Below, piece after piece: positions 1 to 64,000 of a stretch of 64,000 nucleotides of DNA. Each line of letters opens with the position of its first letter. Within the stretch, counting starts at the first letter, position 1. The notes below the pieces were generated by a model. That model was not told the origin of the DNA. It did not search any database and worked only from the letters and a program-made list of their open reading frames with translations. The stretch is from Chloroflexota bacterium (GTDB taxonomy: Bacteria > Chloroflexota > Dehalococcoidia > Dehalococcoidales > JACQON01), in NCBI GenBank assembly GCA_016202545.1, contig JACQON010000007.1, positions 1 to 64,000 of the forward strand, read 5' to 3'. Position numbers and translations under genes: made by a program.

Positions 1-87
1 CAAAGAATTAAACTGTAATCGGGCAACTTGCTGGCTGAGAATCTGACTTAAAGGGGGTAAGACAGGGTGTGAATTTTAAGTTCGGTA

Positions 88-1269
88 ATGCCACGGGAAA
101 AATCAGTTGAAAGGAGCATTCAAATGCGGAGAGTAATATCAGTCTTTCTGGGGTTGATGTTGAGCTTGCTGGCTATCGGCGCTGGTTGCGCCCGCGCACC
201 TGCGCCAACGGTAACAGTTCCCGCGCCAACAGTAACAGCCCCGGGACCAACAGTCACGGTAACAGCACCAGCTCCCACCCCTACACCTACGCCAACACCG
301 GCACCGGAGAGCGCCGCGGAATTTTACAAGAATAAGACGGTAACTATCATCGTTCCCTGGGGAGCGGGAGGTGGCATCGATTACGCCGCACGGGCCTTTG
401 CCAGTTTCTGGTCAGATGTTACCGGTGGTGCCATGGTAGTTAAAAATGTCGTCGGTGGCGGTGGCTTATTGGGCCTTAATCAGTTGTATAAAACGGCGAA
501 GCCTGATGGGCTTACTCTAGGAGTAAATACTGTCGGCGCTAATAACATGCCATGGCTTCTTAAAGACCCCGGAGTAGAGTATGAGATTGATAAGTTCCTT
601 TACATCGGGCAAATCACCAAGGAGCCCCGGGTTCTGGTCGTGGGTTCAAAACTACCCCAGTCAATGGCGGAATTACAAAAGCTGGGCGGGCTCAAGTTTG
701 GTAGTTTTGGCGGTTCGACTGATGCCGCTACGCAGGGTATGGCGCTCATCATTGAACTTTTCGGTCTTAAAGATGCCAAAATAGTTGGCGGTATGGGTAG
801 CGCTGCGGACATAGTGCTCGCTATTGGCAGGGGCGAAATAGCTGGCTATACGACGCCAGTTGGAACCGCTGTAATGCAGCTAGCAACGGGCTTCATCAGT
901 CCACCCCCTGTTGTTGTTGACTTTGTGAGAAGCAAATGGGTTCCTGATTCACCTGCCCTTGTCGAGTTAGTGAAGCTCTCTCCGGAGCAGGAGACCCTGT
1001 TAAAGCTCTATGTCGGCGTCGGTGAAGGCGGTAAGATTATGTTTACGCCGCCAGGGGTGCCCGAGGACAGGATTAAGTTTTTGCGTGAAGCCTTTGCCAA
1101 AGTTGTCGCTCTGCCAGGACTTAAGAGCTTAACAAAAGATGTGTGGAAGGGATATGAACAGGTCAGCGGTGAGGAATATACCGCAGTAATAAATGCGGTG
1201 AAGACTTTCCCCAAGACATACACTGATATGCTGTTAGCAATCACAAATAAGTATGTGGCACTTCAGTAA
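88..1269 (+). CDS. tctC: Tripartite tricarboxylate transporter substrate-binding lipoprotein (TctC/Bug family)
   Basis: Signal/lipobox-like N-terminus (SLLAIGAGC) followed by a Pro/Thr-rich tether; 'KTVTIIVPWGAGGGIDYAARAFA' is typical of Bug/TctC proteins; followed by TctA and TctB. Start could be the ATG at 124 (MRRVISVFLG). Confidence 0.88.
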   Translation: MPREKSVERSIQMRRVISVFLGLMLSLLAIGAGCARAPAPTVTVPAPTVTAPGPTVTVTAPAPTPTPTPTPAPESAAEFYKNKTVTIIVPWGAGGGIDYAARAFASFWSDVTGGAMVVKNVVGGGGLLGLNQLYKTAKPDGLTLGVNTVGANNMPWLLKDPGVEYEIDKFLYIGQITKEPRVLVVGSKLPQSMAELQKLGGLKFGSFGGSTDAATQGMALIIELFGLKDAKIVGGMGSAADIVLAIGRGEIAGYTTPVGTAVMQLATGFISPPPVVVDFVRSKWVPDSPALVELVKLSPEQETLLKLYVGVGEGGKIMFTPPGVPEDRIKFLREAFAKVVALPGLKSLTKDVWKGYEQVSGEEYTAVINAVKTFPKTYTDMLLAITNKYVALQ

Positions 1270-1306
1270 TTAGATATTTTGTCGAGCAGACCGTCACGCG
1301 ATGTTA

Positions 1307-1365
1307 ATCTAACATTCACCAGGCGCCACGAGCAGGCTCGCCGCGGCGCTTGGCGGATGTTAGGG
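1307..1365. repeat. 59-bp imperfect palindrome / long hairpin between tctC and tctA
   Basis: CTAACATTCACCAGGCGCC pairs with GGCGCTTGGCGGATGTTAG (19-bp arm with 2 wobbles and 1 mismatch) around an inner CGAG/CTCG stem. Confidence 0.8.
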
Positions 1366-1378
1366 CAAGGGGGAAGCC

Positions 1379-2881
1379 ATAGGTTTAGAAGCGTTTGTTG
1401 ATGCCTTGCAGAATTTTAGCCACCTAAGCGTTCTCCTTTACTTGTTTGCCGGGTCTATCGTTGGGCTTATCATTGGTGTTCTTCCCGGTATTGGTATGGT
1501 GCTGGGAATGGCTCTCTTTTTGCCCTTTGTTTTTGTGATGAGGCCTGAAGATGCGTTGACCTTTTTGGTAGCGCTTGGTAGTACTGCGGTGACTGCTGGT
1601 TCAATAACCGCTATTTTATTAAACATACCAGGAGAGGCGGCCAGTATAGCTACCCTCATGGACGGTTATCCGATGAGCCAGAAGGGGCAAGCTGGTCGCG
1701 CTCTGGGGGCAGCACTGACATCCTCGGTAATGGGGGGCGTCTTTTCGGGGCTGCTTGCTTTGGGGATGGTATTCTTAATATTGCCCATGATTCTGGCCAT
1801 TACATCCGCCGATATGGTTTTTTTAATTCTTCTGGGACTAGCATTTATTGGTGTTCTGGGTACAGGCTCGACGCTCAAGGGCCTGATTAGTGGCGGACTG
1901 GGCCTGATGATTGGTTTCATGGGGGTACAACTGATAAGTGCGGTGCCACGCTTTACCTTCGGCAGTATCTACCTTTACGAGGGCATTGGTATGATTCCTC
2001 TTGCCATGGGATTATATGCCATCCCTGAAATGATTGAATTAGCGTCCAAGGGTGGTAACATTGCTAAGGCAGAGGTGGTAATTAAAGGAATGCGGGAGGT
2101 GCTGGAGGGGATAAAGGATGTATTTCGCCACTGGCTTTTGTGGCTGCGTTCGACTATGGTTGGCTACATCGTGGGGGTCATCCCCGGGATAGGCATCGGA
2201 GTCGCTCCCTTCGTTGCTTATGGTCAGGCCAAGCGGGCTTCAAAACATCCCGAGAGATTTGGCACCGGCATTGTTGAAGGTGTTATTGCCCCAGAAAGCT
2301 CTAACAATGCCGTTCAAGGCGGGGCGTTACTGACTACTCTGGCTCTCGGCATACCCGGCAGTGCTAGCATGGCTATACTCCTTGGGGCATTTCTAATGCT
2401 GGGGCTTATACCTGGCCCGAAGATGATGATAGACCACCTTGACCTATCACTCACTCTGCTGTTAGTTGTCATTTTTGGTAATGTCATAGGTGCCCTTATT
2501 TGTCTCCTGGCGGCACCATATCTGGCTAAGGTAGCCCTGGTTTCTGTCCGCATCCTGGTTCCTTCGATTTTGGTTATAATCCTTGTCAGCACCTTCGTTC
2601 AAGAACAGCGGTTCAGTGATGTTATTATAGCTCTCGTCTTCACCGGGCTGGGCCTGGCCATGAACAAATACGGTTATAGCCGGGCAGCGCTATTTCTTGG
2701 CTATATTCTAGGGCCTCTCTTCGAAAAATACCTTTTTGTCGCGCTGCAAATATCTGGCCCGCTATTTTTTGTGAGGCCTATTAGTTTGACCCTAATCCTT
2801 ATTCTGCTAGTGCTTTTTACCTATAGACCCATGGGCTCTCTATTACAGCGGCGTTTTAAGCACGGAGTCAAAGGAGCGTGA
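1379..2881 (+). CDS. tctA: Tripartite tricarboxylate transporter permease, large subunit (TctA)
   Basis: 491-aa ORF with TctA-like 'GVLPGIGMVLGMALFLPFVF' and 'GVIPGIGIGVAPFVAYGQAKRASK'. ORF-track start is TTG 1406; the conserved N-terminus (GLEAFVDALQNF) extends to a candidate ATA start at 1379. Confidence 0.88.
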   Translation: MGLEAFVDALQNFSHLSVLLYLFAGSIVGLIIGVLPGIGMVLGMALFLPFVFVMRPEDALTFLVALGSTAVTAGSITAILLNIPGEAASIATLMDGYPMSQKGQAGRALGAALTSSVMGGVFSGLLALGMVFLILPMILAITSADMVFLILLGLAFIGVLGTGSTLKGLISGGLGLMIGFMGVQLISAVPRFTFGSIYLYEGIGMIPLAMGLYAIPEMIELASKGGNIAKAEVVIKGMREVLEGIKDVFRHWLLWLRSTMVGYIVGVIPGIGIGVAPFVAYGQAKRASKHPERFGTGIVEGVIAPESSNNAVQGGALLTTLALGIPGSASMAILLGAFLMLGLIPGPKMMIDHLDLSLTLLLVVIFGNVIGALICLLAAPYLAKVALVSVRILVPSILVIILVSTFVQEQRFSDVIIALVFTGLGLAMNKYGYSRAALFLGYILGPLFEKYLFVALQISGPLFFVRPISLTLILILLVLFTYRPMGSLLQRRFKHGVKGA

Positions 2882-3351
2882 AGCTAAGAGGCAATACCTA
2901 CTTTCTGATGGTAATTGCGGGAGTGATGCTGGCAGCTATTATCGCATCGCTAAGCATGCAATACTTTACAGCCAAGCTGCTCCCCATGGTCATTGGTGGT
3001 GCTGTTTTTGCCCTAGCGGTGACAGGATTATTGAAGGACATCCTGGTGAGAGATGGGCGTGAGAAAATTGTAACTCCAGGTAAAGCTGATGAAAGTGAAG
3101 AGGCAAAGGATGACTTGCGTGGATATTTACCTAGTATTGGGTGGGTAGTCGCATTTTCGCTATCCATTTACTTACTGGGTTTTCTAATAGCCATTCCCCT
3201 GTTTGCTCTTACCTACATGAAGTTGCATGGTGTAAAATGGCTACAAACTATCGTCTTTGCCATTCTCGCTACAGCGCTTGTTTATGGGATATTTGAACGT
3301 TTGCTGGAAGTCACCTTGTACCGGGGGCTAATTCTTGCCTGGCTAGGCTAG
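2878..3351 (+). CDS. tctB: Tripartite tricarboxylate transporter small membrane subunit (TctB family)
   Basis: 157-aa multi-TM protein; GTG start overlaps the tctA stop (GTGA); position downstream of tctA. Confidence 0.75.
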   Translation: MKLRGNTYFLMVIAGVMLAAIIASLSMQYFTAKLLPMVIGGAVFALAVTGLLKDILVRDGREKIVTPGKADESEEAKDDLRGYLPSIGWVVAFSLSIYLLGFLIAIPLFALTYMKLHGVKWLQTIVFAILATALVYGIFERLLEVTLYRGLILAWLG

Positions 3352-3588
3352 CTATTTCATCCGGATTCTTGTTTCACCTGGCAGTGAGGTAATCTTCATC
3401 CCTCATCGACCTTGACCCTTGCCAAGACTGAAGCCCCCGTTTCCGAATGTCAAGAAACTGTACTTGGTTTGCCTGCTAACTGGGTGTTCGTTACCCCAAT
3501 CAAGGTAAGGAAATATACTTCCTGACCTCACGCGAAGGCTCACTTTGGCGACTGTTGTAGATAGAAAGAAAGGGCCGGCAATTGCTGC

Positions 3589-4419
3589 TTACCGTCCCCT
3601 GAACGAAGGCCGTGGTCGCTTCTCCAGGAAAGCACGTGCGCTTTCTTTAAAATCCTCAGTCCGCCAGCACAATTGTTGGGCATAAGTCTCCCAATCTATA
3701 TGGCGAGCCGCGTCGTCAATGACGCTCCTGTACACGAGCCTCTTGGTCAACTCTATGGCAATCGGAGCTTGTTCGACAATCCTGGCTGCCAATTCGTGGG
3801 CTGTTTTCATCAAGTCATCATGCGGAACAACTCGGCTTACAATACCCAATGATTTCGCCTCTTCGGCATCGATGGTAACGCCTGTGAACATCAGCTCCAG
3901 GGCTTTTGATATTCCTGTTGCCCGGGGCAGAAAATAGGTCAAAGCGCAATCGGGCACTAGGCCCAGTAATATAAAGGCTGAGCCGAACTTCGCTTTGACC
4001 GAGGCTATTCTGATATCACAGCTCATAGCAAGGGAAAAACCGGCACCGAGAGCAGGGCCGTTGATGGCTGCGATCACTGGCTTGTCCAACCTGGGGAAGA
4101 TTTCGATCCAGTTCCCGACGCGCCGGAGACGTTCATAGCGGGACTCCGCTGTCATGGTGCCGTCAATGCGAGCCTTCAGAGCTTGAATGTCACCCCCGGC
4201 GCAGAAGGCTGAGCTAGCACCAGTGATAATTACCGCTCTAACCGCGTCGTCCTGGGCTATTTCGCTCACGGCTGAGATGAGGCTTTTTCTCATTTGCGTG
4301 GTGATAGCATTCCTCTTATCCGGGACATTCAAAATGATAGTGGCAACCCCGTCTTTCTTCTCTAATAGCAAATCTTCGTAGTGCATTTTGAGTATCTCCG
4401 TTAGGGCATAGACCGTCAA
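3589..4419 (-). CDS. Enoyl-CoA hydratase/isomerase (crotonase) family protein
   Basis: 'GASSAFCAGGDIQALK' and 'KPVIAAINGPALGAGFSLAMSCDIRIAS' are crotonase signatures; probable start at MHYEDLL. Confidence 0.9.
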   Translation of the reverse strand: MTVYALTEILKMHYEDLLLEKKDGVATIILNVPDKRNAITTQMRKSLISAVSEIAQDDAVRAVIITGASSAFCAGGDIQALKARIDGTMTAESRYERLRRVGNWIEIFPRLDKPVIAAINGPALGAGFSLAMSCDIRIASVKAKFGSAFILLGLVPDCALTYFLPRATGISKALELMFTGVTIDAEEAKSLGIVSRVVPHDDLMKTAHELAARIVEQAPIAIELTKRLVYRSVIDDAARHIDWETYAQQLCWRTEDFKESARAFLEKRPRPSFRGR

Positions 4420-4426
4420 AATTTAT

Positions 4427-5860
4427 TTAGATGTTTATGCCATACTTCTGCCATTGCGCTACCACTTTTGCCTTAATATCGGGGTCATCACATAATGGCG
4501 GGGGTTCTGTTCCCTCGGCTTCATATTCGTATATGGGCATGGTTGCATCTATCCCCGTGTGAGCCAACCAGTCCCGTTTGGAATAGGACTGAGAAACATC
4601 TAAGCTCTCACCAAGACACCGCGGAATTACCAATATATCCCTGTCCCCTTGAACAAGATTCGCTATTGCCCATTCAACCTCTTTGGGATTCCGAACATCA
4701 ACACCTTCATCTACCACAATGACATGTTTAATGAGGGAACCAAATTCAGGGTCGGACCAAATCTTCTGCATTATCTCGAGGGGTTGCCCTCGCCTTAATG
4801 TCCTTATGGAAACAATGGCGTGGAAGCCGCTGCTCCAGATAGGCACAGAAACATCTACTACCCCATCAACTTTCTTTAACGCTTTGTAGAGAAGATACTC
4901 CTCCCCCTTAATCCAGAGGAGGCCACTTTCGACCCATCCCCTGCCCTTAGGTGCTCCTTCTCTCGTTCCCTGAAATATGGGGTTATTTCGGTGAGTTATG
5001 GCTTTTAAGTGAAACACATTGGCGTGTTGTGCCCCACCTTGGAAACCGGTATATTCCCCAAATGGGCCATCGGGCTCTAGCTCTTCAGGGTACACCTCTC
5101 CCTCCAATATAATTTCTGAGGTGGCTGGCACCTCTAAATCGCAGGTTTCACACTTAACTAATTCCAGAGGCTCTTGTCTCAATGCCCCCGCGTAGGCATC
5201 CTCAGCGGGAGGATGCCTGAACCTTGCCCCGGCCGCAAGCAGATAACAGGGCTCTGGGCCAAATACAACTGCTACTGGCATAGGTTTACCCGGATATGAG
5301 CGCTGCCACCTCTGAAGATGTTGCAGACCATGCGTGTGAGGGCACATAAGTAGACTGGTTTCATTTTTCGTCCTCACCATCATTCGATAGATACCGGTGT
5401 TCTGCACCCCTGTCTCCGGGTCTCTGGTTACCTGCAATCCTAGAGTGCCAATAAAAGGGGCTCTATCCTCCTTATGCCATTTCACCGGAGGGAAGATAGC
5501 GTTAAGGTCGGCTTTTCCCCCTACTAAAATTTTTTCCTTACACGGCCCGGTCTTAACCAATTTGGGTGGTATGGGGTGCTCGGTCCTCCTTATCCATTCT
5601 TCCGTTATTTCCTTCTCACTGACAGAAGCATCCATCTCCAAGGCTAGCGCCAGATGTTTAGGTGTCCCAATTATCCCGCATACTATTGACACATTATGGC
5701 CCTTAACATTTTCAAAAAGCACTGCCGGGCCAGCGGCTTCTTGCAGGTTCTTGGTGACACCGTTTATCTCCCATTCCGGGTCTACTTCCGCTTTCACTCT
5801 CGCCAAAAGTCCTTCCTTCTCAAGCAAAGCTATAAATTCCCTTAAATCCTTGTACGCCAT
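4427..5860 (-). CDS. UbiD family decarboxylase (paralog 1)
   Basis: UbiD-like 'LEGEVYPEELEPDGPFGEYTGF' and 'LKAITHRNNPIFQGTREG'; 477 aa. Confidence 0.9.
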   Translation of the reverse strand: MAYKDLREFIALLEKEGLLARVKAEVDPEWEINGVTKNLQEAAGPAVLFENVKGHNVSIVCGIIGTPKHLALALEMDASVSEKEITEEWIRRTEHPIPPKLVKTGPCKEKILVGGKADLNAIFPPVKWHKEDRAPFIGTLGLQVTRDPETGVQNTGIYRMMVRTKNETSLLMCPHTHGLQHLQRWQRSYPGKPMPVAVVFGPEPCYLLAAGARFRHPPAEDAYAGALRQEPLELVKCETCDLEVPATSEIILEGEVYPEELEPDGPFGEYTGFQGGAQHANVFHLKAITHRNNPIFQGTREGAPKGRGWVESGLLWIKGEEYLLYKALKKVDGVVDVSVPIWSSGFHAIVSIRTLRRGQPLEIMQKIWSDPEFGSLIKHVIVVDEGVDVRNPKEVEWAIANLVQGDRDILVIPRCLGESLDVSQSYSKRDWLAHTGIDATMPIYEYEAEGTEPPPLCDDPDIKAKVVAQWQKYGINI

Positions 5861-5933
5861 AATTTGTTGCCTCCTCTCTTAGTAAAACTATTTTCATCCA
5901 CCAGCTTAAAGCTCTCCAGAGCTGTTGGCGACG

Positions 5934-7256
5934 TCACCCGCGTTTTATCGCTCTTTGTTTTGGCGGTAACCAAAGCTTCGCCGAGCCATGGCCATCCCAG
6001 TAAACAACACCGGATGCATCTACCAGCTTCATGGCATACTTGGGACACTGCGATACACAAACCCCGCATCCCCAGCAAAGCTCATTATTTAAGACCACTC
6101 GCCCATGTTCTCTATCTATTCTCTCTATGCTTCCGTAGACACATGAATTGACACACACGCCGCATAAGTTGCACAAGTCGTAATCAATCCTCGGCGTAAT
6201 TGGTGATGGAACTGGATAAGTTTCTGGCACAACATCCTCAAGCTTCTGTACTCTTGGTAGCAGCTTGCCAATGAACTCATTAACTGAACGGTATCCTTTC
6301 TGCATCATCCAATCTTCGATTTCTTGTGCAATTTGCTGAAGTAACTCTGGACCTTTGAAATGCACGGCACTGCATATCTCAACGACGTCCGCGCCCAAGA
6401 GCATATATCCGACGATATCCCGCCACTGCCAGGCACCACCTGAGGGACAAATGGGGCAGCTAATCCCGGCCTGCTTCAGCGTCACCAGTTTGGCTGACAT
6501 CTCTGGTATCACCGACCTGCCAGCTACCATAGCCCACAGCAGAGGAAGGCCGAAAAAGTCCTCGTTGTCCACATCAACGAATATCCCCAGAGGTGCTATC
6601 ATAAGCGAGATGCTGGAAACTCCCGCCTTCTCATATCCCCGGCATCTTTCGGCAAGAAGATGAGGGTAGACATGTGTATTGGGCTTGGCGCTGAGCGGGG
6701 CGCTTACTGCTCGTTTTATAGCCCATATCAATTCACTTTCCAGTGCGAGGATTTCGTCCGCCTCGGGTAATGTCGCCTCATTTGGACAACCATACCACAG
6801 CACCTGAATGATATCGGGTTCCAGTTCGTCAATCCTCTTCGCCAGGTCAAGCAAAGCCTGCCTATCATCACTCATTTCCACTGCCATCGAAGCGATAAAT
6901 TTTGCTCCGGCGTCATGACAGGCCTTAATCGCCTCGGTGCCGACTTTTCGCACCCATTCCTCAACAGGCAGCGTTGAACAACCTTCGGAGCCACCCCACA
7001 CCCCCATTTGTAGACCCTTGCCAAAGCGGTCGAGGGCTACATTATGGGGACATGTCCTCGTTCTGGATAGCGGATTGGTAGACAGCGATTTCATGACAAC
7101 AGCTCCGGCTCCGCCTTCAGCGCACCGTCTAATACCTCTAAGGTCAGCAGTCATATCGCTGGCCCCAACTATCAGCGGATTCCTCAGTTTTATTCCTCCC
7201 ATCTCTACGGATAGGTCTATCTTCTCCACTTCGTTCCTCCTTTTACCTTGCGGCAT
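5934..7256 (-). CDS. Dihydroorotate/dihydropyrimidine dehydrogenase-like (PreA-type) protein with C-terminal 2x[4Fe-4S] ferredoxin domain
   Basis: 'GGIKLRNPLIVGASDMTAD' FMN-barrel start; C-terminal 'CNLCGVCVNSC' and 'CWGCGVCVSQCP'. Confidence 0.83.
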   Translation of the reverse strand: MPQGKRRNEVEKIDLSVEMGGIKLRNPLIVGASDMTADLRGIRRCAEGGAGAVVMKSLSTNPLSRTRTCPHNVALDRFGKGLQMGVWGGSEGCSTLPVEEWVRKVGTEAIKACHDAGAKFIASMAVEMSDDRQALLDLAKRIDELEPDIIQVLWYGCPNEATLPEADEILALESELIWAIKRAVSAPLSAKPNTHVYPHLLAERCRGYEKAGVSSISLMIAPLGIFVDVDNEDFFGLPLLWAMVAGRSVIPEMSAKLVTLKQAGISCPICPSGGAWQWRDIVGYMLLGADVVEICSAVHFKGPELLQQIAQEIEDWMMQKGYRSVNEFIGKLLPRVQKLEDVVPETYPVPSPITPRIDYDLCNLCGVCVNSCVYGSIERIDREHGRVVLNNELCWGCGVCVSQCPKYAMKLVDASGVVYWDGHGSAKLWLPPKQRAIKRG

Positions 7257-7397
7257 CTCTACTTTCGGTCACTTAAAGAAGCCTTAACACAAAGAAAACG
7301 GCCTTGACTTGCATGCGAAAGCCGCTTACGATTCTTAATGATATGCTCAAACATCATATTCCCTGGAACTCGTTAATTAGGACCGTTGCTTCCCATC

Positions 7398-8585
7398 CTA
7401 TCGGAACCGGGACAATCTAAACCCTTCAAGAGGGATGGACGATTCCCCAAAGCAAATTAACTCGGCAATTGATTTCCCCACTCCAGCCCCAACGCTCATG
7501 CCATAGTCATTGAGACCACCCGCCATAATAAACCCATCCAGGTCATCAACCTTCCCTAAAATAGGCTGGCCGTCAGGAGTATGTACATAGTAATTAGCAT
7601 AGCCCCTGATGATGTGCACCGGCTGGCTTTTCAAGACGGGCAGATATCTCATTGCCGTTTTAGATATGGCCTGGTATGCCCTGAGAGTTGTTCTCTTGTC
7701 TATCCCTACGAAGTCGTTCATGCCTCCAATCAGCAGGTTGCCTTTCTTCTGAGGGTTAGCGGCAAAGGCAACCGTCTCTGCGGTGGCTGCCGCCCTGTCA
7801 AGGTCCTTGTAGTAGGAAACGCTTATTATCGGCCTTCTTATCAGGTTCTGAACCTCCTCGGTGACAAGAAACTGCTCTCTGTTTGCGATAATCGGTATCT
7901 TTATGCCCACCATCTTTCCAATGGCTGGTGCGGCAACCCCGCAGGCATTTACAATATATTTTGTCCCTATCTCACCGTTGGTGGTGATTACAGATTTTAC
8001 CTGTCCGTTTTCGGCCTTAATATCCACAGCCTGAGTATGTTCATGAATGTGGACTCCCATCTCTCTCACCTTATCAGCCAAGGCGCACATCAGGTACAAA
8101 ACATTTATGTGGCCATCTGTGGTACGAAACTCCGCCCCAAACAGGTCCGGGGCTACATTTGGCTCCAATTCCAGGAGTTCCTCTCTCTGTACTAGCCTTA
8201 AGCCAGTCACGTCCATTTTGAGTCGAGCCTCAACAGATGCTTTCCTTTCCTCCAATTGAGACTCGGTTTCGATCAATGGAAGGTATCCGCATCTCTCAAA
8301 CTCCAAATCGCGTCCCCATTCTTCGTTGAAACGCTCATATTCGTCTATATTCACCTTACCCAAGGCGAACATGGCCCTGCTCTCCCAAAGTGACGACATC
8401 GAGGTTATCACGGCGGCATTTGCTCCTGAAGCCATACAGCCCACCTCTCCCTTTTCCACAACCGCCACATCTCCCCTCCCCAATTTGGCCAAATAATACG
8501 CCGTGGAAAGTCCAGCTATCCCTGCTCCCAAAACTACCACTTCTGCATGACGCTGCATCCAGATACCTCTTGCGAGCAGTTTCAA
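7398..8585 (-). CDS. FAD-dependent oxidoreductase, DAO/glycine oxidase-like
   Basis: 'AEVVVLGAGIAGLSTAYYLAKLG' Rossmann dinucleotide-binding motif and 'GFIMAGGLNDYGMSVGAGVGKSIAELI' C-terminus. Likely start at MQRHAE. Confidence 0.87.
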   Translation of the reverse strand: MKLLARGIWMQRHAEVVVLGAGIAGLSTAYYLAKLGRGDVAVVEKGEVGCMASGANAAVITSMSSLWESRAMFALGKVNIDEYERFNEEWGRDLEFERCGYLPLIETESQLEERKASVEARLKMDVTGLRLVQREELLELEPNVAPDLFGAEFRTTDGHINVLYLMCALADKVREMGVHIHEHTQAVDIKAENGQVKSVITTNGEIGTKYIVNACGVAAPAIGKMVGIKIPIIANREQFLVTEEVQNLIRRPIISVSYYKDLDRAAATAETVAFAANPQKKGNLLIGGMNDFVGIDKRTTLRAYQAISKTAMRYLPVLKSQPVHIIRGYANYYVHTPDGQPILGKVDDLDGFIMAGGLNDYGMSVGAGVGKSIAELICFGESSIPLEGFRLSRFR

Positions 8586-8931
8586 AGGTTACCACCCTGT
8601 AGATAACAGGGCTATAACCCCTCTCTTAACACGCGACCTGGCTGTACAAAATATCTAGCAGTTCAAGGGAGATTGCAGCGAGTAACCATGTCACCAGCCT
8701 CGCCATATATTTGCCTCGTCACACGCGTTCTCGTCCCAGCCCAATAGTCAGCGGTCTCCAAGTCACCTTGTTCCTTCTGCTCCGAAACAGTTCTACTTAT
8801 TAAGGGTGTGGATTAAACGCCCTATATTTAGCAACGGCATCTTTCTTGTATTTGTCTTCTCTCGACGGATGCTTTCCCACATATGCTAAACTCATCACTT
8901 GAGTTGAGATTTTTCTCTCTGTCAGCCTTTT

Positions 8932-10353
8932 CTAAATGGTTATGCCGTATTTCTCCCATTGTGCTTCCACCTTCGCCTTAATGTCAGGGTCATCACATAA
9001 CGGTGGCGGTTCCGTTCCCTCGGCTTTATATTCCTCAACAGGCATCGTGGCGTCTATCCCCCATTTAGCTGTCAAGTAACGCTTGGAATAAGGTTGAGAC
9101 ACATCCAATCCTATGTCGGGACATCGAGGAGCTATGACTATATCTCGATCTGGTTGGACATGGTTGGCTATTGCCCATTCAACTTCGACCGGATTATACA
9201 CATCTACTCCTTCATCTACCACCACAACGTTTTTAAAGAAACTTGCAGCTTCAGCGTCACCCCAAACCGCATGGATAATCTCATTCACGTGACCGGGCCA
9301 AGACTTTCTAAGGGAGATAATCAGCTTGAAATAGCAACCACTAGGAGGCACATGAACGTCTACCACTCCAGGGAGTTTTCTGAGCCTTGAATAGACGACA
9401 CATTCCATGACCGTTGGCGAATAAATGCCAGCTTCCCATGGCCGCCCGCATCTTGTTCCCTGAAATATTGGGTTGTCTCGATGGGTAATGGCTTTCAAGT
9501 GAAACACGTTGACCGTGGTGACTCCGCCTAAATAACCGGTGTATTCACCGAAGGGGCCATCTGGCTTTAGCTCTTCAGGGTATACTTCTCCCTCTAATAT
9601 AATTTCTGCGGTAGCTGGTACTTCCAGATCACAGGTTTCACACTTAATCAGTTCTACCGGTTCTTTTCTCAAGCCTCCAGCATAGGCTTCTTCGCCCGGA
9701 GGATGTCTAAATTTTGTCACAGCTGCTAATAGATAGACGGGGTCTGTGCCAATGGCAACTGCTACAGGCATAGGTTTACTTGGATATAACAGCGACCATT
9801 TCTGAAGATGTTGATAGCCGTGCTGACCGGGGCACAGGTACAAGCCTGTTTCGTTTTTTGCCATTACCATCATTCGATAGATCCCGGCATTCTGCACTTT
9901 TGTCTCGGAGTCTTTGGTTATCACTGGCGCTAAAGTGCCGATATAAGGGCCGCCATCACCCTTATGCCACCTAATCGGAGGGAAAATAGCATCGAGGTCA
10001 GCCTTGTCCCCCAGCAAGATGTTTTCTTTACAAGGACCATTTTTTACAATTTTGGGTGGGATAGGGTGCTCTATCCTCTTTAGCCACTCTTCCCTTATCT
10101 TCCTTACATCAGCATCGGCAGGGTCTATATCCAGGGCTAAAGCTATGCGTTCCAAGGTCTCAATCAATCCACACAGAACTCGGACTTTGTGACGCTTGAC
10201 ATTTTCAAAAAGTACCGCTGGTCCCCAGGTATCTTGTAGCTTCTTAGTAACACCGTTTATCTCCCATTCCGGGTCTACCTCTGCCTTCACCTTGGCTAGA
10301 AGCCCCTTCTTTTCCAGCAGAATCATGAACTCCCTTAAATCTTTATATGCCAT
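8932..10353 (-). CDS. UbiD family decarboxylase (paralog 2)
   Basis: Clear paralog of 4427..5860: same N-terminus MAYKDLREF, 'LEGEVYPEELKPDGPFGEYTGY', C-terminal 'TEPPPLCDDPDIKAKVEAQWEKYGI'. Confidence 0.9.
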   Translation of the reverse strand: MAYKDLREFMILLEKKGLLAKVKAEVDPEWEINGVTKKLQDTWGPAVLFENVKRHKVRVLCGLIETLERIALALDIDPADADVRKIREEWLKRIEHPIPPKIVKNGPCKENILLGDKADLDAIFPPIRWHKGDGGPYIGTLAPVITKDSETKVQNAGIYRMMVMAKNETGLYLCPGQHGYQHLQKWSLLYPSKPMPVAVAIGTDPVYLLAAVTKFRHPPGEEAYAGGLRKEPVELIKCETCDLEVPATAEIILEGEVYPEELKPDGPFGEYTGYLGGVTTVNVFHLKAITHRDNPIFQGTRCGRPWEAGIYSPTVMECVVYSRLRKLPGVVDVHVPPSGCYFKLIISLRKSWPGHVNEIIHAVWGDAEAASFFKNVVVVDEGVDVYNPVEVEWAIANHVQPDRDIVIAPRCPDIGLDVSQPYSKRYLTAKWGIDATMPVEEYKAEGTEPPPLCDDPDIKAKVEAQWEKYGITI

Positions 10354-10936
10354 AGCTTCTAGTTACTTTACTCCTCTCTAACGTGATCTCCTTGCCGGGT
10401 CATAAATGTAAGCTACCTTACTCAAATCCCCGACCGTAAGGTCGAGGGAAGTTTATTTTACTGCAAGGTGAACACAAGCTTCCACAAAGAATGGGCCTTC
10501 GAAGCACTTCAGGAATTTCCTGCCTCGCATCAATGCAGACATTGTATATTACGACTAAACCAATGTCAATACTTTAGGCGGTTATCTCTTTGACACACCA
10601 AAGTAGAAAGGAGTAGTATACGGAAAACAGTATGGTTTGTTCGTAATATCGCAGGAACACACATGAAGATTGTGAATTTGCCTTTCGTCTATCAATTGGG
10701 TGCTGAAATGCAGGACTTGGTGAAGTTAGAATATAAGAACACAGGCGGTAGCCCTGGATCAGGTTATCGAGCCGGGTGACACGGCTCTTGTATTCAATTA
10801 TTTGGTTGACTTCTTCCTGAAGTTTGGCTGTCATTTTGTCCTCCGTTTTTTGCCGAAGCAGTTGGTCTTTTAAGCAAAAATCCCGGGATTTTGCCCGCTT
10901 TTCGGAGGTTAAGACAGCCTCAATTTGTGCCTAAAG

Positions 10937-11013
10937 TGGCGTCCCTGGAGGGATTCGAACCCACGACCTACTGCTTAGAAGGCAGCCGCTCTATCCTGCT
11001 GAGCTACAGGGAC
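10937..11013 (-). tRNA. tRNA-Arg (anticodon TCT), CCA encoded
   Basis: Reverse complement GTCCCTGTAGCTCAGCAGGATAGAGCGGCTGCCTTCTAAGCAGTAGGTCGTGGGTTCGAATCCCTCCAGGGAC-G-CCA; 7-bp acceptor stem, T-loop GTTCGAATC, anticodon loop CTTCTAA. Confidence 0.95.
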
Positions 11014-11062
11014 GAGTTTCTACCATCTTCTTCTGGTGAGAGTGGTGCCGCGGCAATTCCGG

Positions 11063-11416
11063 TCAGGCAGCCTCTGTTTCTTCCTCATCCCGTAAAACGC
11101 ACGTCGCCGGGAATACCTCAGCCGTCTTCTTGCTTCTTACCATCTTGAGGAAACCAGCCTTCAGACTGCACTCGACGCAGTATCTTGCCCCCCTGGATAC
11201 ATCGCGTGGATGCTGCTGGCTGAAGTGGCTGTGAAGCTCAGTCAGGCTGTCGAACACGGTGCTGCAGGTGGGACATTCGTGAATGCTGTAGCAGTACCTG
11301 TCCTGGTGCTTTATCGTTCTGCCGCATTTGTCACAAACAACCTCTCCTATGCCGAGCAAGGAGATTATGCTTTGCAATCGCTCAGACTCTGCCGGTGAAA
11401 CCTGATTATCCTGCAT
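11063..11416 (-). CDS. Small Cys-rich (zinc-binding-like) protein, unknown function
   Basis: 'VVCDKCGRTI', 'CPTCSTVFDSLTELHSHFSQQH' (C2H2-like) and 'YCVEC'; upstream GGAGCAAGT ribosome-binding-like sequence. Confidence 0.6.
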   Translation of the reverse strand: MQDNQVSPAESERLQSIISLLGIGEVVCDKCGRTIKHQDRYCYSIHECPTCSTVFDSLTELHSHFSQQHPRDVSRGARYCVECSLKAGFLKMVRSKKTAEVFPATCVLRDEEETEAA

Positions 11417-11473
11417 ACTTGCTCCTCCGTGTCTAGGATATAGCTAGGTGTGAACGCTTGTCAAGCCAGGGGC

Positions 11474-11962
11474 TTACCGCCATAGCCAAAAGCCGACCAG
11501 GAGGCTTAAAGAAGTGACGATTACCCCGGCGATAACCGTGCCGATGAGTATGGAGATAAGAGCATGGCTGAACTTCAGCCCGAAGAGAACGGCTGCCGCC
11601 GAGCCTGTCCAGACTCCCGTACCGGGTAGGGGAAGGGCGACAAATAGTGCCAGGCCGACCAGCTTGTATCGTTCAATGGTTTTTCCCCGCCGCCTGGAGT
11701 GCTCGAGGAACCAGCGGAACATTCTGTCCAGGATGGCTACCTTGCTCATCAGCTTGGCAATGGCGTTAAGGGATAGCAGCAAGAGAGGCACCGGTATCAG
11801 GTTGCCGATAACGGCCAGTGTAAGGGCGTAGAACCAGGGGAGCTGGAACAGGTTTAGCGCCACCGGCAATGCCCCGCGAAGTTCAGTTACGGGCAAGGCC
11901 GCAAGGATAATAACTGCCAGCTCTTTGGGCAGGCCCAGGCTAAGTATTTCAGCAGGGGACAT
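11474..11962 (-). CDS. Putative small multidrug export / COG2426-like membrane protein
   Basis: 162-aa multi-TM protein; 'LPVTELRGALPVAL' and 'LPLPGTGVWTGSAAAVLFGL' are typical of this family. Confidence 0.75.
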   Translation of the reverse strand: MSPAEILSLGLPKELAVIILAALPVTELRGALPVALNLFQLPWFYALTLAVIGNLIPVPLLLLSLNAIAKLMSKVAILDRMFRWFLEHSRRRGKTIERYKLVGLALFVALPLPGTGVWTGSAAAVLFGLKFSHALISILIGTVIAGVIVTSLSLLVGFWLWR

Positions 11963-12047
11963 GTTTTCTCTCTGGTGGCTCTGCAGGCCAGTGTAGCAGG
12001 CTTTTCTCTACCATTTCAACAAGCCCTACTATTTCCTTCTCCTCGTA

Positions 12048-12311
12048 TTATCGTAGTATTGACTGGTGAGCTAATTCCGACTCGGGAGCAAACCATGCGA
12101 AGAGATTCCCGAGGTCAAACTGTCGCCAGAACTCGCATTCGAAGAAATCACAGTGGGAGTCGCATTGGTGATGCTGTGCTTCCCGCATTCGCTTGCCCAG
12201 AATCCCTATCTCTTGATGCACTTGTTCGTGGCATTTATCGCAAAGCCGCTGTGTATAATGGGGTAAGGACGCCCACCGCTTGGCAGACCTTTGGAACTCC
12301 AACAGAGGCAA
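12048..12311 (-). pseudogene. HNH-nuclease-like fragment
   Basis: 'RLCDKCHEQVHQE' resembles an HNH zinc/His motif; TTG start, very short, next to an R-M system. Weak evidence. Confidence 0.25.
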
Positions 12312-12428
12312 CGCCCCCGGTCTACCAATCTTGCTGTGTCACTCATGTTATATTAAGCTCCTCGGGTAGAATTTGAATCGCTTTTTATATTTCTCATTCT
12401 ACCTCTTGGACGCGAGCGAAAAATATCG

Positions 12429-13298
12429 TTAAACTACAGTGGCTTTCACTAAGAAAGATGACATCTCTTTCTGCAGGCGAAGCCGCGCCATCTCCACATA
12501 ACTGGGGTCAATATCAACACCAATGCTACTGCGGCAAGATTTGAGCGATGCCACCATTGTAGTTCCTGTACCAACAAAGGGGTCCAGCACTGTGTCGCCT
12601 ACAAAGGAGAACATACGCACTAGGCGATACGCCAGTTCGTTCGGAAAGGGTGCAGGATGCCTGCGTGTGGAGGCCCCGGTAAGAGCCCAGAATTGGCGAA
12701 ACCATACGTCATATTCCTGCTTTGTAAGTTTACTGAGACGCCTTTGTTCTTCGGTAGGCTTTCTATATCCTCCAGGTTTTCTCTGCATGAGGATAAATTC
12801 AATATCATTTTTGATGATAGCATTTGGTTCATAAGGCTTCCCCAGAAATTTTGTGCCGTTGTTTACCTCAAATGTGGCATTCGATATCTTGTGCCATATA
12901 ATGGGGTTGAGATTGTCGAACCCAATCCTCCGGCACATGACAGTAGTATCCGCATGCAGGGGCATGATGCGGTGACGGCCATGTTCGCGGCGGGATAGGC
13001 AAACATCACCTATAACGCATACCATTCTCCCCCCAGGCACAAGAACGCGATAGCACTCTGCGAATACCTTGCGGAGCTCTTCCAGGAAGGCTTCATAATT
13101 CACTATGTTACCTAGTTGACCAAGCCTATCGGGGTACTGTTTCAAGTTCCAATAGGGTGGTGAGGTCACAACCAGATGTATTGATTCATTCTGTAAAAAA
13201 CCCATCTCACGAGAATCGCCTGTGACCAGGCGATGCGTGGTGGAGATTTTATCCCTATCCTGGATTGCTATTTCAGGTACAGTCAATTCTTCAAGCAT
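12429..13298 (-). CDS. Site-specific DNA methyltransferase (beta-class, probably N4-cytosine or N6-adenine)
   Basis: Motif IV 'VVTSPPYWNLKQY' precedes motif I 'DPFVGTGTTMVASL'. Confidence 0.9.
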   Translation of the reverse strand: MLEELTVPEIAIQDRDKISTTHRLVTGDSREMGFLQNESIHLVVTSPPYWNLKQYPDRLGQLGNIVNYEAFLEELRKVFAECYRVLVPGGRMVCVIGDVCLSRREHGRHRIMPLHADTTVMCRRIGFDNLNPIIWHKISNATFEVNNGTKFLGKPYEPNAIIKNDIEFILMQRKPGGYRKPTEEQRRLSKLTKQEYDVWFRQFWALTGASTRRHPAPFPNELAYRLVRMFSFVGDTVLDPFVGTGTTMVASLKSCRSSIGVDIDPSYVEMARLRLQKEMSSFLVKATVV

Positions 13299-14155
13299 TT
13301 GAATTTACCCAGCAACAGTTTCACCGCAGTCACGACTGACTCCTTCGGACCTCCGGCAAAAACTACAGAATCAACATGAGGGGACTGGAGTCTATCACGA
13401 ACATTACCATGCTCGCTAATGAACGGATAATAGATAACAGCACCAAAATTTGCTCTTGGATAGGCCGCTTTAAGATGAGACCCTTTATTAACAATTTCAT
13501 CGGTGCGTTTGTGGATGTCTCGCCGTGCCTCAATTCGTTTGATATCCACTGCGTGCAGGATATTACCCGAAGCATCTTTGGCAGCCGCGTCAAGTTCAAA
13601 CGCCTGACCATTGTGTTGAAATTTGGATTTCTTGAAGGTCAAGTTAGAGTTATTGTTCAATGCTCCTATTACTATCCCCTCCCATTGTCCCTTAGTCTTG
13701 CGTATTTCCTTATCCGCAAACATGACCCTATCCAGTTCAGCCAGCGTTGGCAGCGGAAGGTTGTCGGGCAAAAAAGGCTTTATGTAGCCTGATACGGAAA
13801 GCGCTTCTTCCTTCGACAGACGGCAATCATACGTGTTGAGGTTCCTTATGCCTAAATCTCGTTCAATCGCCCGGGCTGCTATGTTGGTAGCCAGGAGCAA
13901 CGGCTTGAGAATCAGAGGGAAAGCTAGCAGCTTATCGGCTAGTTCCGAGGCTGTCAGTTCTGAAAATACGATAACCTCAATCTCTTCTTTGCGGATTACA
14001 CCTTGAAATGCCTCTCGAAGGGCAGCAACAATCTCACCAGAGCGCGCCTCCATTGATTCACGAACCCATTCCGCGTAGTCTGCCTGTGTAGCGTATTCTC
14101 GCTCGGGTTGTGAATTCACCTCTCTGCTCTCCTCTTTTCTGCCTCTATCATACAT
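13283..14155 (-). CDS. Putative type II restriction endonuclease
   Basis: Directly upstream of and overlapping the methyltransferase gene; PD-(D/E)XK-like segment 'ELDAAAKDASGNILHAVDIKRIEARRDIHKRTDEIVNK'. Confidence 0.65.
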   Translation of the reverse strand: MYDRGRKEESREVNSQPEREYATQADYAEWVRESMEARSGEIVAALREAFQGVIRKEEIEVIVFSELTASELADKLLAFPLILKPLLLATNIAARAIERDLGIRNLNTYDCRLSKEEALSVSGYIKPFLPDNLPLPTLAELDRVMFADKEIRKTKGQWEGIVIGALNNNSNLTFKKSKFQHNGQAFELDAAAKDASGNILHAVDIKRIEARRDIHKRTDEIVNKGSHLKAAYPRANFGAVIYYPFISEHGNVRDRLQSPHVDSVVFAGGPKESVVTAVKLLLGKFKCLKN

Positions 14156-14372
14156 TATCTAAGGATTACTGTCACTTGCATTGCAAAACAGCTTGTGGAG
14201 TTTGGTCTTGACAAGCCTCTGCTGGCATTGTTAGTATGAGGCTGTCTCAGCCGTGGCGTGTCGACCGCTCCCATAAGCGTGCGCCTTGCCGCAAGGCATA
14301 AGCGGGATGGGACTGGCTGACAAGGTTGCTTTCGTGGAGGTATCGCTGGACAAATGAACGGGGCTGGCTGGT

Positions 14373-15581
14373 ATGGTCTGTAACTTTGAGATGATGGAAA
14401 AGCTGGCCGTGCCATCGCCTACCAGGATAGTACTGCTGGTTATAGACGGGCTGGGCGGGCTGCCGAATCCGGAAACGGGGAAAACGGAGCTGGAGACGGC
14501 CAGCACTCCCAACCTCGACCGTCTGGCCGGCAAGGGAGTGTGCGGCCTGGCTGACCCGGTTGGGCCCGGGATAACCCCTGGCAGCGCACCCGGCCACCTG
14601 GCCCTGTTCGGCTATGACCCCGTTAGCTGTAACATCGGCCGGGGGGTGCTGGAGGCGGTGGGGATTGATTTTGACCTGCGGCAAGATGATGTGGCCGCCC
14701 GCGGCAACTTCGCTACCCTGGATAAGGCCGGGCTGGTGACTGACCGCAGGGCTGGTCGCATTTCCACCGAGAAGTCCGCTGAGCTATGCCACCCGCTTGA
14801 TGGGATGTTGATTGATGATGTCGAGGTCCTGGTGCGGCCGCTCAGGGAACACCGCTTGGTGGCGGTCTTCCGGGGAGAGGGTCTTGTCGCCAGTGTCACT
14901 GATTCCGACCCGCAGCGTACCGGCGTATCGCCCAGGCCGGTTGAAGCCCTGACTTCAGAAGCGGGCAAGCTGGCCGACGCCGCCAATAAGTTCTTGGCCC
15001 GGGCCGGAGCTGTCCTGGCCAAGCACCATCCGGCCAATATGGTCCTTCTCCGCGGTTTCTCCGCGCAACCGCATCTGCCGCCGATGACCAAAATCTATAA
15101 GCTTAAGCCAGCTGCCATTGCCAGCTATCCCATGTACCGGGGGCTGGCCAGGCTGGTCGGCATGACCATCCTTGATACCGGGATGACCTTTGCCGACGAG
15201 CTGCTGACTTTGAAGCAGAACTATGCCGGCTACGATTTCTTCTTCGTGCACGCGAAGGCAGCCGATGCCGCCGGGGAAGATGGCGACTTCGACCGCAAAG
15301 TCAAGATTATCGAGGGGATTGATGCGGCACTGACGGAGCTTATAAGCCTGGAGCCTGATGTCATCGTGGTCACCGGCGACCACTCCACGCCAGCCCTGTT
15401 GAAAGGCCATAGCTGGCACCCGGTGCCTGTCCTCCTGTACTCCAGGTGGTGCCGTCCCGATAGAGCGACCGAGTTCTCCGAGTCAGCCTGCCTTTTCGGA
15501 GGTCTGGGAAGAATGCCGTCCACTCAAATCATGCCCCTGGCCATGGCCCATGCCCTCAAGCTGGCCAAATTCGGTGCTTAG
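14373..15581 (+). CDS. apgM: 2,3-bisphosphoglycerate-independent phosphoglycerate mutase, archaeal (ApgM) type
   Basis: 'IVLLVIDGLGGLPNPETGKTELETASTPNLDRLA', 'PGSAPGHLALFGYDP', 'VVTGDHSTP'. Start could be 14391 or 14394. Confidence 0.9.
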   Translation: MVCNFEMMEKLAVPSPTRIVLLVIDGLGGLPNPETGKTELETASTPNLDRLAGKGVCGLADPVGPGITPGSAPGHLALFGYDPVSCNIGRGVLEAVGIDFDLRQDDVAARGNFATLDKAGLVTDRRAGRISTEKSAELCHPLDGMLIDDVEVLVRPLREHRLVAVFRGEGLVASVTDSDPQRTGVSPRPVEALTSEAGKLADAANKFLARAGAVLAKHHPANMVLLRGFSAQPHLPPMTKIYKLKPAAIASYPMYRGLARLVGMTILDTGMTFADELLTLKQNYAGYDFFFVHAKAADAAGEDGDFDRKVKIIEGIDAALTELISLEPDVIVVTGDHSTPALLKGHSWHPVPVLLYSRWCRPDRATEFSESACLFGGLGRMPSTQIMPLAMAHALKLAKFGA

Positions 15582-15590
15582 GAGGCTGGA

Positions 15591-16349
15591 ATGCGAGTTC
15601 CCATGATAGCCGGCAACTGGAAGATGAATACCACGGTGGTGGAGGCAGTCAAGCTGGTCAGAGAAGTGTGCCCTGAGCTTGACCGGATAGACGGCGTCGT
15701 CAAGGTGGTCTGCCCTCCCTTTATTTCCCTGACCGCGGTGAAGAAGCTGCTCAAGGGAAGCTCGATAAAGCTGGGGGCGCAGAACTTGTACTTCGAGGAA
15801 AAGGGGGCGTATACCGGTGAGATTTCGCCTCTCATGCTCGCTGACCTGTGCCAGTTCGTCATCGTCGGCCACTCGGAGCGCCGCCAGTACTTCAATGAGA
15901 CCGGTGAAATCGTCAACAAGAAGGTCATAGCGGCGCTTAAGTCCGGCCTGACGCCGATTTTATGCGTCGGGGAAAGCCTCAAGGAAAATGAGGCGGGCAG
16001 GACTGCGGATATGGTCACCGGACAGCTAAAGGATGCCCTGGCCGGGGTGGATTCCCTCCGGGACCTGGTCATCGCCTACGAGCCAGTGTGGGCTATCGGC
16101 ACCGGCAGGGCGGCTACCGGCGAGCAGGCGGAGCGGACGATTGGCCTTATCCGCCACAATATCTCTATACTATATAATAAAGAGACCGCCGAAAGGACGC
16201 TCGTCCTCTACGGCGGCAGTGTCACCGCTGACAACGTGGCTGAGTTTGTCCGTCAGCCTGAGATTGATGGCGGCCTTGTCGGCGGGGCAAGCCTGAAAGC
16301 TGACCAGTTCGTGAGCATCGTAAGGCAGACTTCAGAGATTAAGAGATAA
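15591..16349 (+). CDS. tpiA: Triose-phosphate isomerase
   Basis: 'IAGNWKMN', 'VIVGHSERRQYF', 'AYEPVWAIGTG', 'LYGGSVTADN'. Confidence 0.97.
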   Translation: MRVPMIAGNWKMNTTVVEAVKLVREVCPELDRIDGVVKVVCPPFISLTAVKKLLKGSSIKLGAQNLYFEEKGAYTGEISPLMLADLCQFVIVGHSERRQYFNETGEIVNKKVIAALKSGLTPILCVGESLKENEAGRTADMVTGQLKDALAGVDSLRDLVIAYEPVWAIGTGRAATGEQAERTIGLIRHNISILYNKETAERTLVLYGGSVTADNVAEFVRQPEIDGGLVGGASLKADQFVSIVRQTSEIKR

Positions 16350-17287
16350 TGAACCATCTAATAGCGATTGTCGGCCCCACCGGTATAGGCAAGAGCCGTC
16401 TGGCGCTTCATCTGGCCGGGATATTTGACGGGGAGATAGTGAACGCTGACAGCCGGCAGGTGTACCGTCACATGGACATCGGCACGGCCAAACCCACCCC
16501 GGAAGAGTTGGCACTGGTTCCCCACCATCTGGTCAGCATCGTCAATCCCGATGAGCAGTTCAGCCTGGCCCAGTACCATGAGATGGCATCCAGGGCTATC
16601 AGCGATATAATGGAAAGGGACAGGCTGCCCATCCTGGTGGGGGGCAGCGGACAATACGTATGGTCAACGCTGGAAGGATGGCAAGTCCCGCCTGTCGCCC
16701 CTGACCTTGAATTCAGGCATTGGCTGGAAGAAAAAGCGGTCGTGGATGGAGAAGGGCTTTACCAGGAGCTTATGAAGATAGACCCGCCGGCAGCGCGGAA
16801 AATTGACCGTCATAACCTGCGCCGCATAATAAGGGCCCTGGAGGTATGCCGGAACACGGGCGTCCGTTTTTCCCGGCTGCGGCACAGGGAAGCGCCAGCT
16901 TTCAGGACGCTCATAATAGGCTTGACCGCAGATAGGGCGGAGCTGTACCGCAGGATTGACCTCAGAATTGACCGGATGGTGGAGCAGGGGTTAGCGGAGG
17001 AGGTGAAAAGGATGGTGGCCATGGGCTATGGCTTTGACCTGCCAGCCATGTCCGGCATAGGCTACAGGCAAATAGGCATCTTCCTCAGTGGCGAGCTCGA
17101 CCTGGACGAGGCTGTCCGGCTGACCAAGTTTGAGACCCACCGGGTGGCCAGACATCAGTATGCCTGGTTCCGCCCTGGAGACGATAGAATCAAGTGGTTT
17201 GACGTTCAGAAGCAGCCGGAGCCTCAAATCAGGGCACTGGTAGCTGAGTTTGTCGCCTCAGTCCCCCGCGCCTGTGTTAAGAGGTAA
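16349..17287 (+). CDS. miaA: tRNA dimethylallyltransferase
   Basis: 'AIVGPTGIGKSRLALHLA', 'IVNADSRQVYRHMDIGTAKP', 'LVGGSGQYV'; TAATG overlap with tpiA. Confidence 0.95.
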   Translation: MNHLIAIVGPTGIGKSRLALHLAGIFDGEIVNADSRQVYRHMDIGTAKPTPEELALVPHHLVSIVNPDEQFSLAQYHEMASRAISDIMERDRLPILVGGSGQYVWSTLEGWQVPPVAPDLEFRHWLEEKAVVDGEGLYQELMKIDPPAARKIDRHNLRRIIRALEVCRNTGVRFSRLRHREAPAFRTLIIGLTADRAELYRRIDLRIDRMVEQGLAEEVKRMVAMGYGFDLPAMSGIGYRQIGIFLSGELDLDEAVRLTKFETHRVARHQYAWFRPGDDRIKWFDVQKQPEPQIRALVAEFVASVPRACVKR

Positions 17288-17289
17288 AC

Positions 17290-18192
17290 ATGAAGTTCAC
17301 CAAGATGCAGGGCGCCGGGAATGATTTTATAGTGGTTGAGGCCGTCGGCAACGCCGGATGTGACTGGTCGCGACTGGCGAAAACGGTGTGCGACCGTCAT
17401 TTCGGCATCGGCGCCGACGGCGTGCTGCTGCTGTTGCCTTCGGATAGAGCCGATTTCAGGATGCGTATCTTTAACTCCGATGGCTCTGAGGCTGAGGCTT
17501 GCGGCAACGGGTTGAGATGCCTGACCAGATATGCCGCCGATAATGGGCTTCTCTCTGGCCGGAAGAAGTGTTCCCGCGCTGCCGGTGTTGCTGGCGACCA
17601 GGCGGAGATGGCTCTGGTGGAAACCATGGCCGGGACCAGGAATGTCTGGCTGCACCGGGCTGGAGGCAAGATAGTCAGAGTTCAGACCGCCATGGGTGAG
17701 CCAGGGTTCGGGGCTGAGGACATCCCGGCGGCAATAGGGCAGGGCGATTCACTTGACATAAAACAAATTCTGGACTATCCTGTTACCATAGGAAAAAGGC
17801 AATTGCGGTTAGGGCTGGTCTCGATGGGTAATCCCCATGCCGTCCACTTTGAGCAGCAATCGCCATCCGAGTTCCCGCTGGCGGAGATAGGGCCGGCGGT
17901 GGAGAAGCTGGCGATGTTCCCCAGAGGCGTGAATTTCGAGGTGGCCAGGGTAGTCAGTCGGGAGCAGGTCGAAGCCCGGGTGTGGGAAAGGGGGGTGGGT
18001 GAGACACAGGCCTGCGGCAGCGGCGCCTGTGCTATCGCCGTCATCGCACGCCTGCGCGGCTATGTCGGTGATAAGGTTGACATAAAGCTGCCAGGGGGCA
18101 TGCTGGACGTGGAGTGGGACGGAGCGGGGGAGGTGCTGCTTGGCGGACCAGCCGAGATGGTATTCACCGGAGAATGGCCGGATGGGGGGTAG
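17290..18192 (+). CDS. dapF: Diaminopimelate epimerase
   Basis: '[15 protein letters not shown]', '[16 protein letters not shown]', '[16 protein letters not shown]'. Confidence 0.95.
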
Positions 18193-18197
18193 CTAAT

Positions 18198-19373
18198 ATG
18201 AAGTTATCGCAGCGGGCTGAGAGCTTGCCACCTTACCTGTTTGTTGAAATCAGCAGGAAAATCGCCGAGAAAAAGGCCAGGGGTGAAGAAGTCATCAGCT
18301 TCGCAATCGGCGACCCGGATATTCCCACGCCGCCGCATGTTATTGAGAGGCTGTGCCAGGCGGCGCGTGACCCGGCCAATCACCGCTATCCGGAGACAGA
18401 GGGGCTATCGGCGCTGCGCCAGGCCATAGCCGGATGGTACCAGCGGCGGTTTGGCATCGCCTTTGACCCTGGTACAGAGGTATTGCCCCTCATTGGCTCG
18501 AAGGAGGGCATTGCCCATATCGCCTTGTGCTTAATTGACCCTGGAGATGTCGCCCTGGTGCCCGACCCGGGATATCCTGTCTATTCAATAGGCACCAGCC
18601 TCGTCGGCGGTGAGCCGTATCTCATGCCTCTGGTCGAGAAAAATGGCTTTCTGCCCGACCTGGATGCTATACCATCGGCCATATTGAGGCGGGCCAGGCT
18701 CCTGTGGATAAACTACCCCAACAACCCCACCGCCGCCGTAGCTGACCTCGACTTCTTCACCCGGGTGGCGCAGTTTGCCCGGCGGCACCATCTGGCTGTC
18801 TGCCATGATGGCCCGTATTCAGAGGTGGCCTTCGATGGTTACCGGCCGGTCAGCTTCCTGCAGGCAGAGGGGGCCAGGGATGTCGGGGTGGAGTTTCACT
18901 CCCTGTCCAAAAGCTACAACATGACCGGATGGCGGATAGGCATGGTGGTCGGCAACGCCACCCTCGTGGACGCCCTGAAAAGGGTTAAATCAAACCTGGA
19001 CTCTGGGATTCCGCAGGCTATCCAGTATGCTGCCATCGAGGCCCTTCACGGGCCTCAGGACTGTATCCCGGAGCATAATGCCGTCTATCAAAGGCGGCGC
19101 GACCTCATCATTGAGACCTTGAATCGCATCGGGATTGAGGCCAGGCCGCCGAAGGCAAGCCTGTATGTCTGGGCCAGGGTCCCTGAGGGCTATACCTCTG
19201 CCGGTTTCGCCACCGAGTTGCTGGATAAGGTGGGAGTGGTAGTTACCCCGGGGACAGGCTATGGCAAGCAGGGCGAGGGCTACATACGGCTGTCCCTGAC
19301 CATCCCGGATACGGCGCTGGAAAAGGGGCTGTCACGCCTGGCAAAGTGGCGCGGCACCGGCAGCTTTCGCTGA
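18198..19373 (+). CDS. dapL: LL-diaminopimelate aminotransferase-like class I/II aminotransferase
   Basis: '[18 protein letters not shown]', '[12 protein letters not shown]', '[18 protein letters not shown]'; adjacent to dapF. Start taken as ATG 18198, not the ORF-track 18114. Confidence 0.85.
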
Positions 19374-19430
19374 GCGGGGGGGGATGCCCGGATACAAGCG
19401 ATAAGTCGTCATAAGCATAAGAAGGATACC

Positions 19431-20609
19431 ATCGCTAGAGGAACGGTTCTTACTAAATCATCTCCTGAGCGGGCGTTTCTTGCGGCTGTAGCCGCCAGAG
19501 GCGGCGCCGATGCCTGGTCAGCGGATGACTCCATAGACGAGCTGGCCCAGCTGGCAAGTACCGCCGGAGCTACTGTGGTCGGCAAGATTGTCCAGCGGCT
19601 GCCCCAGCCGTCAAAAGCGCATTACCTGGGCAAAGGTAAGCTGGAGGAACTCCTTTCCCTGAAGGATAGCCTGGACTATGACGTGGTCATCTTCGACGAT
19701 GACCTTTCACCGCTTCAGCAGCGGAATTTAGAGGATGTCCTCCAGGTAAAGGTAATCGACCGCACTGCCCTGATACTGGATGTCTTCGCCAAACGGGCTC
19801 GCACCCGCGAGGGCCAGTTGCAGGTAGAACTGGCCCAGCATGAATACCTTTTCCCCCGGCTTGCTGGCCAGTGGAGTCACCTGGATAGGCTCGGCGGCGG
19901 CATTGGCACCCGCGGTCCCGGCGAATCCCAGCTTGAAACCGATAAACGCCTTATCCGGCGCCGGATAACCCGCTTGGGGGAACAGATTGAGGCAATGCGA
20001 AAACACCGCGCGCTGTACCGCCGGCAGCGGGGAAAGAGCGGTATCCCTTTAGTAGCATTGGTCGGCTATACCAACACCGGCAAAAGCACCCTGATAAATG
20101 CCCTGGGCCGGGCGGATGTGCTGGTAGAGGACAAGCTGTTCGCCACCTTGGACCCTACCACCCGGCGCTTAAAGCTTCCTGACAAACGGGTGGTACTGCT
20201 CTCGGATACCGTTGGCTTTATCCGCAAGCTGCCGCCCACCATTGTGACCGCGTTCCGGGCGACCCTTGAGGAGCTGGACGAAGCTGCTGTGCTCCTCCAT
20301 GTGGTAGACCTCTCGGCGCGTAATGCCGCCGAGCAATGCCACACTGTGGAGGATGTCCTCGCTGACCTCAACCTGCTGGACAAGCCCAGGATTACGGCGC
20401 TGAATAAAATTGACTTGCTGCTGGATACGAGCCGCGCCTGGGAGGAGGAAACTGCCATTGAGTACCTCTCTGGGCGGTGCACCGGTGATGATACCGTGCT
20501 TATCTCAGCGACCAGGGGGTGGGGGCTGAACAAGCTGCTGGAGACAATCAACCATGTGCTTTCCAGTAGTGACCGGCGCTCCCTGCCAGCTCGACAAAAA
20601 GATATATAG
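19431..20609 (+). CDS. hflX: GTPase HflX
   Basis: 'GTRGPGESQLETDKRLIRRRI', 'VALVGYTNTGKSTLINAL', 'FATLDPTTR', 'LSDTVGFIRKLP'. The ORF-track start GTG 19575 lies inside the conserved N-terminal region; the coding frame extends upstream without ATG/GTG/TTG (candidate ATC at 19431). Confidence 0.88.
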   Translation: MARGTVLTKSSPERAFLAAVAARGGADAWSADDSIDELAQLASTAGATVVGKIVQRLPQPSKAHYLGKGKLEELLSLKDSLDYDVVIFDDDLSPLQQRNLEDVLQVKVIDRTALILDVFAKRARTREGQLQVELAQHEYLFPRLAGQWSHLDRLGGGIGTRGPGESQLETDKRLIRRRITRLGEQIEAMRKHRALYRRQRGKSGIPLVALVGYTNTGKSTLINALGRADVLVEDKLFATLDPTTRRLKLPDKRVVLLSDTVGFIRKLPPTIVTAFRATLEELDEAAVLLHVVDLSARNAAEQCHTVEDVLADLNLLDKPRITALNKIDLLLDTSRAWEEETAIEYLSGRCTGDDTVLISATRGWGLNKLLETINHVLSSSDRRSLPARQKDI

Positions 20610-21512
20610 ATGCAGATAGGACTGGTATTCGCTATTCTGGCGGCAATATCCTACGCCGCCGCTGGCGTCTTTCTCAGGAGGGGGGTATACCATACCGGAG
20701 AGGTTACCACCGCCGTCACCATCAGCGTGTTCGTCGGGGTGCCGTTCTTTGCCATTGCCACCTCTATCGACGGAGGCTGGGGCCAGCTCTGGTCTCTCTC
20801 CGGGCAACAGGTCTTGTTACTGGCCATGGCCGGCCTGGTGCACTTTATCGCCGGGCGACTGTTGAGCTTCAATGCTTACCGGCTTATAGGAGCAAATAAG
20901 ACCAGCCCGCTGTTGCAGACCACCCCGTTTTACACCCTCATCCTGGGGGTCATTCTATTGAACGAACCTCTGACTATCTATCTCATCTTTGGCGTCGGCA
21001 GCATCGTTACTGGAGCGCTGCTGGTGAGCACGGAGCGGAGGAGCGTGAGAGAGGCGGGGAAGGTGGCGGCCGGGGCGGAAGTTAAAGGCATCCTGGCCGC
21101 CTTGGGGGCCGCCATTTTTTGGGGCATTTCGCCGATACTCATCAGGCCGGTGATGCAGGAGTTCGGGTCTGCGCCTGCTGCCGCTCTGGTCTCCTATACC
21201 GCCGCCTCCGTGGCTATGGCCTTCTACCTCTTCAATGGCAACCACAGAAGGCAGCTTGCCCGCATCGGCTTCTCCGTCCCTTTGCTTGCCATCATCGGCT
21301 CTGGACTGCTCAACAGCCTGGCCCATTTATTCAATTTTGCTGCCCTCGGCCACAGCCCGGCCAGCTTGGTCACATCGCTTACCAGCACCAGCATACTCTT
21401 TGTGCTTATTTTTTCCTTCCTGCTCAACCGCAGCATCGAGGTATTCACTCCCAGGATTATCATGGGAATGGCGGCCACCGTGGCCGGCAGCTTCCTCATC
21501 TTCTATTTCTAG
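20610..21512 (+). CDS. EamA/DMT family transporter
   Basis: ~10-TM hydrophobic protein with two EamA-like halves. Confidence 0.8.
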   Translation: MQIGLVFAILAAISYAAAGVFLRRGVYHTGEVTTAVTISVFVGVPFFAIATSIDGGWGQLWSLSGQQVLLLAMAGLVHFIAGRLLSFNAYRLIGANKTSPLLQTTPFYTLILGVILLNEPLTIYLIFGVGSIVTGALLVSTERRSVREAGKVAAGAEVKGILAALGAAIFWGISPILIRPVMQEFGSAPAAALVSYTAASVAMAFYLFNGNHRRQLARIGFSVPLLAIIGSGLLNSLAHLFNFAALGHSPASLVTSLTSTSILFVLIFSFLLNRSIEVFTPRIIMGMAATVAGSFLIFYF

Positions 21513-21577
21513 CACTCGCCATTGAGGGGGCGGCACTTGCTGCGCTTCGGCAGGCGGCGCCGTAGCCTGACAATAGG

Positions 21578-22951
21578 CTAGCCCTTATTTTGCCACGCCG
21601 CGCGGAAATCGTATTTGTTCAGGCTGGACCTGATGGCGTCAATCGTCTTCTCGATGTCCTGTTCAGTGTGGGCGAAGGACAGGATGAAATTGAATATCGC
21701 GGGAGATACGAAGACGCCTTCAGGAATTATGCTCAGCAGAAACAGGCTGGATACCGTCTGGTCAAGGGTGCAATAGGTCTCGAAGCTGGGTTCCAGGTCG
21801 GTCGGCCATACTCTGAATATCGGCCCCTGACGGTTTATGTGACAGGGCGTGTCGTTTTCCCTGAACGCCCTTTCGATGCCGGCAGCCAGCTTTCCGCTTA
21901 GCTGGTCGAGCTTCCGGTAACCGCCATGTTTGTTGAACTCCTTAAGCGTTTTCATGGTGGCTATGGCCGCAGCCAGGCCCTCGGTACAGTCGTTGTAGGT
22001 CCCTGACTGAAAGACTCCCTTGTGAGCGTGCGGCCCTCCGGCAATGGCTTTCATTACCTCCTCTTTCCCGGCCAGTGCCGCCAGCTTTCCCCCTCCGGCT
22101 ATGGCTTTGGCGAAGACGGCAAGGTCAGCAGTCACGCCGTAGTATTCCTGGGCGCCGCCGTACGCTATCCTGAAGCCAGTCAGCACCTCGTCAAATATCA
22201 GGACCACGCCGCGCTCTTTGGTCAGTCGCCGCAGTTCTTTGACGTATTCGGCGGACGCTGGCCATATGCCGCCCATGTTCATCTGCGGGTCGAAGAGTAC
22301 CCCGGCGATGTCGTTGTCTTCATTGAGTTTGCGTCTGACGGCGTCTATGTCGTTATATTTTAGCAGGACGGTGTTTTGCAGGTGCTCCGGGGGAATGCCG
22401 TCAGAAGTTGGCCCGGGCGTCATATTGGACGTGGCCACCAGGAACTGGTCATCCTGGCCGTGATAGTGGCCGTAGAACTTGATTATCTTCTTTTTCCCGG
22501 TAGCCCCCCGGGCGACTCTGACCGCGCTCAGCAGCGCCTCGGTGCCGCTGTTCAGGAATCTCACTCGCTCAGCGCACGGAGATGCCTCTTGCAGCAGTTC
22601 AGCGCACTCAATTACCAGGTCTGGATTGTAGAGGAGCGAGCCGCGTCGGCCCAATTCCCTGGTCACCGCTTCGATGATTGCGGGATGACAATGGCCCAGA
22701 ATCAGAGGGCCCGCGGTCATGCGGCAGTCTATGTACTCGTTTTCATCGACGTCATAGGTCTTACTTCCCTTGGCGTGGCTCATATATAGCGGGTAGGGGT
22801 CAAAGCTCCTGCCGCTGCCGGCGACGCCGCCGAGCAGGCTTTTGGACGCCCTTTCATATAGCCGCTTGGATGTCGGCGTCTTTTTCGTGTAGGTATCAAA
22901 CACCTTCTGACGCAGCTCCACCAGCTTTTCCTGATTTACAGTTACTTTCAT
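21578..22951 (-). CDS. Class III aminotransferase, glutamate-1-semialdehyde 2,1-aminomutase-like
   Basis: 'MTAGPLILGHCHPAIIEAV', 'RFLNSGTEALLSAVRVARGATGKKKIIKFYGHYHG', 'LIFDEVLTGFRIAYGG', PLP-Lys 'FAKAIAGGGKLAAL'. Confidence 0.87.
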   Translation of the reverse strand: MKVTVNQEKLVELRQKVFDTYTKKTPTSKRLYERASKSLLGGVAGSGRSFDPYPLYMSHAKGSKTYDVDENEYIDCRMTAGPLILGHCHPAIIEAVTRELGRRGSLLYNPDLVIECAELLQEASPCAERVRFLNSGTEALLSAVRVARGATGKKKIIKFYGHYHGQDDQFLVATSNMTPGPTSDGIPPEHLQNTVLLKYNDIDAVRRKLNEDNDIAGVLFDPQMNMGGIWPASAEYVKELRRLTKERGVVLIFDEVLTGFRIAYGGAQEYYGVTADLAVFAKAIAGGGKLAALAGKEEVMKAIAGGPHAHKGVFQSGTYNDCTEGLAAAIATMKTLKEFNKHGGYRKLDQLSGKLAAGIERAFRENDTPCHINRQGPIFRVWPTDLEPSFETYCTLDQTVSSLFLLSIIPEGVFVSPAIFNFILSFAHTEQDIEKTIDAIRSSLNKYDFRAAWQNKG

Positions 22952-23010
22952 AATCCCTCCTTTTAAAGACTCTCGGTCGACTTTGCAGATTGCTCGGCCT
23001 TGCAGCTCGC

Positions 23011-25623
23011 TCAGGCTGACGGCTCCGCCTTGTATATTTTCACTCTGACCCCGTTCTCTATGTTCAAGCAGACGGGGTCAACGTGCTCCAGGTCTATCTC
23101 TATCAAGTCGCTCATGAGCGGCCCCTGTCGCTTCGGCAGACGCTGTCCCCCTTTAGCCCATCTTCCCATGCCCTTCAGCATGCTGAGGCACCGGGGGTGT
23201 ATACCCTCTATGGTGTGGACAGTCCCCTTCATCCTGTTGCCGTGGTCGTTTTCCAGGTATACGGTGTCTCCATCCTTTATCCCCTTCCGGCTGGCCGTAC
23301 CGGCATTCATCAGGATGTGGTGAAGGTAAATGCTGGTCTCGCTCACCTCGGCTACCCAGGGGATATTGACTGTCCATCCGCCCGCCTGGAGTACGTCCGT
23401 GAACGAGCTCAGGTAGAGGTCGTACTCGTCTTTCGCCTTGTGCGTCACCGTGGGGAACCAGCTTATCAGCGGCGTGTACTGCTCCCAGTCCAGCTTGACG
23501 CCCCTCGGCTGGCAGATTGCCATCACCGATTGCTTAAGCGGGACCATGTACTCAAGGTACACCTGGGCCCTGGCATCCACGAACCATCTCCAGTAGACCT
23601 CCTCCACCTTTTTGGGCCAGCTTATGAAGCCGTGCTCCTTGAACCACTCCAGGCCATGTTCCTGGCCGAACCTCTGCTTCAGTATGCGGTCAACCAGCTC
23701 CGGCCAGGTGCTCCTGTCAGCGGGGTCGAAGAGGTCGGGAGCGCCAACCCAGCGGCAGTAGTTGTAGTTCCACGATTGGTTCCACCCCTGCCTTATGCCC
23801 AGCCTGTCGACAAGCTCAAGGCAAATGTCTACTGCCGACCTCCTCTCATACTGCGGGGCCACCGCTGGCTGCTGTAGATGGTAGGTATTGGCGCGCGAGA
23901 TGCCAACCGACCAGGAGTAAGAGCCTATCTCTGCCGCCAGGAACGATGGCTCAGCCTCCAGGGCATGGGTCTCCGGCAGGACTATATCGGCGAAGCCCTC
24001 GGTGGTCTCATTCTGGTAGATTTCGATGGCCACCATGAAGACGTTTTTGAGGAATGCCTCCACCGTCCTGGGGTTGCCGACATTCATGATGAGGTTGCAG
24101 CCGCCGCCGAACAGGAACTCTATCTGGTAGTTCACCTCCAGCTTCTGGCGTAGCTCCTCACTATCTTTGCCGAAGGGCCACGGTGAGAAGCCGGAGCAAC
24201 TCGGGAAAAGCTCAAGCAGAAGCGGCGAAGTGGGCAAATGCGCTTCGGTATGAGGGTGTTCCACGAAACCGGGCCCAATCTCAGAGGAGATAAGCCCGTC
24301 CTCGCCGGTGACAGGCCCCCGTCTGGGAATGCCGGTCTCGGGATAGCCCAGGCCTCTGCCCTGCGTCAGGCCGACGGTGCCGCCGGGCACATCGCAGGCA
24401 CCTACCAGGGAGCTGAGCAGGAGCTGGGCCCAGTAGGTATGAAAGCCGTTTGTATGTCCTGAAGCGCCGACATACATGCAAACGGCCACCGGCCGGTACG
24501 GCAGCTCGACACCTTGAATCTCAATGGTGCTGCCTATCCTGGCGTTCTCGCCGAACTCGGCGGCTATCCGCCTTATGGTGGCTGCCGGTACGGTGCTTAT
24601 CTCTGAAGCCCGCTCTGGCGTATATTGCTTGAGGTGCTCCCGCAGGGCGGCGAACGCCGGGCGGCATTTCACCCCGTTTACCTCGAAGCTCCCTTCCAGG
24701 GCAGGGTCGGCGACCGGCTGCTTCCAGTTCTTGGCCCTGCCATCGGCGGCGTCCCACATCAACGGCTCACCGCCATCGTCCCGGGCATAGCGGCCGTCTT
24801 CTTTTATCAGGTAGGGAGCGTTGGTCTTCTTCTTGAGGTACTCCCGGTCATATATGCCCAGCTCGTTGACCAGGACGTTGGCCATGGCCAGGCAGACGAT
24901 GCCGTCGGCGCCGGGCAGGATGGGCACCCACTCGATGGCCTTGCCGCCGGACAGGTGGCAGACCGGGTCGAAGGATACCGACCTCATGCCGCGGGCGACA
25001 GCGTCGGCTCTCAGCCTGACTGAGCCAGCCATGGCGTCGCTGGCACCGGCCGCCTGATTGGTGCCGAAGAATATGGCGTAGTTGCAGTACTCGTAGTCAG
25101 GGCAGGTGTTCCATGCCGAGTGGTTCATTCCCGCTGCCGGGTGAGTGGCATTGCCGCAATAAAGCCCGCATCCGCCACAGGTCCAGTTCTTGCTGCCAAA
25201 AGCCTGCAGGAACACGGTGGACATCACCGAGTAGTGGGCAGGCCACTGCGGGCGCTGCATACCGAAGAAGGTCATGAACTTATTTGGGTTCTCCTGGCGG
25301 ATTTTGCTGAGCCGGCCGATAATCTCATCCATGGCCTCGTCCCAGGAGATGCGCTGCCACTTGGGGTCGACGCCGATTCCCTTCTCCGGGTTGGTCCGTC
25401 TCACCGGGTAGTTGACCCGGTTGGGGTCATAGAGTACCTGAATCTGGGACATTGACTTGGCGCATAGCCCCCCTTTGGAGCCCCAGTCAGAGGCGGGGTC
25501 GCCCTCTATCTTCACCGCCACCCCGTCAACGACATGCACCCGCAGGCTACAGGCGGAGCCACATACGGTGCATACCGTTGGCACCCACCTGTCCTCTCTC
25601 ACTCTGGCGGTAGCTCTGGCCAT
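23011..25623 (-). CDS. Molybdopterin-dependent oxidoreductase, DMSO reductase superfamily
   Basis: N-terminal 'VCTVCGSACSLRVHV...GGLCAKS' 4Fe-4S motif, 'KWQRISWDEAMDEI', 'PETHALEAEPSFL', C-terminal molydop-binding domain. Confidence 0.9.
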   Translation of the reverse strand: MARATARVREDRWVPTVCTVCGSACSLRVHVVDGVAVKIEGDPASDWGSKGGLCAKSMSQIQVLYDPNRVNYPVRRTNPEKGIGVDPKWQRISWDEAMDEIIGRLSKIRQENPNKFMTFFGMQRPQWPAHYSVMSTVFLQAFGSKNWTCGGCGLYCGNATHPAAGMNHSAWNTCPDYEYCNYAIFFGTNQAAGASDAMAGSVRLRADAVARGMRSVSFDPVCHLSGGKAIEWVPILPGADGIVCLAMANVLVNELGIYDREYLKKKTNAPYLIKEDGRYARDDGGEPLMWDAADGRAKNWKQPVADPALEGSFEVNGVKCRPAFAALREHLKQYTPERASEISTVPAATIRRIAAEFGENARIGSTIEIQGVELPYRPVAVCMYVGASGHTNGFHTYWAQLLLSSLVGACDVPGGTVGLTQGRGLGYPETGIPRRGPVTGEDGLISSEIGPGFVEHPHTEAHLPTSPLLLELFPSCSGFSPWPFGKDSEELRQKLEVNYQIEFLFGGGCNLIMNVGNPRTVEAFLKNVFMVAIEIYQNETTEGFADIVLPETHALEAEPSFLAAEIGSYSWSVGISRANTYHLQQPAVAPQYERRSAVDICLELVDRLGIRQGWNQSWNYNYCRWVGAPDLFDPADRSTWPELVDRILKQRFGQEHGLEWFKEHGFISWPKKVEEVYWRWFVDARAQVYLEYMVPLKQSVMAICQPRGVKLDWEQYTPLISWFPTVTHKAKDEYDLYLSSFTDVLQAGGWTVNIPWVAEVSETSIYLHHILMNAGTASRKGIKDGDTVYLENDHGNRMKGTVHTIEGIHPRCLSMLKGMGRWAKGGQRLPKRQGPLMSDLIEIDLEHVDPVCLNIENGVRVKIYKAEPSA

Positions 25624-25922
25624 AACTGCTCCTTTTCCATTTCTTATTGGGTTGCGTGGATAAATGTTTTGTCCAGCTTAAGGGGAATTATCTCTATTAT
25701 TATAACTGAGGCGTGCTTTTTGTCAACCTGGCGTATTCCCACACAATTCTGGTATATGAAAAGGCCTGACTGCCGTGCTATAATGCTATACCAACTGAAC
25801 CTGTCCGGTGATAATAGCCAAAAACGCTCTGTCCGCGGTGGGAGGTGATATATTAATGTAAACGCATGTGGCGGCAGAATATCATGGTCTGGAAAAGTCG
25901 TTCTGGAAAGGAGTCTTTGCAG

Positions 25923-26690
25923 ATGAACAAAATCAGGATTCTGGGTATTGCAGGAAGCCCGAGACACGGGAATACCGAGGTTGGCGTAAAGGAAGCTCTG
26001 GCCGGAGCAGCAGAGCTGCCGGACGTGGAAACGGAATTCTACACCATGGCAGGCAAGAAGATAAACCCGTGCAGTTGCCCCGTTGCCTGGAGATGCTGGA
26101 CTGAGGGAACGCCGGAGAATCCCTGCCCGCGCTGGGGTAATGACGATGTGGCCCAACTGTACAAGAAGATGCAGACCTTTGATGGCTTCATCGTCGGCAG
26201 CCCGGTCTATATGGGCGGGGTTTCATCCCAGATTAAGGCGTTGTGGGACAGGCTGGCCCTCATCTGCTACCGTCGGATGACGTTGCGGAACAAAGTGGTC
26301 GGCGGCATTGCCATTGCCGCCTACAGGTCGGGCGGGCAGGAGCAGACCATACTGGAAATCTGGAAGATGGCGGTGGTGATAGACCTTATTCCCGTTGGTC
26401 CCGGCCCGGTAATGCAGGATAGGGTATGTATGTGGGGGGGAGCCCTGACCCATGAGTATGGCGCCCACAAATATGCCAGCGACTATCCCGTAGGCGCTGA
26501 AGAGGAGCTGACAGCGGTCGAGCAAGATGAGCCCGGCCTGTTGTCCTGCCGGATGACCGGGAGAAGGGTGGCAGAGGTGGCCAGGGTTGTGCAGGCCGGG
26601 TTCAGCGCGGTGCCGAGAGAGGCGACTTACTGGCCGGCGGGAGAAGCCGGTGGGTTCCCGGAAACCGACTGGAAGATAGTAACCGTTTAG
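25923..26690 (+). CDS. NAD(P)H-dependent FMN reductase / iron-sulfur flavoprotein-like
   Basis: 'ILGIAGSPRHGNTEVGVKEAL', 'DGFIVGSPVYMGGVSSQIKALWDR'. Start taken as ATG 25923. Confidence 0.85.
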   Translation: MNKIRILGIAGSPRHGNTEVGVKEALAGAAELPDVETEFYTMAGKKINPCSCPVAWRCWTEGTPENPCPRWGNDDVAQLYKKMQTFDGFIVGSPVYMGGVSSQIKALWDRLALICYRRMTLRNKVVGGIAIAAYRSGGQEQTILEIWKMAVVIDLIPVGPGPVMQDRVCMWGGALTHEYGAHKYASDYPVGAEEELTAVEQDEPGLLSCRMTGRRVAEVARVVQAGFSAVPREATYWPAGEAGGFPETDWKIVTV

Positions 26691-26745
26691 GACCGGCCAG
26701 GCATCTCTTCTACGGCAAAAAGCCAGGAGTTTGGAGCTTGAATAA

Positions 26746-26778
26746 GAGGCCCCAAGGGTGTCTGGAAGGGGCTTTTTT
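26746..26778 (+). terminator. Intrinsic terminator after the flavoprotein gene
   Basis: AGGCCCC...GGGGCTTTTTT hairpin followed by T-tract. Confidence 0.7.
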
Positions 26779-26780
26779 GT

Positions 26781-28124
26781 TCACCGGGCGGCCAGGATGG
26801 CGTCAACCGCGCTCTTTTGCTCTGAGACAATGACCAGCACTTCCCGGGTATCTCTTTCCCCTACCCAGATATAGTTGCCTCCCGCCAGCCACAGTCCATC
26901 TCCCAGAATGGCAGCCCCTGCCGCCGGGAGCAGCCGCTGGAAGCTCTCGTGGAACTCGGAGGCATCCTGGCGGGAGTCCCACGCCGTCTGCCAGGTGAAG
27001 AGATAAGCCCCTGCCTGCTCGAAGTAGTCGAGCGCGTCGCCTCCCCAGCCACTGGCGGCGCTGGCGGCCTCTGCCCTGGGGAGCCACGTTTCCAGCATTG
27101 TCCGGATGAAGTGTTCACCCAGCCTGTCGCTCCTCTCCATCCGCCAGCCGGGGACGTTTACCGGCACAGGCTTGATGCTCAGCGGCCCTTCAGGGGAGAG
27201 GTATTTCTCCGGATGCAAGACCTGCTCCGTGGTCAGCGGTGGCCGGAGATACGCCCCGTTCACCGCCTGCCAGCCAGTTTCCTGGTACAGTGCTGACACG
27301 AATGCCTCTCCATACTCATAGGGGAAGTACAGGAGTCTGGTAAGGGCCGGAGGTCTCTCTGCCTGTGGCGCCGGCGGGAGGTTATTCTCATATATCCTGT
27401 CGAGCTTAGGCGCTGGCTCAGTCCCGGCGGTACGCTCAAGGTATCTGTTCCTGGTGAAATCAGCGTCACCCTCCACCAGGGCTGACCAGGCCTTTCCCTC
27501 GTCGTAGGTGGCTGGTTCAGGGCCATGGAAATGCTTGCCCTGAAGAAGGTGGACAACTTCATGGGCCAGGGCTTTTCTGGCTTCTTCCCCGTTCAACCTG
27601 CCGAAGTTTTCCTGGACAGCGTAGACCTTGTCCTCCAGCTTAGCCACGAGATAGGACAGTGGCCATTCCGCATAGAGGTCGGCCAGGCTGACTGCGTCAG
27701 GAAGTATGAATAGCCCTTTGAAAATCCGCTCATCGATTTGGATTTTCCTGGCGTTGTCCCTCACGTAACCTTCCCCCCAGTTCTCCCTGGCCCAGTCCGC
27801 GGTCACCACCACCAGTTCGGCCTCTTCGGGCGGAGCAAGCTCTCGGGTCTGACCGATGTCAGCCAGCAGCTTCTGAAGCATGGCATTTACTGTCTGCCAG
27901 TGCTCCCGGTTTTGCTCCATCAACTGGCGGCTGGTCTGCTCTTCCTGAGTTTCGGCTGGTTGATAATCGGGGGGCTTCGCTGCCTGCTCCGGTCCAGGCG
28001 ATTTGGCAGGCGCCGGGCTGGCCGTTGTCGGTGATGGAGGAGGCGATGCCGGCCGGGAGCAGCCGCTAACGGCGGAAATAGCGAATAGCAAAGCGAGCAG
28101 GAGGATATAACCGGCGGCTTTCAT
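26781..28124 (-). CDS. Lipoprotein with HEXXH motif (putative metalloprotease)
   Basis: Lipobox 'SAVSGC', Pro/Ala linker, 'KALAHEVVHLLQGKHFHGPEPATYDEGKAWSALVEGDADF'. Confidence 0.7.
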   Translation of the reverse strand: MKAAGYILLLALLFAISAVSGCSRPASPPPSPTTASPAPAKSPGPEQAAKPPDYQPAETQEEQTSRQLMEQNREHWQTVNAMLQKLLADIGQTRELAPPEEAELVVVTADWARENWGEGYVRDNARKIQIDERIFKGLFILPDAVSLADLYAEWPLSYLVAKLEDKVYAVQENFGRLNGEEARKALAHEVVHLLQGKHFHGPEPATYDEGKAWSALVEGDADFTRNRYLERTAGTEPAPKLDRIYENNLPPAPQAERPPALTRLLYFPYEYGEAFVSALYQETGWQAVNGAYLRPPLTTEQVLHPEKYLSPEGPLSIKPVPVNVPGWRMERSDRLGEHFIRTMLETWLPRAEAASAASGWGGDALDYFEQAGAYLFTWQTAWDSRQDASEFHESFQRLLPAAGAAILGDGLWLAGGNYIWVGERDTREVLVIVSEQKSAVDAILAAR

Positions 28125-28236
28125 CGTTGTTACTCCGGGTGGTCAGGGTAGCACTTAAATTATATATGACGGACATACAGGGCATCAAGGCTTCCTCTGA
28201 TGGGCGCTTTTTCCGGTTGTTTGATATACTTTAATT

Positions 28237-29370
28237 ATGGTGAGGGTATCTCCGAAAAAAGGCTCCGCCCTTCACGATTTCCCCTACACCTCTCCGCAGA
28301 GGAAGTGCCCTCACTTCTGGATTATCAATGTCACTCCTCCGGGGCCAGCCCACTGCATCCATAACTGCGTCTACTGCTACGCCAGAGAGGCCATCTATTC
28401 CGATTTCTCACCGGACATGGTTGTCTACTCCAACCTTGCGCAACTGGTGGAAAAAGACCTCAGGCGCATCCGCCTTGCCCCTCCCATCTCTATTTCCAAT
28501 ATCTCCGACCCCTGCCAGGATATTCCTGAAGTAAGGGAAGTGGTAACGGAACTGGTAAGCCTTATTTTGAGCTATGGCATCCCTTTCTGCGTCACCACTA
28601 AAGGCGACCCCCGCTTTCTCCTGGAGCTGCCCCGCTTCATCGAGTATGAGTTCAAGTTTGTCGCCATCACCATAGAGGGCACACCTGATATGCTGCCGCT
28701 CCTTTCTCCCGGAGCGCCGCCGTTTCACCAGCGGCTTGAAGCGGTCAGGCGGCTTTCCGCCGCGGGTGTAAAAACAGTAGTGCGCCTGGACCCGCTTTTC
28801 ATTCACCTGTTCTATGCCGTTTACGGTGAGAGGTGGCTTGCGGAGCTTGAAAAACTGGCCGGGGCTTTCTCTCTGGCCGGGGCCGAACACATCATTGTCA
28901 GCACCGGGCGGCTATCAAAAAGGCGCTTGCCCGGTGGCCGGCGAAGCTCCTGGGAGCGGATGGTCAGCACTGTCAGGGCGGTCTCCCCGCTGGCGGCGAG
29001 GCGTATGGAGGCCGAATATGTCTTTGAAAACAGGTGGGGAGGCAAGGGTCTCTTCCTCAGGAACGATTTGAGGCGCGAGCTGCATGCCAGATTGAAGGAG
29101 ATAGCGGAGGGGTATGATATGACCTATGCCGTATGCCAGGAGCTGGGGAAAGAGGCGGACTCTCCGGGCATAGCCCATTGCGAGCGTTTCCGGCTTCCTT
29201 TTGCCGCTAGGCAGCCCGATGGCAGCTTCAGGCCTCTCCCTGGGTGCACCGCCGTCTGCCATGTCTCCTGCCGGGATAAACAGGGGCTGCCCTGTGGACA
29301 GCCCCTGCTCGTCTCACCGGGGCCGTACAAGATAGGCCATTTAAGCCGCCTCGCGGGCTGCCGACTATAA
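28237..29370 (+). CDS. Radical SAM protein (SplB-like / COG1533)
   Basis: CX3CX2C motif 'CIHNCVYCYARE'; 'ISNISDPCQDIPE'. Confidence 0.85.
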   Translation: MVRVSPKKGSALHDFPYTSPQRKCPHFWIINVTPPGPAHCIHNCVYCYAREAIYSDFSPDMVVYSNLAQLVEKDLRRIRLAPPISISNISDPCQDIPEVREVVTELVSLILSYGIPFCVTTKGDPRFLLELPRFIEYEFKFVAITIEGTPDMLPLLSPGAPPFHQRLEAVRRLSAAGVKTVVRLDPLFIHLFYAVYGERWLAELEKLAGAFSLAGAEHIIVSTGRLSKRRLPGGRRSSWERMVSTVRAVSPLAARRMEAEYVFENRWGGKGLFLRNDLRRELHARLKEIAEGYDMTYAVCQELGKEADSPGIAHCERFRLPFAARQPDGSFRPLPGCTAVCHVSCRDKQGLPCGQPLLVSPGPYKIGHLSRLAGCRL

Positions 29371-30657
29371 GGGAGACTTGCCTATTTCCAGGGACAATTC
29401 CATTTCGAGAGAGTTTCGTATTATTTTCAGGGTGACCAGATTGCCCGGGCTTTTATTCTCTCCGAGATAAGATATAAGCTTGGCTACGTTCCTGACCATG
29501 ATGCCGTCAAAGGTCACTATGATATCATCAGCTTTAACTCCGGCTGCTATGGCGGGGTCACCAGCGGCGACTTGTCTGACCAGCACCCCGTTAACGCTAT
29601 CAAGCCCTCTACTTTGAGCAATCTGGGGAGTGATATCGGCTATCGAAATGCCAAGCCACGGGTAGTCATACGAACCACGGTCGATGAGGGATGCAGCGAC
29701 TCTTCTCAGCTTGTTTGAAGAGACAGCGTAATAGACCCCGTCGCCCTCCAGAGGGCTAACCCGTGCGATGACCATCCCGACGACCTCTTCTTTGGAGTTA
29801 AACAGGGGTCCGCCGGAGTTGCCAAAATTCACCGCGGCGTCGAACTGTATCAGGTTAGCCACGCTGCGAATCCCATCACTATATTGTATTTCGGCAGCTC
29901 TATCGGTCTGGCTGATGATGCCGGCGGTTAAGGTTCCCATCAGGTCGAAAGGGTCGCCAATGGCGAGCACCGGTTCACCAATCCTCAGCGCGGCTGAGTC
30001 AGCCAGGGCTAGCGGCTTAACTGCCGGGGGCTTTTTCAGGTCGAGGATGGCGATATCACTGTGTTTGGAGCTGCCAATGACTGTGGCCGAGGAGAAACTT
30101 CCGTCAGGGAAAATGACGTCTATTCGAGGAAGGCGCTCAATCACGTGAAAAGCGGTAGCTACATGATACTGAGCATCAATGAGGAACCCTGAGCCAATCA
30201 CCCTGTCCCCGTCGCTGATTCTAACTACAGCCTGACTTACTCCCTGGTAGACGCCGTCGGCGCTTACCACCGATTCAGAAACTCTGGCAGCTACCTGTTC
30301 AAACCCTTTATCTAATGTATCGAGCCTAATCAGCGTGCCGCCTAACTCACCTTCCAAGTCGTTCAGTTCAGTTTGCGTGTCATCTATCTCCCCTATCAAA
30401 GCACTGACTCTGCCCTGCGTGCCGTTTATCTCCTCCTGCAGGGTGCCAATCCTGGCTGTCGCCGCGTCTCTCTCTTTTTCCAGGCTATCAGACCTGGCCG
30501 TAGATTGTTGCCTGAAAGCGGCGAACTCATCATTAGCGCTGGCCAGTCGCTGGCTGAGGGCGTTTATGTCCTGGTTGAGCGTGTACGAGTAAACGCCCAG
30601 GGCACCCAGAAGAATAGCCAGTAAAAGCGACACAGCGATAGATATTTTGCCGGCCAT
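29365..30657 (-). CDS. Trypsin-like serine protease with C-terminal PDZ domain (HtrA/S1C) and N-terminal TM plus coiled coil
   Basis: 'VATAFHVIE', 'HSDIAILDLKKP', 'FDAAVNFGNSGGPLFNSKEEVVG' catalytic triad; PDZ 'GVLVRQVAAGDPAIAAGVKADDIIVTFDG'. Start at MAGKIS (30657). Confidence 0.9.
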   Translation of the reverse strand: MAGKISIAVSLLLAILLGALGVYSYTLNQDINALSQRLASANDEFAAFRQQSTARSDSLEKERDAATARIGTLQEEINGTQGRVSALIGEIDDTQTELNDLEGELGGTLIRLDTLDKGFEQVAARVSESVVSADGVYQGVSQAVVRISDGDRVIGSGFLIDAQYHVATAFHVIERLPRIDVIFPDGSFSSATVIGSSKHSDIAILDLKKPPAVKPLALADSAALRIGEPVLAIGDPFDLMGTLTAGIISQTDRAAEIQYSDGIRSVANLIQFDAAVNFGNSGGPLFNSKEEVVGMVIARVSPLEGDGVYYAVSSNKLRRVAASLIDRGSYDYPWLGISIADITPQIAQSRGLDSVNGVLVRQVAAGDPAIAAGVKADDIIVTFDGIMVRNVAKLISYLGENKSPGNLVTLKIIRNSLEMELSLEIGKSPL

Positions 30658-30806
30658 TTGCTCTTTCTCCTCTCCTTTTGCTTCCCAGCTGATTTTGACA
30701 GGTTGTCTAGTGTACCTTCGCGGAGTAACGTTGTACGTGGTTTCTACTGTAATTCTATACCAATGCAGTCCCCCCTGCATACGGGATGCGGTGACTTGTA
30801 CAAAGC

Positions 30807-30833
30807 AAACAGAGAGCTTTAAGCTCTCTGTTT
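30807..30833. terminator. Perfect palindrome, probable bidirectional terminator
   Basis: AAACAGAGAGCTT-T-AAGCTCTCTGTTT between the htrA-like gene and ubiD paralog 3. Confidence 0.6.
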
Positions 30834-30910
30834 GCCCCGGGAGGAAAGGGAATGGCCTTTTTCTGCTGGATTTCCCCCATTCTGCTATTGAGTATGGAAC
30901 CCTTCTCCGG

Positions 30911-32344
30911 CTACAGCTTTATGCCGTACCTATCCCACCGGGCTTCCACTTTGGCCACAATATCAGGGTCATGGCATGGAGGCGGTGGCTCTCTCCCCTC
31001 AGCCCGATATTCATAGACCGGCGTGGTGGCATCTACTGCCATCTTGGAGGTTATGAAGCGCTTGGAATAGGGCTGAGAGCTGTCCAGCCCATCCTGGGGG
31101 CAGCGTGGGATTATCAATACGTCCCTGTCTGCCTGAAGCAGGTTGGCCATGGCCCAGAAGACCTCACCCGGGTTGCGAATATCTACACCTTCATCCACTA
31201 TGAAGACGTTTTTAACATGATTGCCAACCGGAGAGCCGAAGATTCTCTGGGCGATATAGTTGGGATGCCCCGGCCTTAATACCCGCAGGGCTACGTTTAC
31301 CTGATGGCCGCTTCCCCAGAGGGGCATATGCACGTCCACCACGCCATCGTTCATCCCCATGAGTTCCTTGTAGATGATGTACTCCTCGCCTTTAATCCAG
31401 AGGAAGCCATCTTCCACGGAGCCCTTACCCCGGGGCTGCCCTTCACGTGTCCCCTGGAATATGGGGTTATTACGGTGGGTGATGGCTTTCAGGTGGAACA
31501 CGTTGAAGTTCTGCACGTCGCCGCGCAGCCCGGTATATTCTCCGAACGGGCCGCAGGGCTTAAGCTCATCGGGATATACTTCACCTTCCAGCACGATTTC
31601 CGAAGTAGCCGGTACTTCCAGGTCGCAGGTCTCGCACTTGACCAGCTCCAGCGGCTCCCCCCTCAGCGCACCGGCGTAGGCGTCCTCGGCGGGTGGATGG
31701 CGGAACTTGGCCCCCGATGCCAGCAGGTAGCAGGGCTCGGTGCCGATGGCGACCGCCACCGGCATAGGCTTGCCGGGATACAGGCGCGCCCATTTCTGCA
31801 GGTGCTGCCCCCCGTGCTGGGTAACAGGCATATACAGGCTGGTCTCATTCTTTGTCCTCATCATCATGCGGTAGATGCCGGTATTCTGGCAGCCTGTCTC
31901 CGGGTCTCTGGTCACCTGCAAGCCCAGTGTGCCGATATAGGGACCGCCGTCACCCTTGTGCCATATCACCGGCGGGAAAATGGCATTGAGGTCGGCTTTA
32001 TCACCGGTGAGGACGTTTTCCTTGCACGGGCCGGTCTTGACCAGCCTGGGAGGGATAGGGTGCTCAACCCTCTTTATCCACTCCTCGGTAATCTGCCTAT
32101 CGGTGGAAGCGGCATCCATTCCCAGCGCCAGCGCCAGACGTTCAAGCGTCCCGATAAGCTCGGACAGGACGGGGACGTGGTGGCCTTTGACGTTGTCAAA
32201 GAGCACTGCCGGGCCAGCTACCTCCTGTAGCTTCCGTGTAATGCCGTTTATCTCCCAGGAAGGGTCAACTTCTGCCTGTACTCTAACCAGAAGCCCCCTC
32301 TTCTCCAGCAGTGCTAAAAACTGCCGCAAGTCCTTGTACGCCAA
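30911..32344 (-). CDS. UbiD family decarboxylase (paralog 3)
   Basis: Close paralog of 4427..5860; 'LEGEVYPDELKPCGPFGEYTGL', 'LKAITHRNNPIFQGTREG'. Confidence 0.9.
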   Translation of the reverse strand: MAYKDLRQFLALLEKRGLLVRVQAEVDPSWEINGITRKLQEVAGPAVLFDNVKGHHVPVLSELIGTLERLALALGMDAASTDRQITEEWIKRVEHPIPPRLVKTGPCKENVLTGDKADLNAIFPPVIWHKGDGGPYIGTLGLQVTRDPETGCQNTGIYRMMMRTKNETSLYMPVTQHGGQHLQKWARLYPGKPMPVAVAIGTEPCYLLASGAKFRHPPAEDAYAGALRGEPLELVKCETCDLEVPATSEIVLEGEVYPDELKPCGPFGEYTGLRGDVQNFNVFHLKAITHRNNPIFQGTREGQPRGKGSVEDGFLWIKGEEYIIYKELMGMNDGVVDVHMPLWGSGHQVNVALRVLRPGHPNYIAQRIFGSPVGNHVKNVFIVDEGVDIRNPGEVFWAMANLLQADRDVLIIPRCPQDGLDSSQPYSKRFITSKMAVDATTPVYEYRAEGREPPPPCHDPDIVAKVEARWDRYGIKL

Positions 32345-32428
32345 ATCGGTTTCCTCCTTCGGCCTATTTTCGACTAGAGCAACTATCCGTCGCCGCGCTG
32401 GCCGGGCGCTATATAATCTATGGGGCCT

Positions 32429-32917
32429 TCATCGCCTACTGGCGCTTCCGGCCAAATTCCTGGCGGCTGCCTGGATAGCCTCGATAATCTGGATATAGCC
32501 GGTGCAGCGGCAAAGGTTACCGGCGATGGCTGTTTTTATATCTTCCTCTGTCGGGCTGGGGTTTTCGTCCAGGAGCGCCTTGGCCGACAGCACCATCCCC
32601 GGGGTGCAGAAGCCACACTGCAGGGCGCCTTTCTCGATGAAGGCTTCCTGGATAGGGTGGAGTTTGTCGCCCCGGGCCAGCCCCTCGATAGTAAGGATAT
32701 TTCTCCCGTCTGCCTTCATAGCCAGCATCAGGCAGGAGTTCACCGTCTTGCCGTCCACGATGACCGTGCATGCTCCGCAGCAGCCGGTATCGCAGCCGCG
32801 CTTGGTACCGGTAAGGTTCAGCTCGTCCCTGAGCACATCCAGGAGCGTCCAGTTGGGCTTGACCAGGACCTGGTGGGCCTCCCCGTTCACCACCAGGCTT
32901 ATAAGTTCTGTCGTCAT
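32429..32917 (-). CDS. Molybdenum hydroxylase 2Fe-2S subunit (CoxS/XdhC-like)
   Basis: 'GTKRGCDTGCCGACTVIVDGKTVNSC' and 'CGFCTPGMVLSA...NLCRCTGY'. Confidence 0.95.
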   Translation of the reverse strand: MTTELISLVVNGEAHQVLVKPNWTLLDVLRDELNLTGTKRGCDTGCCGACTVIVDGKTVNSCLMLAMKADGRNILTIEGLARGDKLHPIQEAFIEKGALQCGFCTPGMVLSAKALLDENPSPTEEDIKTAIAGNLCRCTGYIQIIEAIQAAARNLAGSASRR

Positions 32918-33816
32918 GACTTTCCCTTTCGCCGGACCTTTTGTCGCGCCTCCCTCATCGCCTGCTCTATGCCTCGCCCGGTGAGGACTGCCACTATCTC
33001 CTTCCTGTACTCAGCGGAGCCGCGGATATCGGAAATGGGCCTGGCCGCTTCCGCGGCAGCTCTGGCCGATTCCTTTATTACATCGTCATCAAGTTTCTTT
33101 CCCCGCAGCAAGCCCTCGGCCTGTCTCGCCCTGATAGGCGTCGGGGCGACGGCACCAAGGGCAATGCGGGCATCCGAGCAGGTCAGGCCGTCTTCCGCCA
33201 GGCAGAGGACGACTGCCACGCCGACTACGGCCAGGTCCATAGCCTGCCTCGGGCTGTGTTTCAGGTATATGCCAGCGTAGCCGGCAGGTGGGTTGGGGAC
33301 TTCAATGGCGGTGAGGATTTCGTCTGGCTTCAAGGCTGTCCCGCCAGGGCCGGTGAAAAAGTCCTCCAGCCCCAGTATCCGACCTCCCTGGAGGCTGAAA
33401 GTCCTCGCCCTGGCATCCAGCGCCAGAAGGGCGGGGGCGGAGTCGGCTGAAGGAGCGGCATGGCACAGGTTGCCACCTATTGTCCCCAGGTTGCGTACCT
33501 GGACCGCCCCGATGGTATGGGCGGCCTGGGCCAGGACAGCGAACCTTTGCCGTATCAGCCTGGAAGACTCAATCTGGCCGTGGGTGCACAGCGCTCCGAT
33601 ATTCAGCCCGCTGTGCGCATCATGCCCGATGCTGTCCAGGCCGGGAATGCGGGTTATATCAACCAGGTACTCAGCGGCGATAAGCCGCTCTCTCATGCTG
33701 ACGATAAGGTCAGTACCGCCGGCGATTATCTTTGCTCTGCCATTGTGCTGCCGGAGCAGGCGGCACGCCTCCTCAATGGTGGCCGGCACGAAGTAGGCGA
33801 ATTTCGGCAGTGACAC
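32914..33816 (-). CDS. Molybdenum hydroxylase FAD-binding subunit (CoxM/XdhB-like)
   Basis: 'AKIIAGGTDLIVSMRERL', 'QVRNLGTIGGNLCHAAPSADSAPALLAL'. Confidence 0.93.
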   Translation of the reverse strand: MSLPKFAYFVPATIEEACRLLRQHNGRAKIIAGGTDLIVSMRERLIAAEYLVDITRIPGLDSIGHDAHSGLNIGALCTHGQIESSRLIRQRFAVLAQAAHTIGAVQVRNLGTIGGNLCHAAPSADSAPALLALDARARTFSLQGGRILGLEDFFTGPGGTALKPDEILTAIEVPNPPAGYAGIYLKHSPRQAMDLAVVGVAVVLCLAEDGLTCSDARIALGAVAPTPIRARQAEGLLRGKKLDDDVIKESARAAAEAARPISDIRGSAEYRKEIVAVLTGRGIEQAMREARQKVRRKGKS

Positions 33817-33818
33817 CT

Positions 33819-36125
33819 TTATTCCTTCCCGCCCTGGGACTTCTTCATCGCCATGAATATCTTCTCGCCGGTAATGGGAAGCTCTTTAATCCTCACCCCG
33901 ACGGCGTTGTAGATAGCGTTGGCGATAGCCGGAGCTACGGGAACGATGGGGGCTTCTCCGGCTCCTTTAGCCCCGTAGGGACCGGTGGGGTCCAGCTCTT
34001 CAACAATCAGCGGCACAATCTGGGGCGTGTCCAGAGCGGTAGCCATCTTGTAGTCCACGAAGCTGGGATTGAGTATACGACCGTTTTCAAACAGCGTCTC
34101 CTCGGTGAGGGCATAGCCTATCCCCTGAACGACGCCGCCATGTATCTGGCCTTCCATGGTGGCGGGGTTGATACAGCGCCCCACGTCCTGGGACTCAACG
34201 CAGCGCAACACCCTGACACGTCCGGTCTCGGTATCCACCGTCACCTCGGCGATGACGGTGGCTGGCTGAAGGGACGGCCCCTCGGACTTGGCGTACCCGC
34301 TCACCCGCTCGCTGAGGGGAACGCCTCCTTTATCAAGGAATGCCCCCCGGCCCAGGATGGGGCCGCTACGTTCGAAGATGCTCATCGTGGCCAGCTCCGC
34401 CACCGATATGCTCTTAAACGGGGAGCCGGTGACGCTGACCTTCTTGTCCCTCAGCTCCAGGTCTTCGATATTTGCCTCCAGCCTGTCGCAGGCTAGCTCA
34501 AAGAGCTGCTTTTTGACATCGGCGGCAGCCAGCCTTACCGCATGGCCGGCGGCGCGGGTCACCCTGCTGGCGCAACTGCCGAAATCATACGGCCCGGTAT
34601 CGGTATCGCCGGCGATGAGGGAGATGTCCGCTAAGTCCACGCCCAGCTCCTCAGCGGCAATCTGGCAGACCACGGTGCTACAGCCCTGTCCGACGTCAAC
34701 CGTGCCGGTTATCACGGTGAAGGTGCCATCATCGTTGACCTTGACGAAAGCGCCTGACCCGGACAGCCCGGACTCCATCAGCATGCAGGCCACTCCCCTG
34801 CCTACACGCCACCTTTTGTTCTCGGCTGAGGCCGGCCTTGCCGAGGAAATATACGCGGAAGCCCTCACCAGTGTCTCTTTCAGGCCGCAGTGGTATATCC
34901 TGTGCCCCGTCGGCAGTTCTGAGCCGTCCTTTTCAAAGCAGTTCTTCAGCCGGAACTCGACCGGGTCAATGCCCAGCTTGTCGGCGATGATGTCCATCTG
35001 GGACTCCACGGCGAAATAGGCCTGCGGGTGACCGTAACCGCGAAAAGCCCCGAACGGCTGCTTGTTGGTATAGACGCAGCGGGCGTCTACCTTGACGTGG
35101 GGAATGTTGTACGGGCCAGGGGCCGAGGTGGCGGTGTTGGTCATGACAGCCGGGCCATCGACGGCACAGGCCCCGGAATCCATGACTATCCTCGCCTCAC
35201 GGCTGACCAGCCTTCCATCACTGGTGACGCCGGTCTTCAAAGTGATGATGGAGGGGTGGCGCGGGTTGGTGCCGATGAACTCTTCTTGCCTGGTCAACAC
35301 CAGTCGCACCGGCCGCCTGGCTTTACGGGCCAGCAAAAGGCATATGCCCAGCGGAATGTAGCCCACCTTGCCGCCGAAGCTGCCGCCGGTATGCACCGTC
35401 TGAATCCGGATTTTGGTCATCGGAATGCCCAAGGCCTGTGACAGCAGCTCCCGCGCCGGGAACATCATGCTGCTGACTCCCCACAGGGACGCCTTGCCTG
35501 AGCCGTCAATCTCGGCAAGGACAGGGTGAGTTTCCAGGGAGCACTGGTGGACGACCTGGGTCTTGAAGGTATCCTCGAAGATGAAATCAGATTGCCTGAA
35601 CCCCTCCTCCACGTCCCCCTTCTTAAGCGTGGTATGTGAGCAGACATTTCGGTACTTAACGGCGCTAAAGCCGGCCTGGTAACTGGCGATGTCCTCGTGG
35701 ACAAGGGGAGCGGTCTCGCTTAAGGCTTCCAGGGGGTCATATACCGCCGGAAGCTCTTCGTATTCCACCTTGATGAGTTCGATTGCCTCTTCAGCAGTTT
35801 CCTCGTCAATGGCGGCGACGGCGGCAACGGGCTCGCCGATGAAACGGACCTTATCATAGGCGAACATGGTCTCATCCTTTACATAGAAGCCAAACCTGAT
35901 GTTCGGCGTGTCAGCGGCGGTCGCCACGGCCTTCACGCCGGGAAGCCTTTCCGCCCGGCTGGTATCAACTTTGAGCAATCGGGCATGTGCCAGGCTGCTT
36001 CTTTTGACCTTGCAGTGCAGCATATTGGGCAGCTTGAGGTCCATCACGTATTTGGCCTGCCCGGTAACCTTTTCCAGGGCATCAACCCTGGCTACACCCT
36101 TGCCAACTACTGACAAACCGCCCAT
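33819..36125 (-). CDS. Xanthine dehydrogenase-family molybdopterin-binding subunit
   Basis: 'RVDALEKVTGQAKYVMDLKLPNMLH', 'AFRGYGHPQAYFAVESQMD', active-site 'GAKGAGEAPIVPVAPAIANAIYNAVG'. Confidence 0.93.
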   Translation of the reverse strand: MGGLSVVGKGVARVDALEKVTGQAKYVMDLKLPNMLHCKVKRSSLAHARLLKVDTSRAERLPGVKAVATAADTPNIRFGFYVKDETMFAYDKVRFIGEPVAAVAAIDEETAEEAIELIKVEYEELPAVYDPLEALSETAPLVHEDIASYQAGFSAVKYRNVCSHTTLKKGDVEEGFRQSDFIFEDTFKTQVVHQCSLETHPVLAEIDGSGKASLWGVSSMMFPARELLSQALGIPMTKIRIQTVHTGGSFGGKVGYIPLGICLLLARKARRPVRLVLTRQEEFIGTNPRHPSIITLKTGVTSDGRLVSREARIVMDSGACAVDGPAVMTNTATSAPGPYNIPHVKVDARCVYTNKQPFGAFRGYGHPQAYFAVESQMDIIADKLGIDPVEFRLKNCFEKDGSELPTGHRIYHCGLKETLVRASAYISSARPASAENKRWRVGRGVACMLMESGLSGSGAFVKVNDDGTFTVITGTVDVGQGCSTVVCQIAAEELGVDLADISLIAGDTDTGPYDFGSCASRVTRAAGHAVRLAAADVKKQLFELACDRLEANIEDLELRDKKVSVTGSPFKSISVAELATMSIFERSGPILGRGAFLDKGGVPLSERVSGYAKSEGPSLQPATVIAEVTVDTETGRVRVLRCVESQDVGRCINPATMEGQIHGGVVQGIGYALTEETLFENGRILNPSFVDYKMATALDTPQIVPLIVEELDPTGPYGAKGAGEAPIVPVAPAIANAIYNAVGVRIKELPITGEKIFMAMKKSQGGKE

Positions 36126-36263
36126 TCCGGTCTCCTTGTAAGCCAGACGGCTGCCTTCGAAGAAAGGAGCCGTCTTAGAGTGGCATCACCTATCAATGCT
36201 GCTTATGTTACCTGACTGCGTGCTGTCTGTCAACCATAACCGCGGGCTGGCCGGAGACCGTCT

Positions 36264-37976
36264 CTAACCGGCCCCGGAGTCCGTCACCACATTGAGCAGA
36301 GCAGGTCGCCCCCGGGCTATTTGCTCCAGCGCCCGGCGCAGGGCAGGCTCTATTTCAGTCGATTCTTCCAGCTTCTCACCCCAGCCGCCAAAGGCCTCCG
36401 CCACTTTGACATAATCCGGCGGGGGTGTGATGTCCACGCCCAGGTAGGCACCGGTCTTCACCGCCCATCCATCCGGGTAGCATGCCTGGTGGGCGCTCTT
36501 CATGGTTACATAGCCGCCGTTATTGAGAACTATGGTGAGCACGGGCAGATGGTACTCCTGGAAAAGCCCCAGGGCGGCGACCGCGGGATTATAGCTGAAT
36601 GTGCCATCGCCGACAAAGAAGATGACCGGCCTATCGGCGCTGGCCAGCTTCACTCCGGCGGCCATCCCCAGCCCGATTCCCAGGCCTCCGGCGCTGACCC
36701 CGAAATAGCCTTCAGGGTCGGTCAAATACCTGAAGATAAGGTCGCGGTGAATTATGGTTTCCTCCATGATGATGGAGTTTTTGGGCAGAGCCTTGTTGGC
36801 CAGGTACAAAAACCATTTGGAGGAGATGGGCTTATCGTTCTGAGAGGAGATGGCTTCCGCCTTCCACCGCTCCGCCATTTGCTCGTGTTTCGTCCGCCAC
36901 ATCTCAAACCTCTTCCGGTAAGGAGAGTTCGGGAAGGCCGATTCGGGGGTGCGGGCGCGGATGGCGTCCACCAGGGCAGCCAACCACTGCTCTATGTCGC
37001 CGGTGAGCGATAGGTCAACCCGGTAGCCCCAGTATGGCAGTTGCTCCTTTAGCGGGTATTCGTCCAGAAATATGACCCTGGCGCCTTTACCGGGAAAAGA
37101 GGATGGCGGATACCACGGGGTGGTAGCACCGATGACAAATACCACGTCCGCTTCTCGGAGCGCTTGGGAGGCATCATAGCCCATGTGGAGGGGGTGATTA
37201 TCAGGGAAATTGGCAAAGGTGGGGTCGATGCACTCAAACACCGGCGCACCCAGAAGCTCGGCCAGTTCGACCAGCTTATTGGCCGCCCCGGGGCCGGCGC
37301 GCTCGGTGATGATTATGGGCTGCCTGGCGCGGAGGAGCTGACTGGCCGCCTCACCCACGTCGTCAGGGTGTGGCCGGGATAGGGCCATCGAGGGGCAGGC
37401 AGGGGTGATTTCCATCTCAGGCAGCGATTCAAATAGAAGACCGCGGGGTACGCTGAGGAAGACCGGCCCCCTGGGAGGCGTCTGGGCTATCTGGCAGCCC
37501 CGGCACAGGGAGTCGACCAGGCTCTCCTTGGAGGTGACGGCGTTGCTCCACTTTACATAAGGCCTAACCAGGACGTCAGGGCTTTCCACGCTTGAGAGCT
37601 GGCTCAGCCACCACCAGCCCGGCCCCTTCCCATCCGCATACTCCGTGTAGTGAGAGCAGTCCGTGCTGAAAACAATCAGGGGCGTCTGGAGCAAGCTGGC
37701 GGCGCGAATGGCCATGGCGCCATGAAGAGTGCCGGCATTGGCGTGCAGCAGGATAGCCGGCAGGCGGGACGTGGCCCGTGCATAGCCCATGGCAGCCGAA
37801 ATCGCCAGGCTCTCATGTCGGCAGTTGACGTATTTCATGGCCTTATCGCCCTGCGCCCGGCTTCTGGCCAGTCCCTCCCACACCGGTATCCACTCCGTGC
37901 CTGGAGAGCAAAAGACGTACTCGATGCCATGACGCCGGAATAGCTCCAAAAGCAGGTCGCCGCCGGATATGGACAT
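36264..37976 (-). CDS. Thiamine pyrophosphate-dependent enzyme (acetolactate synthase / benzoylformate decarboxylase-like)
   Basis: 'GIEYVFCSPGTEWIPVW...NCRHESLAISAAMGYAR' and ThDP motif 'VGDGTFSYNPAVAALGLFQEYHLPVLTIVLNNGGY'. Confidence 0.88.
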   Translation of the reverse strand: MSISGGDLLLELFRRHGIEYVFCSPGTEWIPVWEGLARSRAQGDKAMKYVNCRHESLAISAAMGYARATSRLPAILLHANAGTLHGAMAIRAASLLQTPLIVFSTDCSHYTEYADGKGPGWWWLSQLSSVESPDVLVRPYVKWSNAVTSKESLVDSLCRGCQIAQTPPRGPVFLSVPRGLLFESLPEMEITPACPSMALSRPHPDDVGEAASQLLRARQPIIITERAGPGAANKLVELAELLGAPVFECIDPTFANFPDNHPLHMGYDASQALREADVVFVIGATTPWYPPSSFPGKGARVIFLDEYPLKEQLPYWGYRVDLSLTGDIEQWLAALVDAIRARTPESAFPNSPYRKRFEMWRTKHEQMAERWKAEAISSQNDKPISSKWFLYLANKALPKNSIIMEETIIHRDLIFRYLTDPEGYFGVSAGGLGIGLGMAAGVKLASADRPVIFFVGDGTFSYNPAVAALGLFQEYHLPVLTIVLNNGGYVTMKSAHQACYPDGWAVKTGAYLGVDITPPPDYVKVAEAFGGWGEKLEESTEIEPALRRALEQIARGRPALLNVVTDSGAG

Positions 37977-37986
37977 GGTTTGCCTC

Positions 37987-38616
37987 CTATAGTCTGGTAT
38001 AGAGATGGTCGCTCGCCTGAGCTTGCCTTGCCAGCTCCCTGGCCCGGCTCAGGTCGGCTTCGGTATTGATGTTGAAAAAGCTCAGGTGGTCAGGGTCGAA
38101 ACGCTCAATCTCCCCGGCTGCAATGTAGTTCACCTTGACCCTGGGGAAAAGCTGGAGAACGCTGAGCATGTCCTGGCTCAGCATGGACTCTATCGGAGCC
38201 AGGCAGGTTCTGGCGTAGACGGCGTGGAGCGGCTCCAGCACACCGCCCAGACTCGGCACCACGCAGTCGAAGTTGGCCGAAAGCCCGGTTATATAACGGA
38301 GCAAAGCTCCATTAAGGAAAGGCATATCGCCGGCAACGACGATGTTATGGAAGGAGTCGGACGTGATGAGGCCGGTATAGATACCACCGAGAGGGCCCTT
38401 GCCGGGATGAATGTCGGTCACTATTTTCAGACGCTGGTTGCTGTCGAGCTGCGGAAGCGACTGGCCCGGAGCGATGACCACGATGATTTCGTTCCAGTCA
38501 CTGAGGCAGTCTATCACCCGCTGCAGCAGATTGCTGCCGCCGATGTACTCCGAGAACTTGTTCCGTCCCAGGCGCAAGCTCCTGCCGCCAGCAAGGACGA
38601 TACAACTAATAGCCAA
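37987..38616 (-). CDS. mobA: Molybdenum cofactor guanylyltransferase-like (MobA)
   Basis: 'CIVLAGGRSLRLGRNKF', 'VVAGDMPFLNGALL'. Likely TTG start at 38616 preceded by AAGGAG. Confidence 0.8.
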   Translation of the reverse strand: MAISCIVLAGGRSLRLGRNKFSEYIGGSNLLQRVIDCLSDWNEIIVVIAPGQSLPQLDSNQRLKIVTDIHPGKGPLGGIYTGLITSDSFHNIVVAGDMPFLNGALLRYITGLSANFDCVVPSLGGVLEPLHAVYARTCLAPIESMLSQDMLSVLQLFPRVKVNYIAAGEIERFDPDHLSFFNINTEADLSRARELARQAQASDHLYTRL

Positions 38617-38685
38617 AGCGTGCTCCTTGGTTGGCCCGGTCTGGCGAGCGATGCCAGGCCCGGCCGGCACTGCTTTCCCGTCGCT

Positions 38686-38889
38686 TCAGACGGTCTTCCT
38701 GGCCGCTTTTCCCCTGCCCCTGGCTGCTCCTGTCGCTTCCTCGTCTTCCTGGTGGCCCTGTTCCTTGCGGAAAGCACGTATCGCTTTGCCGATACTGTCG
38801 CCCACCGCCGGAAGTTTGCCCAGCCCGAAAACCATCAGGATGATGAGCAGAATAAGCCCCAGTTCCCACGGACCGATACGAAATGGCAT
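38686..38889 (-). CDS. tatA: Sec-independent translocase TatA/E-like
   Basis: '[43 protein letters not shown]'. Confidence 0.9.
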
Positions 38890-38907
38890 GAGGTTTCTCC
38901 CTATAAA

Positions 38908-39459
38908 TTATGGGGGAAGCCACGGCGATTTGCAAGTCCCCAGCACAGCGGAAAAGGTCGGGGTGTTACTCATTCTGGCGCTTTTTCCTTCAGGATGAAT
39001 CCTTACCCGGAGAATGCAGGTCGTCCGGTCGCTCTGAGGCTCGGGACAGGCTTCCAGCCCCAACTGGCTGGCCCAGATACGGAAGGACTGACGGCAGTAG
39101 CGGCAGACGTGTCCTTTGCCCAGGCCCAGCTTTCGCGCCATGGCCCACTGGTCTTTGCCCCAGCCGCCAAGGCAGCCCTGGATAAAAACAAGCTCAGCCC
39201 GGTCATCTTGCAGCTTGCTTAGCTTGAAGACAACCTCGGGATACAGCGTCTCAAACGCCTCTGCCTCTTTGAGCAGGTATTCCCTGGCCGTGGGCGTGGC
39301 CGTGCCCATCCATTCCATGGCGCCGGCTGACCAGAGGTGCTCAGCGTAATCTTCCGGGGCGAGGCCGGCTTTCCTGGAGAAGGCTACGCCGGCCAGCTCG
39401 AACTTCAAACGTCCGCGGGCGGTGCGCCGCCATCGTTTCTGGGTGCTGTTCAGCGGCAT
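38908..39459 (-). CDS. Conserved-looking cytosolic protein, unknown function
   Basis: 183 aa, good codon-level continuity within the operon, 'GHVCRYCRQSF' Cys pair; no family recognised. Confidence 0.6.
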   Translation of the reverse strand: MPLNSTQKRWRRTARGRLKFELAGVAFSRKAGLAPEDYAEHLWSAGAMEWMGTATPTAREYLLKEAEAFETLYPEVVFKLSKLQDDRAELVFIQGCLGGWGKDQWAMARKLGLGKGHVCRYCRQSFRIWASQLGLEACPEPQSDRTTCILRVRIHPEGKSARMSNTPTFSAVLGTCKSPWLPP

Positions 39460-39468
39460 AATTGAACC

Positions 39469-39849
39469 TCAGACTTCGGTGCCGTGCGGGCTGGCGACGC
39501 CGTCTCGATGTGCCGCCGGGACCGGTGCTGCTGTTCTGGCGTGGGACTGCCTGAGAAGATAAGCCAGCGCCAGTGAGGCCACGGTGAGGCTGGCGAAGAG
39601 AACAAAGCCGGAGGCATAGCCGGCAGCGCCCTGGATGCGGACGAAAAGGCCCATCAGGGGTGGTATGGCGAAGCCGCCGAAGGCGCCCAGGGCTAATGCC
39701 AGCGTTGTGGCTAAGGCTAAATAAGCCGCAGCAACGACCCCTAAAGCCATTCCCTGCCCAAAGCTCAGTTGGCTTTTCGTCCCGGCAGCATGGCTCGCCT
39801 CAGTAATCGTTTCTACCAGCGGTGCGTAAGAATGTAATTCCTGTCTCAT
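39469..39849 (-). pseudogene. C-terminal fragment resembling a NarK/NasA-type MFS transporter
   Basis: 'GVVAAAYLALATTLALALGAFGGFAIPPLMGLFVRIQGAAGYASGFVLFASLTVASLALAYLLRQ' resembles the last MFS helices of NarK proteins; only 126 aa. Confidence 0.5.
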
Positions 39850-39861
39850 ATCAGCGTACCA

Positions 39862-40902
39862 TCATGAGCGGGGACGCAATCGTAGAGCGTAATTCTTTAA
39901 GAGGTTAACAATCAGTCCAGTAAAGGTTGCCAGCCAGGTCGCCATAGCCAGATAAATAAAAAACTGGGGGATAAAAGTGATAAACGGTAAATCGTTTACG
40001 GTAGCGAGTTGAAATGTGGCCGCTGTGTACATACCGAGAGGGAAAACCGCCCCCCAGTACAGCGGGCTGTAGGTCAGGGGAAGCTTTCTGTAAAGATGCC
40101 GCCAGATTCCCAGGACGATGAGCATTGGAATCCACCATGTTCCGGTGGCCCAGAAAAACATAGTAAAACCTTTGAGAAATGGTAGAATCTCACCGAAGAA
40201 GGTGAAGTTGGGTGTGTTGGCGATTAGAATCGTCCCGCTAAGGGTAGAGATAGCCACCGCGCCCATATTAATCCAGTAAGGTGGGGTGAGGTCCTGTGGG
40301 GAGAATTTGAAAAAGAAGTATCGATAAAATATCAGGGAGATTATCCAGATATAGAGCATGCCGCCGAAGAGCCACATGACGAGGGCGAGGAAGAGTACCT
40401 GGCTCTGGTAAGACTCGAAATAATGTCCCAGCAACCCGCTCAAGACGGCAACTGATTGTGTGGCGACGACGGCGGTCAACCATCCGCCGTTAATCCCCTC
40501 GGCGATGGACGGTTTGCTTTCCTTAACAATAAGGCCGGTAAAAATGGTGTAAATTAGGCTTACCCAAAGCAGAAAAGCCAGGAGCCATAAAGCGGCCGCT
40601 ATCTGATAGTCGTGCATAATGATGACAAACTGGCTGCCAAGCACACCGGTCCCGGCGGCCATGGTGAAAAACCCAGGGCCAAGACCGTGGTCGAAGAGGT
40701 CAGCCAAAAAGCGCCGTGGGAAATAGACCACCCGTAAGACAATGAGACCCCAGAGAATCACGAAGGCGACCAAGTTAAACCAGAACAAACTGATGGCAAT
40801 AAAGCCCATGCCGAGCATATTGGCAGCGATAGAGATAATGCCGGTGGCCATGACGAGGGCAAAATAGGATGGGTGTAAGTTTTCCGCTGCCGCCATGACC
40901 AT
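39862..40902 (-). CDS. TDT/TehA (SLAC1-like) family anion/dicarboxylate transporter
   Basis: 'LHPSYFALVMATGIISIAANMLG', ~10 TM helices; start chosen at MVMAAAENLHP (40902); ORF track extends to 40977. Confidence 0.8.
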   Translation of the reverse strand: MVMAAAENLHPSYFALVMATGIISIAANMLGMGFIAISLFWFNLVAFVILWGLIVLRVVYFPRRFLADLFDHGLGPGFFTMAAGTGVLGSQFVIIMHDYQIAAALWLLAFLLWVSLIYTIFTGLIVKESKPSIAEGINGGWLTAVVATQSVAVLSGLLGHYFESYQSQVLFLALVMWLFGGMLYIWIISLIFYRYFFFKFSPQDLTPPYWINMGAVAISTLSGTILIANTPNFTFFGEILPFLKGFTMFFWATGTWWIPMLIVLGIWRHLYRKLPLTYSPLYWGAVFPLGMYTAATFQLATVNDLPFITFIPQFFIYLAMATWLATFTGLIVNLLKNYALRLRPRS

Positions 40903-40942
40903 GGAACGGAGCGAGCCCCGCGTTTTGCGGCCGTTGGCTGCG

Positions 40943-41173
40943 TCAACGGCCGCCACTGGGCTCCTCCCAGGCGCCAAAGGGAATGCGCAGCAGCGACCCG
41001 GATAGCGCCGGCACCGCTACCAGTAAGCCCATCATTACTGGGCTTAGCTGCATAATATCCTTAAATTTGTGTGCCGTTGGCCCGAAGAGTGAGACTGCGG
41101 CAAATCCGATGAAAAAGCCCAGGGCGGCGCTGAACAGGCATTGGGCCGGCGAGCCCTTGACCATCTTGCCCAT
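40943..41173 (-). pseudogene. N-terminal fragment of a NarK/NasA-type MFS nitrate/nitrite transporter
   Basis: 'SAALGFFIGFAAVSLFGPTAHKFKDIMQLSPVMMGLLVAVPALSGSLLRIPFGAW' is a canonical NarK N-terminus; frame ends after 76 aa. Confidence 0.65.
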
Positions 41174-41210
41174 GTCTACTCTCCTTCTTCTCCCTGCCGA
41201 TAGGCCGTGC

Positions 41211-41885
41211 CTACTGGACCTGGCGGCGGTGCCACATGACTATCTGGTATGGCCGCCACAGATAAGCAAACGGTATTGATACTATGTGCACCAGCCTGGT
41301 GAACGGGAAAACCGCTATCAGGACCAGCGCGGCGACGGCGTGAATCTTCGCCAGCACGGGCAGCGAGGCAACGTATTTCAAATCGGGGGACAGCTTGACC
41401 AGAGACCATATGTACGGTGTGGCTGTTGTCACAAACCAAGCGGAGCCCCAGCGGTAGAAGATAGCGACCCCGATGCCGGCGACGACGGTTATGAGCAGGA
41501 GCGCCAGGAGCACCATGTCCATGGGTGTGGTCACCATGCGGACACGCGGATTGGTGCTTCTTCTCACCACCAGTATGACCAGCCCCACCAGTAGCAGCAG
41601 CCCCATCGCCAGGGCGGTGCCTTCCAGGATGTAGAGTCGGACCGGGACGCTATTGAATGCCTTCACCCCCGCCGGGAAGAAGACGCCAATCAGGTGGCCT
41701 ACCAGCACGGCGATGATTCCGTAGTGCCAGGGCACCGAACCCCAGAATAGCTGGCGGCCCTCCAGGAACTGGGAGGAAAGGCTGGAATAGGTGAACTGGT
41801 TGCGCACGTACCGCCAGATTGAGCCTCCCACCGCTATCACCACGGCGACATAGGGGAAAATGCCGAAAAGGAAAAGGTCAACCAT
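41211..41885 (-). CDS. narI: Respiratory nitrate reductase gamma subunit
   Basis: 'MVDLFLFGIFPYVAVVIAVGGSIWRYVRNQFTYSSLSSQFLE' and 'AALVLIAVFPFTRLVHIVSIPFAYLWRPYQIV'. Confidence 0.94.
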   Translation of the reverse strand: MVDLFLFGIFPYVAVVIAVGGSIWRYVRNQFTYSSLSSQFLEGRQLFWGSVPWHYGIIAVLVGHLIGVFFPAGVKAFNSVPVRLYILEGTALAMGLLLLVGLVILVVRRSTNPRVRMVTTPMDMVLLALLLITVVAGIGVAIFYRWGSAWFVTTATPYIWSLVKLSPDLKYVASLPVLAKIHAVAALVLIAVFPFTRLVHIVSIPFAYLWRPYQIVMWHRRQVQ

Positions 41886-42429
41886 GCGCCAGACCTCCTG
41901 ACCTGGTTAATTCCCGGTGCACCTGCTGCAAAAACAGTCTTAGAGCGTTGACCGCCGGAGAGTAGCCCTGGCCGTTCTTGTCTTTTTCCATCCTTTCCAG
42001 CACCGGCAGGACGCAGTCCTGAAGCAGGGGGATGACGAACTCCGGGTCCCGGGCCACGCTGAGGAACCTGAGCAGGACGCAAAGATGGTCAGGCAGCTCG
42101 CCGTTCCCGGAAAAGCCGTGGGCCTGATAAGCATCCTGCAATTTGACCATGAAGGCGCTCCGTTTGGCGCCCTCGCCGAAAAGGTGGTAGCCGAGATAGG
42201 GTGCTGTCGCCGGGGCGATGTCAAAAGTCTGGGTGTAAATCTCCTCCAGCGCTCCTCTTTCCTGGCTGCTAACGAAGGTGGCGAAGTCCTGCATCGCCCT
42301 GGCGCTTTTGGGAAAGGAGCACTCCAGTCGCCGGGCGCACTCTGCGGCAGCCTCCGGCATGGCGTCGCCGGGATAGTCCAGCACCACGGCAAAAAGGCGG
42401 CATATCTCTTTGGCGTCTTCAGGCAGCAT
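41878..42429 (-). CDS. narJ: Nitrate reductase assembly chaperone (delta)
   Basis: Position between narH and narI; 'FAVVLDYPGD', 'EIYTQTFDIAPATAPYLGYHLFGE', 'DHLCVLLRFL'. Confidence 0.9.
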   Translation of the reverse strand: MLPEDAKEICRLFAVVLDYPGDAMPEAAAECARRLECSFPKSARAMQDFATFVSSQERGALEEIYTQTFDIAPATAPYLGYHLFGEGAKRSAFMVKLQDAYQAHGFSGNGELPDHLCVLLRFLSVARDPEFVIPLLQDCVLPVLERMEKDKNGQGYSPAVNALRLFLQQVHRELTRSGGLAHG

Positions 42430-43919
42430 TATAGCCCCCGTTCCAATGGCAAATTGAAATCAAAGCCTACGTGGCCCTTGTGCCTCATCAGCTGTTCTAT
42501 TTGTTCGATAGTCTCCTCGCGGTGATACGGCGGTATGGCAAACCGGTCGTCAAAGCGGGGGACGGAGGTCAGCCGTGCTATTTGCTCGGCTTGCTCGGCG
42601 GTGCAATCCGCCTCAGCCATCATGGCTGCGACACGCTCTTCAGCGATGTCGCCCACAGCTTTGGCCCTCTGGTAGACCCGGACCGCCAGCAGCTTTCTGA
42701 TAACCCTCTTTATTGTCTCCGTATTGCCAGCGCTGAAGAGGCGCGCCATGTATTTTAGCGGCACGCGGGCGCTTTCCACCCTGCCGAAAAATTCAGCTTC
42801 GGCAAGGTCGTAGCTGCCGTCCCTCATTGAGGCGATGACCGGCAGCAGCGGCGGGACATAGAAGAGCATCGGCAGCGTGCGGAATTCGGCGTGCAACGGC
42901 AGTGCCAGCCCCCACTCTTTGACGAACTTGTAGACGGGGGACCTCTGGGCCGCCGCAATCCAGTCATCGCCGATGCCGTTCCTCCTGGCAGCGGCCACTA
43001 CAGCAGCATCGCCGGGGTCAAGGATTAGGCCGAGCTGTGCCGCCACCAGGTCGTTATCCGGCACCTTGGCGGTGGCCTCAATACGCTCAGCATCATAGAG
43101 GATGACGCCGAGGTAGCGAATCCTGCCCACACAGGTATGGAAGCAGGCCGGCGCCTGCCCGGTCTCCAGCCGGGGATAGCAGAGTATGCACTTTTCCGCT
43201 TTGCCGGTCTTCCAGTTGTAGTAGGTCTTCTTATAGGGGCAGCCGCTGACGCAGAACCGCCAGCCGCGGCATTTCTCCTGGCTCACCAGGACGATTCCAT
43301 CTTCACCCCGCTTATAGATGGCGCCGCTGGGGCAGACAGCCAGGCACGCCGGGTTCAGGCAGTGGTTGCAGATGCGGGGGATATAGAAGAAGACCATCTG
43401 TTCCAGGCGGAACAGCGATTCCCGCTCCAGCGGCGTCAGTTCGGCCAGGTTGACATCGTTCCTGGCATAGACGGAGGAGCCGCTGAGGTCGTCATCCCAG
43501 TTGGGCCCGGCTTCGATGTCCAGGTAGCGGCCAGTTATTTGAGATAGCGGTTTGGCCGTGGGCTGGTCTTCACCAAGTGGAGCGTTGAACAGGTGCTGGT
43601 ACTGGTAAGTCCACGGCTCATAGTAGTCATCCAGGCTGGGCAGGTAGGGGTTGTAGAAGATGTTGGTCAGCAGCCCCAGCCGGCGGCCGACCCTGGGGGT
43701 CAGGGAGTTCCCTTTTAGCATCCAGCCACCCTGGTATTTCCCCTGGTCTTCCCACAGGGTGGGGTATCCGGTGCCCGGCTTGGTCTCCACGTTGTTCCAC
43801 CACATGTATTCAGTGCCTTCCCGTGACGTCCACAGGTTATTACACGCCAGGCTGCAAGTGTGACAGCCGATGCACTTGTCCAGATGAAACACCATGGAAA
43901 GCTGCGCTCTGACGTCCAT
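42429..43919 (-). CDS. narH: Respiratory nitrate reductase beta subunit
   Basis: 'VFHLDKCIGCHTCSLACNNLWTSREGTEYMWWNNVETKPGTGYP', four FeS motifs. Start corrected to ATG 43919 (MDVRAQLSM). Confidence 0.96.
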   Translation of the reverse strand: MDVRAQLSMVFHLDKCIGCHTCSLACNNLWTSREGTEYMWWNNVETKPGTGYPTLWEDQGKYQGGWMLKGNSLTPRVGRRLGLLTNIFYNPYLPSLDDYYEPWTYQYQHLFNAPLGEDQPTAKPLSQITGRYLDIEAGPNWDDDLSGSSVYARNDVNLAELTPLERESLFRLEQMVFFYIPRICNHCLNPACLAVCPSGAIYKRGEDGIVLVSQEKCRGWRFCVSGCPYKKTYYNWKTGKAEKCILCYPRLETGQAPACFHTCVGRIRYLGVILYDAERIEATAKVPDNDLVAAQLGLILDPGDAAVVAAARRNGIGDDWIAAAQRSPVYKFVKEWGLALPLHAEFRTLPMLFYVPPLLPVIASMRDGSYDLAEAEFFGRVESARVPLKYMARLFSAGNTETIKRVIRKLLAVRVYQRAKAVGDIAEERVAAMMAEADCTAEQAEQIARLTSVPRFDDRFAIPPYHREETIEQIEQLMRHKGHVGFDFNLPLERGL

Positions 43920-43930
43920 CCTCTTCTCCC

Positions 43931-46900
43931 TTACCAGACTGGCTTGCCTTCGAGCTTCCGCACCAGGATATGGGCGTCCCGGTTGACTCCTGTTGGCCCC
44001 CAGTAGTTGAAGCTGTAGGTGAACTGGGCATAGCCGCCGGCCATCAGCACCGGTTTCAATCGCGCCCGGGTGAGGCTGTTGTGTCCGCCGGCCCGCCGGT
44101 GCTGACGGAGAGGAGACTTGGGCACCGAGATGGTCCGCTCCGGCGAGTGATAAAAGACACATGTCCCTTCGGGGATTCTGGCGCTTATCACCGCCCTGGT
44201 GACGACCACGCCATGGTCATTGTATATCTCCACCCAGTCATTGTCCTTGACGCCGATTTTCCTGGCGTCCTGCTCGCTGAGCCAGAAGGGCTCTATGCCA
44301 CGGGAAAGGGTAAGCATAAGCTCGTTATCATAGTAGGTGGAATGGATGTGCCATTTGCCGTGAGGCGTCAGGTACTTGAGCATGATGCTGTTGCCGTCGG
44401 GCTTGGTACGGACGAAATCGCCGAAGAACTGCGGGCTGGGATTGGGCTTATAGACAGGTAGGTTTTCCCCGAACGCCAGGTAGAGCGGGTGGTCATGGTA
44501 TAGCTGCTGGCGTCCGGTAAGGGTCCGCCACGGTACCAGTCGCTCGATATTGATGCAGAAGGGTGAGTAAGTGCGCCCATTGTTGATGATACCTGACCAG
44601 CAGGGGCTGGTCAGCAGGCGGGCCGGCTGCTGCTGGAGGTCCATAAAGCTGGTACTGGTGTTTCGCCCGCTTTCGGCCAGGTCGGTCAGGGGGAGTCCCA
44701 CCTTTTTCTCCTCTTCCTCAAAGGCCCGGTAGGCCATCTCGCCGTTGGTCTCCGGGGCGAGGTAGAGGATGATATTGGCCGCCTCCTTGGCGTTGTTCAG
44801 GGAGGGGTATTTATTGCCGTTCCACTCCTGGACAGGGTCAGATTGCAGCAGCTCATCGTAGAACTCCTTGATGTCCCACTTTACGCCGTGAGCGCCGATG
44901 CCATTCTGCCTTGCCAGCGGTCCCAGGGAGATGAAACGGTGGTATAAGTTGACATAATCTCTCTCTACCACCATCAGGTGAGGCATGGTCTTTCCGGGGA
45001 TAGGCTCGCATTCGCCCTTGGCCCAGTCTCTGGCCTCCGGCTGCGCCAGCTCATCGGCGGTATCGTGCTGGAGCGGAGTGCAGACAATCTCCTTGACCGG
45101 CTGGGCGAAATGCGTTTTGGCCAGCCCACTCACCTTTTTGGCGATGGACTTGAAGATTTCCCAGTCGCTCTTCGACTCCCAGCATGGCGGCACCACCTGG
45201 GAAAGCGGGAGTATATAGCTGTGGAGGTCGGTGGAGTTGAGGTCGTCCTTCTCATACCAGGTAGCGGTGGGCAGGACGATGTCCGAATACAGGGCAGAGG
45301 TATCCATGCGGAAATTGATGTCCACCACCAGGTCATTTTTGCCGGTAGGAGCGACATCTCGCCATACTACCTCGCTTACCGTCCCCTGGGCGGCTTCGGT
45401 GGCAACCACATTGGAATCGGTGCCGAGGAAATGCTTGAGGAAGTACTCATGTCCCTTGGCGCTCGACATCAGGGCGTTGCCCCGCCAGATAAGCCACAGC
45501 CTGGGCCAGTTCTCCGGGGCATCCGGGTCTTCTACCGCGAAGCGCACTTTGCCTGACTTAAGCTGGGCGACTACCCAGTTGACGATTTCCTGGTCGGACT
45601 GGGCGCCCGCTTTTCTGGCCTCTTCCACCAGGGCGATGGGGTTGCGGTTGAACTGGGGATAAAAGGGCAGCCAGCCCATGCGCACTGCCCTGGCCTGAAT
45701 GTCCATGGTGTGACCTTTGGCCAAAGCCCCATCGCCAGACGGAGGCGCGTAGTCGCCGAAACTACCTTCATACCGCCACTGGTCAGTGTGCACATAGTAG
45801 TAGGAAGGGCTATTCTGGAGCCTGGGCGGGGCAAGCCAGTCGGTGGCAAAGGCGATACTTGACCACGGCGCGATTGCCGCCAGCTTCTCCTGGCCGACAT
45901 AATGGGCCAGGCCGCCGCCATTGCGCCCGATGCAGCCGGTTAACATAAGGGCAGTGATGGGGGCACGGTACATCAGGTTGTTGTGATACCAGTGGTTAAT
46001 TCCTGCCCCGATGATTACGGTGCATTTGCCGCCCGTCTTTTCGGCGGTGGCGGCGAACTCGCGGGCGAACTTCACCACGGTCTGGCGATTGATGCCGGTA
46101 AATTTCTCCTGCCACGCCGGCGAGTATGTCTTGGGGTCATCGTAGCTGCCGGGATAGTCACCGGCAAGGCCGCGTGGCACGCCAAACCGGGCCATGAGCA
46201 GGTCAAAGACGGTGGTCACCGTCACCCTGCCTTTTCCCGTTTCCAGGCGCTTGACGGGCACCCCGCGCCATGACGTTGATTGGTCTTCAAAATTGGTGAA
46301 CTCTACCGGAACAACTTCGTCGCTATCGTCAATAAAGGTGAGGGTGGGGTCAAGCTCGGCGTTGTCCAGGCCGTCCTTCATCTCCAGGTTCCACTTTCCG
46401 GCCTCTTGCTTCGCCCACCGGTGGCCGATGGCCCCTTTGGGCATCCTGGGCTGCCCTGACATCCGGTCATAGATGAGGAACTTCCAGTCCCCGTTTTCGA
46501 TATCACGGTAGCGCGTGACCTCCCTGGCGCGGAGGAACTGCCCGGCCCGGTAGCCATCTCCGCTTTTTTCCAGGGTCACCAGGAAGGGGGAATCGGTATA
46601 TTTCTTGACATAATCGATGAAAGACGGCACCTGACGGTCAACATAGAACTCCTTGAGGATGACCTGGTTGGCCGCCATCCAGAAAGCGCCATCCTGCCCG
46701 GGGCTGACCGGTATCCACCAGTCGGAGTATTTGGCCACCTGGCTGAAGTCCGGGGAAAGAACGGTGAACTTAGTCCCCCGGTGCCGCGCTTCGGCGACAA
46801 AGTGCACGTCAGGGGTCCGTGTCATGTTCAGGTTGGCCCCCATGGAGACGATATACTTGGCGTGGTACCAGTCGGCGCTCTCCTGCACGTCTGTCTGCTC

Positions 46901-47548
46901 TCCCCACATCTCCGGCGAGGCCGGGGGCAGGTCGCTGTACCAGTCGTAGAAGCTGAGGTTGATGCCGCCAAAGAGCTGTAGCAGGCGTGAGCCTCCGGCA
47001 TAGCTCAGGTAGGACATGGCCGGTATAGGCGAGAAGCCGGCGATGCGGTCGGGGCCGTATTTCTTGGCGGTGTAGAGCATGGCGGCAGCGACGATTTCGG
47101 TGACCTCATCCCATGAGGTGCGGCGGAAGCCGCCTTTACCGCGCGCCCGCTGGTAGGCGGCGCGGGCGTCATCGTTTTCCACCACCGATGCCCATGCCTC
47201 GACGGGGTCAACGTTCCGCTGTCTGGCTGTTCTCCACAGGTCGGCCAGGACTCCCCTGATATAGGGGTACTTTACCCGGATAGGGCTGTAGATGTACCAG
47301 GAGAAGGATATGCCGCGCTGGCAACCTCGCGGCTCATAGGGGGGCAGGTCCTTCTCGAAGTCCGGATAGTCCAGCGCCTGCGTCTCCCAGGTGATGAGCC
47401 CGTTCTTGACATAGACCATCCACGAGCAGCCGCCGGTGCAGTTGACGCCGTGAGTGCTGCGAACAACCTTGTCATATTCCCAGCGGTTGCGGTAGAAGTC
47501 TTCCCAGCGGCGCTGCTGCGGGTTTATGATATCGCGAATCCAGCTCAT
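43931..47548 (-). CDS. narG: Respiratory nitrate reductase alpha subunit (NarG-type)
   Basis: '[32 protein letters not shown]', '[29 protein letters not shown]'; 1205 aa. Confidence 0.96.
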
Positions 47549-48474
47549 CTCGCTCCTCCTCTAAGCAGCGGCTGTCTGACACCGGAAAGCCGCCGTCGCC
47601 ACGCCAGCTGGAATACCCCCAGCAGGATAAGGAAGCCGCCGGCGCCGGCCGCGATGAAAATGGGCTGGTTCTGGGCCGGCTTCGATTCGGCGGCGCCGGT
47701 TTCCCGTAAAAAGGCTATCAGGTGGGCGATTTCATCATCGGCCAGGGGCCGCTCCCGGTAAAGGCCTATCATTATGGGGAAAGGCGTCGTCTTCAGCAGT
47801 GAAGTCAACCCTTGCTCTCCGAGGCGGGCATAAGCATCGGAGAGGTCTTTGGCCATGGTGCCACCGCCGAGAGTGCCAATGCCGCTGACATTATGGCAAC
47901 TGATACACGCCGCTCCGCCGTTTCTAAGGGCAGTCTGGCCGTTGAAAAGGCGTTCGCCTATGCCGGCGGCATCACCGGCGGCAACCGGCACGCTGGTCGC
48001 TGTTGGAGTAGGAGCGGGTGTTGGAGTGGTAGCGGTCCCTGCGGACTGGCTCTCTATGTAGGACAAGACATCTTCAGCCTCCGGCTCGGAAAGCCCCATG
48101 TTGGGCATCGGCAGGCCATATTCCTGGACAAGCTGCGTGGCGATGGGGTCTCCCTCGGCGATGACCTGCTGCGGGGCGACGATGAACCGGATGAGCCACT
48201 TCCTGTCCCGCTGGGCGGTTATGCCCTTGAGGTCAGGTCCCACTGCCCTCCCAGCGCCGATGGTGTGGCAGGCCTGGCATTTCTGCTCGAAAATGGCCTG
48301 CCCCTGTCCCTCCGGCGCGGCGGCATAGGCGGGCGCCGCCTCAAAACCCGGTACAAGTCTGCCGGTCTTTTGTCCGGGTGACAGTACCAATGCAATGTTA
48401 AGGAGGAGAACCAGTGCGGCAAATCCCGCCACGGCCACGCTTACGCGGGAGGCAAACTTCCATTTATCCGTCAT
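47545..48474 (-). CDS. Membrane-anchored diheme cytochrome c (NarC-like position)
   Basis: Two CXXCH motifs (CQACH, CISCH), Pro/Thr linker, N- and C-terminal TM; start at MTDKWKF (48474). Confidence 0.85.
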
Positions 48475-48791
48475 TTCCGCCCCTCTCCTTCTCTTCTTCT
48501 GCCGCTGGCCCGCTGAGCCGATACACAAACACAGCTCCCTCGCTTCGGGAGCCAGTTATATTCTAACACATGCCTGAAGCTATGTATGTCATAAAGTTGA
48601 CAGAAGCCTCCACGTTGCACGGCTTCTGCCGGGAGCCAGGATGATAAAGACATTATACAACCACTGGCGCGAAAATCAAGGCCATACTTTTCTATCTACG
48701 GCAGCGTCCTTGATATTGCCGTCGGTCAAAGTTATTATAGTAAAAAGCGTAGTGGCCTTCACCGGAACTATGAAGATGAGGTGAAATGCTA

Positions 48792-49370
48792 ATGGCATAT
48801 AGAGGTCGCCAGAGTTTCGTGCTTACCCCGGTGGGGATGCTGATAGTGGGCAACATAGTCATGTTTGTAGCCACTGTGATAAAGCCAGAAGCGCTCTTCT
48901 TCCTGGGATTACAACCGGCGGGCTTTCTGGCCAGGCCGTGGACACTGGTAACCAGCCTGTTTATCCACAGCGGCTTCGGGCACGTAGCGGTCAATATGCT
49001 GACCCTGTATTTCTTCGGTAGATACTTATCCAACCTTATTGGAGAGGGCAAGCTCCTGATGGTCTACTTCGGTGGCGGAATACTGGGCAGCATTTTGTAC
49101 CTGCTTCTGGCGCCACCCTTTTCCATAGCTGTTGGCGCCTCCGGAGCCATCTTCTCCCTGGGAGGGGCGCTGGCGGTGATAAGGCCCAGGACGCCGGTCT
49201 TTATTTTCCCCATCCCTGTCCCGGTCCCGCTGTGGATAGCGGTCATCGGCGGTTTCCTGCTGCTTTCCTTTCTGCCGTCCATCGCCTGGCAGGCCCATCT
49301 GGGCGGAATAGTCTTCGGCCTGGTAGCCGGCTACATTTTCAAGAGGAGTGGGCACTATCGCTATTTCTAG
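48792..49370 (+). CDS. Rhomboid family intramembrane serine protease
   Basis: 'SLFIHSGFGHVAVNMLTLYFFGRYL', 'VGASGAIFSLGGAL', 'WQAHLGGIVFGLVAGYI'. Confidence 0.92.
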   Translation: MAYRGRQSFVLTPVGMLIVGNIVMFVATVIKPEALFFLGLQPAGFLARPWTLVTSLFIHSGFGHVAVNMLTLYFFGRYLSNLIGEGKLLMVYFGGGILGSILYLLLAPPFSIAVGASGAIFSLGGALAVIRPRTPVFIFPIPVPVPLWIAVIGGFLLLSFLPSIAWQAHLGGIVFGLVAGYIFKRSGHYRYF

Positions 49371-49510
49371 CAGGGTGATGAAAAAGCCTTCGTGTTCGTC
49401 TCCCCCTTTGAAAAAGTGGGAGAGAAGAAGGGGGATTTCCGATTCTAAATCCCTCTCAATCTCCTTCAGGATGAATCCCTTTACGAAAGGGAGAGGAAAG
49501 TCGCCGACAT
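49371..49510. repeat. Imperfect palindromic repeat island
   Basis: 'ctccccctttgaaaaagtgggagag', 'aagggggattt...aaatccctctc', 'cctttacgaaagggagagg' inverted arms; resembles the 61090-61175 segment. Confidence 0.5.
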
Positions 49511-49677
49511 CCTTTTTCGTAAACCTACTTAGTACAGAGGTTGTTTATCGACCTCACCATCCTTTCCAGCCCATCCTTTGACAGAGGGAAGGCGCTGCGG
49601 CTAAAATAAGGTTGGTTCGGGAAGGATATTCCCCCACTGTACCAGCTTGGCCTTAATGGCCTTTTCTCCTGGCATAG

Positions 49678-49752
49678 GGGCTCGTAGCTCAGCGGCAGAG
49701 CAGGCGGCTCATAACCGCTTGGTCCCAGGTTCGAATCCTGGCGAGCCCACCA
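49678..49752 (+). tRNA. tRNA-Met (anticodon CAT; elongator Met or Ile2), CCA encoded
   Basis: GGGCTCGTAGCTCAGCGGCAGAGCAGGCGGCTCATAACCGCTTGGTCCCAGGTTCGAATCCTGGCGAGCCCACCA; intact cloverleaf. Confidence 0.95.
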
Positions 49753-49951
49753 AATCCGTCCAGCGCCGTCCCACATGCATTGACATCTTGACAACTGGCA
49801 GCTACAATGAAGGCCATAAATAGCCTTTTGGGGAGGATACTGGGTCGGAAGTCAACCGTGGCCTCTGTCCGGCTGCTCCGGACCGGGCACATAGTTGCCA
49901 AAAGGCGGGGAAGCCTCTCTTGGATAATACGGGCTGCGGTGGGGTGAAGCG

Positions 49952-50671
49952 GTGAGCCTTAGCGAAAAGCTGATACGGGCCTATTTTGACCGCGTGTATA
50001 ATCCTCTCTATGACTTTACCACGGCGCAGTTTGTCCATTATCGGGAGCTACAGAAAGAGTGCTTAGACAAACTTGAATTCGAAGACGGCGACCGGGTGCT
50101 GTGCGCTGGAGTCGGCACAGGGAATGAAATCCTCGGCATCCTGGAGGCAAACAGGAATGTCGGTATCGTGGGGGTAGATTGCTCGAGACCGGCGCTGCAG
50201 AGGGCATATGAAAAGGCGCTAGCCCGAGGCAAGCAGGTTGAGGTCTTCGTCATGGATGCGCGGCGTCTGGAGTTCCCCGCGGACAATTTCAATAAGGTAT
50301 TGTGTCTGCACGTAATGGACTTCATCACCGACGATGGCGAGGCCACCACTGAAATCCTCCGTGTATTGAAGCGGGGCGGACAATTCGTCATAACCTATCC
50401 CTCCGGTAAGGAGGGCATAAGGATGGGAGTCAACCTGCTGAAGGCCAGCGTCCGCCGCCATTTCGATTCAGGGAAGCCAGTGAGAGCCTTTCTACAGCTC
50501 CTGGTCCGAGCGGTCACCGGGCTTGTTTACCTGCCTCTGCTTTTGCGGCCCAGGAAAAAGTCCTATTCACGCCGCCAGTTGGAGGCGCTGTTCACCGGGT
50601 TGACCGGCGGGGACTTCAGCATAGAAGAGTACCCGCTGTACCAGGACTTCATAGTTTATGGTAGAAAATAG
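49952..50671 (+). CDS. SAM-dependent class I methyltransferase
   Basis: 'DGDRVLCAGVGTGNEILGIL', 'LCLHVMDFITDDGEATTEILRVLKRGGQFVITYP'. GTG start. Confidence 0.85.
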   Translation: MSLSEKLIRAYFDRVYNPLYDFTTAQFVHYRELQKECLDKLEFEDGDRVLCAGVGTGNEILGILEANRNVGIVGVDCSRPALQRAYEKALARGKQVEVFVMDARRLEFPADNFNKVLCLHVMDFITDDGEATTEILRVLKRGGQFVITYPSGKEGIRMGVNLLKASVRRHFDSGKPVRAFLQLLVRAVTGLVYLPLLLRPRKKSYSRRQLEALFTGLTGGDFSIEEYPLYQDFIVYGRK

Positions 50672-50689
50672 ACGGGGGGTGGAATTACG

Positions 50690-52294
50690 ATGCTTCCGGA
50701 AGATAAATATTTCAGCACCCTGACTGATGATGAGCTGTGGCGGCGGTACTGTGGCTTCTTTGACTTTTCCGTGGATGAGTTCATGGAAATCCAGGAGCAC
50801 CTGCTAGTGGAGCAGATTGCGCTGGCGGCGGAAAGTCCCCTGGGCAAGAGGATAATGCAGGGCAACCGGCCGAAGAGCGTGGATGAGTTTCGCCAGCTTG
50901 TGCCACTGACCATCTACAGTGACTACGAGCCTGACCTGGGTGATTGCTGGAACGATGGACTGGCGGTGAAGCCCGCGGTCTGGTGCCACTCCACCGGTAG
51001 AGGAGGCAGGTTCAAGTGGATTCCGTACACGGCTGACGCCATGGAGGTATGCAGCCGGCTTTTCGTGGGCTATTTGATTTTGGCCACCGCCGACCGCAAG
51101 GGCGAGATAAAGATTAAGCCAGGAGAGCGGGTCATGATGCATATACCGCCCCGCCCTTACGCTAGCTGGACATTTTGTTACTATGCTTCTCAGGCGTTCT
51201 CTCTCCTGCTCATTCCGTCCCTGGAGAAAGCGGAGGGACTGGGATTCCGCGAGAGGGTACAGGAAGGGTTTCGGGAAGCGATGCGGAGCGGTGTAGATGA
51301 GATAGCATCCATAAGCAGCGTAATGGTGAAAGTGGGTGAGAGGATGGCCGAGCAGGCGCAGGGAATGAAGCTCTCCATCAAGCTGCTGGAACCCCGCATC
51401 ATGATGCGCCTGGGCCGGGCATGGCTGCGCAGCAAACTTCAGGGCCGGCCCATGCTGCCAAAGGACATATGGCATCCCAAAGCTATCATAACCGGGGGAG
51501 TGGATACCCGTATCTACAAGGATGATGTTGTCCGTTACTGGGGGAAAGTGCCCTTTGAAATGTACGGTTCTTCTGAGGTTGGCACTATTGCGGTGCAAAA
51601 CTGGAATAAGAAGGGGCTGACCTTTATTCCCTACTCTGCCTTCTGGGAGTTCATTCCTGAAGAGGACAGCATCAGGTCCAGGGAAGACAAGAGCTACCAG
51701 CCACGCACGGTGCTCATCAACCAGCTTGAGAAGGGCATGGTCTATGAGGTCGTGCTTAGCCAGTTTCACGGGATGCCCCTGATGAGGTACAGGATTGGAG
51801 ACATGGTGAAGGTGGTCGCCATGAGTGATGACGAGGCGGGAGTGAACTTGCCCCAGGTACAGTTTCACGCTCGTGTTGGCGAGGTCATAGAGCTTGCCGG
51901 GCTGGCCCGGTTGACCGAGACGACGATATGGGAGGCTCTGGCCAGCAGCGGGCTCAAATACGAAGACTGGTCAGCCAGGAAGGAATATGAGCAAAGCAAG
52001 ACCTTCTTACGCATTTACCTGGAGCTAAAGGAGCAGGGGCAGCCTTCTGACATAGCGCACCTTATTGACGAGCGACTGATGGCGGCGGATATTGACTACC
52101 GGGACATCGGTCAATACCTGGAGCTTCAGCCAGTCAAGGTAACCCTGCTTCCCCCGGGGACTTTTGAGCGCTATTATCAGCAAAAAGTGAAGGAGGGAGC
52201 TGACCTGGCCCATCTTAAACCGCCTCACATGAATGCCGCCGATGCGGTAATTCAGCGTCTCCTCCAGCTAAGTGGCCGGCCCGAGGAGCAATAA
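50690..52294 (+). CDS. GH3/PaaK-like adenylate-forming enzyme
   Basis: ATP-binding-like '[16 protein letters not shown]', '[15 protein letters not shown]', '[15 protein letters not shown]'. Confidence 0.65.
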
Positions 52295-52296
52295 GC

Positions 52297-54432
52297 GTGC
52301 CAAATCCGCTATCCGACCCGCTCTACCTGGTTACACCCCTGGCTGGTGTCGCCATCAGCGTTATCCTGATTGTCCTGGTGCTGCGCAAGGGCAACAGGAG
52401 TCTGGCCCAGCGCGTTTTCGCGCTTGCCCTGCTTAGCCTGGGCGTGTGGGCTATGCTGATTTTCGCCATGCGGGCCAGTCCTGATGCCGAGCATGCTCTT
52501 TTCTGGCACAGAATAGTATTTCCGTCTGGCCTTACCCTGTTCATATTCTACTATCATTTCACCTCTATCTATACACGCCGGACCATTAAATGGCTGCTTT
52601 GGGCAGGCTATGCTTTCCTGGCTGTCACCTGGGGCATTTCCCTGGCCGGCCTGCTGAGCAGCCGCATGACGGTGGAGAGCTATGGTTACGCTCCCCACTT
52701 CTATCCCACCATTTACATTATTTCCCTGCTTGGCGCCGTCTTCATGGGCATGGCGGTGTGGAACCTGGTCAAAGCTTACCGCGGAGCCACAAGGTATGAT
52801 GAGAAGACCCGCCTCGGCTATATGATTTTCGCCATTACGCTTCCGGCAATATACGGAATTCTGGACTTCTTCCCTGAGCTTCCCCCGGTGGGCATCCTGG
52901 GCAACATCCTGTTCGGCGCCGTTACTGCGGTGGCCATAGTTAAATACAATCTCCTGGACATCCGCCTTATCCTGCGCAAAGGCACGGCTTACCTGTTAAT
53001 GAGCGCCCTGGTGGCGCTTCCATATGCCGTCGTCATCTTCCTGGCCAGCCGGCTGTTCTCTTTGCCGAACATCTCACGCTGGGGTTATCTGTTCTTCTTA
53101 GTGCTTCTGGCGCTGGCGCTGCAGCCGTTGTGGGCGCGGGTGCAGCACTGGGTGGACAGGTGGTTCTACCGGGAGAGGTATGACTACCTGAGAGCGCTGG
53201 AGCAGTTCACCAGCGAGACCAGGAGCATCGCTGAGCCAGGGAAACTGGGACAGGCTTTTGTAAACCTGGTCAGACAGGCGCTTCAAGCCTCAAATTGCCA
53301 TCTTCTGCTCCCCTTGGCAAGCGGTGATTTCGCCGTACAGGCTTCGAGCCGGCCGGAAGGACGCATCTTGCGGCTAAGCCGCGGTCATCCGCTCATGCAG
53401 TACCTGGAGCGCAGCGGCAGGGTTGTCCATGGCCGGGACATGGATATCATCCCCCGGCTCCAGGCGCTTACCAGGAGGGAGAGAGATAGCCTGATGAAGG
53501 AAGTCGAGGGATGCCTTTATGTTCCCTTGATGTCCCGTGGATGGCTCATCGGCGTTCTCATCCTGGGAGAGAAGCTGTCTCAGCAGCCTTACTCCCGGGA
53601 CGACGAGAATATACTGGCGATGATAGCCGGTCAGATGGCGACAATCCTGGAAAATGCTCATCTCTATGACATGGAAAGGGAGCAACGGGCCAGGCTTGAG
53701 ATGCTTCAGAAGCAAAGGAACGAATTTCTGATGTCTATCTCGCATGAGCTTAAGACTCCGCTTACGTCGCTGAAGCTTTCCGCTGACCTGCTGGCCGAGG
53801 AGATGAAGTTCTCCGTCGCCAGCCCGCAGGGCAGGATACTGGACAATCTCCGCCACAGCGTCAGCAACCTGGAGAGAAGGGTAAAGGACCTCCTTGATTT
53901 CGCCAGGCTGCAGATGTCTTCCCTGGAATTCCGGCCAGGGCCCGAGGATATGAGAGCGGTGTTTCAAGATGTCGTAGGCTCCATGGGCCCCATCGTCTCG
54001 GCCAAGAAGCAGACGTTGATAGCGGAAATCCCTGATTCCCTGCCACCGGTCACGGTGGACCGCCAGCGCGTGGAGCAAATACTGCTCAACCTGCTGAGCA
54101 ACGCCAGCAAGTATACCGGCGCCGGTGGCGAGATAAGGCTTAGCGCCCAGGTCGGGGGCAAGGAGGAGATGGTAATTGCGGTGAGCGACAATGGGCCGGG
54201 CATCCCGCCCGGCGAGCAGGCCGTGGTCTTTCAGCCTTACTACCGCGCCAAGAAACGCACCGAGCGCTCCCTGGGGCTGGGCCTATCCATAGCTAAATCG
54301 CTGGTGGAGTTGCACGGAGGCAAGATATGGCTTGACAGCCAGCCGGGGAAAGGCAGCACTTTCTCCTTCACTTTGCCCCTTGCCCAGGCACCGACAATGA
54401 AGGAAAAGGCGACTTCAATAACTAACTGCTAG
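52297..54432 (+). CDS. Membrane sensor histidine kinase (N-terminal 7TM, GAF-like, HisKA, HATPase_c)
   Basis: 7 N-terminal TM helices; H-box '[23 protein letters not shown]'; '[14 protein letters not shown]'; '[12 protein letters not shown]'; '[24 protein letters not shown]'. Confidence 0.95.
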
Positions 54433-54442
54433 GAGGACTGAG

Positions 54443-55129
54443 ATTAAACTACTGATAATTGAGGATGACCAGGAGATAGTCCAGGCGATATCCACGTGCT
54501 TCGAGCTGCGCTGGCCTGACAGCACCATCATTTCAGCCAGCGAGGGAAAGAAGGGGGTTGAGCTGGCGGGAAGCGAGTCTCCGGACGTGGTGCTGCTGGA
54601 CATAGGGCTGCCCGATATTGACGGCTTCGAGGTGCTGCGCCAGGTCCGTTTCTTCTCTGATGTACCTATTATCGTTGAGACTGTCGAAGACATGGAGACA
54701 GAGCGGGTCAGGGGGCTGGAACTGGGGGCCGATGATTACATAATCAAGCCCTTCAGCTATATAGAGCTGCTGGCGCGGGTCAAGGCTGTGCTCCGCCGCA
54801 GCCAGAGAGTCGAGTTCAAGGGCGATGAGACCAGCTTCGTCAGCGGCAACCTGAAGATAAACTTCGCCACCCGCGAGGTGCACCTCAACGACGAAGTGGT
54901 CAGGCTAACTCCTACCGAGTACAAGCTGCTGTACCTCCTGGTAAGGAACAGGGGACAGGTGCTGACTCAGAGAAAGCTGATGCACGAGATATGGGGTGAA
55001 GACTACATCGAGAACACTGACTACCTGCGGGCGTATATCCGGCGGCTCAGGGACAAGCTGCAGGACGACCCGCCGCAGAGAATCCTGACCGAGCACGGTC
55101 TGGGCTACCGGTTCGTCACTCCCGGCTAG
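54443..55129 (+). CDS. OmpR/PhoB-family response regulator
   Basis: Receiver 'IKLLIIEDDQEIVQ...VVLLDIGLPDIDGFEVL...DDYIIKPFSYIELLARVKAVLRR' plus winged helix '...LTQRKLMHEIWGEDYIENTDYLRAYIRRLRDKLQDDPPQRILTEHGLGYRFV'. N-terminus requires an ATT start at 54443; ORF track begins at 54587. Confidence 0.93.
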   Translation: MKLLIIEDDQEIVQAISTCFELRWPDSTIISASEGKKGVELAGSESPDVVLLDIGLPDIDGFEVLRQVRFFSDVPIIVETVEDMETERVRGLELGADDYIIKPFSYIELLARVKAVLRRSQRVEFKGDETSFVSGNLKINFATREVHLNDEVVRLTPTEYKLLYLLVRNRGQVLTQRKLMHEIWGEDYIENTDYLRAYIRRLRDKLQDDPPQRILTEHGLGYRFVTPG

Positions 55130-55180
55130 CCCGGGCCGTTTGGTGAAGTGAAATCCCCCCTCCGTCCGAAGACAGTGAAT

Positions 55181-55334
55181 TGTCATCCTGACTCGTCACC
55201 GAACCTCGTCACAGGTGAGCGAAGCGAAGGCTCTCGGAGTGGGGAGGTATCTAGTGTGTAACCCGCCCAACCCCGAGATTCTTCAGTCGCGGAGTTTACA
55301 CTGAACGTAGTGAATGTGCTCCTTCAGAATGACA
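55181..55334. repeat. MITE-like element with terminal inverted repeats
   Basis: TGTCATCCTGA ... TCAGAATGACA (10 of 11 complementary). Confidence 0.55.
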
Positions 55335-55360
55335 TTTTCCAATCAAGTGTAAGCCGTATA

Positions 55361-55421
55361 TTCACAAAATATCCACGCTTTTTTCACGATTTTATTCACA
55401 TCTTTCACCTCGTTTTTCACA
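55361..55421 (+). promoter_or_regulatory. Phased TTCAC direct-repeat array, candidate OmpR/PhoB-type regulator binding site
   Basis: TTCAC(A/G/C) at 55361, TCCAC at 55372, TTCAC at 55383, 55395, 55404 and 55416 (about 9-12 bp spacing), followed by TTGCCA (55454) and TATACT (55475). Confidence 0.5.
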
Positions 55422-55551
55422 TCCCCATGCTAGCCTGATAGTAGGAAGGGTGTTTGCCAGATGGCAAATATTTTTATACTCAGGCTTAATAGTAATGGTT
55501 ATTATTATCGTCCCGGTAGCCTATCTCAACATGTAGCAGGGGAGGAAACGG

Positions 55552-56016
55552 ATGAAGAAACGCGCTCTGGTCATTGATGACGGGGCTTCTGACCAGGTAA
55601 ACAGGCTGCTCCCTGTTTTGGATGGGATGGGCTTTGAAGTCGCCACTGTGGAAAGCTGTGACCGGGCGCTGCTGCGGAGCGATGAACTCAGGCCCGAGTT
55701 GATAGTCCTGGCGGGTGGACTATCTCTGGACTATTGCGAGGGCCGTTGCCTTCAGGCCGAGCTCTCAGGCCGAGGCCAGCCGGCTCGCGGTGAACATGCC
55801 CGCCCGTACTGCAAGTTGCGCAGGATGCTCAGCGTCCCCGTCCTGATGACAGATAGCGTCCCCAGCGAACAGGGCTGGATAAGGTCGGTGGAGATAGGCT
55901 TCGATTTTTACATGGCCAGGCCCTTCAGCTATGTCGAGCTGGGGGTCAGAGCCAGGTCCCTGCTGCGCCGCCATGAGATGGCTCCATCGAGTCGCCACGA
56001 GATGAATCATAAATGA
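55552..56016 (+). CDS. Stand-alone receiver-like protein lacking the phospho-acceptor Asp
   Basis: 'RALVIDDGASDQVNRLL...ELIVLAGGLS...FDFYMARPFSYVELGVRARSLLRRHE'; the Asp position in VLLD is replaced by Ala (VLAG). Confidence 0.8.
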   Translation: MKKRALVIDDGASDQVNRLLPVLDGMGFEVATVESCDRALLRSDELRPELIVLAGGLSLDYCEGRCLQAELSGRGQPARGEHARPYCKLRRMLSVPVLMTDSVPSEQGWIRSVEIGFDFYMARPFSYVELGVRARSLLRRHEMAPSSRHEMNHK

Positions 56017-56028
56017 CTGGAGAGAAAC

Positions 56029-56436
56029 ATGGAAAGTAATGGCAACGGAAGAATGAGAAACACCATTCTGGTCATCGGGGAAGGCGGTTTCGTCCTGGGC
56101 AAGGGAATAGCCTCGGCCCTGGCCGGCGAAGGCTTTGACATCGCCGTCGCGGCAAGCTCACCGGCGCTGCTATCGAGGCTGGGTGAGCTTAAACCTAGCC
56201 TGGTAATCCTCGCCGAGGGGCTGCCGACCAGCCTTGACGTCTGCTCACGGTTCCGCCGGGCAGTTGACGTGCCCATCTTGATGATAGGGTCTGCCGCCGG
56301 TGACGGCGCCTGGATGAGAGCCGTAGAGGCGGGGGCCGATTTTTATCTGGCCAAGCCGTTCAGCTATAGCGAGCTGGTGACCAGGGTCAAGTCCCTGCTG
56401 CGCCGCCATGAGCTGGCCAGACAGGGGGGGCGTTGA
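56029..56436 (+). CDS. Stand-alone receiver-like protein lacking the phospho-acceptor Asp (second copy)
   Basis: 'NTILVIGEGGFVLGKGIASALAGEGFDIAV...SLVILAEGLP...ADFYLAKPFSYSELVTRVKSLLRRHE'. Confidence 0.8.
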   Translation: MESNGNGRMRNTILVIGEGGFVLGKGIASALAGEGFDIAVAASSPALLSRLGELKPSLVILAEGLPTSLDVCSRFRRAVDVPILMIGSAAGDGAWMRAVEAGADFYLAKPFSYSELVTRVKSLLRRHELARQGGR

Positions 56437-56438
56437 CC

Positions 56439-56810
56439 ATGCGACTTAAGGCGGTCTACATAGCCTCGCTGGCGGCGCTGGCGGTGCTCGTGGTCTTTGG
56501 CGTGTTCCGCCCCATGGCTACCACCGGCCAGTACAGCGAGGTGCAGCGAGCACATCTCCTGGAGGGCGATGACCGCTGGATTATCGAGTTTGACATCATC
56601 AACCATGAGGAGAAGGACGCCGGGTACAGCATCGAGGTGGTCATTGGTGATGAGGTATACACCGAGGCGGTTTCAATCGGAGCCGGCAGGATGTTCACCT
56701 ATACCCACCATATCTATCGCAGCCAGACCAGCCCCGGCCAGGTCAGCTTTGCCGTTTACCGTGACGGAGAACCGGCGCCGATTGAGCGGGCCATCTATTT
56801 TCTCAGGTAA
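56439..56810 (+). CDS. Membrane-anchored small ectodomain protein, unknown function
   Basis: N-terminal TM/signal, then a beta-rich ~90-aa domain; overlaps the preceding stop region; same strand and operon. Confidence 0.7.
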   Translation: MRLKAVYIASLAALAVLVVFGVFRPMATTGQYSEVQRAHLLEGDDRWIIEFDIINHEEKDAGYSIEVVIGDEVYTEAVSIGAGRMFTYTHHIYRSQTSPGQVSFAVYRDGEPAPIERAIYFLR

Positions 56811-56819
56811 GGAGGGGCG

Positions 56820-57647
56820 ATGAGCGCTATCGAAACAAGCTTAATGGTGAAAGGCTCAGCCGGGCGGCCCGCAGCCGCCGGGGCAGGGCACCGTGACTGG
56901 CTTTTAATCCTGGCGGTGATGGTCGCCATCGGCATCACCGAGTGGGTATTCGCCTATAGGGATGTGGCCTTCGGCATCGGCCTGGCGCTGTTACTGACCA
57001 TCGGGATATACCTGACTATCTCGCTGGCCCGTTTCAGCCAGCCCATCACCGACAGCGCCGAGTCGCTGGCCCTCATCCCGCTGTATATCCTGTTCACCTC
57101 GTCGCTGCCTTGGTTCTTCATCAACCAGCAGTACCTCCTGCCTGCGGTGTACTCGGTTGTCCTGGCGCTGTGCCTGTGGCATATTTACCAGAAGAAGCTG
57201 GGGTTCTTTGAGCTAGGCTTCAGGAGTGCTCACTGGTTGAAATATGTGCTGGTGGGGATGGCAATCGCCATTCCCATGGGCGTGATGGAGTACCTCGTCC
57301 TCCGCCCGGCGCCGGCCTTTCCCGCCTTTGAGGTCAGGTATCTTCTTCGCGACCTGGTCTATATGCTGGGTTTTGTCGCCCTGGCGGAGGAGCTTCTGTT
57401 CCGCGGACTGCTGCAGCGCGACCTGATGAACGCCTTCGGGTGGAGGACAGGGCTACTTCTGGCGGCGGCGCTGTTTGCCGTGATGCACCTGACCTGGAGG
57501 TCGGTGCCCGAGGTGGTCTTCGTCTTCTTCGGCGGGCTGACGCTGGGCTACCTGTACCACCGGACGGGCAGCCTAGTGGCCCCCATAGTCACCCACGCGC
57601 TGGGCAATGTCATCCTGGTGGCGGTGATGCCGTACCTGATGGGTTAA
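56820..57647 (+). CDS. CPBP family intramembrane metalloprotease (Abi/CAAX-like)
   Basis: 'LAEELLFRGLLQRDL' (EExxxR), 'FAVMHL' and 'THALGNVILV' motifs. Confidence 0.9.
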   Translation: MSAIETSLMVKGSAGRPAAAGAGHRDWLLILAVMVAIGITEWVFAYRDVAFGIGLALLLTIGIYLTISLARFSQPITDSAESLALIPLYILFTSSLPWFFINQQYLLPAVYSVVLALCLWHIYQKKLGFFELGFRSAHWLKYVLVGMAIAIPMGVMEYLVLRPAPAFPAFEVRYLLRDLVYMLGFVALAEELLFRGLLQRDLMNAFGWRTGLLLAAALFAVMHLTWRSVPEVVFVFFGGLTLGYLYHRTGSLVAPIVTHALGNVILVAVMPYLMG

Positions 57648-57649
57648 CA

Positions 57650-57746
57650 GGTCAAAAGGTTTGAAAGTTAGAAAGTCGAAAAATGACGGGTTAAAGAGTG
57701 AAACCTTATGAACTTTATAAACCTTAAAAACCTTATGAACCTTGAA
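57650..57746. repeat. AT-rich AAACCTT-type repeat, copy 1
   Basis: 'aaaggtttgaaagttagaaagtc...gaaaccttatgaactttataaaccttaaaaaccttatgaacctt' with internal inverted symmetry; runs into the exosortase start. Confidence 0.6.
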
Positions 57747-59720
57747 ACAAAGGTAGTGCTATGGCTCATAGCATCGCTGGCCATATCAGTCACTTTGCTG
57801 CGGGAGCTGTGGGCGGGACTGTGGGAGATGCTTTCTCCCGACTGGATATTCGGGCAGTACCACGCCTCTCCGTGGGCGGTGCTGTCCCTGTGCCTTATCT
57901 GGCTCTACCTCAGGAGGAGACAGATATGGGGAGAAATGTTAGAAGGTTGTCGGGTTAGCGAGTCAAAAATCTCGGGAGGGAAAACTTTACAAACCTTCAA
58001 ACCTTCTAAACTTTATAAACCTTTCAACTTCCTGTTGGGCCTGGCCCTGGTGGCCGGCGCTGTGCTCATGCCCGCTATCCAGGACTTCCTGGTGTTCCGC
58101 ATGCTGCTGGCGCTGCTGGGGGTGTTCGTCATCTTCTTCGGCAGGGCAGCCCGGCTTCCCTCCATCCTGCTCGGCATCTATGGTTTTGCCATCTCCTTCC
58201 CGCTGCTCATCGAGCGGTTCGCCGAGCTTCCCTACGCCCTGGGCGCCATAAAACCGATGGCATGGGTGCTGACCATACTGGGCTATCCGCTGCATGTCCA
58301 GGGACAACTGCTGCACCTGGCGACCTCCGGCGGCGAGGCCATCAGTGTAGCGGTCACCGCCGCCTGCGCCGGCCCGGCCACCATGGGGGTTTTCCTGGCG
58401 CTGTTTGTCCTGATGATGCTGGATACCCCGCTGCCGCCGCGGAAGGCGGCCTGGGTCTTCCTCATCGGCGTTGCCGGCACCTGGCTGCAGAACTTCGTCA
58501 GGCTGGTGATGCTGATGGCGGTGGCCTATTACCTGGGAGAGAAGGCGATGTGGACGGCCCATCTGTGGACGATATACGTCGTGTTCCCATTATGGTACCT
58601 GTTGTTCGCCTTCATCTACTTCCACCAGGCAGGCGGTAGGAGAGCCGGGCGCCGCGCCTCCGGCCAGCAAAGCAGACCGTTGATGCCGGAAAAGGTTGCG
58701 GCCGGGTTGAAGACGGCGCTTCAAACCATTGTGCTCCTCGTCCTGCTGGCGGCCCTGCCGGTGGTGGCCCGGTTCACCACAGCCCTGGCCAACCCGGACC
58801 GCATTCTAGAGCCTGGCTTCGAGACGGTGACCAGTTGGACGTACTCCGAGACCGATATCGACTACACAGATGGCGCCCAGTCAACGGCGTGGACGACCCA
58901 GGGGACATATTCCTACCTGCTGTCAGCCCCGGGCAACACTAACATTGGCAACAGCAAATACACCCAGATTTTACAATCGGTGAACTTCACCCCCCTGGAC
59001 AGGATATCCTTCGACGCCCGTTTATCTGCTGGCACCAATGTCAAATTTGAGGCACGAGTCATGGTCGGCACTACCATCGTCTGGTCGCAGGCTATCACCA
59101 CCACAGCTACCAGCTACCTGCACAACGAGATAGACGTCAGCTCCTATACCGGTAGCCAGAACTTGATATTCCAGGTGATTACTGTGGCTGCAGCCAACAA
59201 CATCGCCATGAGCACCTATTACGACAATATCAAGCTCTGGGGCTCGCACAGCGACTCGGCGCGCACCACGGTGGCCAATACCTTCGCCAGCTACGGCGAC
59301 ATCGTCTACATGTACGGGGAGGGCTTCGACACTACCGGCACCTATAAGGTGGCCTACTACGATGGCGGCACCATCAATGACGGTGTTGATGGCGCCAAGC
59401 TTCAGACTGACACCTATACCGATGATGCCGATGGCGTCCTTGACCTGAGCCAAGTCCGCCCCGCTGACTACTCGTTAGCGAGCTACGGGACGTGGAACGC
59501 GGTAGTCTATAAGACCACCGGCACGATGCCTGCCAGCTACGACCTGGTCAGCAAGGCGGATGCCGCCTATGTCGTCTCTGATAGCTTCACCGTCCAGCAG
59601 GCGGCTATCCCCGAGTTCTCCACGGTGATGGCCGCCATCGCCGTGGCCGGGCTGTGCTCCGGCGTTTACCTGTGGATGAGGAGGCGGCAGAGACAGGCCC
59701 AGGTCCTTGGAGCGGGATAA
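57708..59720 (+). CDS. Exosortase/archaeosortase fused to a secreted domain with C-terminal PEF-CTERM-like sorting signal
   Basis: Exosortase catalytic motifs: Cys 'VTAACAGPATMGVF', Arg 'NFVRLVMLM', His 'MWTAHLWTIYVVFPLWYL'; internal signal-peptide-like 'MPEKVAAGLKTALQTIVLLVLLAALPVVARFTTALA'; C-terminus 'IPEFSTVMAAIAVAGLCSGVYLWMRRRQRQ'. Confidence 0.82.
   Translation: MNFINLKNLMNLETKVVLWLIASLAISVTLLRELWAGLWEMLSPDWIFGQYHASPWAVLSLCLIWLYLRRRQIWGEMLEGCRVSESKISGGKTLQTFKPSKLYKPFNFLLGLALVAGAVLMPAIQDFLVFRMLLALLGVFVIFFGRAARLPSILLGIYGFAISFPLLIERFAELPYALGAIKPMAWVLTILGYPLHVQGQLLHLATSGGEAISVAVTAACAGPATMGVFLALFVLMMLDTPLPPRKAAWVFLIGVAGTWLQNFVRLVMLMAVAYYLGEKAMWTAHLWTIYVVFPLWYLLFAFIYFHQAGGRRAGRRASGQQSRPLMPEKVAAGLKTALQTIVLLVLLAALPVVARFTTALANPDRILEPGFETVTSWTYSETDIDYTDGAQSTAWTTQGTYSYLLSAPGNTNIGNSKYTQILQSVNFTPLDRISFDARLSAGTNVKFEARVMVGTTIVWSQAITTTATSYLHNEIDVSSYTGSQNLIFQVITVAAANNIAMSTYYDNIKLWGSHSDSARTTVANTFASYGDIVYMYGEGFDTTGTYKVAYYDGGTINDGVDGAKLQTDTYTDDADGVLDLSQVRPADYSLASYGTWNAVVYKTTGTMPASYDLVSKADAAYVVSDSFTVQQAAIPEFSTVMAAIAVAGLCSGVYLWMRRRQRQAQVLGAG
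57936..58031. repeat. AT-rich AAACCTT-type repeat, copy 2, inside the exosortase ORF
   Basis: 'gttagaaggttgtcgggttagcgagtcaaaaat...aaaactttacaaaccttcaaaccttctaaactttataaacctttcaactt' resembles copy 1; GTTAGAAGGTT/AACCTTCTAAAC inverted arms. Confidence 0.6.
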
Positions 59721-59723
59721 CAT

Positions 59724-60170
59724 ATGGTTAGAAAGACAAAACAGAGGGACGTCATTCTCAGGGTGCTCCTGGGGACCGCTTCCCACCCTACCGCCGACTG
59801 GATATATGAGCAGGTGAGGAAGGAGCTCCCCCATATAAGCCTGGGGACGGTGTACCGTAACCTGAATCTGCTGAAGCTGGAAGGGAAGATATTGGAGCTC
59901 GACCTTGCTGACAGCTTGAGCCGGTTTGACGGCTACGCCCGGGAGCATTACCACTTCAGGTGTGAGCGGTGCGGTCATATCTTTGACGTAGACGAGCCGG
60001 CGGATGAGGAGATTGATAAGAGGGTAGCCAGAAGCACGGGCTTCACCGTCTCTTGTCACCGGCTGGAGTTCCGCGGCCTGTGCTGGGACTGCCAGCCTCA
60101 GGGTACGGCAGAGGGGATTGCGAATTCCCCACGTAATACTATGCAGGTTGGGTCAGGTGGACAGTCATAG
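59724..60170 (+). CDS. Fur/PerR family transcriptional regulator
   Basis: 'QRDVILRVLLGTASHPTADWIYEQVRKELPHISLGTVYRNLNLLKLEGKI', 'HYHFRCERCGHIFDV', 'FRGLCWDCQ'. Confidence 0.93.
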   Translation: MVRKTKQRDVILRVLLGTASHPTADWIYEQVRKELPHISLGTVYRNLNLLKLEGKILELDLADSLSRFDGYAREHYHFRCERCGHIFDVDEPADEEIDKRVARSTGFTVSCHRLEFRGLCWDCQPQGTAEGIANSPRNTMQVGSGGQS

Positions 60171-60852
60171 GGGCATTAAACTAAAGACGCTTATCGTCTG
60201 GCTGGGGCTCTTGCTTGTGTCCAGCTTCTGGCTGACAGCCAGGACCAGCTCGGACCAGGTGAGCCTGGCTGTTGTCCCTGAGGTTCCCAGGGAGGGCGAG
60301 CCGGTAGTAGCGACCTTCAAGCTGAGCAATCCCATGCCCGAGGCGGAGGCTATCGCCTACCAGTTCTACGTCAATGGCGAGCCGGTGCAGGAGGGAGCCG
60401 CCACTGTGCCCGGCGGCTCAAGCAAGGTATACCAATATGCCTACCGGAACCCCTTATTGCTGGGGCAGCAGGTCAATTTCATGGTCAAGACCGTCTCACC
60501 GCGCGGCAGCTATGAGAGCGTGGTCTCCCTGCCTTCATACCCCCCCCAGGTATGGTCGAGCTTCGTCTCCTTCGCCTCCTTTTCCACATCGATGATGAGC
60601 GTTCTGACCACCATGGCCTACTATCAGACTTCCTTCGGCACCGGGGGAGGGCTTAACGTGGGGATTCTGATTACCGTGGTGCTGATTGCATTGCTTATCT
60701 TCCTTGAGCTGACCCTGCCGTTGCTGCGGGAGAGGACTTTCACTATTCTGGGGGTGATGAGGCTAAGGTTCAGCATGCTTACCTGGATATTGCTTATCAT
60801 CCTTATGGGCATAGTCTATACCAAGGTGCTGATTATCCTGGCCGCCATATGA
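60157..60852 (+). CDS. Membrane protein with extracytoplasmic beta-domain and two C-terminal TM helices, unknown function
   Basis: GTG start at 60157 overlaps the fur stop; signal-like 'LIVWLGLLLVSSFWLTA', C-terminal TM pair. Confidence 0.72.
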   Translation: MDSHRGIKLKTLIVWLGLLLVSSFWLTARTSSDQVSLAVVPEVPREGEPVVATFKLSNPMPEAEAIAYQFYVNGEPVQEGAATVPGGSSKVYQYAYRNPLLLGQQVNFMVKTVSPRGSYESVVSLPSYPPQVWSSFVSFASFSTSMMSVLTTMAYYQTSFGTGGGLNVGILITVVLIALLIFLELTLPLLRERTFTILGVMRLRFSMLTWILLIILMGIVYTKVLIILAAI

Positions 60853-61027
60853 GCCGCAGCATTGCCCGCAGCCTGGATAGCCGGCCCCTGCGCTTTTGAC
60901 GGTCTAGTGCCAAGTCACCGTAATCCATGGATTTTCTGAGGGGAGACGCCACATCTGTCATTGTTATGAAAATGCGGGCTCTGCCTGCTTGGACGTTATC
61001 GGCTGACTTCAGGCGGGCGCCCATCCC

Positions 61028-61377
61028 CTTCAGGGTGAACCCTTCAGAGCGAGCCTTCAGGACGAGCCCTTCTGGGTGAACCCCTACCCTCTTCTCACTG
61101 GGAAGAGGGAGTTAAGTAAAAGAGAGGGGCTTAGCCCCTCTCTAAATCTCTTCCCCTTCTCTTTAAGGGGGCTTGCCTCAAATGTCATTCTGAGGAACGA
61201 AGTGACGAAGAATCTGGGGGTGGGGTGGCAGTGCACAGATAATCCCTGCCCTCCCAAGACCCTTCGCTACGCTCAGGGTGACATGAAGCTAGTACTTTTA
61301 GGGCAAAGCCCCTCTGAGGAGAAGGGGTTCACCCTGGTTCCACTGAGGTCACCACGAAGTGAAGGCTCACCCTGAAG
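61028..61377. repeat. Large composite inverted-repeat island (outer arms CTTCAGGGTGA/TCACCCTGAAG)
   Basis: Outer arms at 61028 and 61367; second pair GGGTGAACCCC (61073 region)/GGGGTTCACCC (61323 region); encloses the 61183..61283 element. Confidence 0.55.
61183..61283. repeat. MITE-like element with terminal inverted repeats, nested
   Basis: TGTCATTCTGAGGAACGAAGTGACGAAGAATCT...GACCCTTCGCTACGCTCAGGGTGACA; termini match the 55181..55334 element. Confidence 0.65.
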
Positions 61378-61478
61378 TGATTAAAGGGATGAGGTCGTCT
61401 GTAAACAGCAATGTACACTGAAAATGTATACTGAAGTAGTAATTGGTTCAGTAGTCAAGACAGACGGCATAATATTTC

Positions 61479-61631
61479 TCAGGCATGTCTCCAGGTGATG
61501 CCGTTCCAGGCGCCCAGCGTTTTGCCGCACCGAGAGCATTGTTCCTCGATGCCGTTGTTGACCTTACGCTCGCGGCATTTCACCAGCCTGCGGCAGGCGC
61601 GGCAATAGACCCTCTTCACGCACAGCCTCAT
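61479..61631 (-). CDS. Small zinc-ribbon protein (50 aa)
   Basis: MRLCVKRVYCRACRRLVKCRERKVNNGIEEQCSRCGKTLGAWNGITWRHA: CXXC pairs; GAGGAGG upstream; below the ORF-track length cutoff. Confidence 0.6.
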   Translation of the reverse strand: MRLCVKRVYCRACRRLVKCRERKVNNGIEEQCSRCGKTLGAWNGITWRHA

Positions 61632-61671
61632 CAGGAATCCTCCTCTAGACTATTTACTTGTAAAAGGCCTT

Positions 61672-63282
61672 CTAATATTCCGGCATGGGCGGGACCCCTG
61701 CCTTTTCCTTCTCCGGAATATCGGTGACCAGGGCTTCGGTGATGAGCGCCATGGCAGCTATGCTGGCCGCATTCTGAAGCGCGGTTCGGGTCACCTTGAG
61801 CGGGTCAATTATGCCCTTGGCCTCCATGTCCCCGAATTCCTCCCGGGCCACGTCAAAGCCGTAGCCCGGCTTCTTGGCGCTTCGCACCTTCTCCAGGACA
61901 ACGGAGCCGTCCCAGCCGGCATTGGCGGCAAGCTGGCGGATAGGCTCATCAAGCGCCCGCCGCACGATATTGGCGCCGGTCAACTCATCTCCCTGGAGGT
62001 CTAGCTTGTCTATCGCTGACAGGGCATTGAATAAGGCTACGCCGCCGCCGGGCAGGGTGCCTTCCTCGGCGGCCGCCTTGGTCGCCGACAGCGCTCCCTC
62101 AACGCGGCGCTTCTTCTCCTTAAGCTCAACCTCCGTTGGCGCGCCAACCTTGATTACGCCTACGCCTCCAGCGAGCTTGGCTAGCCTTTCCTGGAGCTTC
62201 TCCCGGTCATAGTCAGACTTGGTCTCCTCAATCTGCGCCCTTGTCTGCTTCACTCTGGCCGCAAGCTGCTCAGGAGAGCCTCTGCCTTCGACGATAGTGG
62301 TATCATCCTTGTCAGCCACCACGCGGCGCGCCCTCCCCAGGTCCTCTACGGTCACCGAGTCGAGCTTTCTCCCTGTCTCTTCGGTAATGACCTGGCCGCC
62401 GGTGAGAATGGCCATATCCTCAAGCATAGCCTTCCTGCGGTCGCCAAAGCCGGGAGCCTTGACCGCCAGACAGTTAAGGATACCCCTGAGCTTGTTGACC
62501 ACCAGCGTTGCCAGTGCTTCCTTATCAAGGTCTTCGGCAATAATCACGATGTTCTTGCTCACCGCGCTGACCTTTTCCAGGGCGGGCAGGAGGTCAGCCA
62601 CTGATGACAGCTTCTTATCAGTGATGAGGATATAGGGGTCTTCAATCACCGCCTCCATCTTCTCAGCATCGGTGATGAAGTAAGGGCTGATGTAGCCGCG
62701 GTCGAACTTCATCCCCTCCACGTACTCGGTCTCAAACATGATGCCCTTGCCTTCCTCCACGGTGACCACCCCGTCTTTGCCGACCCTGTCCATGACCTCG
62801 CCGATAATCTCGCCGATTTCAGGGTCATGTGCGGTGATGCTGGCAATCTCGGTCATCTGCTCCTTGGTAGTCACCGGCCTGGCCATGTTCTTGAGCTGTT
62901 CAACGACGGCGGCGACAGCCTTTTCCATGCCGTGCTTTAAGGCCATAGCATCAGCGCCAGCGGCGATGTTCTTGAACCCCTCCCGAACCATGGCCTGGGC
63001 AAGTACGGTGGCCGTGGTAGTCCCGTCGCCGACGATGTCGCTGGTCTTCTTGGCTGCCTCTTTGATGAGGGAAGCACCCATGTTGGCGAAGGGGTCTTCC
63101 AGCTCAACCTCCTTGGCTACTGTTACCCCGTCGTGGGTGCTTAATGGCGGGCCGAACTTTTTGTCCAGGACGACGTTGCGCCCTCGCGGGCCAAGGGTGA
63201 CCTTGACCGCATTGGCGAGTATGTCAACACCCTTTTTGAAATGCTCTCTGGCTTCTGTGTCAAACACCAACTGCTTTGCCAT
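61672..63282 (-). CDS. groEL: 60 kDa chaperonin GroEL
   Basis: '[21 protein letters not shown]', '[16 protein letters not shown]', '[11 protein letters not shown]'. Confidence 0.98.
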
Positions 63283-63309
63283 GTCTTTCCTCCCTGGCCC
63301 TTCCGGCCT

Positions 63310-63621
63310 TTATATTTTTTTCACCAGGATATCGCTCTCGTGCATGAGCAGGAGTTTCTCGTCGTCGATTTTCACTTCGGTCCCGGAGTATTTGGCAAAT
63401 ATGACCCGGTCGCCCACCGCGACTTCCACGGGTAGCCTGGTCCCGTTCTCGCTCGTCTTCCCCGGTCCGACGGCAACGACTTCGCCCTCCTGGGGCTTCT
63501 CTTTGGCGGTGTCGGGAAGGAACAGTCCCCCCTTGCTTATCTCTTCCCGCTCAATCGGCCTGACCACTAACCGGTCGCCCAGGGGCGTTATCTTTGACAC
63601 CGCTTTAGTTTTCCTGACCAT
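63310..63621 (-). CDS. groES: 10 kDa co-chaperonin GroES
   Basis: '[44 protein letters not shown]', '[34 protein letters not shown]'. Confidence 0.97.
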
Positions 63622-63708
63622 CTATACCTCCTTCATCTTTATTCATGTATCTCTATGTCTGTTGCATTGGTAGCTTCCCCGTGACGGCGCCCGATTCTTT
63701 CGGTCTCT

Positions 63709-63870
63709 TCACGCTGTCACCTTTTCGCACTCCCGGCACACCACCAGCGGCGGGAAGAACCGTGTCAGCATCCTCATCTCATCGAGCTGCCGGGCTTGCC
63801 CGCAAAACCGGCAGGTGAAGGTGGTCGTTTTTTCCTCTGGGGGCTGTTTATCTGACGCTTCTACGGTCAT
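63709..63870 (-). CDS. Small zinc-ribbon protein (53 aa)
   Basis: MTVEASDKQPPEEKTTTFTCRFCGQARQLDEMRMLTRFFPPLVVCRECEKVTA; ATGA overlap with the upstream FmdB-like gene; below the ORF-track cutoff. Confidence 0.65.
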   Translation of the reverse strand: MTVEASDKQPPEEKTTTFTCRFCGQARQLDEMRMLTRFFPPLVVCRECEKVTA

Positions 63871-64000
63871 GATTTATCCTTTCCGCCGGCCGTCTCCAGT
63901 TTGCTGCCGTCTCCGCCGTGGTCAGCTTTGCCTTCGCCCGAGGGGTGGTTTTTCCTGCTATCGGTGACGTAGAACCCTGCCCCTTTGAAAATTATGCCCA
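63867..64000 (-). CDS. FmdB-family zinc-ribbon protein, C-terminal part (truncated by window end)
   Basis: Minus-strand translation ...GIIFKGAGFYVTDSRKNHPSGEGKADHGGDGSKLETAGGKDKS, typical FmdB 'FKGxGFYxTD'. Confidence 0.75.
   Translation of the reverse strand, partial: GIIFKGAGFYVTDSRKNHPSGEGKADHGGDGSKLETAGGKDKS

Follow-up and report, generated by a model that had tools for sequence, protein, structure and literature searches.

The textbook account of nitrate respiration assigns nitrate/nitrite exchange to NarK-type proteins of the major facilitator superfamily (MFS); what proteins with the SLAC1 fold do in bacteria is, to our knowledge, poorly known beyond TehA. In the nar operon of Thermus thermophilus, narK-narT has been swapped for narO (PMC6394727, PMC7694296). 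Plant SLAC1 and SLAH3 conduct nitrate (PMC3509319), and a TDT-family transporter is listed together with NarK in a Nitrobacter genome as a prediction for nitrite/nitrate transfer (PMC12815253). The locus described here, from a Chloroflexota bacterium, is probably a case of in-situ replacement of a transporter gene in a respiratory nitrate reductase operon, the TDT protein most likely moving nitrate/nitrite. As in Thermus, the reductase genes of a narCGHJI operon were conserved while the transporter position at its end appears to have been swapped. However, the Thermus newcomer NarO also belongs to the MFS and its swap leaves whole genes, whereas the protein that now occupies this position in our locus has another fold (SLAC1/TDT) and its gene is flanked by narK remnants. 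This TDT shares the PF03595 domain and the all-helical SLAC1 fold with HiTehA, plant SLAC1/SLAH3 and fungal Mae1 and Ssu1, but its identity to the solved TDT/SLAC1 proteins is only 13-16%, and it belongs to a nar-linked subfamily for which we found no characterised member. In Nitrobacter, too, a TDT is proposed for nitrite/nitrate alongside a Nar/NXR-type enzyme; there it accompanies NarK, whereas here it replaces NarK, and the two are likened by described role rather than by sequence. We found no report of a TDT gene replacing narK in the open-access literature.

The window, the whole stretch of 64,000 nucleotides that was analysed (positions 1 to 64,000 of contig JACQON010000007.1, assembly GCA_016202545.1), comes from one metagenome-assembled genome (MAG) of 1.74 Mb in 34 contigs that is 88% complete. 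On the minus strand, a narC-like cytochrome gene is followed by narG, narH, narJ and narI, and then by three ORFs that lie exactly where the original prediction had placed them (Table 1). A Tat leader is not evident in NarG (inspection by eye), and nitrate must therefore be imported into the cytoplasm and nitrite exported from it. Directly 3' of the last of the three ORFs is a 183-aa ORF (38908-39459, minus strand) that has no Pfam match and is absent from the relatives' nar loci compared. Downstream of nar are a TatA-like gene (PF02416) and a gene for a MobA-like NTP transferase (PF12804), at 37987-38889 on the minus strand, which are plausible helpers of a molybdoenzyme operon. The minus strand, on which nar lies, also encodes a molybdenum hydroxylase of three subunits at 32429-36125, by eye of the CO dehydrogenase/xanthine oxidase type. 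A promoter/terminator scan returned matches barely above those in shuffled sequences.

Table 1 Coordinates of the nar genes, of the rearranged transporter genes and of the two joints in the window.
Feature	Coordinates	Strand	Basis
narC-like cytochrome c, nar operon head	47545..48528	-	PF00034; same gene 5' of narG in relatives
narG, catalytic subunit, 1205 aa, intact	43931..47548	-	62-82% identity to relatives' full-length narG
narH, 496 aa, intact	42429..43919	-	PF14711 Nitr_red_bet_C; start computed
narJ, chaperone	41878..42429	-	PF02613
narI, gamma subunit, intact	41211..41885	-	PF02665 1.3e-67; TIGR00351 above cut-off
narK N-terminal remnant, 76 aa, start to GGR motif, TGA stop 40945-40943	40943..41173	-	TIGR00886, DNA alignment
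Shine-Dalgarno GGGAGGAG, within narK remnant, for TDT start GTG 40956	40961..40968	-	Free-energy estimate
Joint 1, narK (TGGCGGCCG, GGR codons) to TDT N-terminal tail (GTGGCGG..GTTGA)	40943..40957	-	DNA alignment
TDT/SLAC1-family anion channel/transporter (predicted), intact core	39862..40956	-	PF03595, model, Foldseek, alignments
126-aa ORF, two parts fused in frame	39469..39849	-	FNT aa 1-55, NarK C-terminus aa ~54-126
FNT-family (FocA/NirC-like) gene start, first ~54 codons	39688..39849	-	Match to relatives' FNT
Joint 2, CTGGGCGCC, common to FNT TM1 end and narK 'GAFGGF', in frame	39682..39690	-	DNA alignment
narK C-terminal remnant, ~72 codons, last two helices, narK's own stop	39469..39687	-	G037 match, DNA alignment

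The middle ORF had been predicted to be a complete TDT gene, and its match to PF03595 (SLAC1) bears this out, covering profile positions 1-330 of 331 (7.6e-50; 170.4 bits against a cut-off of 27.9). Against TIGR00816 (tdt, tellurite-resistance/dicarboxylate) the protein scores 75.4 bits, below the cut-off of 237.25; in sequence terms it is a member of the TIGR00816 superfamily outside that named subfamily. A sequence search against solved structures gave zero matches, and a fold search was needed. The AlphaFold2 model (mean pLDDT 86.6, from a 16-sequence alignment) matched plant SLAC1 and HiTehA in Foldseek with TM scores of up to about 0.75, TehA and SLAC1 entries occupying ranks 1-24 among its PDB matches. 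Several invariant phenylalanines (F242, F246 and F249) lie in the helix region that corresponds to TM9, the site of the family's pore-gating phenylalanine, and are candidates for that residue, the residue alignment to TehA being unreliable at such low identity. Relatives of this TDT were not found in viral contigs.

The two ORFs on either side of TDT hold what is left of narK. The 76-aa product is a NarK N-terminus, as had been proposed: it matches TIGR00886 (NarK) over profile positions 2-67 (2.4e-6) and is 72% identical over 75 aa to the full-length narK of a relative, G037 (tblastn). The 126-aa product had been taken for the last helices of the same protein, which is correct for residues 54-107 (67% identity to the NarK C-terminus of G037, 2e-20) but not for residues 1-56, which are instead an FNT N-terminus (68-70%, with 4e-19 for the 68% match, to the FNT genes that follow TDT in L053, L024 and G037). 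The full-length FNT counterparts of the relatives match PF01226 at about 1e-70, versus an E value of 0.2 for the FNT piece of the chimera alone; its NarK C-terminal piece alone has zero family-model matches. About 300 central codons of narK are missing and its frame is broken, which leaves no complete 12-helix protein, and the first ~54 residues are all that is left of FNT, short of a complete FNT channel. Full-length NarK and full-length FNT were found nowhere else in the 88%-complete assembly; other MFS proteins of the genome score weakly against NarK and are possible porters. The idea that narK was broken in situ within the nar operon, with TDT between its ends and no full-length copy elsewhere in the assembly, thus holds. 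The view that TDT displaced narK needs amending in one respect: TDT does sit inside narK, but what was inserted is a TDT-FNT pair that breaks off part-way through FNT.

Searches of a single set of 393 genomes of the class located narI in 21 genomes and TDT of the window type in 12, and 11 of these 12 also carry narI (Fisher p about 5e-15, a value that overstates the association because the genomes are related); 10 of the 12 have both genes on a single contig, no more than about 8 kb apart. Any view of TDT as a foreign channel newly reaching nar biology is contradicted by this survey: as judged from gene neighbourhoods, TDT recurs as a companion of nar across the class, and narK and FNT are often there as well. 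Three relatives (G105, G070 and G076) have the order narI-narK-TDT-FNT, and their narGHJI-narK-TDT-FNT clusters match the window in the genes found around nar and in how these are ordered, but with all three transporter genes intact, whereas in the window TDT alone is intact. Other arrangements are narI-narK-TDT (G073), narGHJI-narK facing FNT-TDT-small (G037), narI-narK-FNT-HK-RR-small-TDT (G103), narI-TDT-FNT without narK (G038) and narI-TDT (G204). No NarK-grade match was found in G038 (91% complete) or G204 (95%), both of which have nar and TDT. Judging by linkage and fold, NarK, TDT and FNT seem to have a nitrate/nitrite role in common in these relatives. Beyond these genomes, an Obscuribacterales locus contains narK-TDT near a probable nitric oxide reductase gene (by eye), and a Mesorhizobium TDT homologue adjoins NnrS.

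These distributions bear on the best surviving alternative, in which chance loss removed narK, and TDT, present at the site by accident, has a role unrelated to nitrate (for example, sulfite or organic-acid efflux). Fungal members of the SLAC1 family do transport malate or sulfite (PMC6765260), and haloarchaeal TDT homologues (45-47% identity) adjoin a gene for a sulfite-oxidase-type molybdoprotein, a neighbourhood suggesting that the substrate of the wider subfamily may not be nitrate/nitrite everywhere. However, the strong co-occurrence and adjacency of TDT and nar across the class, together with the retention of narI-TDT-FNT without a NarK-grade match in G038, make this account unlikely. 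Several further observations concern the surroundings of TDT homologues. The haloarchaeal genes in L097, L098 and L100 are on plasmids, 3' of a fused cytochrome b561/sulfite-oxidase-type molybdoprotein. In Chloroflexota clusters (L024, L025, L053 and L055), a protein of ~110 aa with no Pfam match is encoded 5' of TDT, and several of these clusters include a NarXL-like kinase and regulator. In G079, a diverged TDT (L091, 10968-11882) is matched in two neighbouring pieces (G079:C14:28985-29269 and 29282-29878), away from nar and with a kinase and a regulator in the region.

Both joints of the gene replacement are still readable in the DNA, and alignment with the relatives' nar loci, the comparison proposed at the outset for finding the breakpoints, mapped them at base level. 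At joint 1, narK similarity extends through GGCGGCCG and TDT-tail similarity starts at GTGGCGG..GTTGA (40956-40943), with perhaps 7-8 bases common to both parents. At joint 2, FNT similarity ends and narK similarity begins at CTGGGCGCC, where about 6-9 bases are common to the parents. The GC content of the insert is 51-53%, against 59-67% in the flanking pieces, with a step at the joints. In the TDT tree, the gene of the window clusters with the Chloroflexota HK-RR-small-TDT(-FNT) type (100/99), apart from the narK-TDT-FNT type, and insertion from an HK-RR-small-TDT(-FNT) cluster is therefore likelier than in-place deletion of a narK-TDT-FNT array. A segment with a 5'-truncated TDT and the start of its usual downstream partner FNT probably recombined into narK via very short shared sequences. 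Such an event would have deleted about 300 central narK codons, shortened the TDT N-tail and truncated FNT, whose start would have become fused in frame to the end of narK. The replacement is evident from comparison with the relatives; the route through recombination is one that we infer from the joints.

Further results bear on the origin of the insert. Transposon or IS insertion is rejected, the joints being without a flanking repeat pair and no transposase ORF being present between them. Intragenomic movement is unsupported, as a close homologue of an orphaned donor HK-RR locus is absent from the same genome (best 33%). Composition does not prove a foreign origin, as the GC3 of TDT alone falls inside the range spanned by the genes of the window. 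Between the NarK tail and the TDT gene there is a perfect inverted repeat of 16 nt (39512-39527 / 40644-40659), with neither arm at a joint.

The joints also speak to the possibility that assembly mistakenly merged metagenome reads of a TDT-FNT cluster, derived from a related strain, with narK. The data come from a single 34-contig MAG, the one genome of its genus in the set compared, and the insert has a lower GC content than its flanks, both of which fit such an error. Yet the error would have to comprise two independent wrong joins in the same narK and in collinear order, and the sequence common to the parents at the joints is shorter than usual assembler k-mers. Moreover, unbroken narK or FNT is absent from the assembly, no second copy of joint 2 was found in it, joint 2 is in frame, and the new TDT start has a good Shine-Dalgarno sequence. 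We consider a chimeric assembly distinctly improbable and retain the replacement of narK as the preferred reading.

The replacement would also have remodelled the start of TDT. About 30 residues precede YFALVMATG in its N-tail, compared with 42-53 in most relatives when counted from their likely starts, and the original start was lost at joint 1. TDT now appears to begin at a GTG within the narK remnant: the Shine-Dalgarno sequence of GTG 40956 is estimated at -11.0 kcal/mol, a strength comparable to that of narG and narI, versus -2.7 to -5.0 at other in-frame starts (generic 16S tail assumed); homologous narK segments give -3.0 to -7.3. The site lies within narK codons for WEE in the window; of four homologues, three have WVD there and one has WTD. 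The GTG overlaps the stop codon of the narK remnant, an arrangement that would permit translational coupling. The 5' end of narK may accordingly act as a leader for TDT, whose operon position would give transcription with nar and whose translation would depend on the Shine-Dalgarno sequence and GTG inside the remnant.

In pairwise comparisons with four intact narK genes, the narK pieces show dN values that do not exceed those among the intact genes themselves. Lacking excess amino-acid change, the pieces point to a break that is young relative to the divergence of the compared relatives, and the low dN is, on these sequences, explained without constraint on the fragments. The likeliest view of the 76-aa fragment and the 126-aa FNT::NarK chimera is that they are remnants without function; that they are expressed small membrane proteins working with TDT is very hard to credit. 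In favour of expression, both frames are open, the dN of the narK pieces resembles that of intact genes and the NarK N-fragment retains a good Shine-Dalgarno sequence. Against it, each product keeps no more than two or three helices where the parent protein has 12 or 6, the Asp conserved in the NarK motif is altered (WVD to WEE), the Shine-Dalgarno sequence of the chimera start is weak (-3.2) and recent breakage accounts for the low dN equally well.

What remains at the end of the operon is a TDT that would serve a NarGHI facing the cytoplasm by letting nitrite out, nitrate in, or both. As far as can be recognised from sequence, it is the only nitrate/nitrite transporter left, and gene linkage and fold, which are the basis of this assignment, incline us to the view that it took over nitrate/nitrite movement. 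The weakest step concerns direction: through a passive anion channel, the membrane potential would drive nitrite out more readily than nitrate in, and nitrate uptake would require either exchange or a gradient. At 88% completeness there is room for a narK or FNT gene outside the assembly. More tentatively, and with rather less confidence than in the takeover itself, a nar-linked channel of the SLAC1/TehA type might alone sustain nitrate respiration in place of NarK, in which case the organism would be a natural NarK-minus, FNT-minus respirer. Taken with the two NarK-less relatives and with the link between TDT and nar across the class, this locus makes a nitrate/nitrite role for bacterial SLAC1 proteins directly testable.
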